A model generated the notes under the pieces. The model had not been told where the DNA came from, searched no databases, and saw only the letters and a list, made by a program, of their open reading frames with translations. The position numbers were made by a program, and so were the translations under genes. Of a DNA stretch of 48,879 bases, positions 1 to 48,879 are shown piece by piece. The stretch is from Chloroflexaceae bacterium (GTDB lineage: Bacteria > Chloroflexota > Chloroflexia > Chloroflexales > Chloroflexaceae), in assembly GCA_012031225.1 (NCBI GenBank), contig JAAUTZ010000017.1, forward strand, positions 1 to 48,879, given 5' to 3'. Numbering within the stretch: position 1 is the first letter of the stretch; each line of letters starts with the position of its first letter.

Positions 1-870
1 CCCGAATACGAGGAGGAAGACTACACCCCGCCCCCGCGCCGCCGCCGTGCGCCCGATCCGTATGTGCGCCGCCCCACCCGCGGCCGCGCCTACCCCCTAC
101 CCGCCGATGATGACGACGATCCCTATGCCCCCTACGACGCGCCCTATGGCGGTAGAGGTATGGCGTTTCAACAAATGCGCCCCACCCCAAACGGCAACGG
201 CTGCGCCACCGCGACGCTGTATGTGGTGCTTGGCACGCTAGCGGCGATTGCGCTCGTCCTGTTCTTCTTCAACAACATGCTCGGTGGTGTGGGTAGCTTC
301 TTCACCGGCACGGGGCAGATGCCCGTCCTGATCGCCTCGCCCACCCCCACCATCAGCGTGAATGGGCCTGCCGTCGTGCAGCGCATCCAGTCCCTCAGTC
401 GGCTGGAAACCACATCCTACACCATCGAGCAGGTAATTGATGCGGGGGTACGCGGCAATGTCTTCGAGAACCTGCTGTTTGGCGATAGCCTGCTCTTGAT
501 TGCACGCGGCAAAGTCACCGCCGGGCTAGACCTGAGCCAGATGCAGCCGCAGGATGTCGTCGTCTCTCCCGATGGCAAAACGGTGACGGTGCAACTGCCA
601 CCAGTGCAAATCCTGAGTGCTAATCTCGATAGTGACGCTACGCGGGTGTATGATCGGCAGACTGGCCTCTTTGCCGAGCCAATCAAAGATTTGGAGACTG
701 AAGCCCGCCGCGAAGCCGAATCGCGCATTCTGCAAGCCGCCTGCGAAGACGGCATCTTGCAACGCGCCAGCGAGGACAGCCGCCGCGCAATGGAGCAGTT
801 CCTCAGCTTGCTGGAAGTAGATCAGGTGATTGTTCAGGCTGCACCGGTGCCGACCTGCCCCACCAACTGA
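1..870 (+). CDS. DUF4230 domain membrane-anchored protein (5' end outside window)
   Basis: The reading frame is open from base 1, so the start lies upstream; a GTG at 64 is only an internal candidate. The in-window N-terminus is acidic and Pro/Arg-rich (a run of five Asp), then one hydrophobic membrane segment (about in-window residues 70-90, YVVLGTLAAIALVLFFF), then an extracytoplasmic domain. That domain carries the DUF4230 pattern: a short helical region, GKVTAGLDLSQM, a VxxDGKTVTVQLP strand pair, and a C-terminal helix rich in Glu/Arg. DUF4230 proteins are single-pass proteins of unknown biochemical role. The 3' end overlaps the 3' end of the convergent GAF gene by 37 bases. Family assignment is by recognised pattern; function is unknown. 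Confidence 0.75.
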   Translation, partial: PEYEEEDYTPPPRRRRAPDPYVRRPTRGRAYPLPADDDDDPYAPYDAPYGGRGMAFQQMRPTPNGNGCATATLYVVLGTLAAIALVLFFFNNMLGGVGSFFTGTGQMPVLIASPTPTISVNGPAVVQRIQSLSRLETTSYTIEQVIDAGVRGNVFENLLFGDSLLLIARGKVTAGLDLSQMQPQDVVVSPDGKTVTVQLPPVQILSANLDSDATRVYDRQTGLFAEPIKDLETEARREAESRILQAACEDGILQRASEDSRRAMEQFLSLLEVDQVIVQAAPVPTCPTN

Positions 871-1942
871 TCCTGTTCGGCATCATCATCGTTTTCCAAA
901 GCAGCCGCAGGCGCGAGCGCATCATATCCTTCGTTGGCACTGCCGCCACGAATCAGCGTCTGCTCTAGGGCAATCCCGACGATGCGCGCCAACCCGCGTG
1001 TCAGATGCACACTGCGCCGATTGAGCGGCACGAGCGGCGCACGGTAGCCAAGCACTAGCAAGCCGTGCGGCTGCGACTGATCGGGGATGCGCTGCAACGG
1101 AACCAGCACCACCCCGCGCAGGCTGTGGCGGGCAACGTAGCCGGGCAAGCTATCCGGCTCGTCGCGCAGATCGGCAAGGGTGTGCAGGCGCGGCTGTTTC
1201 ATGATCGTCTTGATCAGGATGCTCTCGGCGGCGTGCAGGGTATCGCTCGGATCAGCCGCCCGCTTCCCAGTGCGCGTGTGCAGCTGCACGCCCGGAAGCT
1301 CTGCTCCTCCCGGATGTAGACCCCCGCCCAATCGCACTGAAAGACTTGCAACGCCATGCTGTTGAGGTTTTGCAGGATCGCCTCAATGCGTTGCTGCTTG
1401 CGTAGCTCAACGGCAAAGCGGAACAGGATTGCCCCCACATCTTCACTGTCGGACTGCTGCTGCTGCAAGATCGCCTCAAGCAATACCCCAGCTAACACCG
1501 CTGCACTGATCTCAAGAAAATCGGTGAGGGCAACCAGCACATTGCGCTCGGCAACATACGCGATCAAGCCAACGAGCCGATCCGCACAACGAATCGGAGC
1601 AACCGCTAGCGAGAGATTATCCGCAAGGTGCATCAAAGGGTGGGCATCGGTTTCTTCGAGCAAGAGATAGTGCTGCTGCCGCAACCAGATCACCAACGGG
1701 TCATCATCGGCAATCGCGTTCGTGCTGCACTTGTCCGGCAAGCGCGAGGCAGCCGGAGTGAGCACCCGCTGATCGCCATTCAGCACCCACACCGTCGCCC
1801 CACTCAGGGGCAGTTGCAGCATCGTCGTGTGGATCGTCTCGCGCAACACATCGTTAATATCAGGAGTCGTCTGGGCAATGCGCGTGAGTGTCTTCAGGAT
1901 GCCAAGAACCGTCGGATTGTACGAACTGAGTACCAGTGTCAT
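834..1942 (-). pseudogene. Tandem GAF-domain sensor protein, split by a frameshift
   Basis: Two overlapping frames together make one protein of about 369 residues. The N-terminal part (start ATG at 1942, preceded by a GGGAGG ribosome site; an ATG 48 bases upstream lacks one) has a GAF-like domain with LPLSGATVWVLN and LSLAVAPIRCADRLVGLI. A second GAF begins near IEAILQNLNSMALQVF and breaks at about 1291-1293. There the correct continuation (GVQLHTRTGKRAA, then LRGVVLVPLQRI) moves to the other frame. Restoring one G in the GGG run (CCC on the plus strand) rejoins the two. GAF domains bind small ligands or chromophores or mediate dimerisation; no output domain is present. It could be a recent pseudogene or a sequence error. 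The 3' end overlaps the DUF4230 gene tail to tail. Confidence 0.7.
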
Positions 1943-2236
1943 TGTGCCTCCCTTTGTTGAACCCAACCACTCGTGACTTGCCAGACGCATACGGAGCAGG
2001 TTGTGTAAGGTGCGGGTAAGTTCTAGTATAAACGAATGCGTGCGCCATTTTCAGGACAGTTTTAGACAGATTGATGCGACAAGATTACTCCTCGCCCGCA
2101 ATCCGGCGGGCGGGTACTCCAAAACACCCCATCAGTTATCAGCGTATTAGCTCTGGAGAGCATACCCCACTATACGATATACCCTTACCAAGTGCCGTTT
2201 ACCACCCTGCCTAGGCCGCCCAGAGCGTGCTGCTGC

Positions 2237-3523
2237 CTACCCTGCGCTCGCGGGCGGGCCTGCCGTTGCCAGCACATACCGATCCAGCGTTAGGTAGCGG
2301 CGGGCAACGGCATTAATCTCATCCAGCGTGACGGCGTGGATCAGGGCCGGGTAACGATCAAGATAGTCCAAGCCTAGCCCAAAGCGTTCAATCGAGAGCA
2401 GCGTGCTAGCAATACCGCCGGTTGTTTCCAGCCCCAACGCAAGGCTCCCCGTCAGATACGCCCGTACATCATCCACTTCTTCCAACGTGCAACCCTGCTC
2501 CACAAAGAGGGCAAGCTCAGCTAGCACTGCCGCAATCGCCCGCTCGACGTTGTGCGGGTTCACGCCCGCGTAGGCTAGCCACGGTCCGGCTCCGAAGCCC
2601 GCCTCCAAGCCACTGCTCACGGAATATGCCATGCCCTGTCGTTCGCGCACGGCATGCCACAGCCGCCCCCCCATCCCAAATTGCCCCAGCACCATATTGC
2701 CGATCAGGGCCGCATAGAAATCAGGATCGGTGCGGCGCAAGCCCGGCACCGCCCAGTAGATGTCAGTCTGAACTTTGCCAGATAGCACCACATCCTCGCG
2801 GCGAATTGCACTCAGCGGGGGCACAGGCGGCAATTCCGGCGCAAGCGTGGGCGTGGGCGTAGTTCCCTGCCAATCACCAAAATGCTGATCCAGACGACGG
2901 AGCACGTCCTCTGGCTCCACCGCCCCCACAATCACGATGGTGCTGCTGGTGGGGTGGTAGTGCTGATGGAAGCGGACCAGATCGGCGCGGCTGATCTGCT
3001 TCAGCGACTCCGCCGTGCCCGATGCAAAGCGGCGGTAGGGGTGCGCCACCGGAAACAGCAGCTCCCGCAGGGCTTGGCTGGCCCGGTAGCGCGTGTCCTG
3101 CTCTGATTCACGCAAGCTCATCAGGTATTGCCCGCGCAGCTTGTCCAGCTCGTGCGGCGGGAACGTGGGCTGGCGGAGCAGCTCGGCAAGCAGTTCTAGC
3201 ACCAGTGGCAGGTCTTCGGGGAGGGCTTTGCCGCTAAAGTTGGTGGTGTGCATACCCGCATTCACACTGGCACTACAGCCGCGTGCTTCGATTTCAGCGG
3301 TGATCTGTTGGAAGCTGCGCCGTTGCGTGCCGCGAATCAGGGCTGCCGCTGTGAATACCGCCAAGCCTGCCAGTTGTTCATCCGGCTCATGCACCGCCCC
3401 CACCAACAGATCGCCGCGCACACTCACCACGGGCACATCCGGCGTAGGGTAGATCAGCACGGTCAGACCATTGTTCAGCGTGTGGCGCAAGGTGCGGGTT
3501 AGGCTTGCAGTGGGGTAGCTCAT
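2237..3523 (-). CDS. M16 family peptidase-like protein, non-catalytic subunit
   Basis: This 428-residue protein has the two-lobed insulinase/processing-peptidase fold pattern: TLNNGLTVLIYPTPDVPVVSV at the start, a central LVRFHQHYHPTSSTIVIVGAV, and a C-terminal lobe with YLTGSLALGLETTGGIA. At the position of the zinc-binding HxxEH motif the sequence reads AGLAVFTAAALIRGT, so the metal site is missing. In characterised bacterial M16B pairs one subunit carries the zinc and the other supplies substrate-binding residues; this is probably the latter. Its ATG overlaps the stop of the upstream catalytic M16 gene (ATGA at 3520-3523), implying translational coupling and a heterodimer. The physiological substrate is unknown. 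Confidence 0.88.
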   Translation of the reverse strand: MSYPTASLTRTLRHTLNNGLTVLIYPTPDVPVVSVRGDLLVGAVHEPDEQLAGLAVFTAAALIRGTQRRSFQQITAEIEARGCSASVNAGMHTTNFSGKALPEDLPLVLELLAELLRQPTFPPHELDKLRGQYLMSLRESEQDTRYRASQALRELLFPVAHPYRRFASGTAESLKQISRADLVRFHQHYHPTSSTIVIVGAVEPEDVLRRLDQHFGDWQGTTPTPTLAPELPPVPPLSAIRREDVVLSGKVQTDIYWAVPGLRRTDPDFYAALIGNMVLGQFGMGGRLWHAVRERQGMAYSVSSGLEAGFGAGPWLAYAGVNPHNVERAIAAVLAELALFVEQGCTLEEVDDVRAYLTGSLALGLETTGGIASTLLSIERFGLGLDYLDRYPALIHAVTLDEINAVARRYLTLDRYVLATAGPPASAG

Positions 3524-4824
3524 GCGGCGGCATCCTGTTCGAGGTTGGCGGCGGCATCAGCCAACGGTACAAACGTCCCAACGACCCGCCGCTGCTCCGT
3601 GAGGTAGGTACACGCCACCCGTTGCACATCGGCAACCTGTACTGCCGCTAGCTCATCGAGCAGCGTTGCAGCGCGGGTGTGGCTATCGAGCATCGCCCAC
3701 GTCCCTAGCATCCGCGCCTGATTCGTGACACTCTCGCTGCCATAGGCAAGCTGCGCCCGCATCTGCTTATGCACCCGTGCTAGCTCCTCATCGGTGATAC
3801 CTTCATCCTGAATGCGGGTGATCTCGTGCAGCAGCACGGACTCGATCTCGGCGGCCTGATGCTCCTGCCGCACCGCTGCGCCTAGCTCAAACAGGTACGG
3901 ATCCCGCGAAGGCATATACACACTGTACACCCCAGTTGCGAGTTGCGTCTCAGTCAATGCCTTGTACAGCCGTGCGCTACGGTTGGTCGGCACACCGCCG
4001 CCACTCAGCGAGCGGGCCCCACTCAACACAGCATTCAGCACCAGCAACGGCCCAAAATCGGAGTGGTGGCAATCCGGGGTTAGGTAGCCGATCTGCACAT
4101 ACTCGGCTGCACCCGGACGGCGGATGGTCAGGCGACGTTCGCCTTGCGGCTCTGGCTCCACCGCATGCACAGGCGGGATCGGGGGCCCGGCCGGCAGGGC
4201 CCCAAACAGATCAACAACGGTGGCAAGGAGTGCATCGGGATCAAAATCACCGACGAGCACCAGCACGGCATTGTTGGGCATGTAGTAGGTCTGATAGTGT
4301 TGGTAGAGATCAGCACGGGTGATCGCGTGCAGATCACAGGCGTAGCCAATCACCGGATTATGATACGGATGCACCGTAAACGCCGCCGCATTCACCGCTT
4401 CATCGAGCCACGTCGCGGGGTGATTGGCGTAGCCCTCTAGCTCGGCAAGGATCACGGTGCGCTCGCGCTCCACCTCATCCGCATCAAATACGGTATTGAT
4501 CATGCGATCCGCCTCGATCTGCAATGCCAACGTAATCCGATCTGCGGGCAAGGTCTCGTAGTAAGCGGTATAGTCGCGGCTCGTAAAGCCATTGAGGTAG
4601 CCGCCGTTGCGCTCGATCAGGCGATCTATCGTGCCCTGCGGATAATCCGGCGTACCCTTGAACAGCATATGCTCAACCCAGTGGCTAATACCGGTGCGCC
4701 CGCTCCCTTCATTGCGCGAGCCAACCCGATACCAGAGCCACGAGGTAATCACAGGGGCGGTATGCATGGGCTTGAGCAATACCGTTAGCCCATTCGCAAG
4801 GATGTGGATGTGTACGTTTTGCAT
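3520..4824 (-). CDS. M16 family zinc peptidase, catalytic subunit
   Basis: This is a 434-residue insulinase/mitochondrial-processing-peptidase type protein. The inverted zinc motif HWVEH is at residues 48-52, within GISHWVEHMLFKGT. The downstream Glu-rich helix ERERTVILAELEGY supplies the third ligand. NGLTVLLKPMHTAPVITSW at the N-terminus and NAVLVLVGDFDPDALL mid-protein are typical. No signal peptide is visible, so it is probably cytoplasmic. It is the first gene of a two-gene unit with the non-catalytic M16 partner, with an ATGA overlap. An extended -10 element (TGTGG-TATGAT) lies about 30 bases upstream of the ATG. Family certainty is high; the substrate is not predictable from sequence. 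Confidence 0.92.
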   Translation of the reverse strand: MQNVHIHILANGLTVLLKPMHTAPVITSWLWYRVGSRNEGSGRTGISHWVEHMLFKGTPDYPQGTIDRLIERNGGYLNGFTSRDYTAYYETLPADRITLALQIEADRMINTVFDADEVERERTVILAELEGYANHPATWLDEAVNAAAFTVHPYHNPVIGYACDLHAITRADLYQHYQTYYMPNNAVLVLVGDFDPDALLATVVDLFGALPAGPPIPPVHAVEPEPQGERRLTIRRPGAAEYVQIGYLTPDCHHSDFGPLLVLNAVLSGARSLSGGGVPTNRSARLYKALTETQLATGVYSVYMPSRDPYLFELGAAVRQEHQAAEIESVLLHEITRIQDEGITDEELARVHKQMRAQLAYGSESVTNQARMLGTWAMLDSHTRAATLLDELAAVQVADVQRVACTYLTEQRRVVGTFVPLADAAANLEQDAAA

Positions 4825-4854
4825 AGGATTTCCTGTCGTTATATGTCCCTATTC

Positions 4855-4866
4855 ATCATACCACAG
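4855..4866 (-). promoter_or_regulatory. Extended -10 promoter for the M16 pair
   Basis: On the minus strand the sequence reads CTGTGGTATGAT: a TATGAT -10 hexamer (4855-4860) preceded by TGTGG. No good -35 is visible. The start codon at 4824 lies 30 bases downstream. The same TGTGG-TAYRNT arrangement occurs upstream of several other genes here. Inferred, not tested. Confidence 0.5.
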
Positions 4867-4890
4867 AGCTACGTAGGATGGGCGACTGAA

Positions 4891-5838
4891 TCAGTAGTTG
4901 AGCGCCACCAATCCGGGTTGGCTATCAAGCACAATCCGCGCCAGCTGCGTCCAGTAGGCATTGGTGCGAAGTGAACGCCCCAGCATCACCAGATCAATGC
5001 TGCCATCGCGCACAACACTATCGGCAAGGTGCGGATCACCGAGCAAGCCGGAGCCGATCACAGGCACATCTGGCAGCACACTCTTGATGCTTGCGGCAAG
5101 GGGCACACGCCAGCCGGGAAAATGCGCCACTTGAATATCGGTCCGCATGTCGGTGGTTACATCAATGATATTCACCCCCGTTGCAGTCAGGCGGCGGGCA
5201 ATCACCCGCGCATCTTGCAGCGTCATGCCGTGTGCGTCGAACTCCTCTGCCACCAACCGAAAGCCGATGATAAACCGATTGCCCAGCCATTGGCGCATGC
5301 CTTCGACAATCTCGACCGCAAGGCGCATCCGGTTTTCCGGCGAGCCGCCGTAGCTATCGGTGCGCCGATTGGCAAGCGGCGAGATCAGGCTGTGCAGGAT
5401 GCCCCCATCGGCAGAGGAGAGGTTGACCCCATCGAAGCCAGCCGAGCGGGCCCGCCACGCGGCTTGAATGAAGGCTTCGGCGGCCTCGTGCAGGGTCGCT
5501 TCCGAACGGCTTGCCAAGCCCGCCGCTGCATCGAGCGAAAGCAGCACACACGCGCCGCCGCCCTGTATCGCCGTGGCAAGGCTGCGTAGGCGCGGCACAA
5601 ACGAGTCGTGATAGATGCCAAGATGCCCGCGTGTATCGCGGCTGCTTGGATTCAGGACGTGCGCCGGTTCGGTGATAATCAAGCCCACCCCGCCGTGTGC
5701 CCGATCCAGATAGTAGCTATACAGGGCCTCGCCGACAAACCCATCCAGCGCGGCATAGCCACTCGCCGACGGAGCCAAAACCACACGATTGCGAAGCGTT
5801 TTTCCAGCAATACTCAAGGTGCTAAACAAGTGCGCCAT
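4891..5838 (-). CDS. Old yellow enzyme family NADH:flavin oxidoreductase, atypical active site
   Basis: This 315-residue TIM-barrel flavoprotein has recognisable family blocks: LFSTLSIAGKTLRNRVVLAP at the start, SPLANRRTDSYGGSPENRMRL in the middle and VIGSGLLGDP, then MLGRSL, at the FMN-phosphate site. The expected substrate-binding pair (IHxAHGYL in most OYEs) reads NLSSADGGIL, so both His positions are changed (Ser and Asp). Dienoyl-CoA-reductase-like members also vary here, so it may still be an active reductase with another substrate preference. The start is placed at ATG 5838. A longer frame to 5955 is unlikely because a TTGTCA/TATAAT promoter lies at 5933-5962, so the longer start would fall upstream of the transcript. 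It is a single gene, divergent from the large secreted protein at 6216. Confidence 0.82.
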   Translation of the reverse strand: MAHLFSTLSIAGKTLRNRVVLAPSASGYAALDGFVGEALYSYYLDRAHGGVGLIITEPAHVLNPSSRDTRGHLGIYHDSFVPRLRSLATAIQGGGACVLLSLDAAAGLASRSEATLHEAAEAFIQAAWRARSAGFDGVNLSSADGGILHSLISPLANRRTDSYGGSPENRMRLAVEIVEGMRQWLGNRFIIGFRLVAEEFDAHGMTLQDARVIARRLTATGVNIIDVTTDMRTDIQVAHFPGWRVPLAASIKSVLPDVPVIGSGLLGDPHLADSVVRDGSIDLVMLGRSLRTNAYWTQLARIVLDSQPGLVALNY

Positions 5839-5932
5839 GTGATCCGCCTGAACTCCGTATGGATGCTGACGTGACGCTTGCCCCTCCCGCCTGCGTCGTT
5901 CAGCATGCGTGCTGTTGCAAAAGGTAATCTTT

Positions 5933-5962
5933 ATTATAGCGTGATTCGCGCCCATGTGACAA
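5933..5962 (-). promoter_or_regulatory. Sigma-70-type promoter for the OYE gene
   Basis: On the minus strand, TTGTCA (5957-5962), an 18-base spacer and TATAAT (5933-5938). Transcription would start near 5926, about 88 bases before the ATG at 5838. The rest of the 377-base gap up to 6215 must hold the divergent promoter for the 6216 gene; a TATACT (6135-6140) and a 13-base palindrome at 6102-6114 are there, but I see no clear -35. Confidence 0.65.
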
Positions 5963-6101
5963 TGGTATATCGTACTACCTCGCGCCTAATTCCCGCCACA
6001 GCTAGCCGCTCTACATCGGCAGGTTGCCTTTGGGTTAGGTGAATACGATCAGCGAAGCATAGAAATAAACGAAAGTACTAGCCATCTTCACACGATCTTC
6101 A

Positions 6102-6114
6102 TATCATCGTGATA
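6102..6114. promoter_or_regulatory. Palindrome in the 5839-6215 divergent gap, possible operator
   Basis: TATCATCGTGATA is a perfect 5-3-5 palindrome about 100 bases upstream of the 6216 start codon. Overlapping it, CACGAT (6091-6096) and ATCGTG (6106-6111) form another inverted pair. It could be a repressor site or chance; no binding protein is suggested by neighbours. Confidence 0.3.
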
Positions 6115-6215
6115 GGTTTTCTATAACTGGAGTCTATACTACCGGTATTGGGGGGAACCGAAACCGCAGCGCACCCCAGTGCTGCGAAGCTCATTCACAA
6201 GTCAAGGAGGGAACC

Positions 6216-8987
6216 GTGAACCACACAAGGAACCGACGTTGGGACAAGTACATCCATTGGAGCCTAAGCCTCACGCTCGTGCTGTGCGTGCTGCTGGGCG
6301 TAGGAAGTGTATCCGCCACTGATCGCCCCGCGAATACGCTGGAGCGAGGTGAGGTGAGTGGCAAGGTGAGCCTGCCCGATGGGACGGGCGTAGCAGGCGT
6401 GCGCGTAGCCGCCAGTGGGCGCACCACCACCATCAGCAATGCTGCTGATCGTTACACCACCACCGCCCGCGATGGAAGCTACCGCATGCGCCTACCTGTG
6501 GGCGATTATGCCCTGAGCATTCAGCCGGCCCAAATCACGAACGTATCGCCGGAATGGGTCGTGACTACGGCCCCCGTGCCGCTGCGGGTTGCCGCCAATA
6601 GCAGCACCACGCAGGATTTCACGGTGCAACCCGCCACGGTAACGGTGCAGGGTCGGCTTCAGTTTCCAGAAACTGAACGCGATCTCGCCACAGATGATCG
6701 CCCAGAACGCAACCCCATATTGGCGTGGGTGCGAGCCGAAAACCGTGAGGGGCAGGGGAACACCGTCACAGTGGGCAGCGATGGCCGCTTCAGCATCAAG
6801 GTGCTAGCAGGCGGCGTGAACCTCTCGATTGCACTGACGAACCCGCGCTGGATCGTGGATAGCGAGCGCCTAAGCTACACAGCTGAGTCCAGCGAGACGA
6901 TTGAGGTACAACCTAATCCCCTGATCGTCAGCGAGCGCGGCGGCTCCCTAAGCGGAGTGGTTACGGTGCTAGGCGAACAGCGCGAGCTTGCTCCAGCGGG
7001 AGTGCCCGTGCGAGCGTGGCGCACCGATGGTACCGGCGTGGTGCGGACAACCACCGATGTGAGCGGAACCTATCGCCTCAATGTCTCGGCGGGGGTGTGG
7101 CTGGTGCAGGCCATGCCAGTAGACACGGAGAACTATGATGTGTATGGCAACCCCTACGATCCCGCCATGTTTGTGCCCGCGCAAGAGGCGCAACGAGTGC
7201 GCGTAGATGGCGAAACCTCCGTCACTCAGAATTTGCAGATTGCCCGCGTAGATACGATGGTGCGCGGCTCTGCTGTAGATAGTCGCACTGGCGCACCGCT
7301 TGGGGATGGCGTGAATGGGCACGCCTATGTACTCTACCGCAACAACGAAGGGCGATTGGTACGGGCAAATGGTGCGCCACTCCGCGATGGCACATTCGAG
7401 CTAGGGCTGTCCTCACTGGTGGCGACAAGCTACCGGGCTGGATTGTACTTTGCGCCGAATGCGGGCTACGAAGCCCTTGCGAGCGTGCCCTTTAGCCTGA
7501 CCGCTAGCACGCCAATTTCACTCTCGATTCCGGTGCTGGTCAACAATAGCCAGATTACGGGCACCCTCAGCACTGCCGATGGCACGCCCGTGACGGGGGT
7601 GCGTGGGCGCGTGCTTGCCCTGAGCAACTTTGGCGGCACAGCGTTCACGCTGCTCGATCCGCGCACGGGGAGCTACCAACTTAATGTGGGCACAACTGAT
7701 GTGCGTGGGCAAGGCGGCACGACATGGCGGGTGAGCATCCAACTCGATTCGCGCAGTGGCTATGTCCTTGACCGCCCCCGTGTGCAGACAGCATTTCTGC
7801 CCTACAACAATGGCGCAGGCAGTCGGGTCACCGTCCCGTTCACGGCTTCGCAAGTTTCGGCTCTGATCAAAGGGCGCGTCGTGCTGCCCACTCCTGATCA
7901 ACTTGCCTATGCCAGCGATGATCCCGACGCTCAGCTCCAAACGCTGCGCAATCGGGCGGCAGGTGTGCGGGTGGTGGTGCGTGAAGTTGGCAGCGATGTT
8001 GCTGGAGCCTATACCAACTGGGGCTTTACGGATCGGGATGGCAACTTCAGCGTGCGTGTGGCAGCCGGTGAGTACCGCGTGAGTGTGCATACCCGCCCGC
8101 TCCGGGATCTGCGCCGCCTGCGAACGCTGATTGCCCCCGCCCCCGTGACTGTGGAGGTGGCGGATGGAGCAACCGTGGCTACCCCCGATCTGCCCTTCCG
8201 TCTGCCGGATGCCCCCGTAACCGGACAGGTCACGTTTGATGCTACGGGGACACCGGCCCTTGTGCGGGCCCGCGCCGCCGATGGTGCAACCGTGCAGGCT
8301 TTAACCGATATACGCGGCAACTATCAACTTGATCTGCTGGGTGGCGTGCGGTGGAGCGTGATTGCCACGAGTGCCAACAACGATGGCTTCCTCAAGAGCC
8401 AGCGCGAGGTCTTTACGCCAACGGTTAGCACTAGCCCGCAACCCGTCAACTTTACGCTGGCACTCGTCGAGCGTGAACGGATGCCGCGCAGCACGACGTT
8501 CACCTTCGATGCCGCAGAGAGCCAAGACCTACGCCTTGCCAATGGCTCTGGCATTCAGGTTCCGGCGGGAGCGTTGGGCGTGAGTGGCACCGTGTTGCTC
8601 GTGGCCCGCCCGCTACCCCAGCTTGCCAGCGATCACGATCTGGAGCCGATTGCGTTTGGCTACCGCTTGCACGCCTTTGGCGAAGATGGCCGCCCGATCA
8701 CGCAGTTCCTTGCGCCCGTCACGCTGCTGATCCCGTTCACCGCCGATCAGGTGCAGGCACTCGGCACGACAACCGCACGGCTAATCCCCGCCTATTGGGA
8801 TGAGCCGAGCGCAAGCTGGAAGAGCGTAGATAATGTGAGCATCATCTCCGATGAGCAGGGCGGCGGCGTGGTGCAGGTGGTGGTGGATCACTTCACCGAT
8901 TACGCGCTAGTTACGCCCGCTGAGATCGAACCTGCCCAGCAGCCGAGTGGCGTGCAGGTGTACCTACCGTTGGTTGTGCGCCAGTAG
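6216..8987 (+). CDS. Large secreted carboxypeptidase-regulatory-like repeat protein with YLPLVVRQ tail
   Basis: This 923-residue protein starts at GTG with AGGAGGG just upstream. A signal peptide occupies roughly residues 1-37 (basic start, LTLVLCVLLGVGSVSA). The body is a series of CarboxypepD_reg-like beta-sandwich repeats. Each opens with a GxVxLPDGTPVxGV-type strand and ends with DGSYRMRLPVGDYALSI-like text; I count at least five, including segments near residues 45-110, 245-300, 445-495, 550-630 and 665-710. The last ~170 residues form a different domain, vaguely ZU5-like, with IQVPAGALGVSGTVLL. The protein ends VYLPLVVRQ, a tail shared in form with the S8 protease at 11158. A strong inverted-repeat terminator follows. 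It is probably a cell-surface or sheath structural protein; exact role unknown. Confidence 0.85.
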   Translation: MNHTRNRRWDKYIHWSLSLTLVLCVLLGVGSVSATDRPANTLERGEVSGKVSLPDGTGVAGVRVAASGRTTTISNAADRYTTTARDGSYRMRLPVGDYALSIQPAQITNVSPEWVVTTAPVPLRVAANSSTTQDFTVQPATVTVQGRLQFPETERDLATDDRPERNPILAWVRAENREGQGNTVTVGSDGRFSIKVLAGGVNLSIALTNPRWIVDSERLSYTAESSETIEVQPNPLIVSERGGSLSGVVTVLGEQRELAPAGVPVRAWRTDGTGVVRTTTDVSGTYRLNVSAGVWLVQAMPVDTENYDVYGNPYDPAMFVPAQEAQRVRVDGETSVTQNLQIARVDTMVRGSAVDSRTGAPLGDGVNGHAYVLYRNNEGRLVRANGAPLRDGTFELGLSSLVATSYRAGLYFAPNAGYEALASVPFSLTASTPISLSIPVLVNNSQITGTLSTADGTPVTGVRGRVLALSNFGGTAFTLLDPRTGSYQLNVGTTDVRGQGGTTWRVSIQLDSRSGYVLDRPRVQTAFLPYNNGAGSRVTVPFTASQVSALIKGRVVLPTPDQLAYASDDPDAQLQTLRNRAAGVRVVVREVGSDVAGAYTNWGFTDRDGNFSVRVAAGEYRVSVHTRPLRDLRRLRTLIAPAPVTVEVADGATVATPDLPFRLPDAPVTGQVTFDATGTPALVRARAADGATVQALTDIRGNYQLDLLGGVRWSVIATSANNDGFLKSQREVFTPTVSTSPQPVNFTLALVERERMPRSTTFTFDAAESQDLRLANGSGIQVPAGALGVSGTVLLVARPLPQLASDHDLEPIAFGYRLHAFGEDGRPITQFLAPVTLLIPFTADQVQALGTTTARLIPAYWDEPSASWKSVDNVSIISDEQGGGVVQVVVDHFTDYALVTPAEIEPAQQPSGVQVYLPLVVRQ

Positions 8988-9010
8988 CGAAGCGAGCATA
9001 GGAAACAATC

Positions 9011-9049
9011 GCAGGTGTCAGAGGCAAGGGCGACTCCTCTGACACCTGC
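9011..9049. terminator. Bidirectional hairpin terminator with 14-bp perfect stem
   Basis: GCAGGTGTCAGAGG (9011-9024) and its exact reverse complement (9036-9049) flank an 11-base loop. It sits between the convergent 6216-8987 gene and the CPBP gene. There is no long T-run on either side, so efficiency is uncertain. The arm contains the AGGTGTCAG core of the repeat family seen at 34.7 and 38.7 kb. Confidence 0.75.
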
Positions 9050-9080
9050 TACCTTTCACCGAACACCTAAGAGCCACACC

Positions 9081-9818
9081 TTAGCTAGCCGCCACGAGTG
9101 CAGCCTGTATCGCAATGATGGCGATCCCATTCTGCATAGCGTGCAGCAGAATGCCCGGCACCACCGATCCCGTGTACTCGCGCAGCAACGCCAAGATCAG
9201 CCCCATCACAAACAGCGCAGGCATCAGCACGGGCAGAAAGTGCGCCAACGAGAACAGCAGCGCACTGACCAGCACAGCCGGTAGTAGCCCCCAGCGTTCG
9301 CGCAGCGTGCCATACAGCATGCCGCGAAAGAATAGCTCCTCTGAGAGTGGCACAATCCCCGCAACCAACACGAGCAGGGCGATCAAGCCTGTGCTGCCGA
9401 ATGGCTGCCCGCCTGTGATCGCATCCACTTGCGGGTTCTCAAATTCACCGACGATCTGGATCAGCGCGAAATTGACCAAGCCCATCGCGCCTAGCCCAAC
9501 GATCAACACCAGTGGCACGAGCAGCAGGGTGCGGGTGGACACATTGCGCCAGCCGAGTGCCGCCCAGCCGTGCTTGCGTGCCGCAAAGAGATACACCCCA
9601 ACAATGACCGCGAGGTAAATCCCCATCGAGGAGAGGTAGACCGCCGGCACAAGCATCCCGCTATTCATGGGGCTAGCCCCGCCCGCCAAGTGTGTCAACC
9701 CGGCGGCGGCCACGAGCAACACCACCGCACTTGCCGCCGTGAACAGGATCACCGCGAGGATCTCCAGCCAACCCCACAGCATGGGCGGGCGCGGTGCAGG
9801 CACGTTGGTTTCAAGCAT
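9081..9818 (-). CDS. CPBP family intramembrane glutamic endopeptidase
   Basis: This 245-residue polytopic membrane protein has about seven hydrophobic segments. The Abi/CPBP (CAAX protease, Rce1-like) motifs are present: PLSEELFFRGML supplies the paired Glu and the Arg of EExxxR, and LFSLAHF gives the FxxxH motif. A final HAMQNG is typical of motif 4. These enzymes cleave within the membrane; bacterial members process prenylated or bacteriocin-related peptides or act as maturation factors, and the substrate here is unknown. The start is placed at ATG 9818 because AAGGAG lies 7 bases upstream; an ATG 18 bases earlier has no such site. It follows the MFS gene on the same strand after a gap of 77 bases. 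Confidence 0.9.
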   Translation of the reverse strand: MLETNVPAPRPPMLWGWLEILAVILFTAASAVVLLVAAAGLTHLAGGASPMNSGMLVPAVYLSSMGIYLAVIVGVYLFAARKHGWAALGWRNVSTRTLLLVPLVLIVGLGAMGLVNFALIQIVGEFENPQVDAITGGQPFGSTGLIALLVLVAGIVPLSEELFFRGMLYGTLRERWGLLPAVLVSALLFSLAHFLPVLMPALFVMGLILALLREYTGSVVPGILLHAMQNGIAIIAIQAALVAAS

Positions 9819-9895
9819 GGGCAACTCCTTCCGCATTTGAACGTCTGTTATGGATTATACCAAATGGGCAAGGCGCGTCAATGCCATCTCTGATC

Positions 9896-11146
9896 TCAGA
9901 GCTGCTGAAGCTGCGGCGTGCGCCACAGGCAGAAGCCAACCACGCCGCCATGCAGGATCGCCGCCGCCGCCACCACCAACGCCACACTGCCGCTCCACTC
10001 GACGAGTGCGCCCGCCACCATGCCGCCTAGTGCCGTCACGCCGAGCGGCAGCATCACAAACACACTCATCACCCGCGCCCGCAGCTGATCCGGCACTGCG
10101 GTCTGGATCAGCGTATTGGCGAGAGCCATCGTTAACACACCGGCTGCGCCCATCAAGGCGATCAAGAGCATGCCCGCCACAAAGAAGGGCAGCCCCACCA
10201 AAAGCAGCAGCAACGGCACCAGCCCCGCCGCCGCCCAACTCAGCCAGCGTCCGCGCCGGATCCGCTCGCTCCGTTGGGCCAGCAGCAGTGCCGCTAGCAT
10301 GGCTCCCGCGCCATTGGCTGCCCCCAGCCAGCCCAGCCCACGCGCATCGGTGAGGAACACATCCCGCGCAAACACGGGCAGCAGGGGGATGTAGACATAC
10401 GCAAAGAGGCACACACTCGCGGCAATCAAGAGCAGCGTGCGGACAATTGGCTCAGTGCGGATGTAGGTGAAGCCGGCCGCATATTGATCGCGGCGGCGCG
10501 TGGCAGGGGTAGGCCCGGCAGGCGGCAGGCGCATGAGCAGCAGGCTGACGAGTACCGCAATGAAGCTCACGCTATTCAGCAGGAAAGCCATGCCCTCACC
10601 TACGCTGGCAATCACGAAGCCCGCCAACGCTGGGCCCAGTGTGCGCCCGGCATTAAACATGATCGAGTTCAGCGCAATCGCATTGAGCAGATCCTCACGT
10701 CCAACCATTTCAATCGTGAAGGCTTGGCGAGCAGGAGCCTCAAACGCTCGCGTTGCGCCCATTCCTGCCGCGAGCAATGCAATCTGCCAGTAGATCACGT
10801 TGCCGCTGAGCGTAAGCAGGGCGAGCAATAATGCCAATAGGAGCGCAACCGCATTGCTGATGATGAGCAGTGTGCGGCGCGGCATGCGATCTGCCAGCAC
10901 GCCGGCCGGAATGCTCAACAGCAAGATCGGCAAGGCGGAGGCTAGCCCGATAGCCCCCAGCAACATGGGCGAATCAGTCAGCCGCAAGACGAGCCAGCCC
11001 TGCGCTGTGAATTGCATCCACGTCCCGATTAGCGAAGCCAGCTGCCCTGTGAAGAACAGGCGGTAGTTGCGGTGGCGCAGTGCCCGCAGCATCGCGGGCG
11101 GCTGCGCTGGCGGCGAGGGCGGCGCGATAGGTTGCGAAGGATTCAC
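9896..11146 (-). CDS. MFS exporter (MFS_3 / EntS-like)
   Basis: This 416-residue protein has about 12 hydrophobic helices. The N-terminal RHRNYRLFFTGQLASLIGTWMQ block is characteristic of the MFS_3 group, which includes enterobactin exporter EntS and macrolide efflux-like carriers. The loop 2-3 signature is GVLADRMPRRTLL, close to the MFS GxLaDRxGRRxxl motif. It begins with GTG preceded by AGGAGTG and sits 11 bases downstream of the S8 protease stop, so it is likely cotranscribed with it. The substrate is unknown; association with a secreted protease suggests nothing specific. Confidence 0.88.
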   Translation of the reverse strand: MNPSQPIAPPSPPAQPPAMLRALRHRNYRLFFTGQLASLIGTWMQFTAQGWLVLRLTDSPMLLGAIGLASALPILLLSIPAGVLADRMPRRTLLIISNAVALLLALLLALLTLSGNVIYWQIALLAAGMGATRAFEAPARQAFTIEMVGREDLLNAIALNSIMFNAGRTLGPALAGFVIASVGEGMAFLLNSVSFIAVLVSLLLMRLPPAGPTPATRRRDQYAAGFTYIRTEPIVRTLLLIAASVCLFAYVYIPLLPVFARDVFLTDARGLGWLGAANGAGAMLAALLLAQRSERIRRGRWLSWAAAGLVPLLLLLVGLPFFVAGMLLIALMGAAGVLTMALANTLIQTAVPDQLRARVMSVFVMLPLGVTALGGMVAGALVEWSGSVALVVAAAAILHGGVVGFCLWRTPQLQQL

Positions 11147-11157
11147 ACCACTCCTGC

Positions 11158-14100
11158 TTAGCGGTAGATTGCCCGCTGAATCTGCGGGAGGTAGAACTGG
11201 TACGGCGCATCGCCAACTGTCACCTCGACCGGAATGGTCGTGCGCGGCGTAAGCGGATCGTTGCTGGTAATCACGATCTCGCCCCGTGCGATGCGGGTTG
11301 CATCCAAGGGCGGAAGCCCCCGCAACGTAAAGGGCACTGTTACCGTTTGATCGGGCGCGACACTCCCTTTCGCCGTTGTGCTAGGCACAATCCATGCAGT
11401 CGCATCCATCTGCGGGCGGAGTTGCAGCGTGAGGCTACCCGTTACTGGCGTAGTTGCGCCACAGCCGATCACCTGCGTTGTACCGGATTGCGTTTGCAGG
11501 GCAATCTGGGTGTACTGCGTCAGAGAGGGTATTGTATGGTAGTTCAACTGGATCCGCCCATCGTGGCTCAAGAGCATCTGGAAGGTGAAGCTCTGGCCAT
11601 CTTCAGGATTGAAGCCAAACAGAGGCACGGCTTCATAGCTCACCAGCAAGCCCTCTGGCACTTCCGCCGCACGGATCTTCCCGCCCAACGCGGGGTTCAA
11701 ATCAGAGCGCAACGGAGCCACTGCCGCGCCTGTTGTTTCGGGGATGGAGGTGCAGGAGGGCGTGAAGAATTTCAGATCCGCACGCGGCGGGTCAAACAAG
11801 ATGACCCCATTCGAGCTAATCCAAACCTGTTCAACGGAACGTCCCAGAAACACAAGCGGGTTGGTCAAGGTCAGTGGATCGGCGACACTATCGTCACTCA
11901 GTTGGAAGGTATAGGCATCCTCTGGCAGTTCATACCACTGCACTGCTTGCCTATCTGCGGGCACATCGCTGCGCCACACACTGGCAACTGCGGTTGGCAC
12001 AGCAAGGCTGTAGGTGAGCGGCTGGGTTCCTGTATTGTTGATTGTAACCGCTAGATCCGAGCTACCCCCGAAACTGAGGGCGGCAAGCGATGCAGCCGGA
12101 GCCGAACTGATCTGGGGCTGATCCGGCTTGAGCGCGAATGTCAGCGATACCGTGCCGGTTCCGGCGATCTGGCGTTGCTGCGTAACGAATTGATAGGATG
12201 AGACCAGCACCGTGTAGGGCTGGCTGCGCTGCGGCAAGGTCACGCGGAAGTTGCCGTCAGCATCTATCGGCACGCTCACGCCATCTACGATCTGGGCTAC
12301 GCCACTGAGCGGTGTGCCGGTGCGCTCATCCTGCACTTGCCCCTGCACCTGCACAAAGCCATCTGGTTCAGGCACAGTGATCGTTATGTCAACGGGCTGC
12401 AACGCCTGCGTGAGGTCATCCGTGCCAACCAGCACCCGCGCCTGATACGTGCCCGGCGCAGCTACTTGGCTCATATCCACCGCGATCTCGACATTGGCGG
12501 TAGCCCCTGCCGCAATCGGTGCAAGCTGCTGCGGCACGCCCAACCACGCGAGATCTACCTGTGCTTCGGCAACCGCCGCAAACGCATCTATCCGGCCGTG
12601 GCCATAAATACTGTTGGGCACTGTCACGGCGGGGCAGTTGGGGGTTGTTTCCGATGTAAAGCGGGTATCGGTAATCGGTTTGGTTGTGCTAATCAAGATC
12701 CGGTAGGTTTCATCGTAGTTGCCGATCAGCTGCGGATTGGCTGACCATAGCAACGCAACAGCACCTGCCACGACCGGGCTAGCCATCGAGGTGCCCTGCA
12801 ATGTGGTGTACTGGCTGGCACCAATGTAGGTCGAGCGGATCTGCGTGCCGGGCGCAACCACATCTGGCTTCAACTGACCCTCACTGCCGGGCCCACGCCC
12901 ACTGAATGTGGCAATCTGATCGGTGCGGGTGGTTGCACCTACGCCTACGGCCTGCACATAATCGCCGGGCGAGCCGACACTGCTACAGCCGCGTGAGCCA
13001 CTATTGCCTGCTGCAAAGACGGGGAAGATGCCTGCCGCCCGCCATGCCGCCACATAGTTCAGGTAGAAGTTGTCGCCGCCCGTACTCGCAAACGAGCCAT
13101 TGATGATGTGCGGGCGCAGATCGGGGCGCGGGTTGCGCTGCTGCTCATTGGTGGGAGCGAGCATCCACTGCGCCGCCAGTATCAAGTCAGCTTCGGTGCA
13201 GCTTGAGGTGCGGCAGCCGCGTGCCGCCACCCACTGGCTGCCGGGCGCAACCCCAACCGCCGGGCGGTTGGCGGCGGTATCACCCGCCCCCGCCATAATA
13301 CCCATCACATGCGTACCGTGTCCGTTCTGATCACTTGGAGCGGGAAATAGCCGTGCCGGATCAAACCAGTTGTAGGCATGCACGCGACTTCCGTCGGGGC
13401 GATAGCCGCGATACTGCTGGATCAGTGCAGGGTGATCGCCCAGTACGCCGCTATCAATGTTGGCAACTACGACCCCTTGCCCAGTAATGCCAAAATCCTG
13501 CCACACCCGCTCTGCCCCAATCTGGGCGATGTGCCACTCGATTGCGCCAGATTGCGCGGTGCTGATCGGATCGGTTGCGCTCAGGTCAACCACGAGGGGC
13601 TTGTCGGCGAGTGGATCGGGGACATCTAAGGTCATGGCATATTCTGCCCGCAGTGCAGCCACATCGGTGCGGGCGGCAAGGGCTTCGAGTTCGGCCTGCG
13701 TGCCTTCGATGAGCAGCGCATTGGCAACCCAGAGTGGCGTGTGGGCAATGTTGCGCTGCGTGAGCCACGCCCGCAGATCACGCTGGCTTTGCTCGGCGGT
13801 GCTGGTCAGGGTGCGGTAGACGTACTCGCCGCGGGCCCGCCAATCATCTATTGTATATGCGAGTGAGAGATCGGGGCGTTCATCCATAAAGACCAGAAAC
13901 TCGGCTTTGCCATTCGGGGCGGCGGCAAGCTGCTCGCGGATCAAGGGATCAATTCGCTCGGCTTGGTTTGGCAGTTGCACCGTCTGGAGGGCGGCAGGCA
14001 GGTTCAGATCGGCAAGCACCGGCGGGCGAGCTTCAGCTTCATACAGGCGCGGCGTACCTTCCGTGCCACCCGTGTTGGTGATCGTCAGGTTGAAGGTTTG

Positions 14101-14280
14101 GCGCGAGCCAAGCTCTACCCGTTCGGTAATCTGGGACGGCGTAACCGTATAGGCGGCTTCACCCGCTTGCGCCTGTAGCGGCGCGGGCTGGGCGGGTGGC
14201 AACCCCGATAGGAGAACAAGCAACATGGTGAGCAGCAGCGAAAGCATACGGGAACGACGCAAGGCGGGCATAGTGGTCAT
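11158..14280 (-). CDS. Secreted S8 (subtilisin-like) serine protease with carboxypeptidase-regulatory domain
   Basis: This is a 1040-residue protein with a signal peptide at residues 1-~40 (MLSLLLTMLLVLLSGLPPAQ core). An inhibitor_I9-like propeptide region is followed by the catalytic domain. The triad is Asp276 (NIDSGVLG), His321 (NGHGTHVMG) and Ser498 (LQGTSMASP), with the oxyanion Asn in FAAGNSGS. After the catalytic domain come an Ig-like stretch, a CarboxypepD_reg repeat (~residues 645-715), a further beta domain and a last domain with ARGEIVITSNDPLTPRTTIPVEV. The C-terminus is YQFYLPQIQRAIYR, resembling the YLPLVVRQ tail of the 6216 protein. Its ATG overlaps the stop of the PhaR-like gene (14277-14280, ATGA), and GGAGCT precedes it. 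Likely role: extracellular proteolysis or processing of surface proteins. Confidence 0.93.
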   Translation of the reverse strand: MTTMPALRRSRMLSLLLTMLLVLLSGLPPAQPAPLQAQAGEAAYTVTPSQITERVELGSRQTFNLTITNTGGTEGTPRLYEAEARPPVLADLNLPAALQTVQLPNQAERIDPLIREQLAAAPNGKAEFLVFMDERPDLSLAYTIDDWRARGEYVYRTLTSTAEQSQRDLRAWLTQRNIAHTPLWVANALLIEGTQAELEALAARTDVAALRAEYAMTLDVPDPLADKPLVVDLSATDPISTAQSGAIEWHIAQIGAERVWQDFGITGQGVVVANIDSGVLGDHPALIQQYRGYRPDGSRVHAYNWFDPARLFPAPSDQNGHGTHVMGIMAGAGDTAANRPAVGVAPGSQWVAARGCRTSSCTEADLILAAQWMLAPTNEQQRNPRPDLRPHIINGSFASTGGDNFYLNYVAAWRAAGIFPVFAAGNSGSRGCSSVGSPGDYVQAVGVGATTRTDQIATFSGRGPGSEGQLKPDVVAPGTQIRSTYIGASQYTTLQGTSMASPVVAGAVALLWSANPQLIGNYDETYRILISTTKPITDTRFTSETTPNCPAVTVPNSIYGHGRIDAFAAVAEAQVDLAWLGVPQQLAPIAAGATANVEIAVDMSQVAAPGTYQARVLVGTDDLTQALQPVDITITVPEPDGFVQVQGQVQDERTGTPLSGVAQIVDGVSVPIDADGNFRVTLPQRSQPYTVLVSSYQFVTQQRQIAGTGTVSLTFALKPDQPQISSAPAASLAALSFGGSSDLAVTINNTGTQPLTYSLAVPTAVASVWRSDVPADRQAVQWYELPEDAYTFQLSDDSVADPLTLTNPLVFLGRSVEQVWISSNGVILFDPPRADLKFFTPSCTSIPETTGAAVAPLRSDLNPALGGKIRAAEVPEGLLVSYEAVPLFGFNPEDGQSFTFQMLLSHDGRIQLNYHTIPSLTQYTQIALQTQSGTTQVIGCGATTPVTGSLTLQLRPQMDATAWIVPSTTAKGSVAPDQTVTVPFTLRGLPPLDATRIARGEIVITSNDPLTPRTTIPVEVTVGDAPYQFYLPQIQRAIYR

Positions 14281-14717
14281 AGCTCCTTGTCTGGTGGTGA
14301 GTCAGGGTACAGCAATTGGTCAAGGGTGGCGTTCAGGTGGGCAATTTGGGCTTGCAGCTCAAGCACGTCGCTGCGGCGCGGAATGCCGAACTGGGTCAGG
14401 TCAGCCGGATCAGGCGGCTCTGCCAGCCACGCGGCACGGCGTTCCTGTTGGCGTTCACGGAAGGTTTCTAACACAAGGCTTCCAGATTGGATCAACTGGG
14501 TCAAGAGGCGGTTCAGGTCAGGCTGTTGGCTAGCGGGCATTTCGTGGGCGACAATCTGGGCTAGCACCGTCGCGGTGATCTCGGCACCGCTTTCGTTGTC
14601 GCGCACCTCGATCTGCTGTCCAGTGCGGATCAATGCCGCAATCCCTTCGAGCGTAATATAGCGTTTATGATGTGTGTCGTAGAGCTTGCGGTTGGCATAT
14701 TTCTTGATCTGGATCAT
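14277..14717 (-). CDS. phaR: Polyhydroxyalkanoate synthesis regulator, PhaR type
   Basis: This 146-residue protein opens with the PHB/PHA accumulation regulator DNA-binding domain: MIQIKKYANRKLYDT, then RYITLEGIAALIRTGQ and EVRDNESGAEITATVLAQI. The middle resembles the second PHB_acc helix; the C-terminus holds a predicted coiled coil (VLELQAQIAHLNATLDQLL). PhaR homologues repress phasin and PHA synthesis genes and bind PHA granules. The start at 14717 matches the family N-terminus; 13 upstream residues in frame are unlike the family. A TGC-TATAAT extended -10 sits at 14789-14797. The phasin gene lies immediately upstream on the same strand, which fits, while coupling to a secreted protease downstream is unexpected. 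Confidence 0.88.
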   Translation of the reverse strand: MIQIKKYANRKLYDTHHKRYITLEGIAALIRTGQQIEVRDNESGAEITATVLAQIVAHEMPASQQPDLNRLLTQLIQSGSLVLETFRERQQERRAAWLAEPPDPADLTQFGIPRRSDVLELQAQIAHLNATLDQLLYPDSPPDKEL

Positions 14718-14788
14718 ACCCTGCCCATCAGTACGGGAAGCCGTGCGGGTATGCAATAGCCCCTCACTCCCGTATACATACGCACTGC

Positions 14789-14797
14789 ATTATAGCA
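14789..14797 (-). promoter_or_regulatory. Extended -10 promoter for phaR
   Basis: Minus-strand TGCTATAAT: TATAAT is at 14789-14794 with TGC directly upstream. It is about 72 bases from the ATG at 14717 and lies in the 229-base gap below the phasin gene. No convincing -35. Confidence 0.55.
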
Positions 14798-14946
14798 TGC
14801 CGCATCTGCCAAAAGGGTGAATTCTGCGTGAGGATTCGGTAAAGGTTCGGTTATGGGTGGGGGAAAGTAATTGGGGTGCGAAGAGCCGCGTCAACGCCAC
14901 GGCTCCCGCACCGAGTATGATGCCAAGCACTCAGGTCTGCGTAGGG

Positions 14947-15417
14947 CTACTTCTCAATCGTGCGGCGCAGCTCTTCAACGCGGGCGGTGAGCTGGGCAAC
15001 CCGCGCACTCAGTTCATCAATGTCGCGCTGCGAGGGGATGTTCAAGCGATTGAGGAACTGCTCAATGTTGCTCTCAAACGACGTGCGGACATTCTCGGCA
15101 GTGGCGGTAGCATTGGCTTGCATACCTTCCACATCCACGCCGGGCACCGACGATGCACCCGGCTGGGCGGCACGCATCTGCTCCATCACCTGATTGACAA
15201 CCTTATCGGCATCCTTCTGGGCAATTTCGCCGCGCTCCGCCATGCGCTTTACAAACTTGTCCATCTCCTCCATCGAGACCGCCACCATGCCAATGCCGGC
15301 AAGGATCGTGCGGCGCACCGCCTCGTTGAGCTGGGCCATTTCAGGGCTAACGGTCTGCGGCTCGTCAATCTGGCGCACCTGTACTTCTATCTCTTCTTCG
15401 TGGGGTTCAGTCGTCAC
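14947..15417 (-). CDS. Phasin-family / PHA granule-associated protein
   Basis: This 156-residue, mostly helical acidic protein has the PhaF/PhaI-like layout. An N-terminal amphipathic helix reads AVRRTILAGIGMVAVSMEEMDKF, followed by KRMAERGEIAQKDADKVVNQV. The C-terminal coiled coil is IPSQRDIDELSARVAQLTARVEELR, the form found in poly(hydroxyalkanoate) granule-associated proteins. Such proteins coat PHA granules and influence granule number. It lies one gene upstream of the PhaR-type regulator, which supports the call. A TGTGG-TATAGT element at 15515-15525 is a likely promoter. No PHA synthase is present in the window, so the polymer machinery must be elsewhere. Confidence 0.82.
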   Translation of the reverse strand: MTTEPHEEEIEVQVRQIDEPQTVSPEMAQLNEAVRRTILAGIGMVAVSMEEMDKFVKRMAERGEIAQKDADKVVNQVMEQMRAAQPGASSVPGVDVEGMQANATATAENVRTSFESNIEQFLNRLNIPSQRDIDELSARVAQLTARVEELRRTIEK

Positions 15418-15514
15418 GGTTTGGCTCCTTGTGTGTTTTCAGGCGTATAGATCAGGTCACACGAATTCCGCCCTGCGCTTTAGCACCGACTATGACGCAG
15501 TGCGTTATGCTGTT

Positions 15515-15525
15515 ACTATACCACA
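15515..15525 (-). promoter_or_regulatory. Extended -10 promoter for the phasin gene
   Basis: Minus-strand TGTGGTATAGT, about 100 bases upstream of the phasin ATG (15417) and just past the stop of the small membrane protein at 15534. A -35 (TGGCTT, 17-base spacing) is poor, as expected for extended -10 promoters. Confidence 0.5.
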
Positions 15526-15533
15526 CCTTCGCG

Positions 15534-15659
15534 CTAAAAGCCAGTCCCCGCCAGCGACGTAATCAGTATCACCAGCACGAGTGCCGCGACAAGCGTGATC
15601 AGCACCGCCCGCGAGGTGAACAAGGTGCGGGTTTTCCGGTTGCGTTTGCGTTTACTCAC
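15534..15659 (-). CDS. Small single-pass membrane protein, 41 residues
   Basis: A GTG at 15659 opens a 41-residue frame that overlaps the end of the upstream gene by 8 bases (CGTGAGTAA). It encodes a strongly basic N-terminus (SKRKRNRKTRT) followed by one membrane helix (AVLITLVAALVLVILITSLAG). A longer frame in the same phase exists, but its upstream part lies wholly inside the neighbouring gene and looks random. The tight overlap with the 15652-15981 gene and the charge/helix layout argue that it is real. No family recognised; orientation should be N-in. Confidence 0.6.
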   Translation of the reverse strand: MSKRKRNRKTRTLFTSRAVLITLVAALVLVILITSLAGTGF

Positions 15660-15981
15660 GACGTTGCTCCGAGTCTTGTTCCGGCTCAGAAGGGCGCGGC
15701 TGCGACGCTTCGCCCAGCACCACCTCATCTGGGGCAATGCCGCGCTGGGCCGCGATGCGCTCACGAGCTTGGGCTTCAGTCTCCCATGGTAGCGGCGTAG
15801 TCTCATCATCTACATAGGCTTGCTCGGCCCGCGACACCCACAGGATGCCCCCCACCAGCAACGCCCCTAGCAACGGGAGCCGGGCTGTGAGCGGGAGCGA
15901 CGTAGGCAGCACCAGCAGCAGCGCAAGGATGCCAATCACGAGGAATTTGAGCGGCAGCGGCACGGTGGGCATTGCCGTCAC
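15652..15981 (-). CDS. Small membrane protein, unknown function
   Basis: A 109-residue protein starting at GTG, overlapping the glycosyltransferase stop (GTGA at 15978-15981). Two hydrophobic segments (FLVIGILALLLVLPTSLPL and LPLLGALLVGGILWV) occupy the first half. The second half is soluble and charged, with a helical ETEAQARERIAAQRGIAPDEVVLG segment and a Pro/Glu-rich tail. It is the middle of a three-gene unit: glycosyltransferase, this gene, 41-residue membrane protein. The role is unknown; the coupling suggests a small accessory membrane partner of the glycosyltransferase. That is inference. Confidence 0.7.
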   Translation of the reverse strand: MTAMPTVPLPLKFLVIGILALLLVLPTSLPLTARLPLLGALLVGGILWVSRAEQAYVDDETTPLPWETEAQARERIAAQRGIAPDEVVLGEASQPRPSEPEQDSEQRRE

Positions 15982-17012
15982 TCCTGTTCGCTACGGGCGG
16001 GCGGTGGGTTTAGCTCTTGGCGCACCACATAGATCGGCTTGCCCTGCGTCTCAAAGTACGTCCGCACAACCAACTCGCCGATTAGCCCCATGCTCAGGAA
16101 TTGGAAGCCGAGAATGACCAGCACCACCGCCAGCAGCAGCAACGGGCGATCCCCGATGCTCTGGTTCAGGAACAGCTTCAAAGCCACGAGATACAGCCCA
16201 GTGAGGGTACCGAACAAGATCGAGAGCAGCCCAAACAGCCCGAAAATCTGCATGGGGCGGGTGGCATAGCTGAGCAGAAAGCGCACCGTGATCAGATCGA
16301 GTAGCACCCGCACAATACGTGAGATGCCGTACTTGGATTTCCCGTATTGGCGGGCGTAATGATTAACGGGGAGTTCGGTCACAGCCACGCCCTGCCAGCT
16401 TGCAATCGCCGGGATGAAGCGGTGCAGTTCACCATAGAGTTGAATATTGCTGACCACATCGGTGCGGTAGACTTTGAGCGAGCAGCCGTAATCGTGCAGG
16501 TACACGCCCGTCGCCACCGAGATCAGGCGATTGGCAATCTGCGAAGGAAGCCGCCGGTTCCAGTACGGGTCTTGACGGTTCTCGCGCCAGCCACTCACTA
16601 CGTCGTAGCCTTCGTTGGCTTTGTCCAGCAGCCGCCCAATATCTGCCGGGTCGTTTTGCAGATCGGCATCAATCGTGATGATATACTCGCCGCGAGCGCG
16701 GTCAAAGCCTGCCGAGAAAGCCGCCGTCTGCCCGAAGTTGCGCCGGAAGCGCACCACGCGCAGGCGCGGATCGGCGGCGGCGAGAGCGTGCAGCAGCGCA
16801 AAGCTACGGTCTTTGCTGCCATCATCTATCGCAATGATCTCATAGGCAATCGCTAACTGCTCTAGCTCCTCCGTGAGCCGTTGGTAGAGGTGCGGGATGC
16901 TCTCCTCCTCATTGTAGATCGGCACCACGATGGACACCTGAAGCGGCGCGAGCGGCTCTGCAAAGGGATGATGATGGTTCATCGTCGGCTGCGCCGGAGT
17001 CAATACCTGCAT
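15978..17012 (-). CDS. Polyprenyl-phosphate glycosyltransferase (GT2, DPM1/GtrB-like)
   Basis: This 344-residue protein has an N-terminal GT-A domain: VSIVVPIYNEEESI, IIAIDDGSKDRS, a DADLQNDP catalytic stretch (DxD site) and the FRRNFGQTAAFSAGFD block. Toward the C-terminus, two transmembrane helices (LFGLLSILFGTLTGLYLV and PLLLLAVVLVILGFQFLSMGLI) precede RTYFETQGKPIYVV. This arrangement is typical of enzymes that transfer a sugar from a nucleotide donor to undecaprenyl phosphate at the cytoplasmic membrane, for envelope glycan or lipid modification. It begins a three-gene unit with two small membrane proteins through GTGA and GTGAGTAA overlaps. It is divergent from the large signalling protein at 17199. 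Confidence 0.9.
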   Translation of the reverse strand: MQVLTPAQPTMNHHHPFAEPLAPLQVSIVVPIYNEEESIPHLYQRLTEELEQLAIAYEIIAIDDGSKDRSFALLHALAAADPRLRVVRFRRNFGQTAAFSAGFDRARGEYIITIDADLQNDPADIGRLLDKANEGYDVVSGWRENRQDPYWNRRLPSQIANRLISVATGVYLHDYGCSLKVYRTDVVSNIQLYGELHRFIPAIASWQGVAVTELPVNHYARQYGKSKYGISRIVRVLLDLITVRFLLSYATRPMQIFGLFGLLSILFGTLTGLYLVALKLFLNQSIGDRPLLLLAVVLVILGFQFLSMGLIGELVVRTYFETQGKPIYVVRQELNPPPARSEQE

Positions 17013-17198
17013 AACGTGTCTTGATCCTTGTTCATATTACGTGCGCTAGGGTAAGCCCTGTCTCTTTGCTGCAATTATACTGCATGTCAGGCAATCTCAG
17101 GCGATGCAACGCACCGCCTATGCTCATGGCAATCTTCGGCTACAATACGGAGAGGAGTCGTAAAGCTGTGCGGAATGGTATTGTTGTGTGGAGTTGCC

Positions 17199-20100
17199 AT
17201 GAGTGGAGACGAAACGCTAATCTGCCCCGTCTGTCGCACCGAGAATCCGGGTGTCGCCCGCTTCTGTATGCAGTGTGGCAGCACCCTCGCCCGCGAAGCC
17301 CGCCCACTGATGTTGGCGGCCAGCAACGCCGCACCGCTCACCACGCTGCACGGCGAGCAACGCCTGCTGACGGTGCTGCATGTTGCGCTGCCCGTACCTG
17401 CCGCAGCTAGGGATAGCTTCACGGCAAGCCTGCCTACGCTCGCCGCCGATCTGATCCGCCGCTATCAAGGCACGCCGCTAGCGGCTAGCCCGCACGAACT
17501 GCTCGGCGTATTTGGCATGCCTGCGCCCCACGAAGACGACGCGCTGCGGGCGTTGCGGGTTGCGTTTGAGCTAGTGCAGCAGCAGCGCGATGCAGGCGCG
17601 GTGCATGCCGGTATGCGCCTTGCGCTGCACAGTGGCAGCATCACCTTGAGCCACCCCGACGCGCTGCATAACGTACCGGATCACGCCCTGCTTGAACCTA
17701 TCGTGCAGCCTACCCACCAGATGGTGCAACGGGCTGAGCCAGAGCGGATTATGCTCTCGGCAAGCACCCGCCAGCTGCTGCCGGCCTTTCTCACCGTCAC
17801 CCCAGCCGGACAACTTGCCGCCCAACCGGAGCACCCGCCAGAGCTGATCTTCAGCGTGAATGTACCCCGCTCCACCCCAGATTACCTCCGCCACCAGAAC
17901 TACCGTCGCATTCCCTTGATCGGGCGCGAGCAGGAGCTGGCCGCCTTGCAGCAGGCCAGTGCCGCCGTGTTATCAGGGGTGGGGCGGGCGATCTTGATTA
18001 TCGGCGATCCGGGCATCGGCAAGAGCCGCCTGCTCGCCGAGTGGAAAGCCACCGTGCGCGAGAGTGAGGGCGATCAGGTGCGCTGGATCGAAGCCCGCTG
18101 CCGTTCGTTTGGGCGCGAGATTGGCTACCACCTGCTCATCGAATTGGTGCATGCCATGCTGGAACTCGCGGCACCCACCGATCCGGCGTGCGTCGCGGCG
18201 GCTCTCACGGCGCTTGCCGCCGATCTGCCGGATCGCAGCAACGTGCTGCCCTATCTCGCGCACCTGCTCGGCTTGCGCTACGCCCTGCCCACCCATGCCA
18301 CCCCTACGCCACCCGCGCATATCGAGCCGCGCACCCTCCGCAACCGCTATCTGCACGCCATGCAGGTGTTGGTGCAGACGCTTACCCAGCATCGCCCGTT
18401 GATCCTTGTGCTAGAGGATATGCACTGGGCGGACCCTTCCTCCGTCGAACTGCTGTTACGGCTGATCCCGCTGATCAGTGAGCTGCCCATGCTGCTCTGC
18501 CTGACGAGCCGCCCAGAGCGCGAGAGTGCCGGCTGGCGCATGGTTGCCGCATTGCGCGATCAGTTGGGCGATACCGTGCTGGAGCTGCCGCTCCACCCGC
18601 TCAATCGGCACGACACCACCCAGCTTGTCGCGGCTCTGCTGCGCCTCGATAGTGCGAGCGTGCCCCCCGCCGTGCGCGATCTGGTGCTGGCTCGCGCCGA
18701 TGGCAACCCCTATTTTATGGAAGAACTGGTGCGCGTCTTGATTGACCAGCAGCTGATCGTACACGACCAATTCGGCTGGACCCTCACCGATGACCCCGCC
18801 CGCATCACCATTCCCGATACGCTGCAAGCGTTGCTGCAAGCCCGCATAGACCAACTGGCACTGCCGGTGCGCCAGACGATCCGGGTTGCCGCCGTGATTG
18901 GGCGGCAGTTTGCCGTGCCCGTGCTAGCGCGGGTGCTCGGCAATCCGCACGACCTGTTGCAACACTTGACCACCCTCGAACGGGCCGGGCTGATCCAGCT
19001 GGCCAATGCCCGCCCGCAGCTTGAGTATCGCTTTCGCCATGCACTGGTGCAAGAGGCAGCATATGCGGCACTCCTCGCCGATGACCGCGCCGATCTGCAC
19101 TATCGCGTCGGCGAAGCTGTTGAGCAACTCTACCCCGACCAACGCCAACGGCGGGCTTCATCCCTTGCCCGCCACTTCACAGCCGCCGGCGCACAGGCGC
19201 AGGCGGTAACCTATGCGATCCTTGCCGGGCAAGTCGCCTTGACCGCGTTTGCCAATCAAGAAGCCGAAGGGCACTTCCGCAACGCGCTGAGTCGGGCAAC
19301 CACCGATGCAGCTCGTGCTGAGGCCTGTGCCGGGCTAGGTATTGCGGTTGCCCGCCAGAGCCGCTACCTCGAAGCGATTACCATTTGGAGTGAGGGCATC
19401 GAGTATGCCTATCGCCTGCACGACCTTGACTTGATGGCTCGCCTGTATGCACGGGCAGCCCGCGCTGCATCCTACGATGATGACTATCAAGAAGCCATGC
19501 GCCTGTGCCAAGAAGGGGTCTCGCGCACGAGCCACGCCACCGAAGGCGCAGGGCTAGCCGCGCTGCTGCACGAAGCCGGACGGGCCTACCACTTCAACGG
19601 CATCTCCGATGTTGCATATGCCTACTGCGAGCGGGCCTTAGCAATAGCAGAACGTTTGCACGCGGTAGATGTGCAAGCCGAAGCCTTGACGACGCTGGCA
19701 ATTCTGCCTGAGCAGCCGCCCGCGCAGGCCCGGATCTGGCTGGAGCAGGCGGTGGCCCTTGCCGAGCCAGCCGGCTTGTTGCAGACTGCCGCCCGCGCCC
19801 ACTACAACCTGAGCGTGCAGATCATTACCCATACGCACGATTTTGCGGGCGCACGCTATCACGCCCAACGGGCCACCGAACTTGCCGCGCAGCAGGGCAT
19901 CGCCGCCGAGGAGTTGATGTTCCGGCGCATGCTGGTGCAGTTCGATACACTGGCTGGTGACTTTGCGCGAGCCGAGAGCAACCTTGCCACGCTGCACCAG
20001 CTTGCCCGCCAGAGTGACAACCGCGCCCTGTACGAACGCTACATCGAGATGCACGAGTGCGATCTGCTGAATATGCGCGGACTGTGGGATGAGTCATCTG

Positions 20101-21470
20101 GGCGGCTGCGCGTGCTGCTCACCCTAGTTGATCCACACCACGAGCGTGATTGGTGGGTTGCTGCCGCCACCTATCTGGTAGATGCCCTGACCGAGATGGG
20201 CGCATACAGCGATGCTGAAGTGGTTGCTCTCAATGCCCTTGAACTCGACATGCAGCGCATCGGTAGCTCGGCGATGTGGCTCTACTTCCAACTTTGCTCA
20301 GGGTATGCCGCACAGCGCAACCTGCCGCGCCTCACGCAGACGCTCCACGAGATGCAGCAGGTGCGCGGCTACACCTATCAAAACTTCCTTTCAGCAATCA
20401 CAAGTATCCTTTTGCAGGGGCGTATTTTTGCCGCTTACGCCAATTGGGATGCCGCCCTGCACGAATTGCAGCACGCCGAACAGGTTGCCCAGCAAATGGG
20501 CGTGCAGTGGTGGTCGGCGCGGATCCTGCTCGATCAGGCGGAGGTACTGCTAGCTCGTGCTGCGCCCGCCGATCTGGAGCAAGCCCGCACCGCACTGGAT
20601 CGGGCGCAGGTGCATTTCGAGCGGCTAGGGGCGGGGGGCTATGCGGCGCGGGCCCGCGAACGGCTCACGGCGGTGCTGGCCCGCATATACGAGCAAGCCA
20701 TCTCGCTCCAAGCGGCAACCCGCGAACTGAGTATGGCTGGCGCGATCCAATCCGGGTTGTTGCCGGAGAATCCGCCGGACGTGGCAGGCTGGCACTTTGC
20801 GGCGAGCTTCATCCCTGCCCGCGAGATTGCAGGCGATTTCTATGACTGGATTGAGCTAGACAATGGCATCATCGGCTTGGCAATTGCCGACGTAGCGGAG
20901 AAGGGCGCAGGAGCCGCGCTGTATATGGCACTGGGGCGCACGCTGATCCGCACCTATGCCCGCGCCTACCCCGATCAGCCGGAGCTGGTGCTGAGTATGA
21001 CCAACCGCCATATGCTCGAAGATACGCCCGCCGATCTGTTTATCACGGCATTCTATGGTGTGCTGGATCCGGCAACGGGGGTGCTGACCTACTGCAATGC
21101 CGGGCACAATCCGCCGTTGCTATTCAGCGCAGAGCCGAGCGATACGGGGGTACAGGTGCAGTTTCTGCCGCGCACAGGCATTCTGCTAGGGGTTACGCGA
21201 GACAGCCAGTGGCACGCGGCGCAGGTAACGCTGCATGCGGGCGACACCTTGCTCTGCTATACCGATGGTATTACCGAAGCCCGTGATGCTAATGATGATC
21301 TCTTTGGCGTAGATCGGTTGATCGCCCTTGCCCGCACGCACCTGACCACATCCACGCCGCACCTGTGTCAGACAATCCTTGAGCGTGTGGATGCGTTCGT
21401 GGGGGATGCGCCTCAAGAAGATGATATTACCCTATTGATTACGAAGCGCGAGCGCGTCCCATCCGCATGA
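17199..21470 (+). CDS. Zinc ribbon / degenerate cyclase / AAA ATPase / TPR / SpoIIE-type PP2C phosphatase fusion
   Basis: This 1423-residue protein starts at ATG 17199 with TGGAG upstream. Order of parts: a zinc ribbon (CPVC...FCMQCG, ~residues 7-25); a class-III cyclase-like domain (~50-210) with HEDDALRALRVAF but without the metal-binding Asp pair, so probably inactive; an AAA/STAND-type ATPase with Walker A GDPGIGKSR (~269) and Walker B LILVLEDMHWAD (~401); a long helical TPR-like region (~640-1150); and a SpoIIE/RsbU PP2C phosphatase (~1175-1415). The last has intact Asp motifs GDFYDW, IADVAEKGAGAALYMA, YTDGITEARD and QEDDITLL. RsbU-like enzymes dephosphorylate anti-sigma antagonists; no RsbV/RsbW genes are nearby. 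It is convergent with a zinc-ribbon/FHA gene 30 bases away, a hint of shared phospho-signalling. Confidence 0.9.
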   Translation: MSGDETLICPVCRTENPGVARFCMQCGSTLAREARPLMLAASNAAPLTTLHGEQRLLTVLHVALPVPAAARDSFTASLPTLAADLIRRYQGTPLAASPHELLGVFGMPAPHEDDALRALRVAFELVQQQRDAGAVHAGMRLALHSGSITLSHPDALHNVPDHALLEPIVQPTHQMVQRAEPERIMLSASTRQLLPAFLTVTPAGQLAAQPEHPPELIFSVNVPRSTPDYLRHQNYRRIPLIGREQELAALQQASAAVLSGVGRAILIIGDPGIGKSRLLAEWKATVRESEGDQVRWIEARCRSFGREIGYHLLIELVHAMLELAAPTDPACVAAALTALAADLPDRSNVLPYLAHLLGLRYALPTHATPTPPAHIEPRTLRNRYLHAMQVLVQTLTQHRPLILVLEDMHWADPSSVELLLRLIPLISELPMLLCLTSRPERESAGWRMVAALRDQLGDTVLELPLHPLNRHDTTQLVAALLRLDSASVPPAVRDLVLARADGNPYFMEELVRVLIDQQLIVHDQFGWTLTDDPARITIPDTLQALLQARIDQLALPVRQTIRVAAVIGRQFAVPVLARVLGNPHDLLQHLTTLERAGLIQLANARPQLEYRFRHALVQEAAYAALLADDRADLHYRVGEAVEQLYPDQRQRRASSLARHFTAAGAQAQAVTYAILAGQVALTAFANQEAEGHFRNALSRATTDAARAEACAGLGIAVARQSRYLEAITIWSEGIEYAYRLHDLDLMARLYARAARAASYDDDYQEAMRLCQEGVSRTSHATEGAGLAALLHEAGRAYHFNGISDVAYAYCERALAIAERLHAVDVQAEALTTLAILPEQPPAQARIWLEQAVALAEPAGLLQTAARAHYNLSVQIITHTHDFAGARYHAQRATELAAQQGIAAEELMFRRMLVQFDTLAGDFARAESNLATLHQLARQSDNRALYERYIEMHECDLLNMRGLWDESSGRLRVLLTLVDPHHERDWWVAAATYLVDALTEMGAYSDAEVVALNALELDMQRIGSSAMWLYFQLCSGYAAQRNLPRLTQTLHEMQQVRGYTYQNFLSAITSILLQGRIFAAYANWDAALHELQHAEQVAQQMGVQWWSARILLDQAEVLLARAAPADLEQARTALDRAQVHFERLGAGGYAARARERLTAVLARIYEQAISLQAATRELSMAGAIQSGLLPENPPDVAGWHFAASFIPAREIAGDFYDWIELDNGIIGLAIADVAEKGAGAALYMALGRTLIRTYARAYPDQPELVLSMTNRHMLEDTPADLFITAFYGVLDPATGVLTYCNAGHNPPLLFSAEPSDTGVQVQFLPRTGILLGVTRDSQWHAAQVTLHAGDTLLCYTDGITEARDANDDLFGVDRLIALARTHLTTSTPHLCQTILERVDAFVGDAPQEDDITLLITKRERVPSA

Positions 21471-21499
21471 TCCAGCGACGCGCTACAGCCCCGCGCAGC

Positions 21500-22222
21500 C
21501 TACCACTGGATCCGCACGGGCATATTGCCAAAGCGCACATCATCGCCCTGATTCAGGGCACGGGGCGTGCCGGGAATCAGCTTCGTGCCATTGACAAAGG
21601 TTCCGTTGGTACTGTGCAGATCGTCGAGGAAGAGCTGTCCGTGCTCCAAAAAGAGGCATACATGCCGCCGCCCTACGCCCTGCTCTAGCCCGCCGTAGGG
21701 GGTCAGATCAAGATCAGGGAAGGATTGGCTCACCGGATCAGCCCGCCCGATGGTTGCCTGTGCCGTATCGTTCAGGACAAGCGTCACGCCGCGCTGCGGA
21801 ATGATGATCCGTACCGCCTTCAGGCTCACTAGCCCGCTTGGCGCGGCTGGCGCGACTGGTGCGACTGGTGCGACTGGTAGCGATGCCGGTGTAGGAACGT
21901 GATTGCTGGATGCACCCGCCGCGATGGGCTGCGGCGCGGGGAACACCTGCTGTGGTGGCACAAGCGGCGGTGCGTCAACCACAGCCGGCAACAAGGGTTC
22001 GCCGCACTCATCGCAGAAGGCTTGCCCGACAATGGCACTCGCCCCGCACGCCGGACATGTGATCGTGCCAATGTTGCTCGGCGTATTAGATGCGCTCGGT
22101 GCAAGCACGGGCGGCGGGACGGCCCCCATCGTTGGTGTTGTCAGCAGCATCGGTGCCCCGCACTGATCGCAGAAGCGTGCGCCGGTTGGATTCTCAGATC
22201 CACACTGATCACAAAATGGCAT
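21500..22222 (-). CDS. Double zinc-ribbon FHA-domain protein
   Basis: This 240-residue protein begins with a zinc ribbon (FCDQCGSENPTGARFCDQCG), then a second one (TCPACG...FCDECG, ~residues 53-78). A Pro/Ala/Val-rich linker (~80-130, repeated PVAP) follows, and a C-terminal FHA domain (~140-240) with RRHVCLFLEHGQLFLDDLHSTNGTFVNGTKL. The GR...S/H and STNGTFVNG motifs that bind phosphothreonine peptides are kept. FHA proteins read Ser/Thr kinase signals. It is 21 bases downstream of the GNAT gene on the same strand and convergent with the SpoIIE-phosphatase fusion, whose zinc ribbon looks similar. It has a strong Shine-Dalgarno (AGGGAGG) about 11 bases from ATG. Partners are not identified. 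Confidence 0.9.
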   Translation of the reverse strand: MPFCDQCGSENPTGARFCDQCGAPMLLTTPTMGAVPPPVLAPSASNTPSNIGTITCPACGASAIVGQAFCDECGEPLLPAVVDAPPLVPPQQVFPAPQPIAAGASSNHVPTPASLPVAPVAPVAPAAPSGLVSLKAVRIIIPQRGVTLVLNDTAQATIGRADPVSQSFPDLDLTPYGGLEQGVGRRHVCLFLEHGQLFLDDLHSTNGTFVNGTKLIPGTPRALNQGDDVRFGNMPVRIQW

Positions 22223-22243
22223 ACCCTTACAACCTCCCTATTC

Positions 22244-22810
22244 CTAAACTTGGCGCACAAGCAGTAGATCGGGCTTGCCCCGCCCATTCGCATCGGGGAT
22301 CACCCCCGCTACCACAAAGCCGTGTTTGCGATAGAACCCAAGCGGGTGATCGGCGCGGGTCTGGATCTGCTGAAGGTGGTGCAGTGGGTCGGGATAGAGA
22401 TCAATGCCGCCGATACTGGTACGCTGGTTCTCATCATCCGTGCCAAGCCACAGCGTCAATGCACCCTGTTCACGCACATGGGCGAGGAGATCATCAAGCA
22501 GCTGCCGCCCGATGCCCAGCCGTTGGTATGCCGGATGCACCACCAGCGGGTGCAGTTCCCACGCCGCGCTGTAGCCCTCGTGGATCGCACCGATCCAGCC
22601 CACCACACGCCCTTCGGGCTGTACGGCGAGGCGGTTGATCCGCACTGGTTCAGCGGCGCACGCGGCGGCTACTTCGAGCCGAGCTTCAGCCAATGTTGCC
22701 CACGCCTCGGTGCCGGTCGCACGGAAGGCGAGGTGTAGCATTGCGGCGGTCTGTTCCAGCTGATCGGGTGTCGCGTTGGCAAGATTGCAGATACGTATGT
22801 TGCTCAACAT
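22244..22810 (-). CDS. GNAT N-acetyltransferase, AAC(6')-like C-terminus
   Basis: A 188-residue acetyltransferase. The acetyl-CoA loop is LVVHPAYQRLGIGRQLLDDLL, with the RxxGIG core. The C-terminal part LGTDDE, HPLGFYRKHGFVVAGVIPDANGRGKPD resembles GNATs annotated as aminoglycoside 6'-acetyltransferase-like; that label does not prove drug resistance. It is upstream of the FHA gene in a probable operon. A TGTGG-TATAGT promoter element ends only 7 bases before the ATG, so the transcript is predicted to be leaderless or nearly so; no ribosome site is visible, consistent with that. Confidence 0.85.
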   Translation of the reverse strand: MLSNIRICNLANATPDQLEQTAAMLHLAFRATGTEAWATLAEARLEVAAACAAEPVRINRLAVQPEGRVVGWIGAIHEGYSAAWELHPLVVHPAYQRLGIGRQLLDDLLAHVREQGALTLWLGTDDENQRTSIGGIDLYPDPLHHLQQIQTRADHPLGFYRKHGFVVAGVIPDANGRGKPDLLLVRQV

Positions 22811-22817
22811 GCTTTCA

Positions 22818-22828
22818 ACTATACCACA
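22818..22828 (-). promoter_or_regulatory. Extended -10 promoter giving a leaderless GNAT transcript
   Basis: Minus-strand TGTGGTATAGT; TATAGT at 22818-22823. Only 7 bases separate the hexamer from the ATG at 22810, so transcription should begin at or next to the start codon. Confidence 0.55.
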
Positions 22829-22938
22829 CTACTTCACGCTGGATGCAGGTCTGCAAGGAACCCTGCTGCACGCGCCTGCGTCTTATCAGCAAACGATACC
22901 ATACGTTACTCGATCCAATGTGGAGGAAAGAACAACAG

Positions 22939-23862
22939 ATGCTTACCCAAAGAATATGGCTCATCGTGCTAGCCCTTGTGCTAGTCGGCTGTGGTGGCAA
23001 TTCCGCGTCAGCCCCCGCGTATGATGCCGATGAATCCATGCTGCCAGCAGCCACTATGCCGCCAATGGCAGCCCCGGCAATGGAAATGGAAGCCGCTGGG
23101 CAACGTGCGGGCGACATGCCCCTTGCACCAGACATGATGCCCAACGATGGCAGTGGCGCAATCGCCGCAGCCGCCACTGAACGGCTCATCATCAAGAATG
23201 GCGATCTCTCCTTGCGTGTTGAGGATGTACCCGCTACCACCGCTGCGATGAGTACACTGGCGAGTGAGGCAGGCGGCTTCGTCGTGTCATCGAGCAACAG
23301 TGGGCTAGAGCAGGATCTCCGCGCCTACATCACCATCCGTGTGCCCGCCGAACGCTTTGAGACAACCTTGAACCAACTCGAAGCCCTTGCTGTGCGGGTG
23401 CTGTCACGCAGCGTCAGTGGCAGCGATGTGACTGAGGAGTTTGTAGACCTTGAAGCCCGCCTACGGAACCTCGAAGCTACCCGTGACCGCCTGCTCGATA
23501 TGCTCAACAAGGCCACCCGCGTCCAAGATGCACTGGATGTTAACCTTGCCTTGAGCGATGTGCAAGGGCAGATTGAGCAAATTCAGGGCCGCATGCGGTT
23601 CCTGAGCGAGAGTGCCGCTATGTCTACCATTAACGTCTCGCTCGAGCCAGTGCCCGTCACGCCGGTGCTAGACGAAGATGGCTGGCAGCCGATACAGGTT
23701 GCCCGCTCTGCCCTGCGTGATCTGCTCGGCTTTGGGCAGTCGCTCGGCAATACCCTGATCGTGCTGTTGGTCTGGTCACCAGTCTGGGTCCTGCTCGCCT
23801 TTGGCGGGTGGCGGGGCATGCGGATGGTACGCAGCAAGTTGCCGCAGAATAAGAACAAATGA
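22939..23862 (+). CDS. DUF4349 domain lipoprotein
   Basis: This 307-residue protein starts at ATG 22939 (TGGAGGA upstream). The lipobox LVLVGC gives lipidation at about Cys19. A low-complexity Ala/Met/Pro stretch follows, then the DUF4349 core. The core comprises LIIKNGDLSLRVEDVPA, ITIRVPAERFETTLNQLEAL, SVSGSDVTEEFVDLEARLRNLEATRDRLLDML (a coiled coil) and VQGQIEQIQGRMRFLSESAAMSTINV. A C-terminal transmembrane helix (NTLIVLLVWSPVWVLLAFGGW) with a basic end follows. DUF4349 proteins are envelope proteins of unknown activity. It is convergent with the gene at 23901; a GC hairpin lies between. Confidence 0.9.
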   Translation: MLTQRIWLIVLALVLVGCGGNSASAPAYDADESMLPAATMPPMAAPAMEMEAAGQRAGDMPLAPDMMPNDGSGAIAAAATERLIIKNGDLSLRVEDVPATTAAMSTLASEAGGFVVSSSNSGLEQDLRAYITIRVPAERFETTLNQLEALAVRVLSRSVSGSDVTEEFVDLEARLRNLEATRDRLLDMLNKATRVQDALDVNLALSDVQGQIEQIQGRMRFLSESAAMSTINVSLEPVPVTPVLDEDGWQPIQVARSALRDLLGFGQSLGNTLIVLLVWSPVWVLLAFGGWRGMRMVRSKLPQNKNK

Positions 23863-23869
23863 GATACTA

Positions 23870-23900
23870 GGGGGGCAGGTGTTAGCGTATACCCGCCCCC
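23870..23900. terminator. GC-rich hairpin between convergent genes
   Basis: GGGGGGC (23870-23876) pairs with GCCCCC (23895-23900), extended inside by GGT/ACC. It overlaps the stop of the minus-strand gene closely, so it may serve mainly the plus-strand DUF4349 gene. No U-tract. Confidence 0.55.
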
Positions 23901-24656
23901 TCACCACACCGCCACATGCCCGAAGCAGACCGCCCCGCCCTGTGCAAAGCTACTCACGGCAATGCCCATCCGCCCGTAGGTGGGGTGAGCCAGCCGCAGC
24001 CGCTCAAGCTCGCTACCATCCAGCTCCAAGCCGAACGTATCGCCCTGTAGCGTCAGCCGCAGCAGGCGGGTATGCGGCAGGGGCATTGCCTGCCACTGTG
24101 CTTGGGCGGGCACCGGTGTCCACGCGAGGATCGCCTGTTCTGCCACAGGGGTAACGTAATCGAGGCGATAGAAGCCCGCGTAGGCAACACTAAGGCGGTA
24201 GTGGCTCCCATCCGGCTGCACCCCGAATAGCACCCCTGCCGCCGTTGCCGGATCGCCCGCAACGAGGGTCGCCGCAACCTGTATGCGCGTCGGGGTCAGG
24301 TCTGGGGCAAACAGGCTACTCGCAATGCTGAAGGGCTGGTTATTGGCGATGAGGTAGGCGCGATGAACAGGATCGTGGGCAAAGCGGGCGGGTCCGGTAT
24401 CGGCGGTGGTAACGCCTGCGGGTAACAGTCCAAAATCAGTGGCAAACTGGGCGGTGGTCGCAGGCGCGGGGAGCGGGGTATCCGGCGCGGTGCGGCAATC
24501 TGGCGCGGCGAGGAGCGGAGCGGCGGCGGGGGTAGTAGCTAGCCGATACACTAGCACCGCCCCGCCGAGCAACAGCAGCACCGCCGCCACACGTACCAAT
24601 CGGCGCGGGCGGTACAACGGCGCGGGTCGCATCATCGAGCGCGAATCACCCGCCAC
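23901..24656 (-). CDS. Membrane-anchored protein with concanavalin-like beta domain, unknown function
   Basis: A 251-residue frame with an N-terminal basic stretch and a membrane anchor (VRVAAVLLLLGGAVLVYRLA). A mostly beta extracytoplasmic domain follows: PFSIASSLFAPDL, YRLSVAYAGFYRLDYV, LLRLTLQGDTFGLELDG and GRMGIAVSSFAQGGAVCFGHVAVW. The ending resembles the GxVGLxxxxxG...FDxVxVW signature of LamG / DUF1080-like sandwich domains. The start is uncertain: GTG at 24656, or ATG at 24635 with better N-terminal shape. It follows hisC after 7 bases, so it is probably cotranscribed, but no functional link is evident. Confidence 0.7.
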   Translation of the reverse strand: MAGDSRSMMRPAPLYRPRRLVRVAAVLLLLGGAVLVYRLATTPAAAPLLAAPDCRTAPDTPLPAPATTAQFATDFGLLPAGVTTADTGPARFAHDPVHRAYLIANNQPFSIASSLFAPDLTPTRIQVAATLVAGDPATAAGVLFGVQPDGSHYRLSVAYAGFYRLDYVTPVAEQAILAWTPVPAQAQWQAMPLPHTRLLRLTLQGDTFGLELDGSELERLRLAHPTYGRMGIAVSSFAQGGAVCFGHVAVW

Positions 24657-24663
24657 CTCGTGG

Positions 24664-25752
24664 CTAGCTCGCCACCGCCGCCGCCGGCATCACCTCTGCT
24701 AGGGCCGCCAGAAAGCCTGCGTTCTGCTCTGGTGTGCCATACGAAATACGGATGCAACCGGGCACGCCCCAGCTGCTGATCGGGGTAATGCCGTAGCCGC
24801 GTTGGGCCAGCCCCTCTGCCACGGCCAGATCATCGCCGACATGGACCGCGACGAAGTTGGTTTCGCTGGGGATCGGCTCTAGCCCTAGTGCGCGTAGCTC
24901 CTGTTGGAATAGGTTTCGGCTGGCGGCAGTGTGGGCTAGTGTGCGCTCAATATGGGCGGTATCCGCTAGGGCAGCTAGCCCGCCGGCTTGGGCAATCGCA
25001 TTCACATTAAATGGCGGGCGCACGCGATGCAGGTAATCTATGATCGCCCTATCGGCATAGGCATAGCCCAAGCGCAGCCCCGCTAGCCCGTGGATTTTGG
25101 CAAAGGTGCGGAGGATAATCAGGTTAGTCCGCCCATTCCGCAACTCCGCCACCATATCTGGGAAATCGGGGCGCGTGGCATACTCGAAATAGGCTTCGTC
25201 CATCACCACCAGCACATGCTCAGGAATATGCGCCAAGAATGCCTGCACCTCGGCTGCACCGAGTGTCGTGCCCGTGGGGTTGTTCGGGTTGCACACATAC
25301 AGCAGGCGCGTGCGCGGCGTAATTGCAGCCGCCAAGCCCGCCAGATCGTGGGTGTAATCGGGGCGCAGGGGAACCCGCACGGCGGTGCCGCCCAATTCGC
25401 GGGTTCGCAAGAGGTAGCTGATGAACGTGCCTTCGGCCATCACGGCCGCATCGCCCACATCGAGAAAGCCTATCGAGAGGTGCAGGATCAGCTCATCCGA
25501 ACCGTTGCTACAGATCACCATCTCCGGCGACAATCCGGCGTGCTGGGCGAGGGCTTCGCGCAGCTGCACCGCCGACGAATCGGGGTAGCTGTGGGCCCGC
25601 TCTAGCGCGGCGTGCATCGCGGCAACCGCCAGCGGCGATGCACCAAGCGGGTTTTCATTTGAGGAGAGCTTGACAAAGTTAGGTGGTGGCGCGGCGGTCA
25701 AACGGGCGGGTTTGTAGGCGGGCAACTGACGAATCGAGTCTTTGAACTGCAT
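24664..25752 (-). CDS. hisC: Histidinol-phosphate aminotransferase
   Basis: This 362-residue fold-type I PLP enzyme carries SSNENPLGASP, CSNGSDELI, CNPNNPTGT, VVMDEAYFEY and the PLP lysine Lys219 in RTFAKIHGLAGLRLGYAYAD. The C-terminus contains GCIRISYGTPEQN with the carboxylate-binding Arg. HisC makes histidinol phosphate from imidazole-acetol phosphate and glutamate in histidine biosynthesis; close paralogues act on aromatic amino acids, so the assignment to histidine is by overall pattern. No other his genes are nearby. It is divergent from the class-III aminotransferase, with overlapping promoter regions at 25822-25863. Confidence 0.9.
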   Translation of the reverse strand: MQFKDSIRQLPAYKPARLTAAPPPNFVKLSSNENPLGASPLAVAAMHAALERAHSYPDSSAVQLREALAQHAGLSPEMVICSNGSDELILHLSIGFLDVGDAAVMAEGTFISYLLRTRELGGTAVRVPLRPDYTHDLAGLAAAITPRTRLLYVCNPNNPTGTTLGAAEVQAFLAHIPEHVLVVMDEAYFEYATRPDFPDMVAELRNGRTNLIILRTFAKIHGLAGLRLGYAYADRAIIDYLHRVRPPFNVNAIAQAGGLAALADTAHIERTLAHTAASRNLFQQELRALGLEPIPSETNFVAVHVGDDLAVAEGLAQRGYGITPISSWGVPGCIRISYGTPEQNAGFLAALAEVMPAAAVAS

Positions 25753-25821
25753 ACCGCTTCGGCATCCTTGCTATTCGAGTTGCTAGGGGCACACGGCCCG
25801 ATTGCCGGGTGCGCTAGGCAT

Positions 25822-25832
25822 AGTGTACCACA
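25822..25832 (-). promoter_or_regulatory. Extended -10 promoter for hisC
   Basis: Minus-strand TGTGGTACACT: TACACT at 25822-25827 preceded by TGTGG. It is 70 bases upstream of the hisC ATG and abuts the -35 of the divergent promoter on the other strand (25834-25839), so the two may interfere. Confidence 0.45.
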
Positions 25833-25833
25833 A

Positions 25834-25863
25834 TTGACACGGCATGGCGGCGTAGGCTACAAT
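25834..25863 (+). promoter_or_regulatory. Sigma-70-type promoter for the class-III aminotransferase
   Basis: TTGACA (25834-25839), an 18-base spacer and TACAAT (25858-25863). Transcription would start near 25870, about 44 bases before ATG 25914. Confidence 0.7.
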
Positions 25864-25913
25864 ACATGAGACGGGGGTATGACGCATACGCAAAATAGAT
25901 AGCGAGAACCACT

Positions 25914-27237
25914 ATGATTGAAACCGAACAGACGATTATGAACCTGCCGGGCCCGAATGCCAAAGCGATTGTCGAGCGTGATCAGCGCGTGCTTGCGCCG
26001 TGTGCGGGGCGGGTCTATCCATTGGTGATAGACCACGCGCAAGGCTGCGAGGTGTGGGATGTTGACGGCAACCGCTTCCTCGATATGGCGGCGGGCATTG
26101 CGGTGCTTGCGGCGGGGCATAGCCACCCGCGCCTTGTGGCGGCCATGCAGGCGCAGGCAGCACGCTTTACGCATTTTGCCGGAACCGACTACTACAGCGA
26201 GTCTATGGTGCAAGTTGCTGAGGCCCTTGTGGCAAGTATGCCCGCCACGCATGAGTGGCAGACCTTCCTGACCAATAGCGGCACGGAGGCGGTTGAGCTA
26301 TGCCTCAAGCTAGCTCGTTACGCAACCGGGCGGCAGAATATCATCGGCTTCTTCGGCGCATTTCACGGGCGTTCCTACGGCAGCCTATCGGTCACGGCAT
26401 CCAAGCCACTCCAGCGCGAGGGCTACTTCCCGCTGCTGCCGGGCACCACGCACAGCTTTTACCCGACATGCCACCGTTGCCCGATCAATTTGAGCTACCC
26501 CGATTGCCAGATCGCCTGCATTGATCTGATCGAGCGGGTGCTATTCCAGACAACTACCCCCGCCCGCGATGTGGCGGCTATTATCGTTGAGCCAATTCAG
26601 GGCGAAGGGGGCTACATTGTGCCGCCACCGGGCGCGATGCAACGCCTGCGTGAGATCTGTGATCGGCACGGCATCTTGTTGATTCTGGACGAGGTCCAGA
26701 GCGGGATTGGACGCACCGGCAAGATGTGGGCATTTGAGCATGAACAGATTGTGCCCGATATTGTCGCCTCGGCGAAAGGACTAGGCGGGGGCATGCCCAT
26801 CGGTGCAGTGCTGGCCCGGCGAACTAACGCGCACATGGCAGCCCGGCGCACATGGCAGCACCTACAGCGGCAACGGCATGGCCTGCGTAGCGGCACTGGA
26901 GACGCTTGCACTGGTGCGGGACGGTCTGATGGACAATGCGGCCCAGATGGGAACCCGATTGATGGAGGGCTTGCACGCCCTGCAACACCGCCACCCCCAG
27001 ATTGGCTTTGTGCGCGGGCGCGGGCTGATGATCGGCGTGGAGCTGATCGAGCCGGAGACCGGCGCACCGGCGCGGGATCTAGCGAATGCGGTGATGCAAG
27101 CAGCCTTCCAACGCGGCTTATTGATCCTGACCTGTGGCGTATCTAGCATTCGGTTCTGCCCGCCGCTGATTGTCACGGCAGTGGAGATCGAGGAAGCCCT
27201 GCGCCTGTTTGAGGAGAGCTTGCAGGCATGCCTGTAG
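25914..27237 (+). pseudogene. Class-III PLP aminotransferase (GabT / acetylornithine aminotransferase family), frameshifted
   Basis: Two frames make one full-length enzyme of about 440 residues. The first runs from ATG 25914 through VWDVDGNRFLDMAAGIAVL, TNSGTEAVELCLKLAR, the CHRCPINLSYPDCQIAC insert, IIVEPIQGEGGY and LLILDEVQSGIGRTGKMWA to the PLP lysine Lys288 (VASAKGLGGGMPIGAVLARR). At about 26817-26823 the frame changes; WQPGAHGSTYSGNGMACVAAL to the C-terminus is in the next frame. One extra base or two missing bases explain it. The Cys-containing insert places it with the GabT-like proteins found in thermophiles and archaea, some of which are amino-acid racemases. If the shift is real the enzyme is lost, since the cofactor-site Thr of GSTYSGN is in the second part. 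Confidence 0.8.
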
Positions 27238-27245
27238 CGCGGCTA

Positions 27246-27275
27246 TTGACAAACGCCCCTGATTGTCACTACAAT
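27246..27275 (+). promoter_or_regulatory. Sigma-70-type promoter for thiol peroxidase
   Basis: TTGACA (27246-27251), 18-base spacer, TACAAT (27270-27275). It gives a leader of about 97 bases to ATG 27379; the leader holds a small hairpin (CCCGC...GCGGG). Confidence 0.7.
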
Positions 27276-27378
27276 CGAAAGGTGTCAGAGAATCGTTTGT
27301 GTGGTGAGAAGTAAGGTCGAGTACACCAGAAAGGAGAAGCCCACGCGCCCGCTGTGTTTGGCGGGAGTTTGGGAGATT

Positions 27379-27894
27379 ATGACAACCGAACGCGCAGAAG
27401 CCTTTGATTTCTTTGGTCCCCGCACGCTCGTTGGGCCTGAGCTGAAGCCCGGTGATCCTGCCCCCGATTTCGTACTGCTGAACAACAAGCTGAAAGAGGT
27501 ACGCCGTAGCGATTTCGCAGGCAAGCCCCTGCTGATCAGTGTAGTGCCATCGCTGGATACGTCGGTCTGCTCGATGCAATCCGTGCGCTTCGATCAGGAA
27601 GCAGCCAGTCTCGGTGATGCGTTGGCCGTGATTACGGTCAGTGCCGATCTGCCATTTGCCCAAGCCCGTTGGTGCGGTGAACACGATGCCAAGAACAGCC
27701 AGTTCCTCTCCGATCACCGCGATATGAGCTTCGGGGCTGCGTATGGTACGTATCTGTCCGATTTCCGCATTGAGAGTCGGGCGGTATTTGTTGTGGATAA
27801 AGATGGGGTCGTGCGTTACGCCGAGTATGTCCCCGTTGCTGGTAGCCAGCCGGATTACGTTACTGCGCTGGAAGCGGTGCAGAGCGTCCTGTAG
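27379..27894 (+). CDS. tpx: Thiol peroxidase (atypical 2-Cys peroxiredoxin)
   Basis: This 171-residue protein has the Tpx signature: LVGPELKPGDPAPDFVLL near the start, the peroxidatic Cys64 in PSLDTSVCSMQSVRFD and the resolving Cys99 in SADLPFAQARWCGEHD. The end, FVVDKDGVVRYAEYVPVAGSQPDY, is typical. It reduces hydroperoxides with electrons from thioredoxin in the cytoplasm. The start at ATG 27379 (GGGAG just upstream) matches the family length; a longer frame from GTG 27301 adds 26 unrelated residues. It is monocistronic, from its own promoter at 27246-27275, and convergent with a DUF2892 gene across a nested hairpin. Confidence 0.93.
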   Translation: MTTERAEAFDFFGPRTLVGPELKPGDPAPDFVLLNNKLKEVRRSDFAGKPLLISVVPSLDTSVCSMQSVRFDQEAASLGDALAVITVSADLPFAQARWCGEHDAKNSQFLSDHRDMSFGAAYGTYLSDFRIESRAVFVVDKDGVVRYAEYVPVAGSQPDYVTALEAVQSVL

Positions 27895-27905
27895 GAACGA
27901 GAGGC

Positions 27906-27951
27906 AGGGGCGACAGAGCTTACACAGTTCTGGACTGTGTGCGTCGCCCCT
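27906..27951. terminator. Nested inverted repeat, bidirectional terminator
   Basis: AGGGGCGAC (27906-27914) pairs with GTCGCCCCT (27943-27951). Inside, CACAGT (27923-27928) pairs with ACTGTG (27934-27939) around a 5-base loop. It lies between convergent tpx and the DUF2892 gene. No T-run, so it may act as a roadblock or stabiliser too. Confidence 0.65.
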
Positions 27952-27961
27952 GAGCCGCGCC

Positions 27962-28198
27962 TTACATTGAGCCGGTCGGGGTATCCGTATCTTGATCGAA
28001 GTGGGTAGAGATACCCAGCACCTCATAGAATGGATCGTAGCCAAGAACAGCGGTGGCAAGGACCGCTAGCCCGCCACCAAGTGCAAACGCAAACAGTATC
28101 CCGCCGAACACCGATGTCATAAACAGCAGTGTTACACCAATCAAACCGCGTACAACCCGATCAATCAAGCCCATGTTTTTCGTCTGAAGTCGACTCAT
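27962..28198 (-). CDS. DUF2892 (YgaP-like) inner membrane protein
   Basis: A 78-residue protein from ATG 28198. The N-terminus TKNMGLIDRVVRGLIGVTLL is the hallmark of the DUF2892 / YgaP transmembrane family. Two hydrophobic helices follow (VTLLFMTSVFGGILFAFAL and GLAVLATAVLGYDPFYEVLGI). Family members are often fused to or near rhodaneses; here the nearest rhodanese is 15 kb away. The C-terminus is acidic and hydrophilic. An ATG 15 bases upstream (28213) is an alternative start. Function unknown; it is convergent with tpx. Confidence 0.85.
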   Translation of the reverse strand: MSRLQTKNMGLIDRVVRGLIGVTLLFMTSVFGGILFAFALGGGLAVLATAVLGYDPFYEVLGISTHFDQDTDTPTGSM

Positions 28199-28290
28199 GT
28201 GATGCTCTTTCATGTCACGCTACGTAGGTACGTCTTGTACATATCATACGTATTGTACCGAGTGCCGTGACCTGCGTCAACTGGGGTGAG

Positions 28291-28319
28291 TTGTCAGCCC
28301 GCCCTATCTGCCCTATAAT
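28291..28319 (+). promoter_or_regulatory. Sigma-70-type promoter for the antiporter
   Basis: TTGTCA (28291-28296), 17-base spacer, TATAAT (28314-28319). It predicts a 5' leader of about 165 bases, unusually long for this window. Confidence 0.7.
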
Positions 28320-28387
28320 AATATAGGTTGCTTTGCTTCGTTCCTGTCCTCTGCATTGTTTGGCTTATCCTATATCACATTGGCACA

Positions 28388-28433
28388 CCGAATACGCTGA
28401 TGTCTTCGGAACCCAGATTAACCTGTGCGTTCC
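28388..28433 (+). promoter_or_regulatory. Overlapping alternative stems in the antiporter leader
   Basis: CCGAA (28388-28392) can pair with TTCGG (28405-28409). GGAAC (28408-28412) can pair with GTTCC (28429-28433). The two stems share GG at 28408-28409, so they exclude each other. It could be a regulatory leader or chance; it does not match the ydaO c-di-AMP riboswitch as I know it. Confidence 0.3.
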
Positions 28434-28489
28434 TACGTATGTTGCCGCCAGAGATGAGAACATCTATCATAGTACTATCGGAGTGACCT

Positions 28490-30751
28490 ATGAACCAACC
28501 ATTCACAGCCGCCCCCCACGATGACATTCTGGTCTGGCTGATCCAGCTTGCCGTGCTGCTGTTCACTGCCCGCGTGCTTGGCTCGATCATGTCCCGTTTG
28601 GGGCAGCCGTCGGTGCTAGGTGAAATTATGGCCGGCATCGTGATCGGGCCATCCCTGCTGAGTGGGCTGTTCCCCGCGCTCGGCATGTGGCTGATCCCGC
28701 AGAACGCGGTGCAGGGCTACCTGCTCGAACAGACCGCCCTGATTGGCGCAATGTTTATGCTGCTCTTCACGGGGCTAGAGATTGACGTAGGGCTGATCCG
28801 CCGCTATGCCCGCGTAGCGATCAGCACCTCAGCAGGGGGCTTGTTTATGCCTTTCTCGTTGGGCTTCGTACTGGCCACGTTTTTCATCCCCGATGCCCTG
28901 CTCGCCGATCCTGAGCAACGCCTCGTATTCAGCCTATTCCTCGCTACGGCCCTCGCTATCTGTGCGCTCCCCGTCATTGCCAAAGTGCTCCTTGATCTGA
29001 ATGCCCTGCGCCGCGATATTGGGCAAATGGTGATTGCCTCAGCCATGATTGATGACTTGACCGCGTGGACAATGCTCTCGATTGTGGTAGGGATGGCATC
29101 CGGCACGGCAATCAGCGTGGCAGGCGTTGCTACGTCTGTGCTCAGTGTGGTTGGATTTATGGTGTTCAGCTTCACCGCTGGACGCTGGATTGTCGCTAAG
29201 ACGCTGGCATTTGCCCAGAACCGGCTACAGGGACGCGATGTGATGCTCTCGATGGTGGTAGGGCTAATGTTTGCGTGGGGGTCAATTTCGCACTTCCTGC
29301 ATATCGAGGCGATCATCGGCGCATTTGTGATGGGTATTCTGCTTGGGCAAACACCCGGTGTGCCCGAAGATGTGATCCATAAGCTAGAAGGGATTGCGCT
29401 TGGGGTATTTGCACCGATCTTTTTTGCCACTGCCGGCTTGAAAGTCAATGTTGGCTTGCTGTTTGAGCCGCAGCTAATCCTGCTCACACTGGTGATCATT
29501 GCGGTGGCGATGATTGGCAAAATCTCTGGAGCCTACCTAGGGGCACGCTTCTTAGGCCGCCGCGATCACTGGACCGCGTTGAGCTTCGGCGTATCCCTCA
29601 GCGCACGCGGCGCAGTCGAGATCATCATTGCGACGATTGGTCTATCGGCGGGGGTCCTCTCGCAGGAAGTCTTTTCGATGATCGTCGTGATGGCCATTGT
29701 CACCTCGCTCGTTGCACCGCCGATGATGCGCTGGGCCTACAGCCGCGTGCCGATCTCGCCCGAAGAAGAAGCCCGCCTACGCCGCGAGGCCTTGCTCAAG
29801 GATAACTTGGTTGCCAATGTGCATCGTGTGCTCGTGCCCGTGCGGGTGCGCCAAGATGAGGTGAGTGCGATCCAGATGATTGAAGCGAGCCTGCTCAAGC
29901 GGCTCGGAGCAAATACGGATATGGCGATCACCTTGATGACGATTGCCACGCCAGAGACCAAAGCCCAAGCCACCACTTACCTCGCTGATCTGAGTAAGCT
30001 GTTTGGCACGCAGCGCATCAATCGCAAGGTGTCCATCTCATCCAACCCAACTGATGCGATTCTGGATGAAGCCGCCCGCAACTACGATTTGATGGTGCTC
30101 GGCGCACCGCAGCAGGGCAGCCGTACCGATGTCCTCTTTACGCCGATGGTAGACCTGCTGATCCGCCTTGCGCCGTGCCCCACGATGGTGATCCACAGCC
30201 CCGACTTGCCCGACAACTGGTCGCCGCAGCGCATGCTTGTGCCCACCAATGGCTCCATCGCTGCCCGCCGTGCAGCTGAGGTCGGCTTTGCACTCGCGGC
30301 AGGCACTGGTGTAGCAGCAGGCAACAATAAGCAGACGGCGGAGGTGCGCGTGCTGAAGGTGGTGGAAGATGAGACTTATCAGGTGATCCTTGCCACCCAC
30401 GACAGCAATCGGCAGGTCTTGATTGCCTATCAGATCGTCAATGAGCTAGCCGTATTGGGCGAGTCGTTCGGGGTGCGCGTGATCCCAGATGTAGTAAGCA
30501 GCCCTGAATATGTACATGCGATTCTGGTCCATGCCCACACATGTGAAACTGATCTGATTATTCTAGGGATCAGTGTTCGCACCGGTTCGCATCGGCTGTA
30601 TCTTGGGCCACGAGTGGAGCGCATCCTGCAAGAGGCCCCGTGCCCCGTTGTCATTATCAACACGGTGACGGGTACTGCTCCCGCCAACAGCGATCACAGC
30701 ACCCAAGCCCGCGATGCAGAAGCAGCCGAACGGGCTACACCGCCACGCTAA
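28490..30751 (+). CDS. CPA2-family cation:proton antiporter with two C-terminal USP domains
   Basis: This 753-residue protein has about 12 membrane helices in residues 15-415. The Na_H_Exchanger (CPA2) features are LGQPSVLGEIMAGIVIGPSLL, LFTGLEIDV, the conserved ASAMIDDLTAWTMLSI with paired Asp, and SLSARGAVEIIIATIGLSAGVL. After the membrane part come two universal-stress-protein-like domains: VLVPVRVRQ...LMVLGAPQQGS...PCPTMVIHSP, and RMLVPTNGSIAARRAAEVGFALA...LIILGISVRTGS...CPVVIIN. These are candidate nucleotide-binding regulators. Role: Na+ or K+/H+ exchange at the cytoplasmic membrane. The ATG has GGAGTG upstream. Regulation may involve the long structured leader. Confidence 0.92.
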   Translation: MNQPFTAAPHDDILVWLIQLAVLLFTARVLGSIMSRLGQPSVLGEIMAGIVIGPSLLSGLFPALGMWLIPQNAVQGYLLEQTALIGAMFMLLFTGLEIDVGLIRRYARVAISTSAGGLFMPFSLGFVLATFFIPDALLADPEQRLVFSLFLATALAICALPVIAKVLLDLNALRRDIGQMVIASAMIDDLTAWTMLSIVVGMASGTAISVAGVATSVLSVVGFMVFSFTAGRWIVAKTLAFAQNRLQGRDVMLSMVVGLMFAWGSISHFLHIEAIIGAFVMGILLGQTPGVPEDVIHKLEGIALGVFAPIFFATAGLKVNVGLLFEPQLILLTLVIIAVAMIGKISGAYLGARFLGRRDHWTALSFGVSLSARGAVEIIIATIGLSAGVLSQEVFSMIVVMAIVTSLVAPPMMRWAYSRVPISPEEEARLRREALLKDNLVANVHRVLVPVRVRQDEVSAIQMIEASLLKRLGANTDMAITLMTIATPETKAQATTYLADLSKLFGTQRINRKVSISSNPTDAILDEAARNYDLMVLGAPQQGSRTDVLFTPMVDLLIRLAPCPTMVIHSPDLPDNWSPQRMLVPTNGSIAARRAAEVGFALAAGTGVAAGNNKQTAEVRVLKVVEDETYQVILATHDSNRQVLIAYQIVNELAVLGESFGVRVIPDVVSSPEYVHAILVHAHTCETDLIILGISVRTGSHRLYLGPRVERILQEAPCPVVIINTVTGTAPANSDHSTQARDAEAAERATPPR

Positions 30752-30767
30752 TATCGGGCGCGTGTCC

Positions 30768-31217
30768 TTAGGCTTTCTCGTGCATCTGCGCTAGCACGGT
30801 GCAGGCCGGATCGGTGCCGAAATTCAGTACCCGCCAGCCTTGATCGGTTTGGCGCAGATGGGTGATCAGACACCACGCGCCCTGCTCATATCGCCATACA
30901 CTGATCCCTTTGGCATCGGTTTCAGAGACCAGCACGGGCAGTAGCTCCACGTTCAGCAGTGCGCCGCGTGTACCCGCCACGCCGCCATCGGTGTGCCACT
31001 CGCGGGCGTGTTCGAGCATCAGCTGCGCCAGCATTTCTTTGCTATCAATCGCAACCATTGCCCCGTAGATCTGGTCGTAGTTGGCCTGCTCCAGCCCACT
31101 CACCCATTGCTGATGCACCGCATCTACAGCGGTGCTACCGCTCGGTGTAGCGGTGGTACGCGCACAGCCTGCCACCAGCATAGCCATGCCGATCATCAAC
31201 CAGAAGTATCGCTTCAC
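30768..31217 (-). CDS. Small lipoprotein, unknown function
   Basis: A 149-residue protein with a lipoprotein signal peptide (MKRYFWLMIGMAMLVAGC, lipobox VAGC). The mature part may be an NTF2/SnoaL-like alpha+beta domain: VHQQWVSGLEQANYDQIYGAM, a helix AQLMLEHAREWH, then strands VELLPVLVSETDAKGISVWRYEQGAWCLI and GWRVLNF. Not recognised further. It is convergent with the antiporter (17 bases between stops). A TGC-TACAAT extended -10 at 31270-31278 is a likely promoter. Confidence 0.75.
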   Translation of the reverse strand: MKRYFWLMIGMAMLVAGCARTTATPSGSTAVDAVHQQWVSGLEQANYDQIYGAMVAIDSKEMLAQLMLEHAREWHTDGGVAGTRGALLNVELLPVLVSETDAKGISVWRYEQGAWCLITHLRQTDQGWRVLNFGTDPACTVLAQMHEKA

Positions 31218-31269
31218 AAGGGGTTCTTTCTAGCGTCACTGGGATGCTCCGTTTGCCTGCACCACTTCT

Positions 31270-31278
31270 ATTGTAGCA
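31270..31278 (-). promoter_or_regulatory. Extended -10 promoter for the 30768 lipoprotein
   Basis: Minus-strand TGCTACAAT, TACAAT at 31270-31275, 52 bases before the ATG at 31217. The flanking CCTGC/GCAGG pair also makes a weak hairpin. Confidence 0.45.
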
Positions 31279-31290
31279 GGTTTTGCGGGG

Positions 31291-33447
31291 CTAGGGGCTG
31301 AGCAGGCGCACCGCCACACCCCGCACATTCACTGCCAGCGGGCGTGGATCATCGCCCTGCCCGCGCATCGCCGGAACTGTGCCCGCCCCCAGCACCCGTA
31401 GCTCAATCCGGCTCTGGCCGGCGGGCAGGGCAAGCGCAGCCGTGCGGTAGCGGCGCAGTTCGTCGGCAGTGACGCTGAGCGTCTGGACGTAGGCCCCATT
31501 CAGCCAGACCTCGATGGACTGATCGGTGGCAAGTGCATACATCGTGAGGTCGAGGGTCAGGCGGGCTGGCTCTGGCGTATACGCAAGAAGCGTTGCCGTC
31601 TGTGCGCCGAGCAGCCAGCGTGAGGCTCCATCTTCGAGGTTCTCCCAGTCTCGATCTAGCCCGACAAATACGGGCAGTGGCACGCGCTCCGGCTGCTGAT
31701 CGAGCCACGCGGCCATTGCCTCGATGCGGTAGGCTTCTAGCATTGTGTCGGAATAGACGCGGGTCAGATCGCCGAGGATAGCTTGGGCGGCGGCGTGCTG
31801 GCGGATGGTGCGGCGGCCACGGTGCAGCACGAGATAGCGCGGGCGCAGAGCCTGCCAGATCTGGGCTTCAGTGGCAGAACCAAGCTGCACAATATCGGGG
31901 CGCGGGTCGCCGCGATTGATGCGAGCCAGCGCAGGGATCGCCTCGTGTGGCAGGCGCGGTGGATCCCGCGAGGTTTTGCCAGTCAGGATATATTTGCCGT
32001 GATAGGTTTGGGTATACATCTCAAGGAACTGGCGATCCATCCGTTCGTGCGGCAATTCAATGATGCTCCACGCACCCGGCTCTGCGCCAAGCTGGGCGTA
32101 GAAAGGCGATACGGCGGCGGCGGTCTGCGGGAAGGGGATGCGGGCCGCTTCAGCCAGCAGCAGCAACGATAGCCCCACGGCCCCAGCCCACGCCACCGGA
32201 CGCGGCCCCCGCTGAAGCAATAGCGCAATGCCCGCCGCCGCAAGAATTGCCAGCATCATGGTGGTGATCGCATTCATGCGGTAGGGCACGCGGAATAGCT
32301 CCACGAGCGGCAGGGCTTGCAGGGCGGCGTAGGGCAAGGGGAAAGCGACTTCGCGCATCCCGAAATTCAGGGTGGGGCCCAGTGCCAGCACAAAGCACCA
32401 CAGCCCAATCACGAGCCATAGGATCACCGCCCGCCGCGCTAGCGCAACCCCTACCGCCGCAAGCAGCAGCGCAAGCCCAGCGAAGGCGGACGGCTCCCAC
32501 CACTCCGGCGGCACGGGGCGCAGCACCCATTGCCAATCGGTGACGACTAGCCGCAGCAGGTCGGCTCCGCGCACGGTAGGCACATCGAAGCTGGCCGTGC
32601 GGGCTTCGCGCAGGCTAGGGATGAGGAACGGCGCAAGGATAATCATGCTGGTCAGGGCGAGCCGCGCCCACTGCCATAGCTCAGCGCGCAAGGTGCCCTG
32701 CCGCCCCGCCGTCCACAGGCGCACCGTCAGCAGCGGCAGTAGGGCGAGTGCGGCATAGAACAGGTTGTACCACTTGCTCAAGCCGCCGATGAGGACCACC
32801 CCGGCGACGAGCCACGCCGCGCCCCATGTGCGCCGATGCAACGCCCATAGCAGGGTGAGCATCAGCAAGGGTATCGCAAAGTCGCTGATCCCGGCAAGCT
32901 GGGCAAGGCGCAACTCCCACAGGCGTTGCGGCGAGCAGAGCACCACCGCCCCCGCCACCACCGCCCCCGCTGTGATGCTCGTCGGGGGTGTGGCGGGCAA
33001 GGCGGCACGGATGACGTAGTGCGCCAGCAGGAAGGTGCTGTAGCCGGCCAACACCAGTGCTAGGAGGGTAATGAGGTTATAGGTGGCCGTTTGCCCAACA
33101 AGCGGGAGCAGGAGCAGCGCGGGCCCAGCGAGCGGCAGATTGAGCGAGTGCAGCCATAGGGCGGTGCCGTGTGGATAGAAGATCATGTCGGTCTGGAAGG
33201 GGTTGCTCGGTTGCACGACGAGAGCCTGCTGCACCCACCAGAAGTTCCACACATGCTGCCAGACATCATGCCCCGCTTCGCCGGGAATGGCGGGCAGGTG
33301 GGTGTGCAGGTTGGTGATCAGGGGGTAGGTGACCCAGAGGGCGAGACTAAGATACCACCCCCACACGAGGAGATGCTGCGACAGGCGCAGGGGCGGCAAC
33401 AGGGTAGGCCCGTGGGGATGAGGGGCGGCGGGCGTGTTGCTTACCAC
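31291..33447 (-). CDS. GT-C-like polytopic membrane protein with C-terminal beta domain
   Basis: This 718-residue protein has about 10-12 membrane helices in residues 25-425. The first loop contains GHDVWQHVWNFWWVQQALVV and FYPHGTALWLHSLNLP, text shared by uncharacterised GT-C-type glycosyltransferase-like proteins of Chloroflexota and other filamentous bacteria. The soluble part (~430-600) includes IIELPHERMDRQFLEMYTQTYHGKYI. The last ~120 residues form a beta domain (LTLDLTMYALATDQSIEVWLNG). It starts at GTG with AGGTGG upstream, 78 bases after the diguanylate cyclase on the same strand. Probably acts on envelope glycans from a lipid-linked donor; no acceptor can be deduced. Family placement moderate. 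Confidence 0.72.
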   Translation of the reverse strand: MVSNTPAAPHPHGPTLLPPLRLSQHLLVWGWYLSLALWVTYPLITNLHTHLPAIPGEAGHDVWQHVWNFWWVQQALVVQPSNPFQTDMIFYPHGTALWLHSLNLPLAGPALLLLPLVGQTATYNLITLLALVLAGYSTFLLAHYVIRAALPATPPTSITAGAVVAGAVVLCSPQRLWELRLAQLAGISDFAIPLLMLTLLWALHRRTWGAAWLVAGVVLIGGLSKWYNLFYAALALLPLLTVRLWTAGRQGTLRAELWQWARLALTSMIILAPFLIPSLREARTASFDVPTVRGADLLRLVVTDWQWVLRPVPPEWWEPSAFAGLALLLAAVGVALARRAVILWLVIGLWCFVLALGPTLNFGMREVAFPLPYAALQALPLVELFRVPYRMNAITTMMLAILAAAGIALLLQRGPRPVAWAGAVGLSLLLLAEAARIPFPQTAAAVSPFYAQLGAEPGAWSIIELPHERMDRQFLEMYTQTYHGKYILTGKTSRDPPRLPHEAIPALARINRGDPRPDIVQLGSATEAQIWQALRPRYLVLHRGRRTIRQHAAAQAILGDLTRVYSDTMLEAYRIEAMAAWLDQQPERVPLPVFVGLDRDWENLEDGASRWLLGAQTATLLAYTPEPARLTLDLTMYALATDQSIEVWLNGAYVQTLSVTADELRRYRTAALALPAGQSRIELRVLGAGTVPAMRGQGDDPRPLAVNVRGVAVRLLSP

Positions 33448-33525
33448 CCGCCACCTGCACCCAGCCTAGTCACCGCGTCGGGCTTGCCTGTCCTGCCTGC
33501 CTGTGCTACCGTCGGCACGGCTCGC

Positions 33526-34437
33526 CTAATAATCAGGAATGATGGCGCGGTTGCGCCCGCCGAATTTCGCTTCGTACAGGGCTGAGTCGGCGCGGCGTAC
33601 CACATCCGCAAAGCTATCGCCGTGCTGCGGCGCAAACACGGCTCCGCCAATGCTGATGCAACGGTGGATCGTCTGCCCGTTGGATAGCTTGATGCGCGTG
33701 CGAGCAACATCCATCCGTAGCCGCTCGGCGACATTCCCGGCCTCCTCCCGATCTGTGTTGGGCAACACCAGCGCAAACTCCTCGCCACCCCAGCGTGCCA
33801 CCAGATCATACACCCGGCTGTTATCGCGCAACGTCTTGGCGATCTGCTTCAGCAACAGATCACCGACGCTATGCCCAAACCGGTCATTGACCTGCTTGAA
33901 ATAGTCTATATCCATCAAAAGGACGGAGATCGGCTGCTGATTGCGGGTGGCCCGCCCTAGCTCGGCTACCGCCTGATGGTAGAAGGTGCGCCGATTGAGC
34001 AGCCCCGTCAGTTCATCGTGGCTGGTGTAGTGGCGCATCTGATCGTGCATGGTACGCAGATTGCGCTCCAGTGTCAATACGCGCTGCCCCACCCGCGCCC
34101 GGGCTAGTAGCTCGGCGGGCTTGATCGGCTTGATCAGGTAATCATCTGCACCGCTCTCGATGCCGGCGATCACATCGGCTTCTTCTTTGCGGATCGAATT
34201 GATGATGGTATAGACGTAGTGCGGCAGGGGCGTAGCGCGAATCTGCTTAATCAGCTCTAGCCCGCTCATATCCGGCATGAGCCAATCGGTAACGACCAAT
34301 TCAAACGTCCCGCGCTCGATCAATGCCCACGCCTCAGCACCGCTTGCAACGTCAGTGACGGTATAGCCGCCACGTTCGAGCACGGCCCGAAATATTGCCC
34401 GTTGGGTAGGGTCATCATCAACAAGGAGAATGTGCAT
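33526..34437 (-). CDS. Response-regulator diguanylate cyclase (REC-GGDEF)
   Basis: This 303-residue protein has a receiver domain (MHILLVDDDPTQRAIF; phospho-acceptor Asp in VVTDWLMPDMSG; GADDYLIKPIKPAELL) followed by a linker helix and a GGDEF domain. The catalytic motif is intact (RWGGEEFAL), and RVYD, five residues before it, fits the RxxD product-inhibition site, so it should be an active, feedback-inhibited cyclic-di-GMP synthase. The start is taken at ATG 34437 (AGAGGAA upstream), where the receiver begins. No histidine kinase is adjacent. The leader contains a near-perfect hairpin at 34476-34505. Confidence 0.93.
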   Translation of the reverse strand: MHILLVDDDPTQRAIFRAVLERGGYTVTDVASGAEAWALIERGTFELVVTDWLMPDMSGLELIKQIRATPLPHYVYTIINSIRKEEADVIAGIESGADDYLIKPIKPAELLARARVGQRVLTLERNLRTMHDQMRHYTSHDELTGLLNRRTFYHQAVAELGRATRNQQPISVLLMDIDYFKQVNDRFGHSVGDLLLKQIAKTLRDNSRVYDLVARWGGEEFALVLPNTDREEAGNVAERLRMDVARTRIKLSNGQTIHRCISIGGAVFAPQHGDSFADVVRRADSALYEAKFGGRNRAIIPDY

Positions 34438-34475
34438 ATGGATACATTCCTCTTTAGGTTTTGGAGGGGAAAGCA

Positions 34476-34505
34476 ACGCCCGGTCATTGTAAGAATGCCG
34501 GGCGT
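34476..34505 (-). promoter_or_regulatory. Strong stem-loop in the leader of the diguanylate cyclase gene
   Basis: On the minus strand, ACGCCCGG-CATT-CTTAC-AATG-A-CCGGGCGT: 8 plus 4 base pairs with one bulged A and a 5-base loop. It lies 39-68 bases upstream of ATG 34437 and is followed by a pyrimidine stretch. It could be an attenuator, protein site or RNA stability element. It does not match the GEMM c-di-GMP riboswitch consensus. Confidence 0.5.
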
Positions 34506-34657
34506 GGTTCCCCTTTGTTCACGCGACGTTCAGATGTTCGGTTCTGTATACTAATCCTACGGGCAGAATGCCGCAAGTTCCATTCGTGCCACGTTCACTC
34601 CCATTCGTATACTATTCTACACCATTTCTATACTTTCCGCTAGTGGTGCGGGACAGA

Positions 34658-34717
34658 TTTTAGGTATCAGGTTTTAGGTATCAGGTGTCAGGCGGTGCCG
34701 TGTCCCCCTGATACCTA
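34658..34717. repeat. 14-nt tandem repeat plus inverted copy (TTTTAGGTATCAGG unit)
   Basis: TTTTAGGTATCAGG occurs twice head to tail (34658-34671, 34672-34685), and CCTGATACCTA (34707-34717) is its inverted copy, so a hairpin can form. It lies just beyond the stop of the DUF11-type gene (34730) and could terminate it. The unit matches at 11 of 14 positions the complement of the repeat at 38.76 kb. Confidence 0.7.
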
Positions 34718-34729
34718 GCACCTCGCCAC

Positions 34730-37716
34730 CTAGCCCCTGCTGTTCTGGCGGGGCATGCGCCGCAGCACCAGCGTCAGCAGGATGTTCAGGAGCAGCACGA
34801 TCACAGCGATCACCGCCATGCGGAACGACACCGCGCCGCCCATCCCGCCCCCGCTGCTGCCCGTGAAGCTGAGCAGGCTGATGCTCGTGGCATCGGTGCT
34901 GAAGTTGATCGGCGTGGGTTCGTTGTTGTTGGTTGGATCGCAGTCGCCATTCGGGTCCGTAAGTGCGCCATCCGTCGAGGTATCCGTTGCCGTTGTAGTG
35001 TCGGGGCGCGTGCCACTCGCGGTCGAGTTGCTCGTGTAGGTTACGGTTGTAGCGGAGGGGAAGGCTACCTCGAACGTCAGGCGGATGATGCCCGATGCAC
35101 CTGCGGCAAGGGTATTGCCGGTTGCCGTGAGCAGGTTGGTATCTGTTGTGCCGTTGTAGAAGCCACTCACCGCGAAGTCACTGCTGCTCAGGGAGATGAT
35201 GCTGATGCTGTTGGCATTCGGCACTGCGGAGTTGAACCACGTCTGCAAGTTGTGGGCCACTTGCACGTCCGTCAGGGCACGTTGCCCGCCTGCACCACAT
35301 ACTCCATCGTGACGCGGTAGGTGTCGGGGGTGAAGCGCGGCGCAGATTCGACCACGCGCATGGCCAAGCCGATGTTGCTTGTGGGAGTACCAGTCGAGGA
35401 ACTGTTGTTATCCGTATCAGGATCAAACACATCCGGCGGGCGAATTACGGTGGCGGTGTTGCACGGCTCGGTGGCGGGAGCTGTGCCGTCCACATTGATT
35501 GTGATCGTTTCGCCGGGATCCATTGTCAGCAGGATGTTGATCGAGTATGTCGTGCCAGAGCTGGGGCTACAGCTGCCACCTGCGCCCGGCGTACACGTCC
35601 AGCTGATCGGGGCACCAACTGAAGGCGGAATCTCGTCAATCAGGCGTACCCCACTCAGTGCGATGGTGGAGTCGTTTGTCACTTCAATCCGGTATGTTAG
35701 TGGGCCACCGGGCACGAAACCGGGGGGATTCGGAGTGATTTCTTTCGAGACCTGCAAATCGGCCTCACGGATCGAAATCTCCCCAGTGATGACAGCCGGC
35801 GGTGAGGGAATATACGTCCATGTATTGATGATGCGCTTGTTGCCGAAGCCATTCGCCTGCCCACTTGCGTTTGTGCCTGCATTGTCAAACCACCTATGCG
35901 CCCCCCCTGTACTCGCCACCCCTGCCAAGCCGTTGCGGTCGGTATTGGTGCCGTAGCATTTGAGTTCGCCACCAAACGTCCCAGCACCGCCGGGGAAGGA
36001 TGGCACTGGGGTCTCACCATTCGCACAGATGCTATAGTCATACGGCTCGTTGCCCGTGTAAAAGAAGCGATCATCCCAGTAAATGGTATCTACCGGTGTA
36101 GGGGTTGCGGGAGTGAGCCGCTCAACAATATAGCCCCCCGTATGTAGCTCGGCATCAATCACGGGGAAGTGGATCTCGCCGTTGTTCAGCGTCACACGCA
36201 CCGTGAAGGTGGCCGCCGTGTCATCCACCACAGTTCCATTGCCATCGCGCCCATCCCAGAAAACGGAGTTACTGCCCTGCTGAAGATCACCGAAGATGTA
36301 GCGATTCTCAAAGGGCGCGCCAAACTCAAGCTCGATCCGAAAACTCGTTGCATCACCGACGGCATTCGGATTATCGAAGCGGAAGAAGCCGCCTAAACTC
36401 GTGCCTGACTGCCCAATCGTACCTTCAATCCCCACGAAGTCAAGGTTCTGTGGCGCGAGCGGGGCCACATACGTGCGGGCTAGCCACTCGGTAGAGACAA
36501 TGGGCGTGGCGGTGGATGCACCCGGCGGGTTTCTGGCCCCCAGTAAATCCAAGTCCGCAGTATCAACCAATGGCGTTCCATCACCTTTGAGCTTGCCGAC
36601 CGGGGCACTCGCAGGCAGATCAGCCGCAGGCTGGTTGAAGAAGAGCTTGTGCGTAATTGAGTTGGTACTCGGATCATCGTTGCTGAAGGGGTTCTTGATC
36701 CCGAAGCCATCTGGGAAGGAGCCAAACACGCGCAGGAACCCCGTGGGGGGCGTATCTTCGAGTTGCAACGAGCGGTAGATCGGCGTGCCATTGGTGGTTT
36801 CGATGGGTCCGCGCGTATCCGCAAAGAAGACTGAGGTGAAGCCGTCAATATCGTTCAAGTCTACATTGTAGAGCGCACCATCGTAGGCTTTAACAAACAA
36901 CTCAGATTGCACGCCAGAGGTAGGTCCATTTGCGCCAGTCGTAACCGAGAGCGAACGGGTGTAGGCCCGCCCGTTGATAGGGTTGTTCGCTGCATCTGAA
37001 ACCGTCACATCCCATGCCGCAACATAGGTATTTTCGATAGTTTGTGCCGCCCAATCTACATTCGCGGCAACTGCTGCGGGGGGATTGTTTTGAAGACTAC
37101 GATTCGCACGCGGACTGACAAAGTGGATCTCCCACACGCCTTCAGTGGCAGCCGTCACCGCAATCTGACACGAGTTGTAGCTGTTGGCGGGGCCAGTTCC
37201 GGTTCCGGTCAAGTCGGGGCCAGCAACCTCATTCACACGAGCGGCGATATGCCCACAGCCTGCTGCACCACTCGATCCGACGGTGGCGTTGCCGGGCAGG
37301 AAGGTGACCGGTGAAGACGCGGCATTCGGCGGCACAGCGACGATCCGGGCGGTACAACTGTTGGCAGGAGTACAGGTAGGGAAAAGAAACCCTGCCGCCA
37401 TCACACTCGACGCGAGATTGATTGTCTCACCCGCTTCGGCATACACATAAATGATTGTTTGGCGTTGGATGCCGGCAATCTCAAATTCAGATGTATTGCC
37501 TCCGGGCGGGGTTGCGACTTGAGAAACAATATACTCAAGGTGCGGGCGTGCGCCGCCGTTCGCGGTCAGTTCGCGGCTGCCCTCCGCCGCTACGCCACGC
37601 GGTAGCAGCAGTGCCAGTGCCAGCACCCCAACTAGCCCCAGCAGGCGCACCAGCCAAATCGGTGCCGCCGGGTGTGATTGTGCCGGGTGTGTATACCTCA
37701 TCATGGGGTCGTGCAT
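34730..37716 (-). pseudogene. DUF11-type cell-surface repeat protein, frameshifted near its C-terminus
   Basis: Start ATG 37716 has AGGAGG 8 bases upstream. A signal peptide (LVRLLGLVGVLALALLLPRGVAA) is followed by ~750 residues of extracellular beta domains, including VSDAANNPINGRAYTRSLSV and LEFGAPFENRYIFGDLQQGS. A DUF11 repeat (ISIREADLQVSKEITPNPPGFVPGGPLTYRIEVTN) ends the conserved part. The frame stops at 35272 in VVQAGNVP. The natural continuation (LTDVQVAHNLQTWFNS) is in the next frame and runs to 34730. It ends in a Gly-rich hinge (GSSGGGMGG), one membrane helix (AVIAVIVLLLNILLTLVL) and a basic tail. Restoring one base in the GGG run at 35275-35277 rebuilds a ~995-residue anchored protein. 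Either a sequence error or a real truncation releasing the protein from the membrane. Confidence 0.75.
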
Positions 37717-37770
37717 TGCCCTCGCCTCCTAACCAGATTATGTCCCCCCGTGAAACATTGTTGCCGTGTT

Positions 37771-37782
37771 ATCATACCACAG
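37771..37782 (-). promoter_or_regulatory. Extended -10 promoter for the DUF11-type surface protein
   Basis: Minus-strand CTGTGGTATGAT, identical over 12 bases to the element before the M16 pair; TATGAT at 37771-37776, 55 bases before ATG 37716. Confidence 0.5.
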
Positions 37783-37825
37783 AATAGCAAATTCTTGAAT
37801 AGCCCTGAGGGAGAATTTTCGCTTT

Positions 37826-38674
37826 ATGCTAACCTACAACGGCAAAACAGCACTGGTAACGGGAGCCTCATCTGGGATTGGGCTGATCTTTGCCCGCGAG
37901 CTAGCGGCACGCGGCTGCAGCCTGATCCTCGTGGCCCGCTCGGAGGGCAAGCTGCATGCCCTCGCAGACGAACTGCGTAGCCAGCACGCCATCTTGGTGG
38001 ATGTGATAATAGCCGATCTGATGCAGGAGCACGCGGCGCAGCACGTCTACACGCAGGTGCAAGAGCTAGGGCGCACGGTAGATATATTGGTAAACAATGC
38101 GGGCTTTGCGGCGTATGGGCTGTTTGATCGGGTGGATTTTGCCAAGCAGCACGGGCAAGCCATGCTGAATGTGGTGGCGGTGGTAGATCTGGCCCACCTG
38201 TTCCTTGCGGGCATGCTGCGGCGCGGCGATGGGGCGATCATCAATGTGGCCTCGGTGCTAGGCTATGTGCCCACGCCCGGCAGTGCCGTATATGGCGCAA
38301 GCAAGGCCTTCGTGCTGCACTTCAGCGAAGCCCTGTGGCAGGAGTGTCGCGGGCGCGGGGTGCGCGTGCTGGCCCTGTGTCCGGGGCCCACCAAAACCGA
38401 GTTCTTCGATGTGGCCCAGATGCCCGCCCCCGAAGCGATTATGACTAGCCCAGCGTATGTGGTGCAGGTGGCGTTGCGGGCACTGGAACGGGATCAGGCG
38501 GCGGTGATTGCGGGCAAGGCGAACAATGTGCTGTTTGGCTTTATGCCGCGCCTCTTGCCGCGCCGCGTGGTGCTGTGGGCGATGGGCAAGGGCTTTATGC
38601 AGCCGGCTACCGAGCCGCAAGGCGCACCTGTGCCAACGCGCCACCGCCCGCACCTTGACCGCACAGCGGAGTAG
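37826..38674 (+). CDS. Short-chain dehydrogenase/reductase
   Basis: A 282-residue classical SDR. The cofactor loop is TALVTGASSGIGLIFAREL and the following VARSEGKL suggests NADP(H). NNAGFAAYG, INVASVLGYVPTPG (catalytic Ser region), YGASKAFVLHFSEAL (Tyr-x3-Lys) and CPGPTKTEFF follow. The C-terminal extension (VLFGFMPRLLPRRVVLWAMGKGF) is hydrophobic and basic, as in membrane-associated DltE/YohF-like members. GGGAGA lies upstream of the ATG. Substrate unknown. It is convergent with the binding-protein gene at 38804 across a repeat-rich gap. Confidence 0.9.
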   Translation: MLTYNGKTALVTGASSGIGLIFARELAARGCSLILVARSEGKLHALADELRSQHAILVDVIIADLMQEHAAQHVYTQVQELGRTVDILVNNAGFAAYGLFDRVDFAKQHGQAMLNVVAVVDLAHLFLAGMLRRGDGAIINVASVLGYVPTPGSAVYGASKAFVLHFSEALWQECRGRGVRVLALCPGPTKTEFFDVAQMPAPEAIMTSPAYVVQVALRALERDQAAVIAGKANNVLFGFMPRLLPRRVVLWAMGKGFMQPATEPQGAPVPTRHRPHLDRTAE

Positions 38675-38700
38675 CACAGGCACAGTGGGGCGGCAGGTGC

Positions 38701-38798
38701 GGTATGCGGTGTCAGGTGCTAGGTATGCGGTGTCAGGTTCCGCAGCTTAGCCCCTGACACCTGACACCCGAAACCTGACACCCGAAACCTGACACCCG
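38701..38798. repeat. Tandem and inverted repeats of the CAGGTGTCAG family
   Basis: Two copies of GGTATGCGGTGTCAGGT (38701-38717, 38722-38738) are followed by a 14-nt unit CTGACACCCGAAAC repeated 2.7 times (38761-38798). GGTGTCAGG (38708-38716, 38729-38737) pairs with CCTGACACC (38753-38761). It fills the gap between two convergent genes, so it probably acts as a terminator. The reverse complement of the unit is close to the unit at 34658. Confidence 0.75.
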
Positions 38799-38803
38799 CC
38801 GCC

Positions 38804-40066
38804 CTACGGCAGCTGCTGGTAATACACCAGCGAGTGATCGGGCAGCAGCGCGGGGTGGAAGATCGCCACCAGATCAGCGAGCAGCAGCTGCGGATTGGCT
38901 AGCCCGCGCTCAAAGTAATCATTGCCGCCCTGCTCATTCACGCGGGCGTTGTTGTTGTAGATCCGCTGCTGCGCCAACGCGGTGAAGTTGCTAAAGCGTT
39001 CATCCTCCGCCAAAGCCTCAGCGCGGCTCGTCCACGTACTCGTATTGATCCAGAAATCGGCAGCACTCGCCCGCTCCAGCACCACCTCAAAGCTAATCGG
39101 CTCCGCGCCCATCTTGTCCACATCAGCCCAGACATACTGCCCGCCTGCATCGGCGATCAGCTGGGCAATGTGGCTCTTGCCGCCCGCCACAAACCACGTC
39201 CCCTGATAGGGTGCGCCAACCAGCACCGTCGGGCGTTCCGCGCCGGACGCAAGGGCGGTGGCCACCTGCTCGCGCAGGGTGGTATACTCGGACGCAAGCG
39301 CGGCGAAGTGCTGCTGGGCGGCGGCCTCGTGATTGAAGAAGGCGGCGGTAAACTTGAGCCACTCGGCTTGGCCCAACGGGCTTGGCTCCAGAAACTCAGC
39401 ATTGATCGCCACCGGCACACCTGCCGCCAGCAGCGCGGGGTGGCTATCGAACTGGGCATCGCCAGAGCCAAACGTCATCACCAGCGCAGGCTCTAGCTCC
39501 AGCACGCGCTCCACATTCACCGTCGCACCACTGCCAATCTCGGCCACCGCGCCTGCCGCCACCCGCTCGCGCACCTCCGGCGCATTGATGAACGCCGCCG
39601 TATCTACGCCCACCAGCCGATCCAACACGCCCAGCGTGATCAAATGTGGCAGGTGCGTGGTGGACATCGCGATGATCGAACGGGCGGGCACTTCGATCAC
39701 CTGCGCGGCGGGGTAGCCATCGGGCACGGGCGTGCCACACTGCACCAGCACGTATTCAAATTGCGTATCTGCACCGAGCCATGGCTGCGTCACGGTGAGT
39801 AGCTTGTAGTGGTTATGGTAGCTGATCTGCCAGCCGGTGGCATAGTCCAGCGTCAGCTTGGCGGGGAAGTAATCCACCGCCGGATCGAAGTCGCGCACAC
39901 AGCCATCGGTCAGGTTGTTGGTGGGCACACTGGCCCTGCCGTCGCTCGGTGCGGGCGCAGGCGGCGGGGTGGGGCGCAGTGGGGCGGCAGGTGCGGCGCA
40001 TGCCGCCAGCACGCTGAGCAGGAGCAGCACACCCAGCACACGCAGATTATTCAAGCTCGGTAGCAT
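38804..40066 (-). CDS. ABC transporter substrate-binding lipoprotein (iron-chelate/cobalamin type)
   Basis: This 420-residue protein starts at ATG 40066 (GAGGAT upstream). The lipobox LSVLAAC is followed by a Pro-rich linker. The TroA/BtuF-like fold is indicated by SIIAMSTTHLPHLITLGVLDRLVGVDT, VNVERVLELEPALVMTFG, PVAINAEFLEPSPLGQAEWLKF and a long connecting helix. The C-terminal lobe has VLVGAPYQGTWFVAGGKSHIAQLIADAGG and FWINTSTW. It binds a metal chelate, heme or corrinoid outside the membrane. No permease or ATPase gene is adjacent, so the partners are elsewhere. An earlier ATG (40105) would put 13 non-signal residues first. Confidence 0.9.
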   Translation of the reverse strand: MLPSLNNLRVLGVLLLLSVLAACAAPAAPLRPTPPPAPAPSDGRASVPTNNLTDGCVRDFDPAVDYFPAKLTLDYATGWQISYHNHYKLLTVTQPWLGADTQFEYVLVQCGTPVPDGYPAAQVIEVPARSIIAMSTTHLPHLITLGVLDRLVGVDTAAFINAPEVRERVAAGAVAEIGSGATVNVERVLELEPALVMTFGSGDAQFDSHPALLAAGVPVAINAEFLEPSPLGQAEWLKFTAAFFNHEAAAQQHFAALASEYTTLREQVATALASGAERPTVLVGAPYQGTWFVAGGKSHIAQLIADAGGQYVWADVDKMGAEPISFEVVLERASAADFWINTSTWTSRAEALAEDERFSNFTALAQQRIYNNNARVNEQGGNDYFERGLANPQLLLADLVAIFHPALLPDHSLVYYQQLP

Positions 40067-40170
40067 CGGGTTATCCTCACTAGGCAGAGATCCATCGGTA
40101 GTCACGCTTGGCTGTTACGATAGCACGCCGCACGGGGGCATGTCAACTCTGCTGCACAGGTGCCGAATGT

Positions 40171-40198
40171 TTGACGCACGCCGCGCATATGCTATAGT
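40171..40198 (+). promoter_or_regulatory. Strong promoter for the 40262-41672 gene pair
   Basis: TTGACG (40171-40176), 16-base spacer, TATAGT (40193-40198) with a TGC extended -10. The best-looking promoter in the window. Start would be near 40205, 57 bases before ATG 40262. Confidence 0.75.
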
Positions 40199-40261
40199 AT
40201 TGGCGTAATCCTTATGCTGCACCAACGGTGTTTAATTCGTGAGATGGAGAAGCAAATCCAG

Positions 40262-40756
40262 ATGAACAGAATTGCAACCGCAATCGCCCGTCCCGCCGCG
40301 CTGTGTGCTAGCCTGCTGCTCGTGCTCATCCTGAGTAGCTGCGGGCGCAGTGCGGCTCCGCCAGCCGCTGACACCAGTGCCCCCGCCGCCGGGCAATCGC
40401 TGCCGGGCAACACCTTCAATCGCTTCTTTCCGACCGCCGGAGATGGCTACAGCCTGACCTACACCCAAGAGAAAGCGGGCTTTGCCGAAGCTCGCCTGAG
40501 CCGTGACAGCACCGATCTTGCGTTGCTGTCGGTATCCGACACGAATGGCAACCCTAGTGCCCGCACCAAATTCGACACGGCAAGCATGGAAGTACGCGGC
40601 TTCCCTGCCGTCAACGTCGGCAACAACGGCTTGGCCGTGCTTGTCGCGGATCGGTTTCAGGTGCAGGTGCGGGCTACGGATGCGAACTTCACCGCCGCCG
40701 AACGCCAACAGTGGCTCGAAAAGTTTGATCTGAATGGCATCGCTGGGCTTCAATAA
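40262..40756 (+). CDS. Lipoprotein of unknown function
   Basis: A 164-residue frame from ATG 40262 (GGAGAAG upstream; 16 in-frame codons before it look non-signal-like). A signal peptide with lipobox LILSSC precedes an Ala/Pro-rich linker. A compact alpha+beta domain follows, with FFPTAGDGYSLTYTQEKAGFAEARLSRD and FPAVNVGNNGLAVLVADRFQVQVRA. The phrase about a strand-rich domain ending in a helix (NFTAAERQQWLEKFDL) is all that can be seen. It is 22 bases upstream of the next unknown gene, and both follow a strong promoter, so both are probably well expressed together. Confidence 0.8.
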   Translation: MNRIATAIARPAALCASLLLVLILSSCGRSAAPPAADTSAPAAGQSLPGNTFNRFFPTAGDGYSLTYTQEKAGFAEARLSRDSTDLALLSVSDTNGNPSARTKFDTASMEVRGFPAVNVGNNGLAVLVADRFQVQVRATDANFTAAERQQWLEKFDLNGIAGLQ

Positions 40757-40778
40757 GATAACAAGGAGAACTTACCCG

Positions 40779-41672
40779 ATGGCGACTACAGCCCCTATTG
40801 TCAAGATGATAGACAACCTACCGACCGGCGATGTGACCGTGCGCATGCTGCAAGCCCTCGACTTCATCGTGCCCGGCGAGTGGCAGCCGGTGCGGGGCTT
40901 CGATGCGATGATCCAGCACGTCACCAACGAGAGCGACCCGCAGCTGATTGCACTGGTGCGCCAGCACGCCATCAGCCTCTACAACGACAACTCGCAAGGC
41001 TACCAACGGGCGATCTGGCTGTACAATACGGTGGACAAAGCCGATGCCGCACTTGCAGCGGCGGCACTGGCGAATCAAGTCGGCAACAAGATCGGCTTTC
41101 TCGGCTTCCTCAAGAATATCACCCCCAAGACGACGGATGCCCAGTATGCCGATTTTGCGATCAAGCTCGTGGCCGAGGTGGTGGGCTTCTGCACAATCAA
41201 TGGCTTGCCCGGCGATAGCTTGGGCGATTTTGTGAAATCGCTGACGAGCTACCGCCACGAAGCCTTGATGCGGATGGGCACGCTGATCGGCGTGGATGGC
41301 GTGCTGTCGCTCGGCCCCGATTTTCTAGATCGCACCCTGCGCGGGCTAGCCGAGATGGGCGAGCGCACGATGGAGAGCTTCCCAGTCTACAAAGAGATGG
41401 CTCCCGTGATTCCCGGTAGCGATACGGGCGAGAAGATGGGCTTTATGCAACGCTCAATCAATGATACCGCCGACTGGATCACCGGCTTGGTGCAGCAAGC
41501 CGGCCTGACCCCAGAGAAGATGACCGATAGTCTCGGCAGTATCCTTGATTTCAGCAAGCAGTCGGCCGAGATGGTCGCACCCTTCATTGATCTCACGACC
41601 AACTACTTCACCCTGACTGGCACACAAACGACAGCCCGCCAGATCATCAACCGGGCGATAGCGGAGGTGTAG
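40779..41672 (+). CDS. Conserved helical protein of unknown function
   Basis: A 297-residue protein from ATG 40779 with AAGGAGA 10 bases upstream. It has no signal peptide or clear transmembrane segment and appears almost wholly alpha-helical: VRMLQALDFIVPGEWQPVRGF, AAAALANQVGNKIGFLGFLKNI, FAIKLVAEVVGFCTINGLPGD and SILDFSKQSAEMVAPFIDL. Two ~100-residue helical halves may be related, but I cannot prove a repeat. Its neighbour is a lipoprotein, suggesting a cytoplasmic partner of an envelope protein. No family recognised. It is convergent with the sortase gene. Confidence 0.8.
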   Translation: MATTAPIVKMIDNLPTGDVTVRMLQALDFIVPGEWQPVRGFDAMIQHVTNESDPQLIALVRQHAISLYNDNSQGYQRAIWLYNTVDKADAALAAAALANQVGNKIGFLGFLKNITPKTTDAQYADFAIKLVAEVVGFCTINGLPGDSLGDFVKSLTSYRHEALMRMGTLIGVDGVLSLGPDFLDRTLRGLAEMGERTMESFPVYKEMAPVIPGSDTGEKMGFMQRSINDTADWITGLVQQAGLTPEKMTDSLGSILDFSKQSAEMVAPFIDLTTNYFTLTGTQTTARQIINRAIAEV

Positions 41673-41692
41673 GCGGAGCCAGATGTTCGCGG

Positions 41693-42262
41693 CTATGGTG
41701 TGGCAATCGTGATCAGGCGGTGCGTCATATCCTGCACCGAGCCATTCTCGATAATATACTCGCCGATACACGAGACGAGCGTCAGCCGCTCGTCTCCGGT
41801 GGGGAGAATGTACTGCACCTGATCGGGCGTGACCCACACCTGCTCGCTGATATAGTACACAAACTCGCGTCCGGCGGCATCGTAGAGGAAAATCGGATCG
41901 CCGATCTGGGCCTCGCGGAGCCGTTCAAAAGGAGCCGGGATCTCGGGGGCGGCGCGGAAGCGGAGGACATGCCCCCAGAATACGACATTCTCGCCCATGC
42001 CCGGCATGGCACTCTGATTGAACCAGCCAATGTCGTGATCGGGCACAATCGGGTAGCCGTTGGCATCCGTGCCCGCATTGATCACGGGCGCACTCAGCCC
42101 AATCGAGCCAATATACATCCAGACCGGCGGCTGCGGATTCTCGATCTGGGCTGGCCCAACTGGCTGAGCCGGTGCTGCTGTGACGAGCGGCGGTGCGGTA
42201 AAGAATGGTAGGGTACTGGCTAGGCCCAAAAGCACCAGTAGCAGTAGTAGTGGTCGTCTCAT
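41693..42262 (-). CDS. Sortase (class E/F-like transpeptidase)
   Basis: This 189-residue protein has a signal/anchor (PLLLLLVLLGLASTLPFF) and the sortase beta-barrel: IGSIGLSAPVINAG, DHDIGWFN, MGENVVFWGHV with catalytic His98, LTLVSC with Cys165 and MTHRLITIA with Arg182. All three catalytic residues are present. Sortases cleave LPxTG-like signals and join the protein to the cell surface or to pilins. The start is put at ATG 42262 (GAGGGAG upstream); GTG 42274 is an alternative. A TGC-TATACT promoter lies at 42308-42316 inside the SQR remnant. A candidate substrate with an LPVTSTG tail is encoded at 46612. Confidence 0.9.
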   Translation of the reverse strand: MRRPLLLLLVLLGLASTLPFFTAPPLVTAAPAQPVGPAQIENPQPPVWMYIGSIGLSAPVINAGTDANGYPIVPDHDIGWFNQSAMPGMGENVVFWGHVLRFRAAPEIPAPFERLREAQIGDPIFLYDAAGREFVYYISEQVWVTPDQVQYILPTGDERLTLVSCIGEYIIENGSVQDMTHRLITIATP

Positions 42263-42288
42263 GATCTCCCTCACTTACATTCAGCGTA

Positions 42289-42502
42289 TCACGAATATCC
42301 TATGCCTAGTATAGCAGATCCGCCCAAAGGACACGCGGTATAGCCAGCGTAGGCGGCTGGTAGCGGCTTGCCATTCATCGAAGCAATCATATGGCTCCAC
42401 CTCAACCGGAGCCTGCTTGCGAATTGCCGCGCCCGTCTTCGAGGTGGGCAGGTTGGAGCAGTCGCCGAGTGAGAAGCCATTCTTGTAGCGGGCACGGCGC
42501 AA
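42289..42502 (-). pseudogene. Remnant of sulfide:quinone oxidoreductase C-terminus
   Basis: Right after the TSUP stop, the minus strand encodes RYKNGFSLGDCSNLPTSKTG then AAIRKQAPVEVE. After a frameshift near 42393 comes MIASMNGKPLPAAYAGYTACPL. Both match the C-terminal block of SQR, where the FAD-site Asp (GDxSxLPTSKTGAAIRKQAP) is followed by GKPLxxxYxGYTSCPL. About 300 N-terminal residues are missing. The end (GGSAILGIGYS) is degraded and partly reused as the sortase promoter. It suggests a deleted sqr gene downstream of TSUP. Confidence 0.72.
42308..42316 (-). promoter_or_regulatory. Extended -10 promoter for the sortase
   Basis: Minus-strand TGCTATACT; TATACT 42308-42313, 46 bases before ATG 42262. 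It lies within the decayed SQR fragment. Confidence 0.45.
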
Positions 42503-42514
42503 TCAGACGTGCGC

Positions 42515-43288
42515 CTACGCCCCAACCATGCCAATCATCACTACGACTTGGCGCAGGTTGTCGTAGAGCAGGAACAGCCCCAACCCAATGATGAATACGG
42601 CGAAGATGCGCTGAAGATATGCCGAGCGGATCACCTTCGTCAGTTGCGATCCAGCAAACGTGCCCGCAATGCCCGCCCCCACGAAGATGCCGATCACCGT
42701 ATAATCCAACTCAGTCGTCCCCAAGTGGCCAAGCACCCCAGCAAGGCTGTTCATGGCAATGATGATCAGCGAGGTGCCAATCGCCGAGCGGATCGGGAGA
42801 CCCACCAGCATCACCAGCGCGGGCACAATCAGAAAGCCCCCACCCACCCCAAGAAAGCCCGTCAGCAAGCCCACGGTTGCGCCACTCGCAATGATGATCG
42901 GCAACCCCCGTGATTGGGCTTGTTCGTCGCTCGGCGGCTTGCGAACGATCATCACCACGCCAACCACCAACATCAGCAGCGCAAACAGGCTCATCAGCAA
43001 GGTTTCCGAGAAATACTGCGACACGCTCGCGGCAAGGTAGGCGGTGATCATACCTACCCCGCCAAAGGTAAACGCAACCTTCCAATCAAGAACTCCCTGC
43101 TTGCGGTAGAACCACACCCCGATCATGGCATTCAAGCCCACGATCACGAGCGAAGCCGTGATTGCGACGTGTGGGCTTTGCCCCACCACATACACCAGTG
43201 CCGGCACCGTGAGGATTGAGCCGCCGCCGCCCAGCAAGCCAAGTGTCAAACCAATGATAAAGCCGAGAATTGTTTCAATGAGAATCAT
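42515..43288 (-). CDS. TauE/SafE (TSUP) family sulfur-anion exporter
   Basis: This 257-residue protein has eight hydrophobic helices in two halves with the TSUP pattern: GFIIGLTLGLLGGGGSILTVPALVYV in the first half and IIIASGATVGLLTGFLGVGGGFLIVPALVML in the second, both with the GLLGGGG/FLGVGGG turn. TSUP proteins move sulfite, thiosulfate, sulfoacetate or related anions. Being downstream of the CstB-like gene on the same strand, it most likely exports sulfite or thiosulfate made from persulfides. The start is ATG 43288; an in-frame ATG at 43303 would overlap the ribosome site (AAAGGATG). Confidence 0.9.
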   Translation of the reverse strand: MILIETILGFIIGLTLGLLGGGGSILTVPALVYVVGQSPHVAITASLVIVGLNAMIGVWFYRKQGVLDWKVAFTFGGVGMITAYLAASVSQYFSETLLMSLFALLMLVVGVVMIVRKPPSDEQAQSRGLPIIIASGATVGLLTGFLGVGGGFLIVPALVMLVGLPIRSAIGTSLIIIAMNSLAGVLGHLGTTELDYTVIGIFVGAGIAGTFAGSQLTKVIRSAYLQRIFAVFIIGLGLFLLYDNLRQVVVMIGMVGA

Positions 43289-43329
43289 GGTAGTATATAG
43301 CATCCTTTCGTGTGCGTGCCAGAACTAGG

Positions 43330-43361
43330 GGTGCATCGCAGGATTGCTCCTGCAACGCACC
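43330..43361 (-). other. Intercistronic hairpin between the CstB-like and TSUP genes
   Basis: GGTGC (43330-43334) pairs with GCACC (43357-43361), and inside GCAGG (43338-43342) pairs with CCTGC (43349-43353), leaving a 3/3 internal loop and a 6-base loop. No U-tract follows, so it is more likely an RNA stability or partial-attenuation element than a full terminator. Confidence 0.45.
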
Positions 43362-43404
43362 ACTTGCGTCCGATAGATTATGCGTAGGGGTGGGTTCGGA
43401 TAGG

Positions 43405-44811
43405 TTAGCGGGCGACTTCAGCGGCAAACACGTCCGCCCAAACCGACTCGCCCTCGTTCAGGTTGGCAACATCGGTGAAGCCAAGTTTACGGAGCAGGCT
43501 GGCTGCCACCTGCGAGCGGTAGCCACTGGCGCAGTTGGTCACGATCAGGCGATCTGTGGGCAGCTGGTCGAGGTGGCGGGGCAGGTAGCCAAGCGGGATG
43601 TTGGTTGCGCTGGGGATATGCCCCTGTGCAAATTCGGTCCCGCCGCGCACGTCGAGTACCATCAAGCCATTCGCCTGCATGCGCTCGGCCAGTTCTTGCG
43701 CCGTGAAGGTCGGCAGGTTCACCGTATCACCGTTGACTACCTCCGGCAGGAAGTAGCCGGGCACATTGTCAATGCCGATAGCCCGCAGCGCAATCAAGAT
43801 CAGCTCTACCGCTTCGGCATCCGGCGTGATGAAATACATCGGCTGCTTGTAATCTACAAACCAGCCGACATAGGTGCTGAACATCGTGTTGCCCATCGGC
43901 ACACTCAGCGTACCCGCAATGTGGGCCTCCACATAGTCTTCGCGGCTCCGCATATCTACCACCAGCAAGCCATCGGCAAGCGCGGCATCGAGGGCATCCC
44001 GATCCAGCTGCTGGGGCACAACCAGATCACGCACCAGCGGCGAACCAACCTTGTTGACGTGCTTCATCTGCGCGAAGTAACGCGGCGGCTCTGGCTGATC
44101 GGCGAGCAACCACTTGACGAATGACTCTTCATCGTTGAACTGGAACGCCGGATTGAACAGCTTCTCGTAGCCCAGTGTAGTCGAAGGAATTGCACCGAGA
44201 GCCTTGCCACACGCGCTGCCTGCGCCGTGCGCGGGCCAGATTTGCAGGTAGTCGGGCAGTTGCTTGAAGCGTTCGACAGTCTGATATTGGGTGCGTGCGC
44301 CCGGCTCTTTCGTGCCCACAAAGCCCGCCGCTTCTTCCAGCAAATCGGGGCGGCCAACGTCGCCCACAAACAGGAAGTCGCCCGTGAAGACCCCCATTGG
44401 CTTGTCTGCGGCGGCGGTGTCAGTCAAGCCAAAGGCGACGTGCTCCAGCGTATGGCCGGGCGTTGCCAGCACTTCGATGCGGATATTGCCGACCATAAAG
44501 GCATCGCCATCACGGACGAGAATCACCTGCGGATCATTGGCAAAGCCGTACTTCCAATCGGCATCGCCCATATCGCTAAGATACATCGTTGCGCCAGTGG
44601 CTGCTGCCACATCGCGGATGCCGCTCACAAAATCGGCGTGGATGTGGGTCTCAGTAACGTGCGTAATCCGCAAGCCCTCTTTCTCAGCCATCGCCAAATA
44701 CGGCTGAATATCGCGCATGGGGTCTACAATCAACGCCTCACCCGTTGCTGCACAACCGACGAGATACGATGCCTGAGCGAGCGTATTGTCATAGAAATAC
44801 CGGAAGATCAT
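43405..44811 (-). CDS. CstB-like persulfide dioxygenase with two rhodanese domains
   Basis: This 468-residue protein has an N-terminal metallo-beta-lactamase persulfide-dioxygenase domain (IVDPMRDIQPYLAMAEKEG, then THIHADF with His56/His58/Asp60, TPGHTLEHVAF and GDFLFVGDVGRPDLL). A first rhodanese domain follows (VDMRSREDYVEAHIAGTLSVPMG) with no catalytic Cys. The second rhodanese domain (LDVRGGTEFAQGHIPSATNIPLG) has Cys427 in VTNCASGYRS. This is the architecture of CstB, which turns low-molecular-weight persulfides and sulfite into thiosulfate or sulfite. AAGGAG precedes ATG 44811. It lies next to a TSUP exporter and an SQR remnant and opposite a LysR gene, a sulfide oxidation/detoxification context. 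Confidence 0.92.
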   Translation of the reverse strand: MIFRYFYDNTLAQASYLVGCAATGEALIVDPMRDIQPYLAMAEKEGLRITHVTETHIHADFVSGIRDVAAATGATMYLSDMGDADWKYGFANDPQVILVRDGDAFMVGNIRIEVLATPGHTLEHVAFGLTDTAAADKPMGVFTGDFLFVGDVGRPDLLEEAAGFVGTKEPGARTQYQTVERFKQLPDYLQIWPAHGAGSACGKALGAIPSTTLGYEKLFNPAFQFNDEESFVKWLLADQPEPPRYFAQMKHVNKVGSPLVRDLVVPQQLDRDALDAALADGLLVVDMRSREDYVEAHIAGTLSVPMGNTMFSTYVGWFVDYKQPMYFITPDAEAVELILIALRAIGIDNVPGYFLPEVVNGDTVNLPTFTAQELAERMQANGLMVLDVRGGTEFAQGHIPSATNIPLGYLPRHLDQLPTDRLIVTNCASGYRSQVAASLLRKLGFTDVANLNEGESVWADVFAAEVAR

Positions 44812-44881
44812 ACACCTTACTCCTTTTATCACACTCTTGCGCCATTGACAACTGTCAGGCGTTCCTTCGCGCTGACCAGCG

Positions 44882-44897
44882 TAGTGCTCGCACACTA
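44882..44897. promoter_or_regulatory. Inverted repeat, candidate LysR operator
   Basis: TAGTG-CTCGCA-CACTA is a perfect 5-6-5 inverted repeat between the divergent CstB-like and LysR genes, about 70 bases from the former's ATG and 36 bases from the LysR -35. The half-site spacing is close to, not identical to, the T-N11-A LysR consensus. Confidence 0.45.
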
Positions 44898-44932
44898 TCG
44901 CTGCGGCTAGTATGAGTATAGCGGATTACCAT

Positions 44933-44962
44933 TTGCATGAAAACCCCCCAATCTCTTATAAT
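44933..44962 (+). promoter_or_regulatory. Sigma-70-type promoter for the LysR gene
   Basis: TTGCAT (44933-44938), 18-base spacer, TATAAT (44957-44962). Transcription near 44969 supports the ATG at 44997 and argues against the in-frame ATG at 44937. Confidence 0.6.
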
Positions 44963-44996
44963 AATCATAAGTTCTTTCTTATACGAGCACCGTCCA

Positions 44997-45914
44997 ATGT
45001 TGGATCTCTACAAGCTATCAATCTTCCTACAGGTTGCCGAGCAGGGCAGCTTCAGCCGGGCTGCCGAACACCTGTATATGACCCAATCCGGTGTCAGCCA
45101 ACACATTCAGGAGTTGGAAGCTGGTTTGGGGGTACGCCTGTTCTTGCGCGAGCGGCGCGGTGTCACCCCGACGGCGAGCGGACACCTGCTGCTTGATTAC
45201 GCCACCACGATCCTGAGCCTTGCCAGCGAAGCCGAAGCCGTCGTTGCCGACCTTGCCCACAGCGATCAGATCCACCTCAACATTGGAGCCACGCCCGGCG
45301 TGAGTGCCTACCTGCTCCCCGAATGGCTGGATCAATTCCAGCGGAGCTACCCCGATCTGAGCATCTCCGTGCAGACCGCAACCACTGAGCATGTTGCCCA
45401 CGAACTGATCCGCGATCAGCTCAATCTTGGCTTTATGGAAGGTGAACTTGATGAGTCGCGCTACGCTGGGCTAGAATATGTTAATTTGCAGGATGTGGAG
45501 CAGGTAATCGTTGTGGGTCACACGCATACGTGGTGGGATCACAAGTCGGTCAAGATGGCTGATCTGCACGAGCAGGCACTGGTAATACGGCAGGCCCATA
45601 GCCAGACGCGCGAGTGGCTCGATCAGATCTTTCAGCAGCACGGCATCCAGCCGCGCATTGTCGCAGAACTGGACAACCTTGAGTCAATCAAGCGTATGGT
45701 GCTTAACGGGCGGTGCTTTGCGATCATGCCGGAATATGCCGTGCGCCACGAGCAAGAGCTAGGGCTGATGCACGTCATCCCCGTGCGGGACCACACCATG
45801 CAGCGCACGCTGAAGCTGGCGTGGAAGCGCAGCACCTCGCGTTCGCCGGTGGTACGGGCATTCCTCCGCATCGTGCAGAAGCAGTTCCCGCCGATGCAAC
45901 TGCCAACCTATTAG
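44997..45914 (+). CDS. LysR-family transcriptional regulator
   Basis: This 305-residue protein has an N-terminal winged helix-turn-helix: MLDLYKLSIFLQVAEQGSFSRAAEHLYMTQSGVSQHIQELEAGLGVRLFLRERRGVTPTASG in continuous family order (quoted only as landmarks: AEQGSFSRAAEHL, TQSGVSQHI, LFLRERRG). A periplasmic-binding-like effector domain follows (LNIGATPGVSAYLLPEWL, LNLGFMEGELDESRY, LEYVNLQDVEQVIVVGHTH). The effector domain resembles CbbR/CysB-type regulators of carbon or sulfur metabolism; the inducer is unknown. It is divergent from the CstB-like gene, with an inverted repeat between, and probably controls that operon and itself. Confidence 0.9.
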   Translation: MLDLYKLSIFLQVAEQGSFSRAAEHLYMTQSGVSQHIQELEAGLGVRLFLRERRGVTPTASGHLLLDYATTILSLASEAEAVVADLAHSDQIHLNIGATPGVSAYLLPEWLDQFQRSYPDLSISVQTATTEHVAHELIRDQLNLGFMEGELDESRYAGLEYVNLQDVEQVIVVGHTHTWWDHKSVKMADLHEQALVIRQAHSQTREWLDQIFQQHGIQPRIVAELDNLESIKRMVLNGRCFAIMPEYAVRHEQELGLMHVIPVRDHTMQRTLKLAWKRSTSRSPVVRAFLRIVQKQFPPMQLPTY

Positions 45915-45937
45915 GCGCATTGCCCGCCTAGCACCTA

Positions 45938-45946
45938 TGCTATAAT
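45938..45946 (+). promoter_or_regulatory. Extended -10 promoter for the 46000 gene
   Basis: TGCTATAAT with a weak ATTGCC -35 (45919-45924, 16-base spacer). Start near 45953, about 47 bases before GTG 46000. Confidence 0.6.
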
Positions 45947-45999
45947 ACCTGTGCGTTTCCGAGTCGGTATTTCACAATGAATGCAAGAGGAGCAAAGCT

Positions 46000-46488
46000 G
46001 TGACCACACGCGCTGACTACTCGCCCGAAGAATGGAATGTACTCGGTATGGCTGCCCTAATGATCGCTATGCCCGTGATTACGGTTGCCGAAATTGATAC
46101 GGTGCAGATCACTCAAGAGGTGGCGGCAATGGTGCAGAAGATTGGTGAAAGTATCGAAGGTGGCTCTGACAATGAGCTAATTAACGATCTGATGATGCAG
46201 ATGCGCGAACGCCTCGATAGCGGCGAACGCCTCTCCGTCAAGGTAGACATCAGTGATCCGGTCGCCCTGAAGATGGATGTGTTGGATATTCTGACGCAGG
46301 CTGCAACGCTGCTCGACAATAAAACGAGTGCTGAAGAAGCAACCGGCTTCAAGCAGTGGATCATGTCCATTGCCCAGCAGGTCGCCGAAGCGGTGCGCGA
46401 GGGCGAAATGCTCGAAGGGACAGTCAATATCAGCCCCGATGAAGCAGCGGTGATGGCGGAGATGCGTGACGTTCTGAAGCTCAGCTAG
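46000..46488 (+). CDS. Acidic helical protein of unknown function
   Basis: A 162-residue protein starting at GTG 46000 with AGAGGAG 8 bases upstream. Acidic, no signal peptide, mainly helical. The N-terminus ADYSPEEWNVLGMAALMIAMPVITVAEID may be a helix pair packing a hydrophobic face. Later segments (DNELINDLMMQMRERLDSG, ALKMDVLDILTQAATLLDNKTSAEEATGFKQWIMSIAQQVAEAVREGEMLEG) are amphipathic. The KTSAEEATGFKQWIMSIAQQVAEA block resembles uncharacterised bacterial proteins whose last helix ends SPxE. No function assigned. It has its own promoter and a strong terminator, so it is monocistronic. Confidence 0.82.
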   Translation: MTTRADYSPEEWNVLGMAALMIAMPVITVAEIDTVQITQEVAAMVQKIGESIEGGSDNELINDLMMQMRERLDSGERLSVKVDISDPVALKMDVLDILTQAATLLDNKTSAEEATGFKQWIMSIAQQVAEAVREGEMLEGTVNISPDEAAVMAEMRDVLKLS

Positions 46489-46521
46489 CATCCAGCTAGT
46501 GGTACACACACGGATACTGTG

Positions 46522-46552
46522 CAGGCTCTCCCACATTGGGCGAGCCTGTTTT
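46522..46552 (+). terminator. Rho-independent terminator
   Basis: CAGGCTC (46522-46528) pairs with GAGCCTG (46542-46548), with CCC/GGG inside and TTTT right after. It terminates the 46000 gene. The clearest intrinsic terminator in the window. Confidence 0.85.
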
Positions 46553-46611
46553 CGTGTATACTTGCGGGCGTGTTCTGAATCGGATGCGAAGCCAACAACA
46601 GGAGGTGGGTT

Positions 46612-47610
46612 GTGAATAGGTGTACAATGCGGATGGGATTGTTGCTGATCGTCGTGACGCTGCTCAGTGGGCTACTGGGCAGCACTGGCGTGTTTGCCCA
46701 GAGCGGCGCACAGGTGACGGGCACGCTCACCTACCTGCCGCGCATTGCCCTGCCCGATGATGCGGTGGTGAATGTGCAGCTACAGGAAGTGTCGCGGGCG
46801 GATGCCCCTGCGACGGTGCTTGCCGAGCAAGAATTTGTGACTGGGGGGGCACAAGTGCCGCTGCCGTTTGCCCTCGATTATGACCCCGCCGGGATTGCGG
46901 AGCAGCTGACCTATGTGGTGCGGGCGACGATCCGGGCCAACGATGGGCAGCTGCTCTGGACCACCGACACGTTCACCCCAGTCATTACGCAAGGCAACCC
47001 GACAAGCGAGATCGAGATTGTGCTGGTGCAGGCCGTGTCCGCCGAGGTGCCCGACATCGCCGATGAGTTCCCCGTCGCCGCGCTCAATGGCAGCCTCACC
47101 TACCTTCAGTTCATTGCGCTACCAGATGACGCGGTGGTGTTTGTGCAGCTGGAGCAAGTGCCCCTGAATGATGAGCCAACACTGGTACTCGGCTCGCAGG
47201 AATTTGCCACTGAAGGAAGCCAAGTGCCGTTCGCCTTCTCGATCAGCTACAACCCTGATCTGATTGACGCACAACGCACCTATGTTGTGCAGGCTGGCAT
47301 CACGGCGGGCGATGGGCAATTGCTGTGGATCACACCAGATGGCGGCTTTCCGGTCTTGACGCAGGGCAATCCGAGCAGCGACTTCGAGATTGTGCTGGTG
47401 CAAGTTGTGCCTGAAACTACCCCTGACCCAACCCCAGAGCCAACCACTGCGCCTGCCTCTGATCCCGCCCCAGAGCCAACGCCTGTGCCCCCAGTCCGCT
47501 TACCTGTTACCAGCACCGGCACGGCCAATGCACCGCTTGTGGCCCTGCTCCTATTCGGGGCGGTGTTAGTGATTGGTGGGCTGGCGTTGCGTCGCACCGC
47601 TTGGGAGTGA
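46612..47610 (+). CDS. Secreted protein with two YbaY-type domains and an LPVTS-TG sorting-like tail
   Basis: This 332-residue protein starts at GTG 46612 (GGAGGTGG upstream). A signal peptide (MGLLLIVVTLLSGLLGSTGVFA) is followed by two tandem ~108-residue copies of the YbaY/YscW domain. Each runs from GTLTYLPRIALPDDAVVNVQL to GNPTSEIEIVLVQ, with the conserved ALPDDAVV, EF(V/A)T, QVP(L/F)xF and YVVxAxI blocks. A Pro/Thr-rich spacer (TPDPTPEPTT...) leads to RLPVTSTGTANAP, a hydrophobic helix (LVALLLFGAVLVIGGLAL) and RRTAWE. This is the layout of a sortase substrate with a non-canonical LPxT(S) site. A sortase gene lies 4.4 kb away. Role unknown; probably wall-linked. Confidence 0.85.
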   Translation: MNRCTMRMGLLLIVVTLLSGLLGSTGVFAQSGAQVTGTLTYLPRIALPDDAVVNVQLQEVSRADAPATVLAEQEFVTGGAQVPLPFALDYDPAGIAEQLTYVVRATIRANDGQLLWTTDTFTPVITQGNPTSEIEIVLVQAVSAEVPDIADEFPVAALNGSLTYLQFIALPDDAVVFVQLEQVPLNDEPTLVLGSQEFATEGSQVPFAFSISYNPDLIDAQRTYVVQAGITAGDGQLLWITPDGGFPVLTQGNPSSDFEIVLVQVVPETTPDPTPEPTTAPASDPAPEPTPVPPVRLPVTSTGTANAPLVALLLFGAVLVIGGLALRRTAWE

Positions 47611-47674
47611 CTAATCCTGAACTGTGCTATCCTAGTGCCAAGTCGTGCGTGGTCAGCGTGAAAGGATAGCACCA

Positions 47675-48003
47675 ATGGGTTCCTGTCCCGATTGTGGCAC
47701 AACCGTGCGGCAACGCAAAACTGGCTTCAATCCCACGGGGACCCAACGGTACGATTGCCCCTCCTGTAGGCGTATTTACACACCGAACCCGGCACCTCAG
47801 GGCTATGGCGGCGCGTTCCGCCAGCGGCCGGTGCAGGTGGACGCTGACGGGTTGGGATTTCGGCAGATGCACGCGCCGCTGGGCGTGAATCACCAGACGG
47901 GGCCAACTGGCTGCCTGCACCTGCCCCCCACCACCCGCCAGCCTGCCCTTCGTATTCTTCATCGTCCTTGTGGGAGGTCTCACAGGCCTCCCTCCGAACT
48001 TGA
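47675..48003 (+). pseudogene. IS1-type InsA-like transposase remnant
   Basis: From ATG 47675 (AAAGGAT upstream) the sequence encodes a zinc ribbon (CPDCGTTVRQRKTGFNPTGTQRYDCPSC) and RRIYTPNPAPQGYG, then a helix-turn-helix-like GLGFRQMHAPLGVNHQT. This is the InsA/zinc-ribbon N-terminal transposase pattern. A frameshift near 47902 moves the rest (ANWLPAPAPHHPPACPS...) to another frame, with a stop at 48001-48003. No DDE domain is present and terminal inverted repeats are not evident. The TTGACA of the next promoter overlaps its stop. The gap 47611-47674 holds nothing else I can recognise. Confidence 0.65.
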
Positions 48004-48029
48004 CATATCGCCCCACGGTATTGTATATT
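48000..48029 (+). promoter_or_regulatory. Sigma-70-type promoter for the beta-helix protein
   Basis: TTGACA (48000-48005), 18-base spacer, TATATT (48024-48029). It predicts a leader of about 125 AT-rich bases before ATG 48162. A GGGAGG/CCTCCC hairpin lies just upstream. Confidence 0.6.
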
Positions 48030-48161
48030 CTTAGTGGGGGAATATCGCATTGCATTACAATCCACAAAATTAATTTATTATAGAAGCATGCGTGTTTCAC
48101 TATCGCCCGTATGCCACAGGTTCGACTCTGGCTACGATAGCTACTCGTGATAGGCATACCA

Positions 48162-48879
48162 ATGTACCAACCGCAACGGGGCCCGTATCTGGTCGTTCTA
48201 TGGATATTGTTGATCCTGAGTCTGGTCGTGGTTCAGGGTGGGCTAGCCCCGCGCCCCGCCTACGCCCAAGTGGGCACGATCTACTACGTAGACAAGGACC
48301 GCCCCGATGATAGCGGCGATGGCTTATCGTGGGCGACGGCCAAACGCAATCTCCAATCGGCCCTTGCCCTTGCAACAGCAGGCGCACAGATCTGGGTGGC
48401 GGATGGCACGTACTACCCCGACGAGGGCACCGGGCAGACCAACAACAACCGCGACGCGACCTTCAGCCTGAAGGATGGCGTGGCGATCTATGGCGGCTTT
48501 GCGGGCACCGAGACGCTGCTCACGGAGCGCGACGTGGCAGCCAATGTCGCCATCCTCAGCGGCGACCTCGACCAGAGCGGCACCGCCACAAACAACGATG
48601 CCTACCACGTCGTCACGAGCGATGGCAACGCCACCACCGCCCTGCTCGATGGCTTCACCATCACCGGTGGCAACGCCAATGGCAGCAACCCGCAAGATCG
48701 CGGCGGGGGTATCTACACGTTTAACAGCAGTCAGGCGCAGTTTGCCGCCTTGACGATCAGCGGCAACGATGCCATCTTCGGCAGCGGGGTGTTCAACGAC
48801 AGCAGCAGCCCCAGCTACACCAACGTGACCATCAGCGGCAACACTGCCTTCGACGACGGCGGCGGGGTGTACAACGACA
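48162..48879 (+). CDS. Beta-helix surface protein (choice-of-anchor Q type), 3' end outside window
   Basis: An open frame from ATG 48162 to the window end with no stop (239 codons). It encodes a signal peptide (LVVLWILLILSLVVVQGGLAPRPAYA) and then YYVDKDRPDDSGDGLSWATAKRNL, the opening of a right-handed parallel beta-helix of the choice-of-anchor Q / pectate-lyase-like type. TFSLKDGVAIYGGFAGTET, YHVVTSDGNATTALLDGFTITGG, then repeats of the form NVTISGNTAFDDGGGVYND begin. Such proteins are large surface polypeptides of unknown ligand. It is likely much longer. No strong ribosome site is visible at the ATG (only GATAGGC 10 bases upstream), so the exact start is moderately sure. Confidence 0.85.
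   Translation, partial: MYQPQRGPYLVVLWILLILSLVVVQGGLAPRPAYAQVGTIYYVDKDRPDDSGDGLSWATAKRNLQSALALATAGAQIWVADGTYYPDEGTGQTNNNRDATFSLKDGVAIYGGFAGTETLLTERDVAANVAILSGDLDQSGTATNNDAYHVVTSDGNATTALLDGFTITGGNANGSNPQDRGGGIYTFNSSQAQFAALTISGNDAIFGSGVFNDSSSPSYTNVTISGNTAFDDGGGVYND

Follow-up and report, generated by a model that had tools for sequence, protein, structure and literature searches.

Two secreted proteins and their C-terminal tails

The window, by which we mean the whole stretch of DNA that was analysed (48,879 nucleotides of a Chloroflexaceae bacterium, contig JAAUTZ010000017.1), encodes two secreted proteins that an earlier note described as ending in a common YLPxxxR tail. Both of the endings quoted there are present in ORFs of the window. 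The relevant features are:

6216..8987, + strand: ORF for a secreted multi-domain protein of 923 aa, with Pfam carboxypeptidase-regulatory-like beta domains and a heuristic signal peptide
8955..8981, + strand: YLP box VYLPLVVR at the C-terminus of the 6216 protein, identified by NF050076 and NF053834 scores
11158..14280, − strand: ORF for a secreted S8 (subtilase) protease of 1040 aa, with Pfam Peptidase_S8 and a heuristic signal peptide
11161..11196, − strand: divergent YLP-like tail FYLPQIQRAIYR of the S8 protease, which aligns with box-like tails of orthologues

The 6216 protein ends in ...GVQVYLPLVVRQ. In a genome scan with NF050076 this tail scored 16.9 bits (cut-off 15), and the last 60 aa alone scored 16.1 bits with NF050076 and 13.6 bits with NF053834 (cut-off 10); the full-length protein in hmmscan scored 12.2 bits with NF050076, below its cut-off of 15. 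The two NCBIfam models (sort_motif_YLP and ultrashort_CTERM, 'YLP-box putative sorting motif-containing protein') describe the same motif as the 6216 tail, such that the motif itself was already known. We conclude that VYLPLVVRQ is a true member of the motif catalogued by NCBI, and a standard box. No orthologue of the 6216 protein was found at E ≤ 1e-20 in 40 other sampled genomes of the order.

The S8 protease ends in ...PYQFYLPQIQRAIYR. The NCBIfam models do not reach this tail: its last 60 aa gave no match to NF050076 or NF053834 at E ≤ 10, and it is absent from the 48 places listed by the NF050076 scan of the host genome. Most genomes of the order have one full-length orthologue of this protease, and such orthologues are confined to the order, for which reason we rejected it as a general processing protease. 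Their tails keep the shape of the box and not the YLP letters (IWMPIVYR, IILPIIYR, LLLPLVARR, LFLPQVSRR, WLGIVAR), and six f2 g6 orthologues have a different ending. The tail could instead be the last strand of the protease's own C-terminal domain, with a coincidental YLP...R, a reading compatible with any account of the box elsewhere. The silence of both models, the loss of YLP among orthologues and the six divergent endings all favour it. However, most other orthologues have tails resembling hydrophobic-LP-x-V-x-R at the aligned place, and S8 proteases from other families of the phylum end in NIYLPLVMRN, WVFLPVVMRQG or RRLIFPLAYRSS. We give a coincidental strand an appreciable but lesser chance, and consider that the window S8 protease probably carries a divergent box. 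The claim of a common tail thus holds strictly for the 6216 protein, which exceeds the NCBIfam cut-offs; for the S8 protease it fails with the models and holds loosely through the endings of orthologues. The divergence of the S8 tail leaves the equivalence of the two window tails weakly supported.

The box is abundant in the host genome and is carried by exported proteins

Searching the host genome with the pattern TAYYTNCCNNTNNTNNNNCGN gives 41 matches, as against 4 when the pattern is reversed. Of the 41, 31 fall no more than 20 residues from the stop of an ORF that has 80 or more residues upstream of the match, and NF050076 passes at 30 places. Outside Chloroflexota there were 15 matches, none of which closes a long ORF. 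Across the phylum, DNA-pattern counts are noisy, with the reversed control equalling or exceeding the forward count in many genomes, so we used the NF050076 scan instead. Pattern and HMM disagree for some genomes, such as G295 (30 forward against 4 reversed matches by pattern, 1 by HMM).

In ORFs from stretches selected for holding a box, a heuristic signal peptide was called for 65 of 81 ORFs with a C-terminal box and for 206 of the remaining 1138. Simple hydropathy heuristics, rather than a trained predictor, were the basis for calling signal peptides, lipoboxes and membrane segments alike. The proposal that the motif recurs in Chloroflexota on exported proteins is borne out by this comparison, in which we saw neither a chance-level frequency nor an equal presence in cytoplasmic proteins. 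The box occurs on proteins of unrelated folds (CAP, expansin, GHL10, LTD, S8, C25); it often follows a beta domain, and a linker often lies between box and host domain. Among exported ORFs from the same stretches, a lipobox was called in 2 of 65 boxed and 34 of 189 unboxed (p = 0.002, heuristic calls); boxed proteins are longer, and the lipobox difference could come from protein class. C-terminal membrane segments, again by heuristic, were called in 2 of 65 boxed and 21 of 189 unboxed exported ORFs, a depletion that is not significant (p = 0.08).

The box is not restricted to the C-terminus

We examined the position of the box in 142 boxed exported proteins, a set that leaves out nine ORFs judged by eye to be cytosolic or spurious (L049, L058, L092, L099, L116, L118, L129, L153 and L179). 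The box is C-terminal in 111, lies just after the signal peptide in 16, and lies between domains in 15; some of the interdomain cases may have arisen where a box-ended ORF was fused to the next one. The consensus is approximately [aromatic]-[R/S/T]-[V/I]-Y-L-P-L-[V/I]-x-R. L-P is present at all three positions in every box, as the search regex nearly forces, and V, I or L precedes the Y in 107/111 C-terminal, 14/16 N-terminal and 14/15 interdomain boxes. Neither the Tyr nor the Arg is invariant. The NCBIfam models also score over cut-off at the mature N-terminus of some proteins (L017, L054, L070 and others), although the name of one of them implies a C-terminal signal. In 106 of the 111 C-terminal boxes only 0–4 residues follow the R, and there is therefore no room for a membrane segment.

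One family illustrates this freedom of position. Of 301 genomes, 24 contain members of the L069 family, with 28 matches in all. In 19 members the box comes after the signal peptide and in 3 it stands at the extreme C-terminus; no member has it at both ends. The five members lacking a box are two second copies (L312 and L313), whose N-termini resemble membrane anchors, and three proteins from genomes G053 and G093, which have no NF050076 matches. The members with switched ends form one clade in the family tree, and hence the change of ends was probably a single event. Reading the variant boxes of this family and of the S8 orthologues by eye, we found Y replaced by W, F or I and R replaced by G, A, K or N. 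L293–L295 have the N-terminal box FLFLPIVAQ. Since both residues are replaceable, no fixed reactive group is needed. We conclude that the box is not restricted to the C-terminus and that a literal "C-terminal tail", as originally proposed, is too narrow: the same core is also found behind signal peptides or in interdomain positions, and it switches ends within one family. We found no published description of this positional freedom.

Candidate partner enzymes

The positional data bear on whether the box is an ultrashort C-terminal sorting signal, at which an envelope enzyme would cleave and join the protein to an envelope component, in the manner of a sortase or of the C25-family PorU, with N-terminal boxes arising by chance or decay. 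The NCBIfam names suggest as much, and the C-terminal majority in the sample agrees with it. However, N-terminal and interdomain boxes share the core in many families, several over NCBIfam cut-offs; one family has changed ends; and the box lacks an invariant reactive residue, a membrane segment and a basic cluster. Nor do the candidate enzymes fit well. Sortase (PF04203) occurs in 25/25 box-rich and 26/28 box-null genomes; being nearly everywhere, it does not separate the two classes, and we rejected it. Peptidase_C25 is a more attractive candidate, present in 22/25 box-rich but only 2/28 box-null genomes, and in 9/11 families having a genome with at least 2 box matches compared with 3/69 others. 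However, it is missing from three box-rich genomes (G205, G269 and G034), and C25 proteins bear box-like tails themselves. Moreover, the S8 catalytic domain follows the distribution of the box outside the order about as well (9/11 against 6/27) as C25 does (7/11 against 2/27), as expected if both are carriers. C25 thus looks more like a carrier than a partner, and we regard a sorting signal as unlikely.

A CPBP protease is encoded between the two window genes (9081–9836), and MYXO-CTERM proteins are sorted by a CPBP protease according to PMC11980579. We set this candidate aside, since the box offers no membrane segment to cut.

A proposed docking model for the box

If the box works at either end, the search for a partner would shift away from enzymes that process C-termini and towards a molecule that binds the box. 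We propose, with a probability of roughly 0.5, that the YLP box acts as a short linear motif, docking exported Chloroflexota proteins non-covalently onto a conserved extracytoplasmic partner, which would retain them at the surface or in the envelope. Judging from sequence, a boxed protein would leave the cell via its signal peptide; a putative receptor would hold the box, which sits in a short linker near one terminus or between two domains, as an extended strand; and the protein so docked would remain on the cell surface or within the envelope layers. The observations behind this proposal are the enrichment of the box, its exported hosts, its freedom of position with a shared core, the switch of ends within a family, the lack of a following membrane segment, and the rarity of lipoboxes beside it, which is expected if the box replaces another anchor. 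One member of the L069 family, L307, has a lipobox-like N-terminus together with the box, which counts against docking. This computational analysis found no receptor for the box. An AlphaFold2 model of a small boxed family was uninformative (mean pLDDT 46.8, about 37–42 over the box).

A folding or quality-control role, with the box held by an extracytoplasmic chaperone or pairing with its own beta domain after export, would suit a hydrophobic, strand-like peptide that frequently follows a beta domain. It is improbable given the unrelated folds of the hosts, the linker that often separates box from fold, and one family in which some members lack a box. Least probable is that the box enters the membrane interface or binds other boxes, aggregating into an extracellular matrix with no dedicated receptor: a short hydrophobic core with Arg flanks could do so at either end, but the strict conservation of L-P seems to go beyond what mere hydrophobicity would require, and a proline in the middle is unfavourable to stacked beta sheets.

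Docking of this kind would differ from the known systems that the box most resembles. PEP-CTERM, GlyGly-CTERM and MYXO-CTERM signals (exosortase, rhombosortase and myxosortase) likewise mark dozens of unrelated exported proteins in a genome with a single short signature. These signals are tripartite, comprising a signature, a transmembrane helix and a basic cluster, as set out in PMC11980579; against that description, the YLP box has no membrane helix after it and is not tied to the C-terminus. The helix and basic cluster that follow the signature in tripartite CTERM and LPXTG signals were not found after the box. LPXTG shares LP with it, and sortases occur in nearly all genomes tested, but the box has neither T-G nor a membrane segment, and sortase does not distinguish box-rich from box-null genomes. 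In type IX secretion of Bacteroidota, C-terminal recognition of many unrelated cargo proteins involves PorU, a C25 peptidase, and C25 co-occurs with the box. However, the type IX CTD is an Ig-like domain needed for crossing the outer membrane, whereas the YLP box is a movable peptide of ~10 residues and the C25s of Chloroflexota look like box carriers.

SLH, LysM and choline-binding repeats are folded non-covalent wall-binding modules usable at either end. They resemble the YLP box in their position-independent use on unrelated exported proteins; the box, in contrast, is a short linear peptide and a member of none of these groups.

Our literature search found no paper naming the YLP box, YLPLV or NF050076 and none on Chloroflexota sorting or C-terminal motifs; the CTERM and annotation papers that it listed lack YLP in the title or opening of the abstract. 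Chloroflexota envelopes are unusual and layered. We tentatively suggest, at somewhat less than even odds, that the box may belong to a previously undescribed surface-display system, in which a position-independent peptide of about ten residues would bind one dedicated envelope receptor non-covalently, be shared by dozens of unrelated exported proteins within a genome, and have moved between ends in evolution. If so, the box could provide a ten-residue surface-display tag for Chloroflexota.

The YLP box in the window and the host genome

The earlier note quoted two endings, and ORF translation confirmed both on the following proteins.
Window 6216-8987 (+): 6216 protein, 923 aa, four carboxypeptidase-regulatory-like stretches, heuristic signal peptide
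Window 8955-8981: YLP box of the 6216 protein, NF050076 match over cut-off in the genome scan
Window 11158-14280 (-): S8 protease, Peptidase_S8 domain, heuristic signal peptide

The motif itself is already known: the NCBIfam entries NF050076 (sort_motif_YLP) and NF053834 (ultrashort_CTERM) both carry the description 'YLP-box putative sorting motif-containing protein'. The literature searched yielded no paper naming the YLP box, and we found no earlier account of its positional freedom or of the evidence against its being a classical C-terminal sorting signal. A DNA-pattern search of the host genome (4.2 Mb, 205 contigs) for YLP-hydrophobic-hydrophobic-x-R gave 41 matches, compared with 4 for the reversed pattern; over the window plus 35 fetched stretches, 31 of the 41 lay ≤20 residues from the stop of an ORF with ≥80 residues upstream. 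At E≤10, NF050076 matched 48 places in this genome; 30 passed the cut-off, window 8955-8981 among them. Its weak matches mean little, since 12 of the 14 control genomes also gave matches in the same search (2 over cut-off); at E≤0.15, none of the 14 matched.

The claim that the two proteins share a tail held for the 6216 protein, whose box exceeds the NF050076 cut-off, but the S8 tail was reached neither by NF050076 in the genome scan nor by NF053834. The S8 protease matched at E≤1e-100 in 29 of 41 genomes of the order, nearly full-length in 27 (own included) and over the catalytic part only in two genomes of family f4. At the aligned position, orthologues carry box-like tails (IWMPIVYR, IILPIIYR, IVPMVYR, LLLPLVARR, LFLPQVSRR) or related tails without proline (WLGIVAR, IIVMIYR); in six genomes of one genus (f2 g6) the end is unrelated. 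Distant S8 proteases end NIYLPLVMRN (genome G011), RRLIFPLAYRSS (G297), RRFWLPLVYAQIP (G034), WVFLPVVMRQG (G189) and RLIFPLIVRSPD (G149), and no such ending was seen on those of box-null f13 genomes or of box-positive G165. Because these orthologous and distant tails are box-like, the window S8 protease probably carries a divergent box. The two window proteins are at most ordinary box carriers.

Distribution across Chloroflexota

At E≤0.15, NF050076 matched in 65 of 301 Chloroflexota genomes, with at least three matches in 25 of these, from several families. Named GTDB species genomes were scanned for DNA encoding R-[VIM]-Y-[LF]-P-L-[VIM]-x-R. Among the 80 loci listed, of 111 stretches, 65 were from Chloroflexota as judged by record title (Anaerolineae, Thermoflexus, Chloroflexaceae, Oscillochloris, Roseiflexus, Herpetosiphonaceae, Ardenticatenaceae and others, with Candidatus Aquidulcis presumed to belong) and 15 were not; in none of these 15 does a long frame finish close to the motif.

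The box is not confined to the C-terminus

The window and the Chloroflexota loci yielded 151 distinct strict-box ORFs, of which 9 were judged cytosolic or spurious. Each of the 142 kept has exactly one box, ≤15 residues from the stop in 111, just after the signal peptide in 16 and between domains in 15, which does not support the idea that the box is a C-terminal tail as such. Sixty loci chosen by HMM score gave 36 C-terminal, 7 N-terminal and 2 interdomain boxes, with 4 dropped. All three classes share the same core, a likeness that the regex used in the search partly imposes (the DNA pattern used for the named loci forced R before V/I). N-terminal boxes, several of which pass the NCBIfam cut-offs, occur on CAP, GHL10, expansin, CBM96/DNRLRE and LTD proteins, among others.

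BLAST of N-terminal-box against C-terminal-box proteins gave a single pair, L069 and L077 (449 residues aligned, 43% identity), whose boxes lie at opposite ends. The box-free part of this family found 28 matches in 24 of the 301 genomes. Boxes, assigned by eye, were N-terminal in 19 (3 strict, 16 variants such as TVYLPLVVG, FRQWLPVVFG and FLFLPIVAQ) and C-terminal in 3 (YLPLVIRSSY, RIWLPAIFNARS, EIFLPTILR); one match was a fragment and five lacked a box. Of the boxless members, L312 and L313 are second copies whose N-terminus resembles a membrane anchor; G053 contributes two more and G093 one. Neither G053 nor G093 has an NF050076 match in the 301-genome scan. Boxed members occur in 22 genomes, and 20 of these have such matches (exceptions G083, G149). 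The C-terminal-box members form one clade (support 0.999), so one change of ends suffices. In the GHL10 family (6 genomes), the box directly precedes the enzyme domain in four members and is absent from two.

Most box carriers are predicted to be exported

The enrichment for signal peptides that the earlier note proposed to look for was found: 65 of 81 C-terminal-box ORFs have one, compared with 206 of 1138 other ORFs (own genome, 19/25 vs 77/348; other genomes, 25/29 vs 72/470; named loci, 21/27 vs 57/320). ORFs were called exported on a heuristic signal peptide and ≤1 further membrane segment. Among exported ORFs, lipoboxes are rarer in the boxed (2/65) than in the unboxed (34/189; p=0.002); for C-terminal membrane segments the counts are 2/65 and 21/189, respectively (p=0.08).

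A conserved cytosolic-looking protein, methylase-like by eye (L049, L058, L092, L118, L179), has RVYLPLVIR inside a conserved stretch, a false positive for the strict box. One locus (L063, G225:C1:816000-834000) holds four tandem boxed frames, RCC1-like by eye, with near-identical C-termini (CWG..GQLGDGRPL..) ending YLPMIVR or YLPMIIR.

Mechanism and partner search

The data argue against a signal that works only at the C-terminus, against a membrane-helix sorting signal and against a reaction at one fixed residue. They are consistent with a peptide that is bound by a partner and can sit in whichever linker is accessible. Two indirect points favour surface retention over release: lipoboxes seldom accompany boxes, and the boxless second copies L312 and L313 have membrane-anchor-like N-termini. 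One family member (L307) combines a lipobox-like N-terminus with a box. The layer described in the cited passage could be a docking surface; the passages on that layer do not mention the YLP motif.

Comparison of sortase, Peptidase_C25 and S8 gave no candidate receptor. Sortase (PF04203) was rejected as a partner, being present in 25/25 box-rich and 26/28 box-null genomes. C25 (PF01364) occurs in 22/25 and 2/28, respectively, and in the 301-genome sample a box match was found in 36 of 43 genomes with C25 and 29 of 258 without. Several C25 proteins themselves bear box-like tails, and in genomes outside the order S8 follows the box to a similar degree (S8, 9/11 vs 6/27; C25, 7/11 vs 2/27); C25 is therefore better read as a typical carrier.

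In two genomes (G067:C241:19403-21790 and G297:C16:6797-8426), a sortase match lies no more than about 1 kb after one to Peptidase_C25. The window encodes one of the genome's six sortase matches (41693-42274 (-); PF04203, 4.9e-18), with a signal-peptide-like N-terminus. Between the two tailed genes lies a CPBP/Rce1-like intramembrane protease gene (9081-9836 (-); PF02517, E 3.8e-21); MYXO-CTERM proteins elsewhere depend on a CPBP protease for their sorting, but the adjacency here may be chance. Genes for a PHA accumulation regulator (PF07879) and a phasin (PF05597) adjoin at 14280-15417 (-), upstream of the S8 protease.
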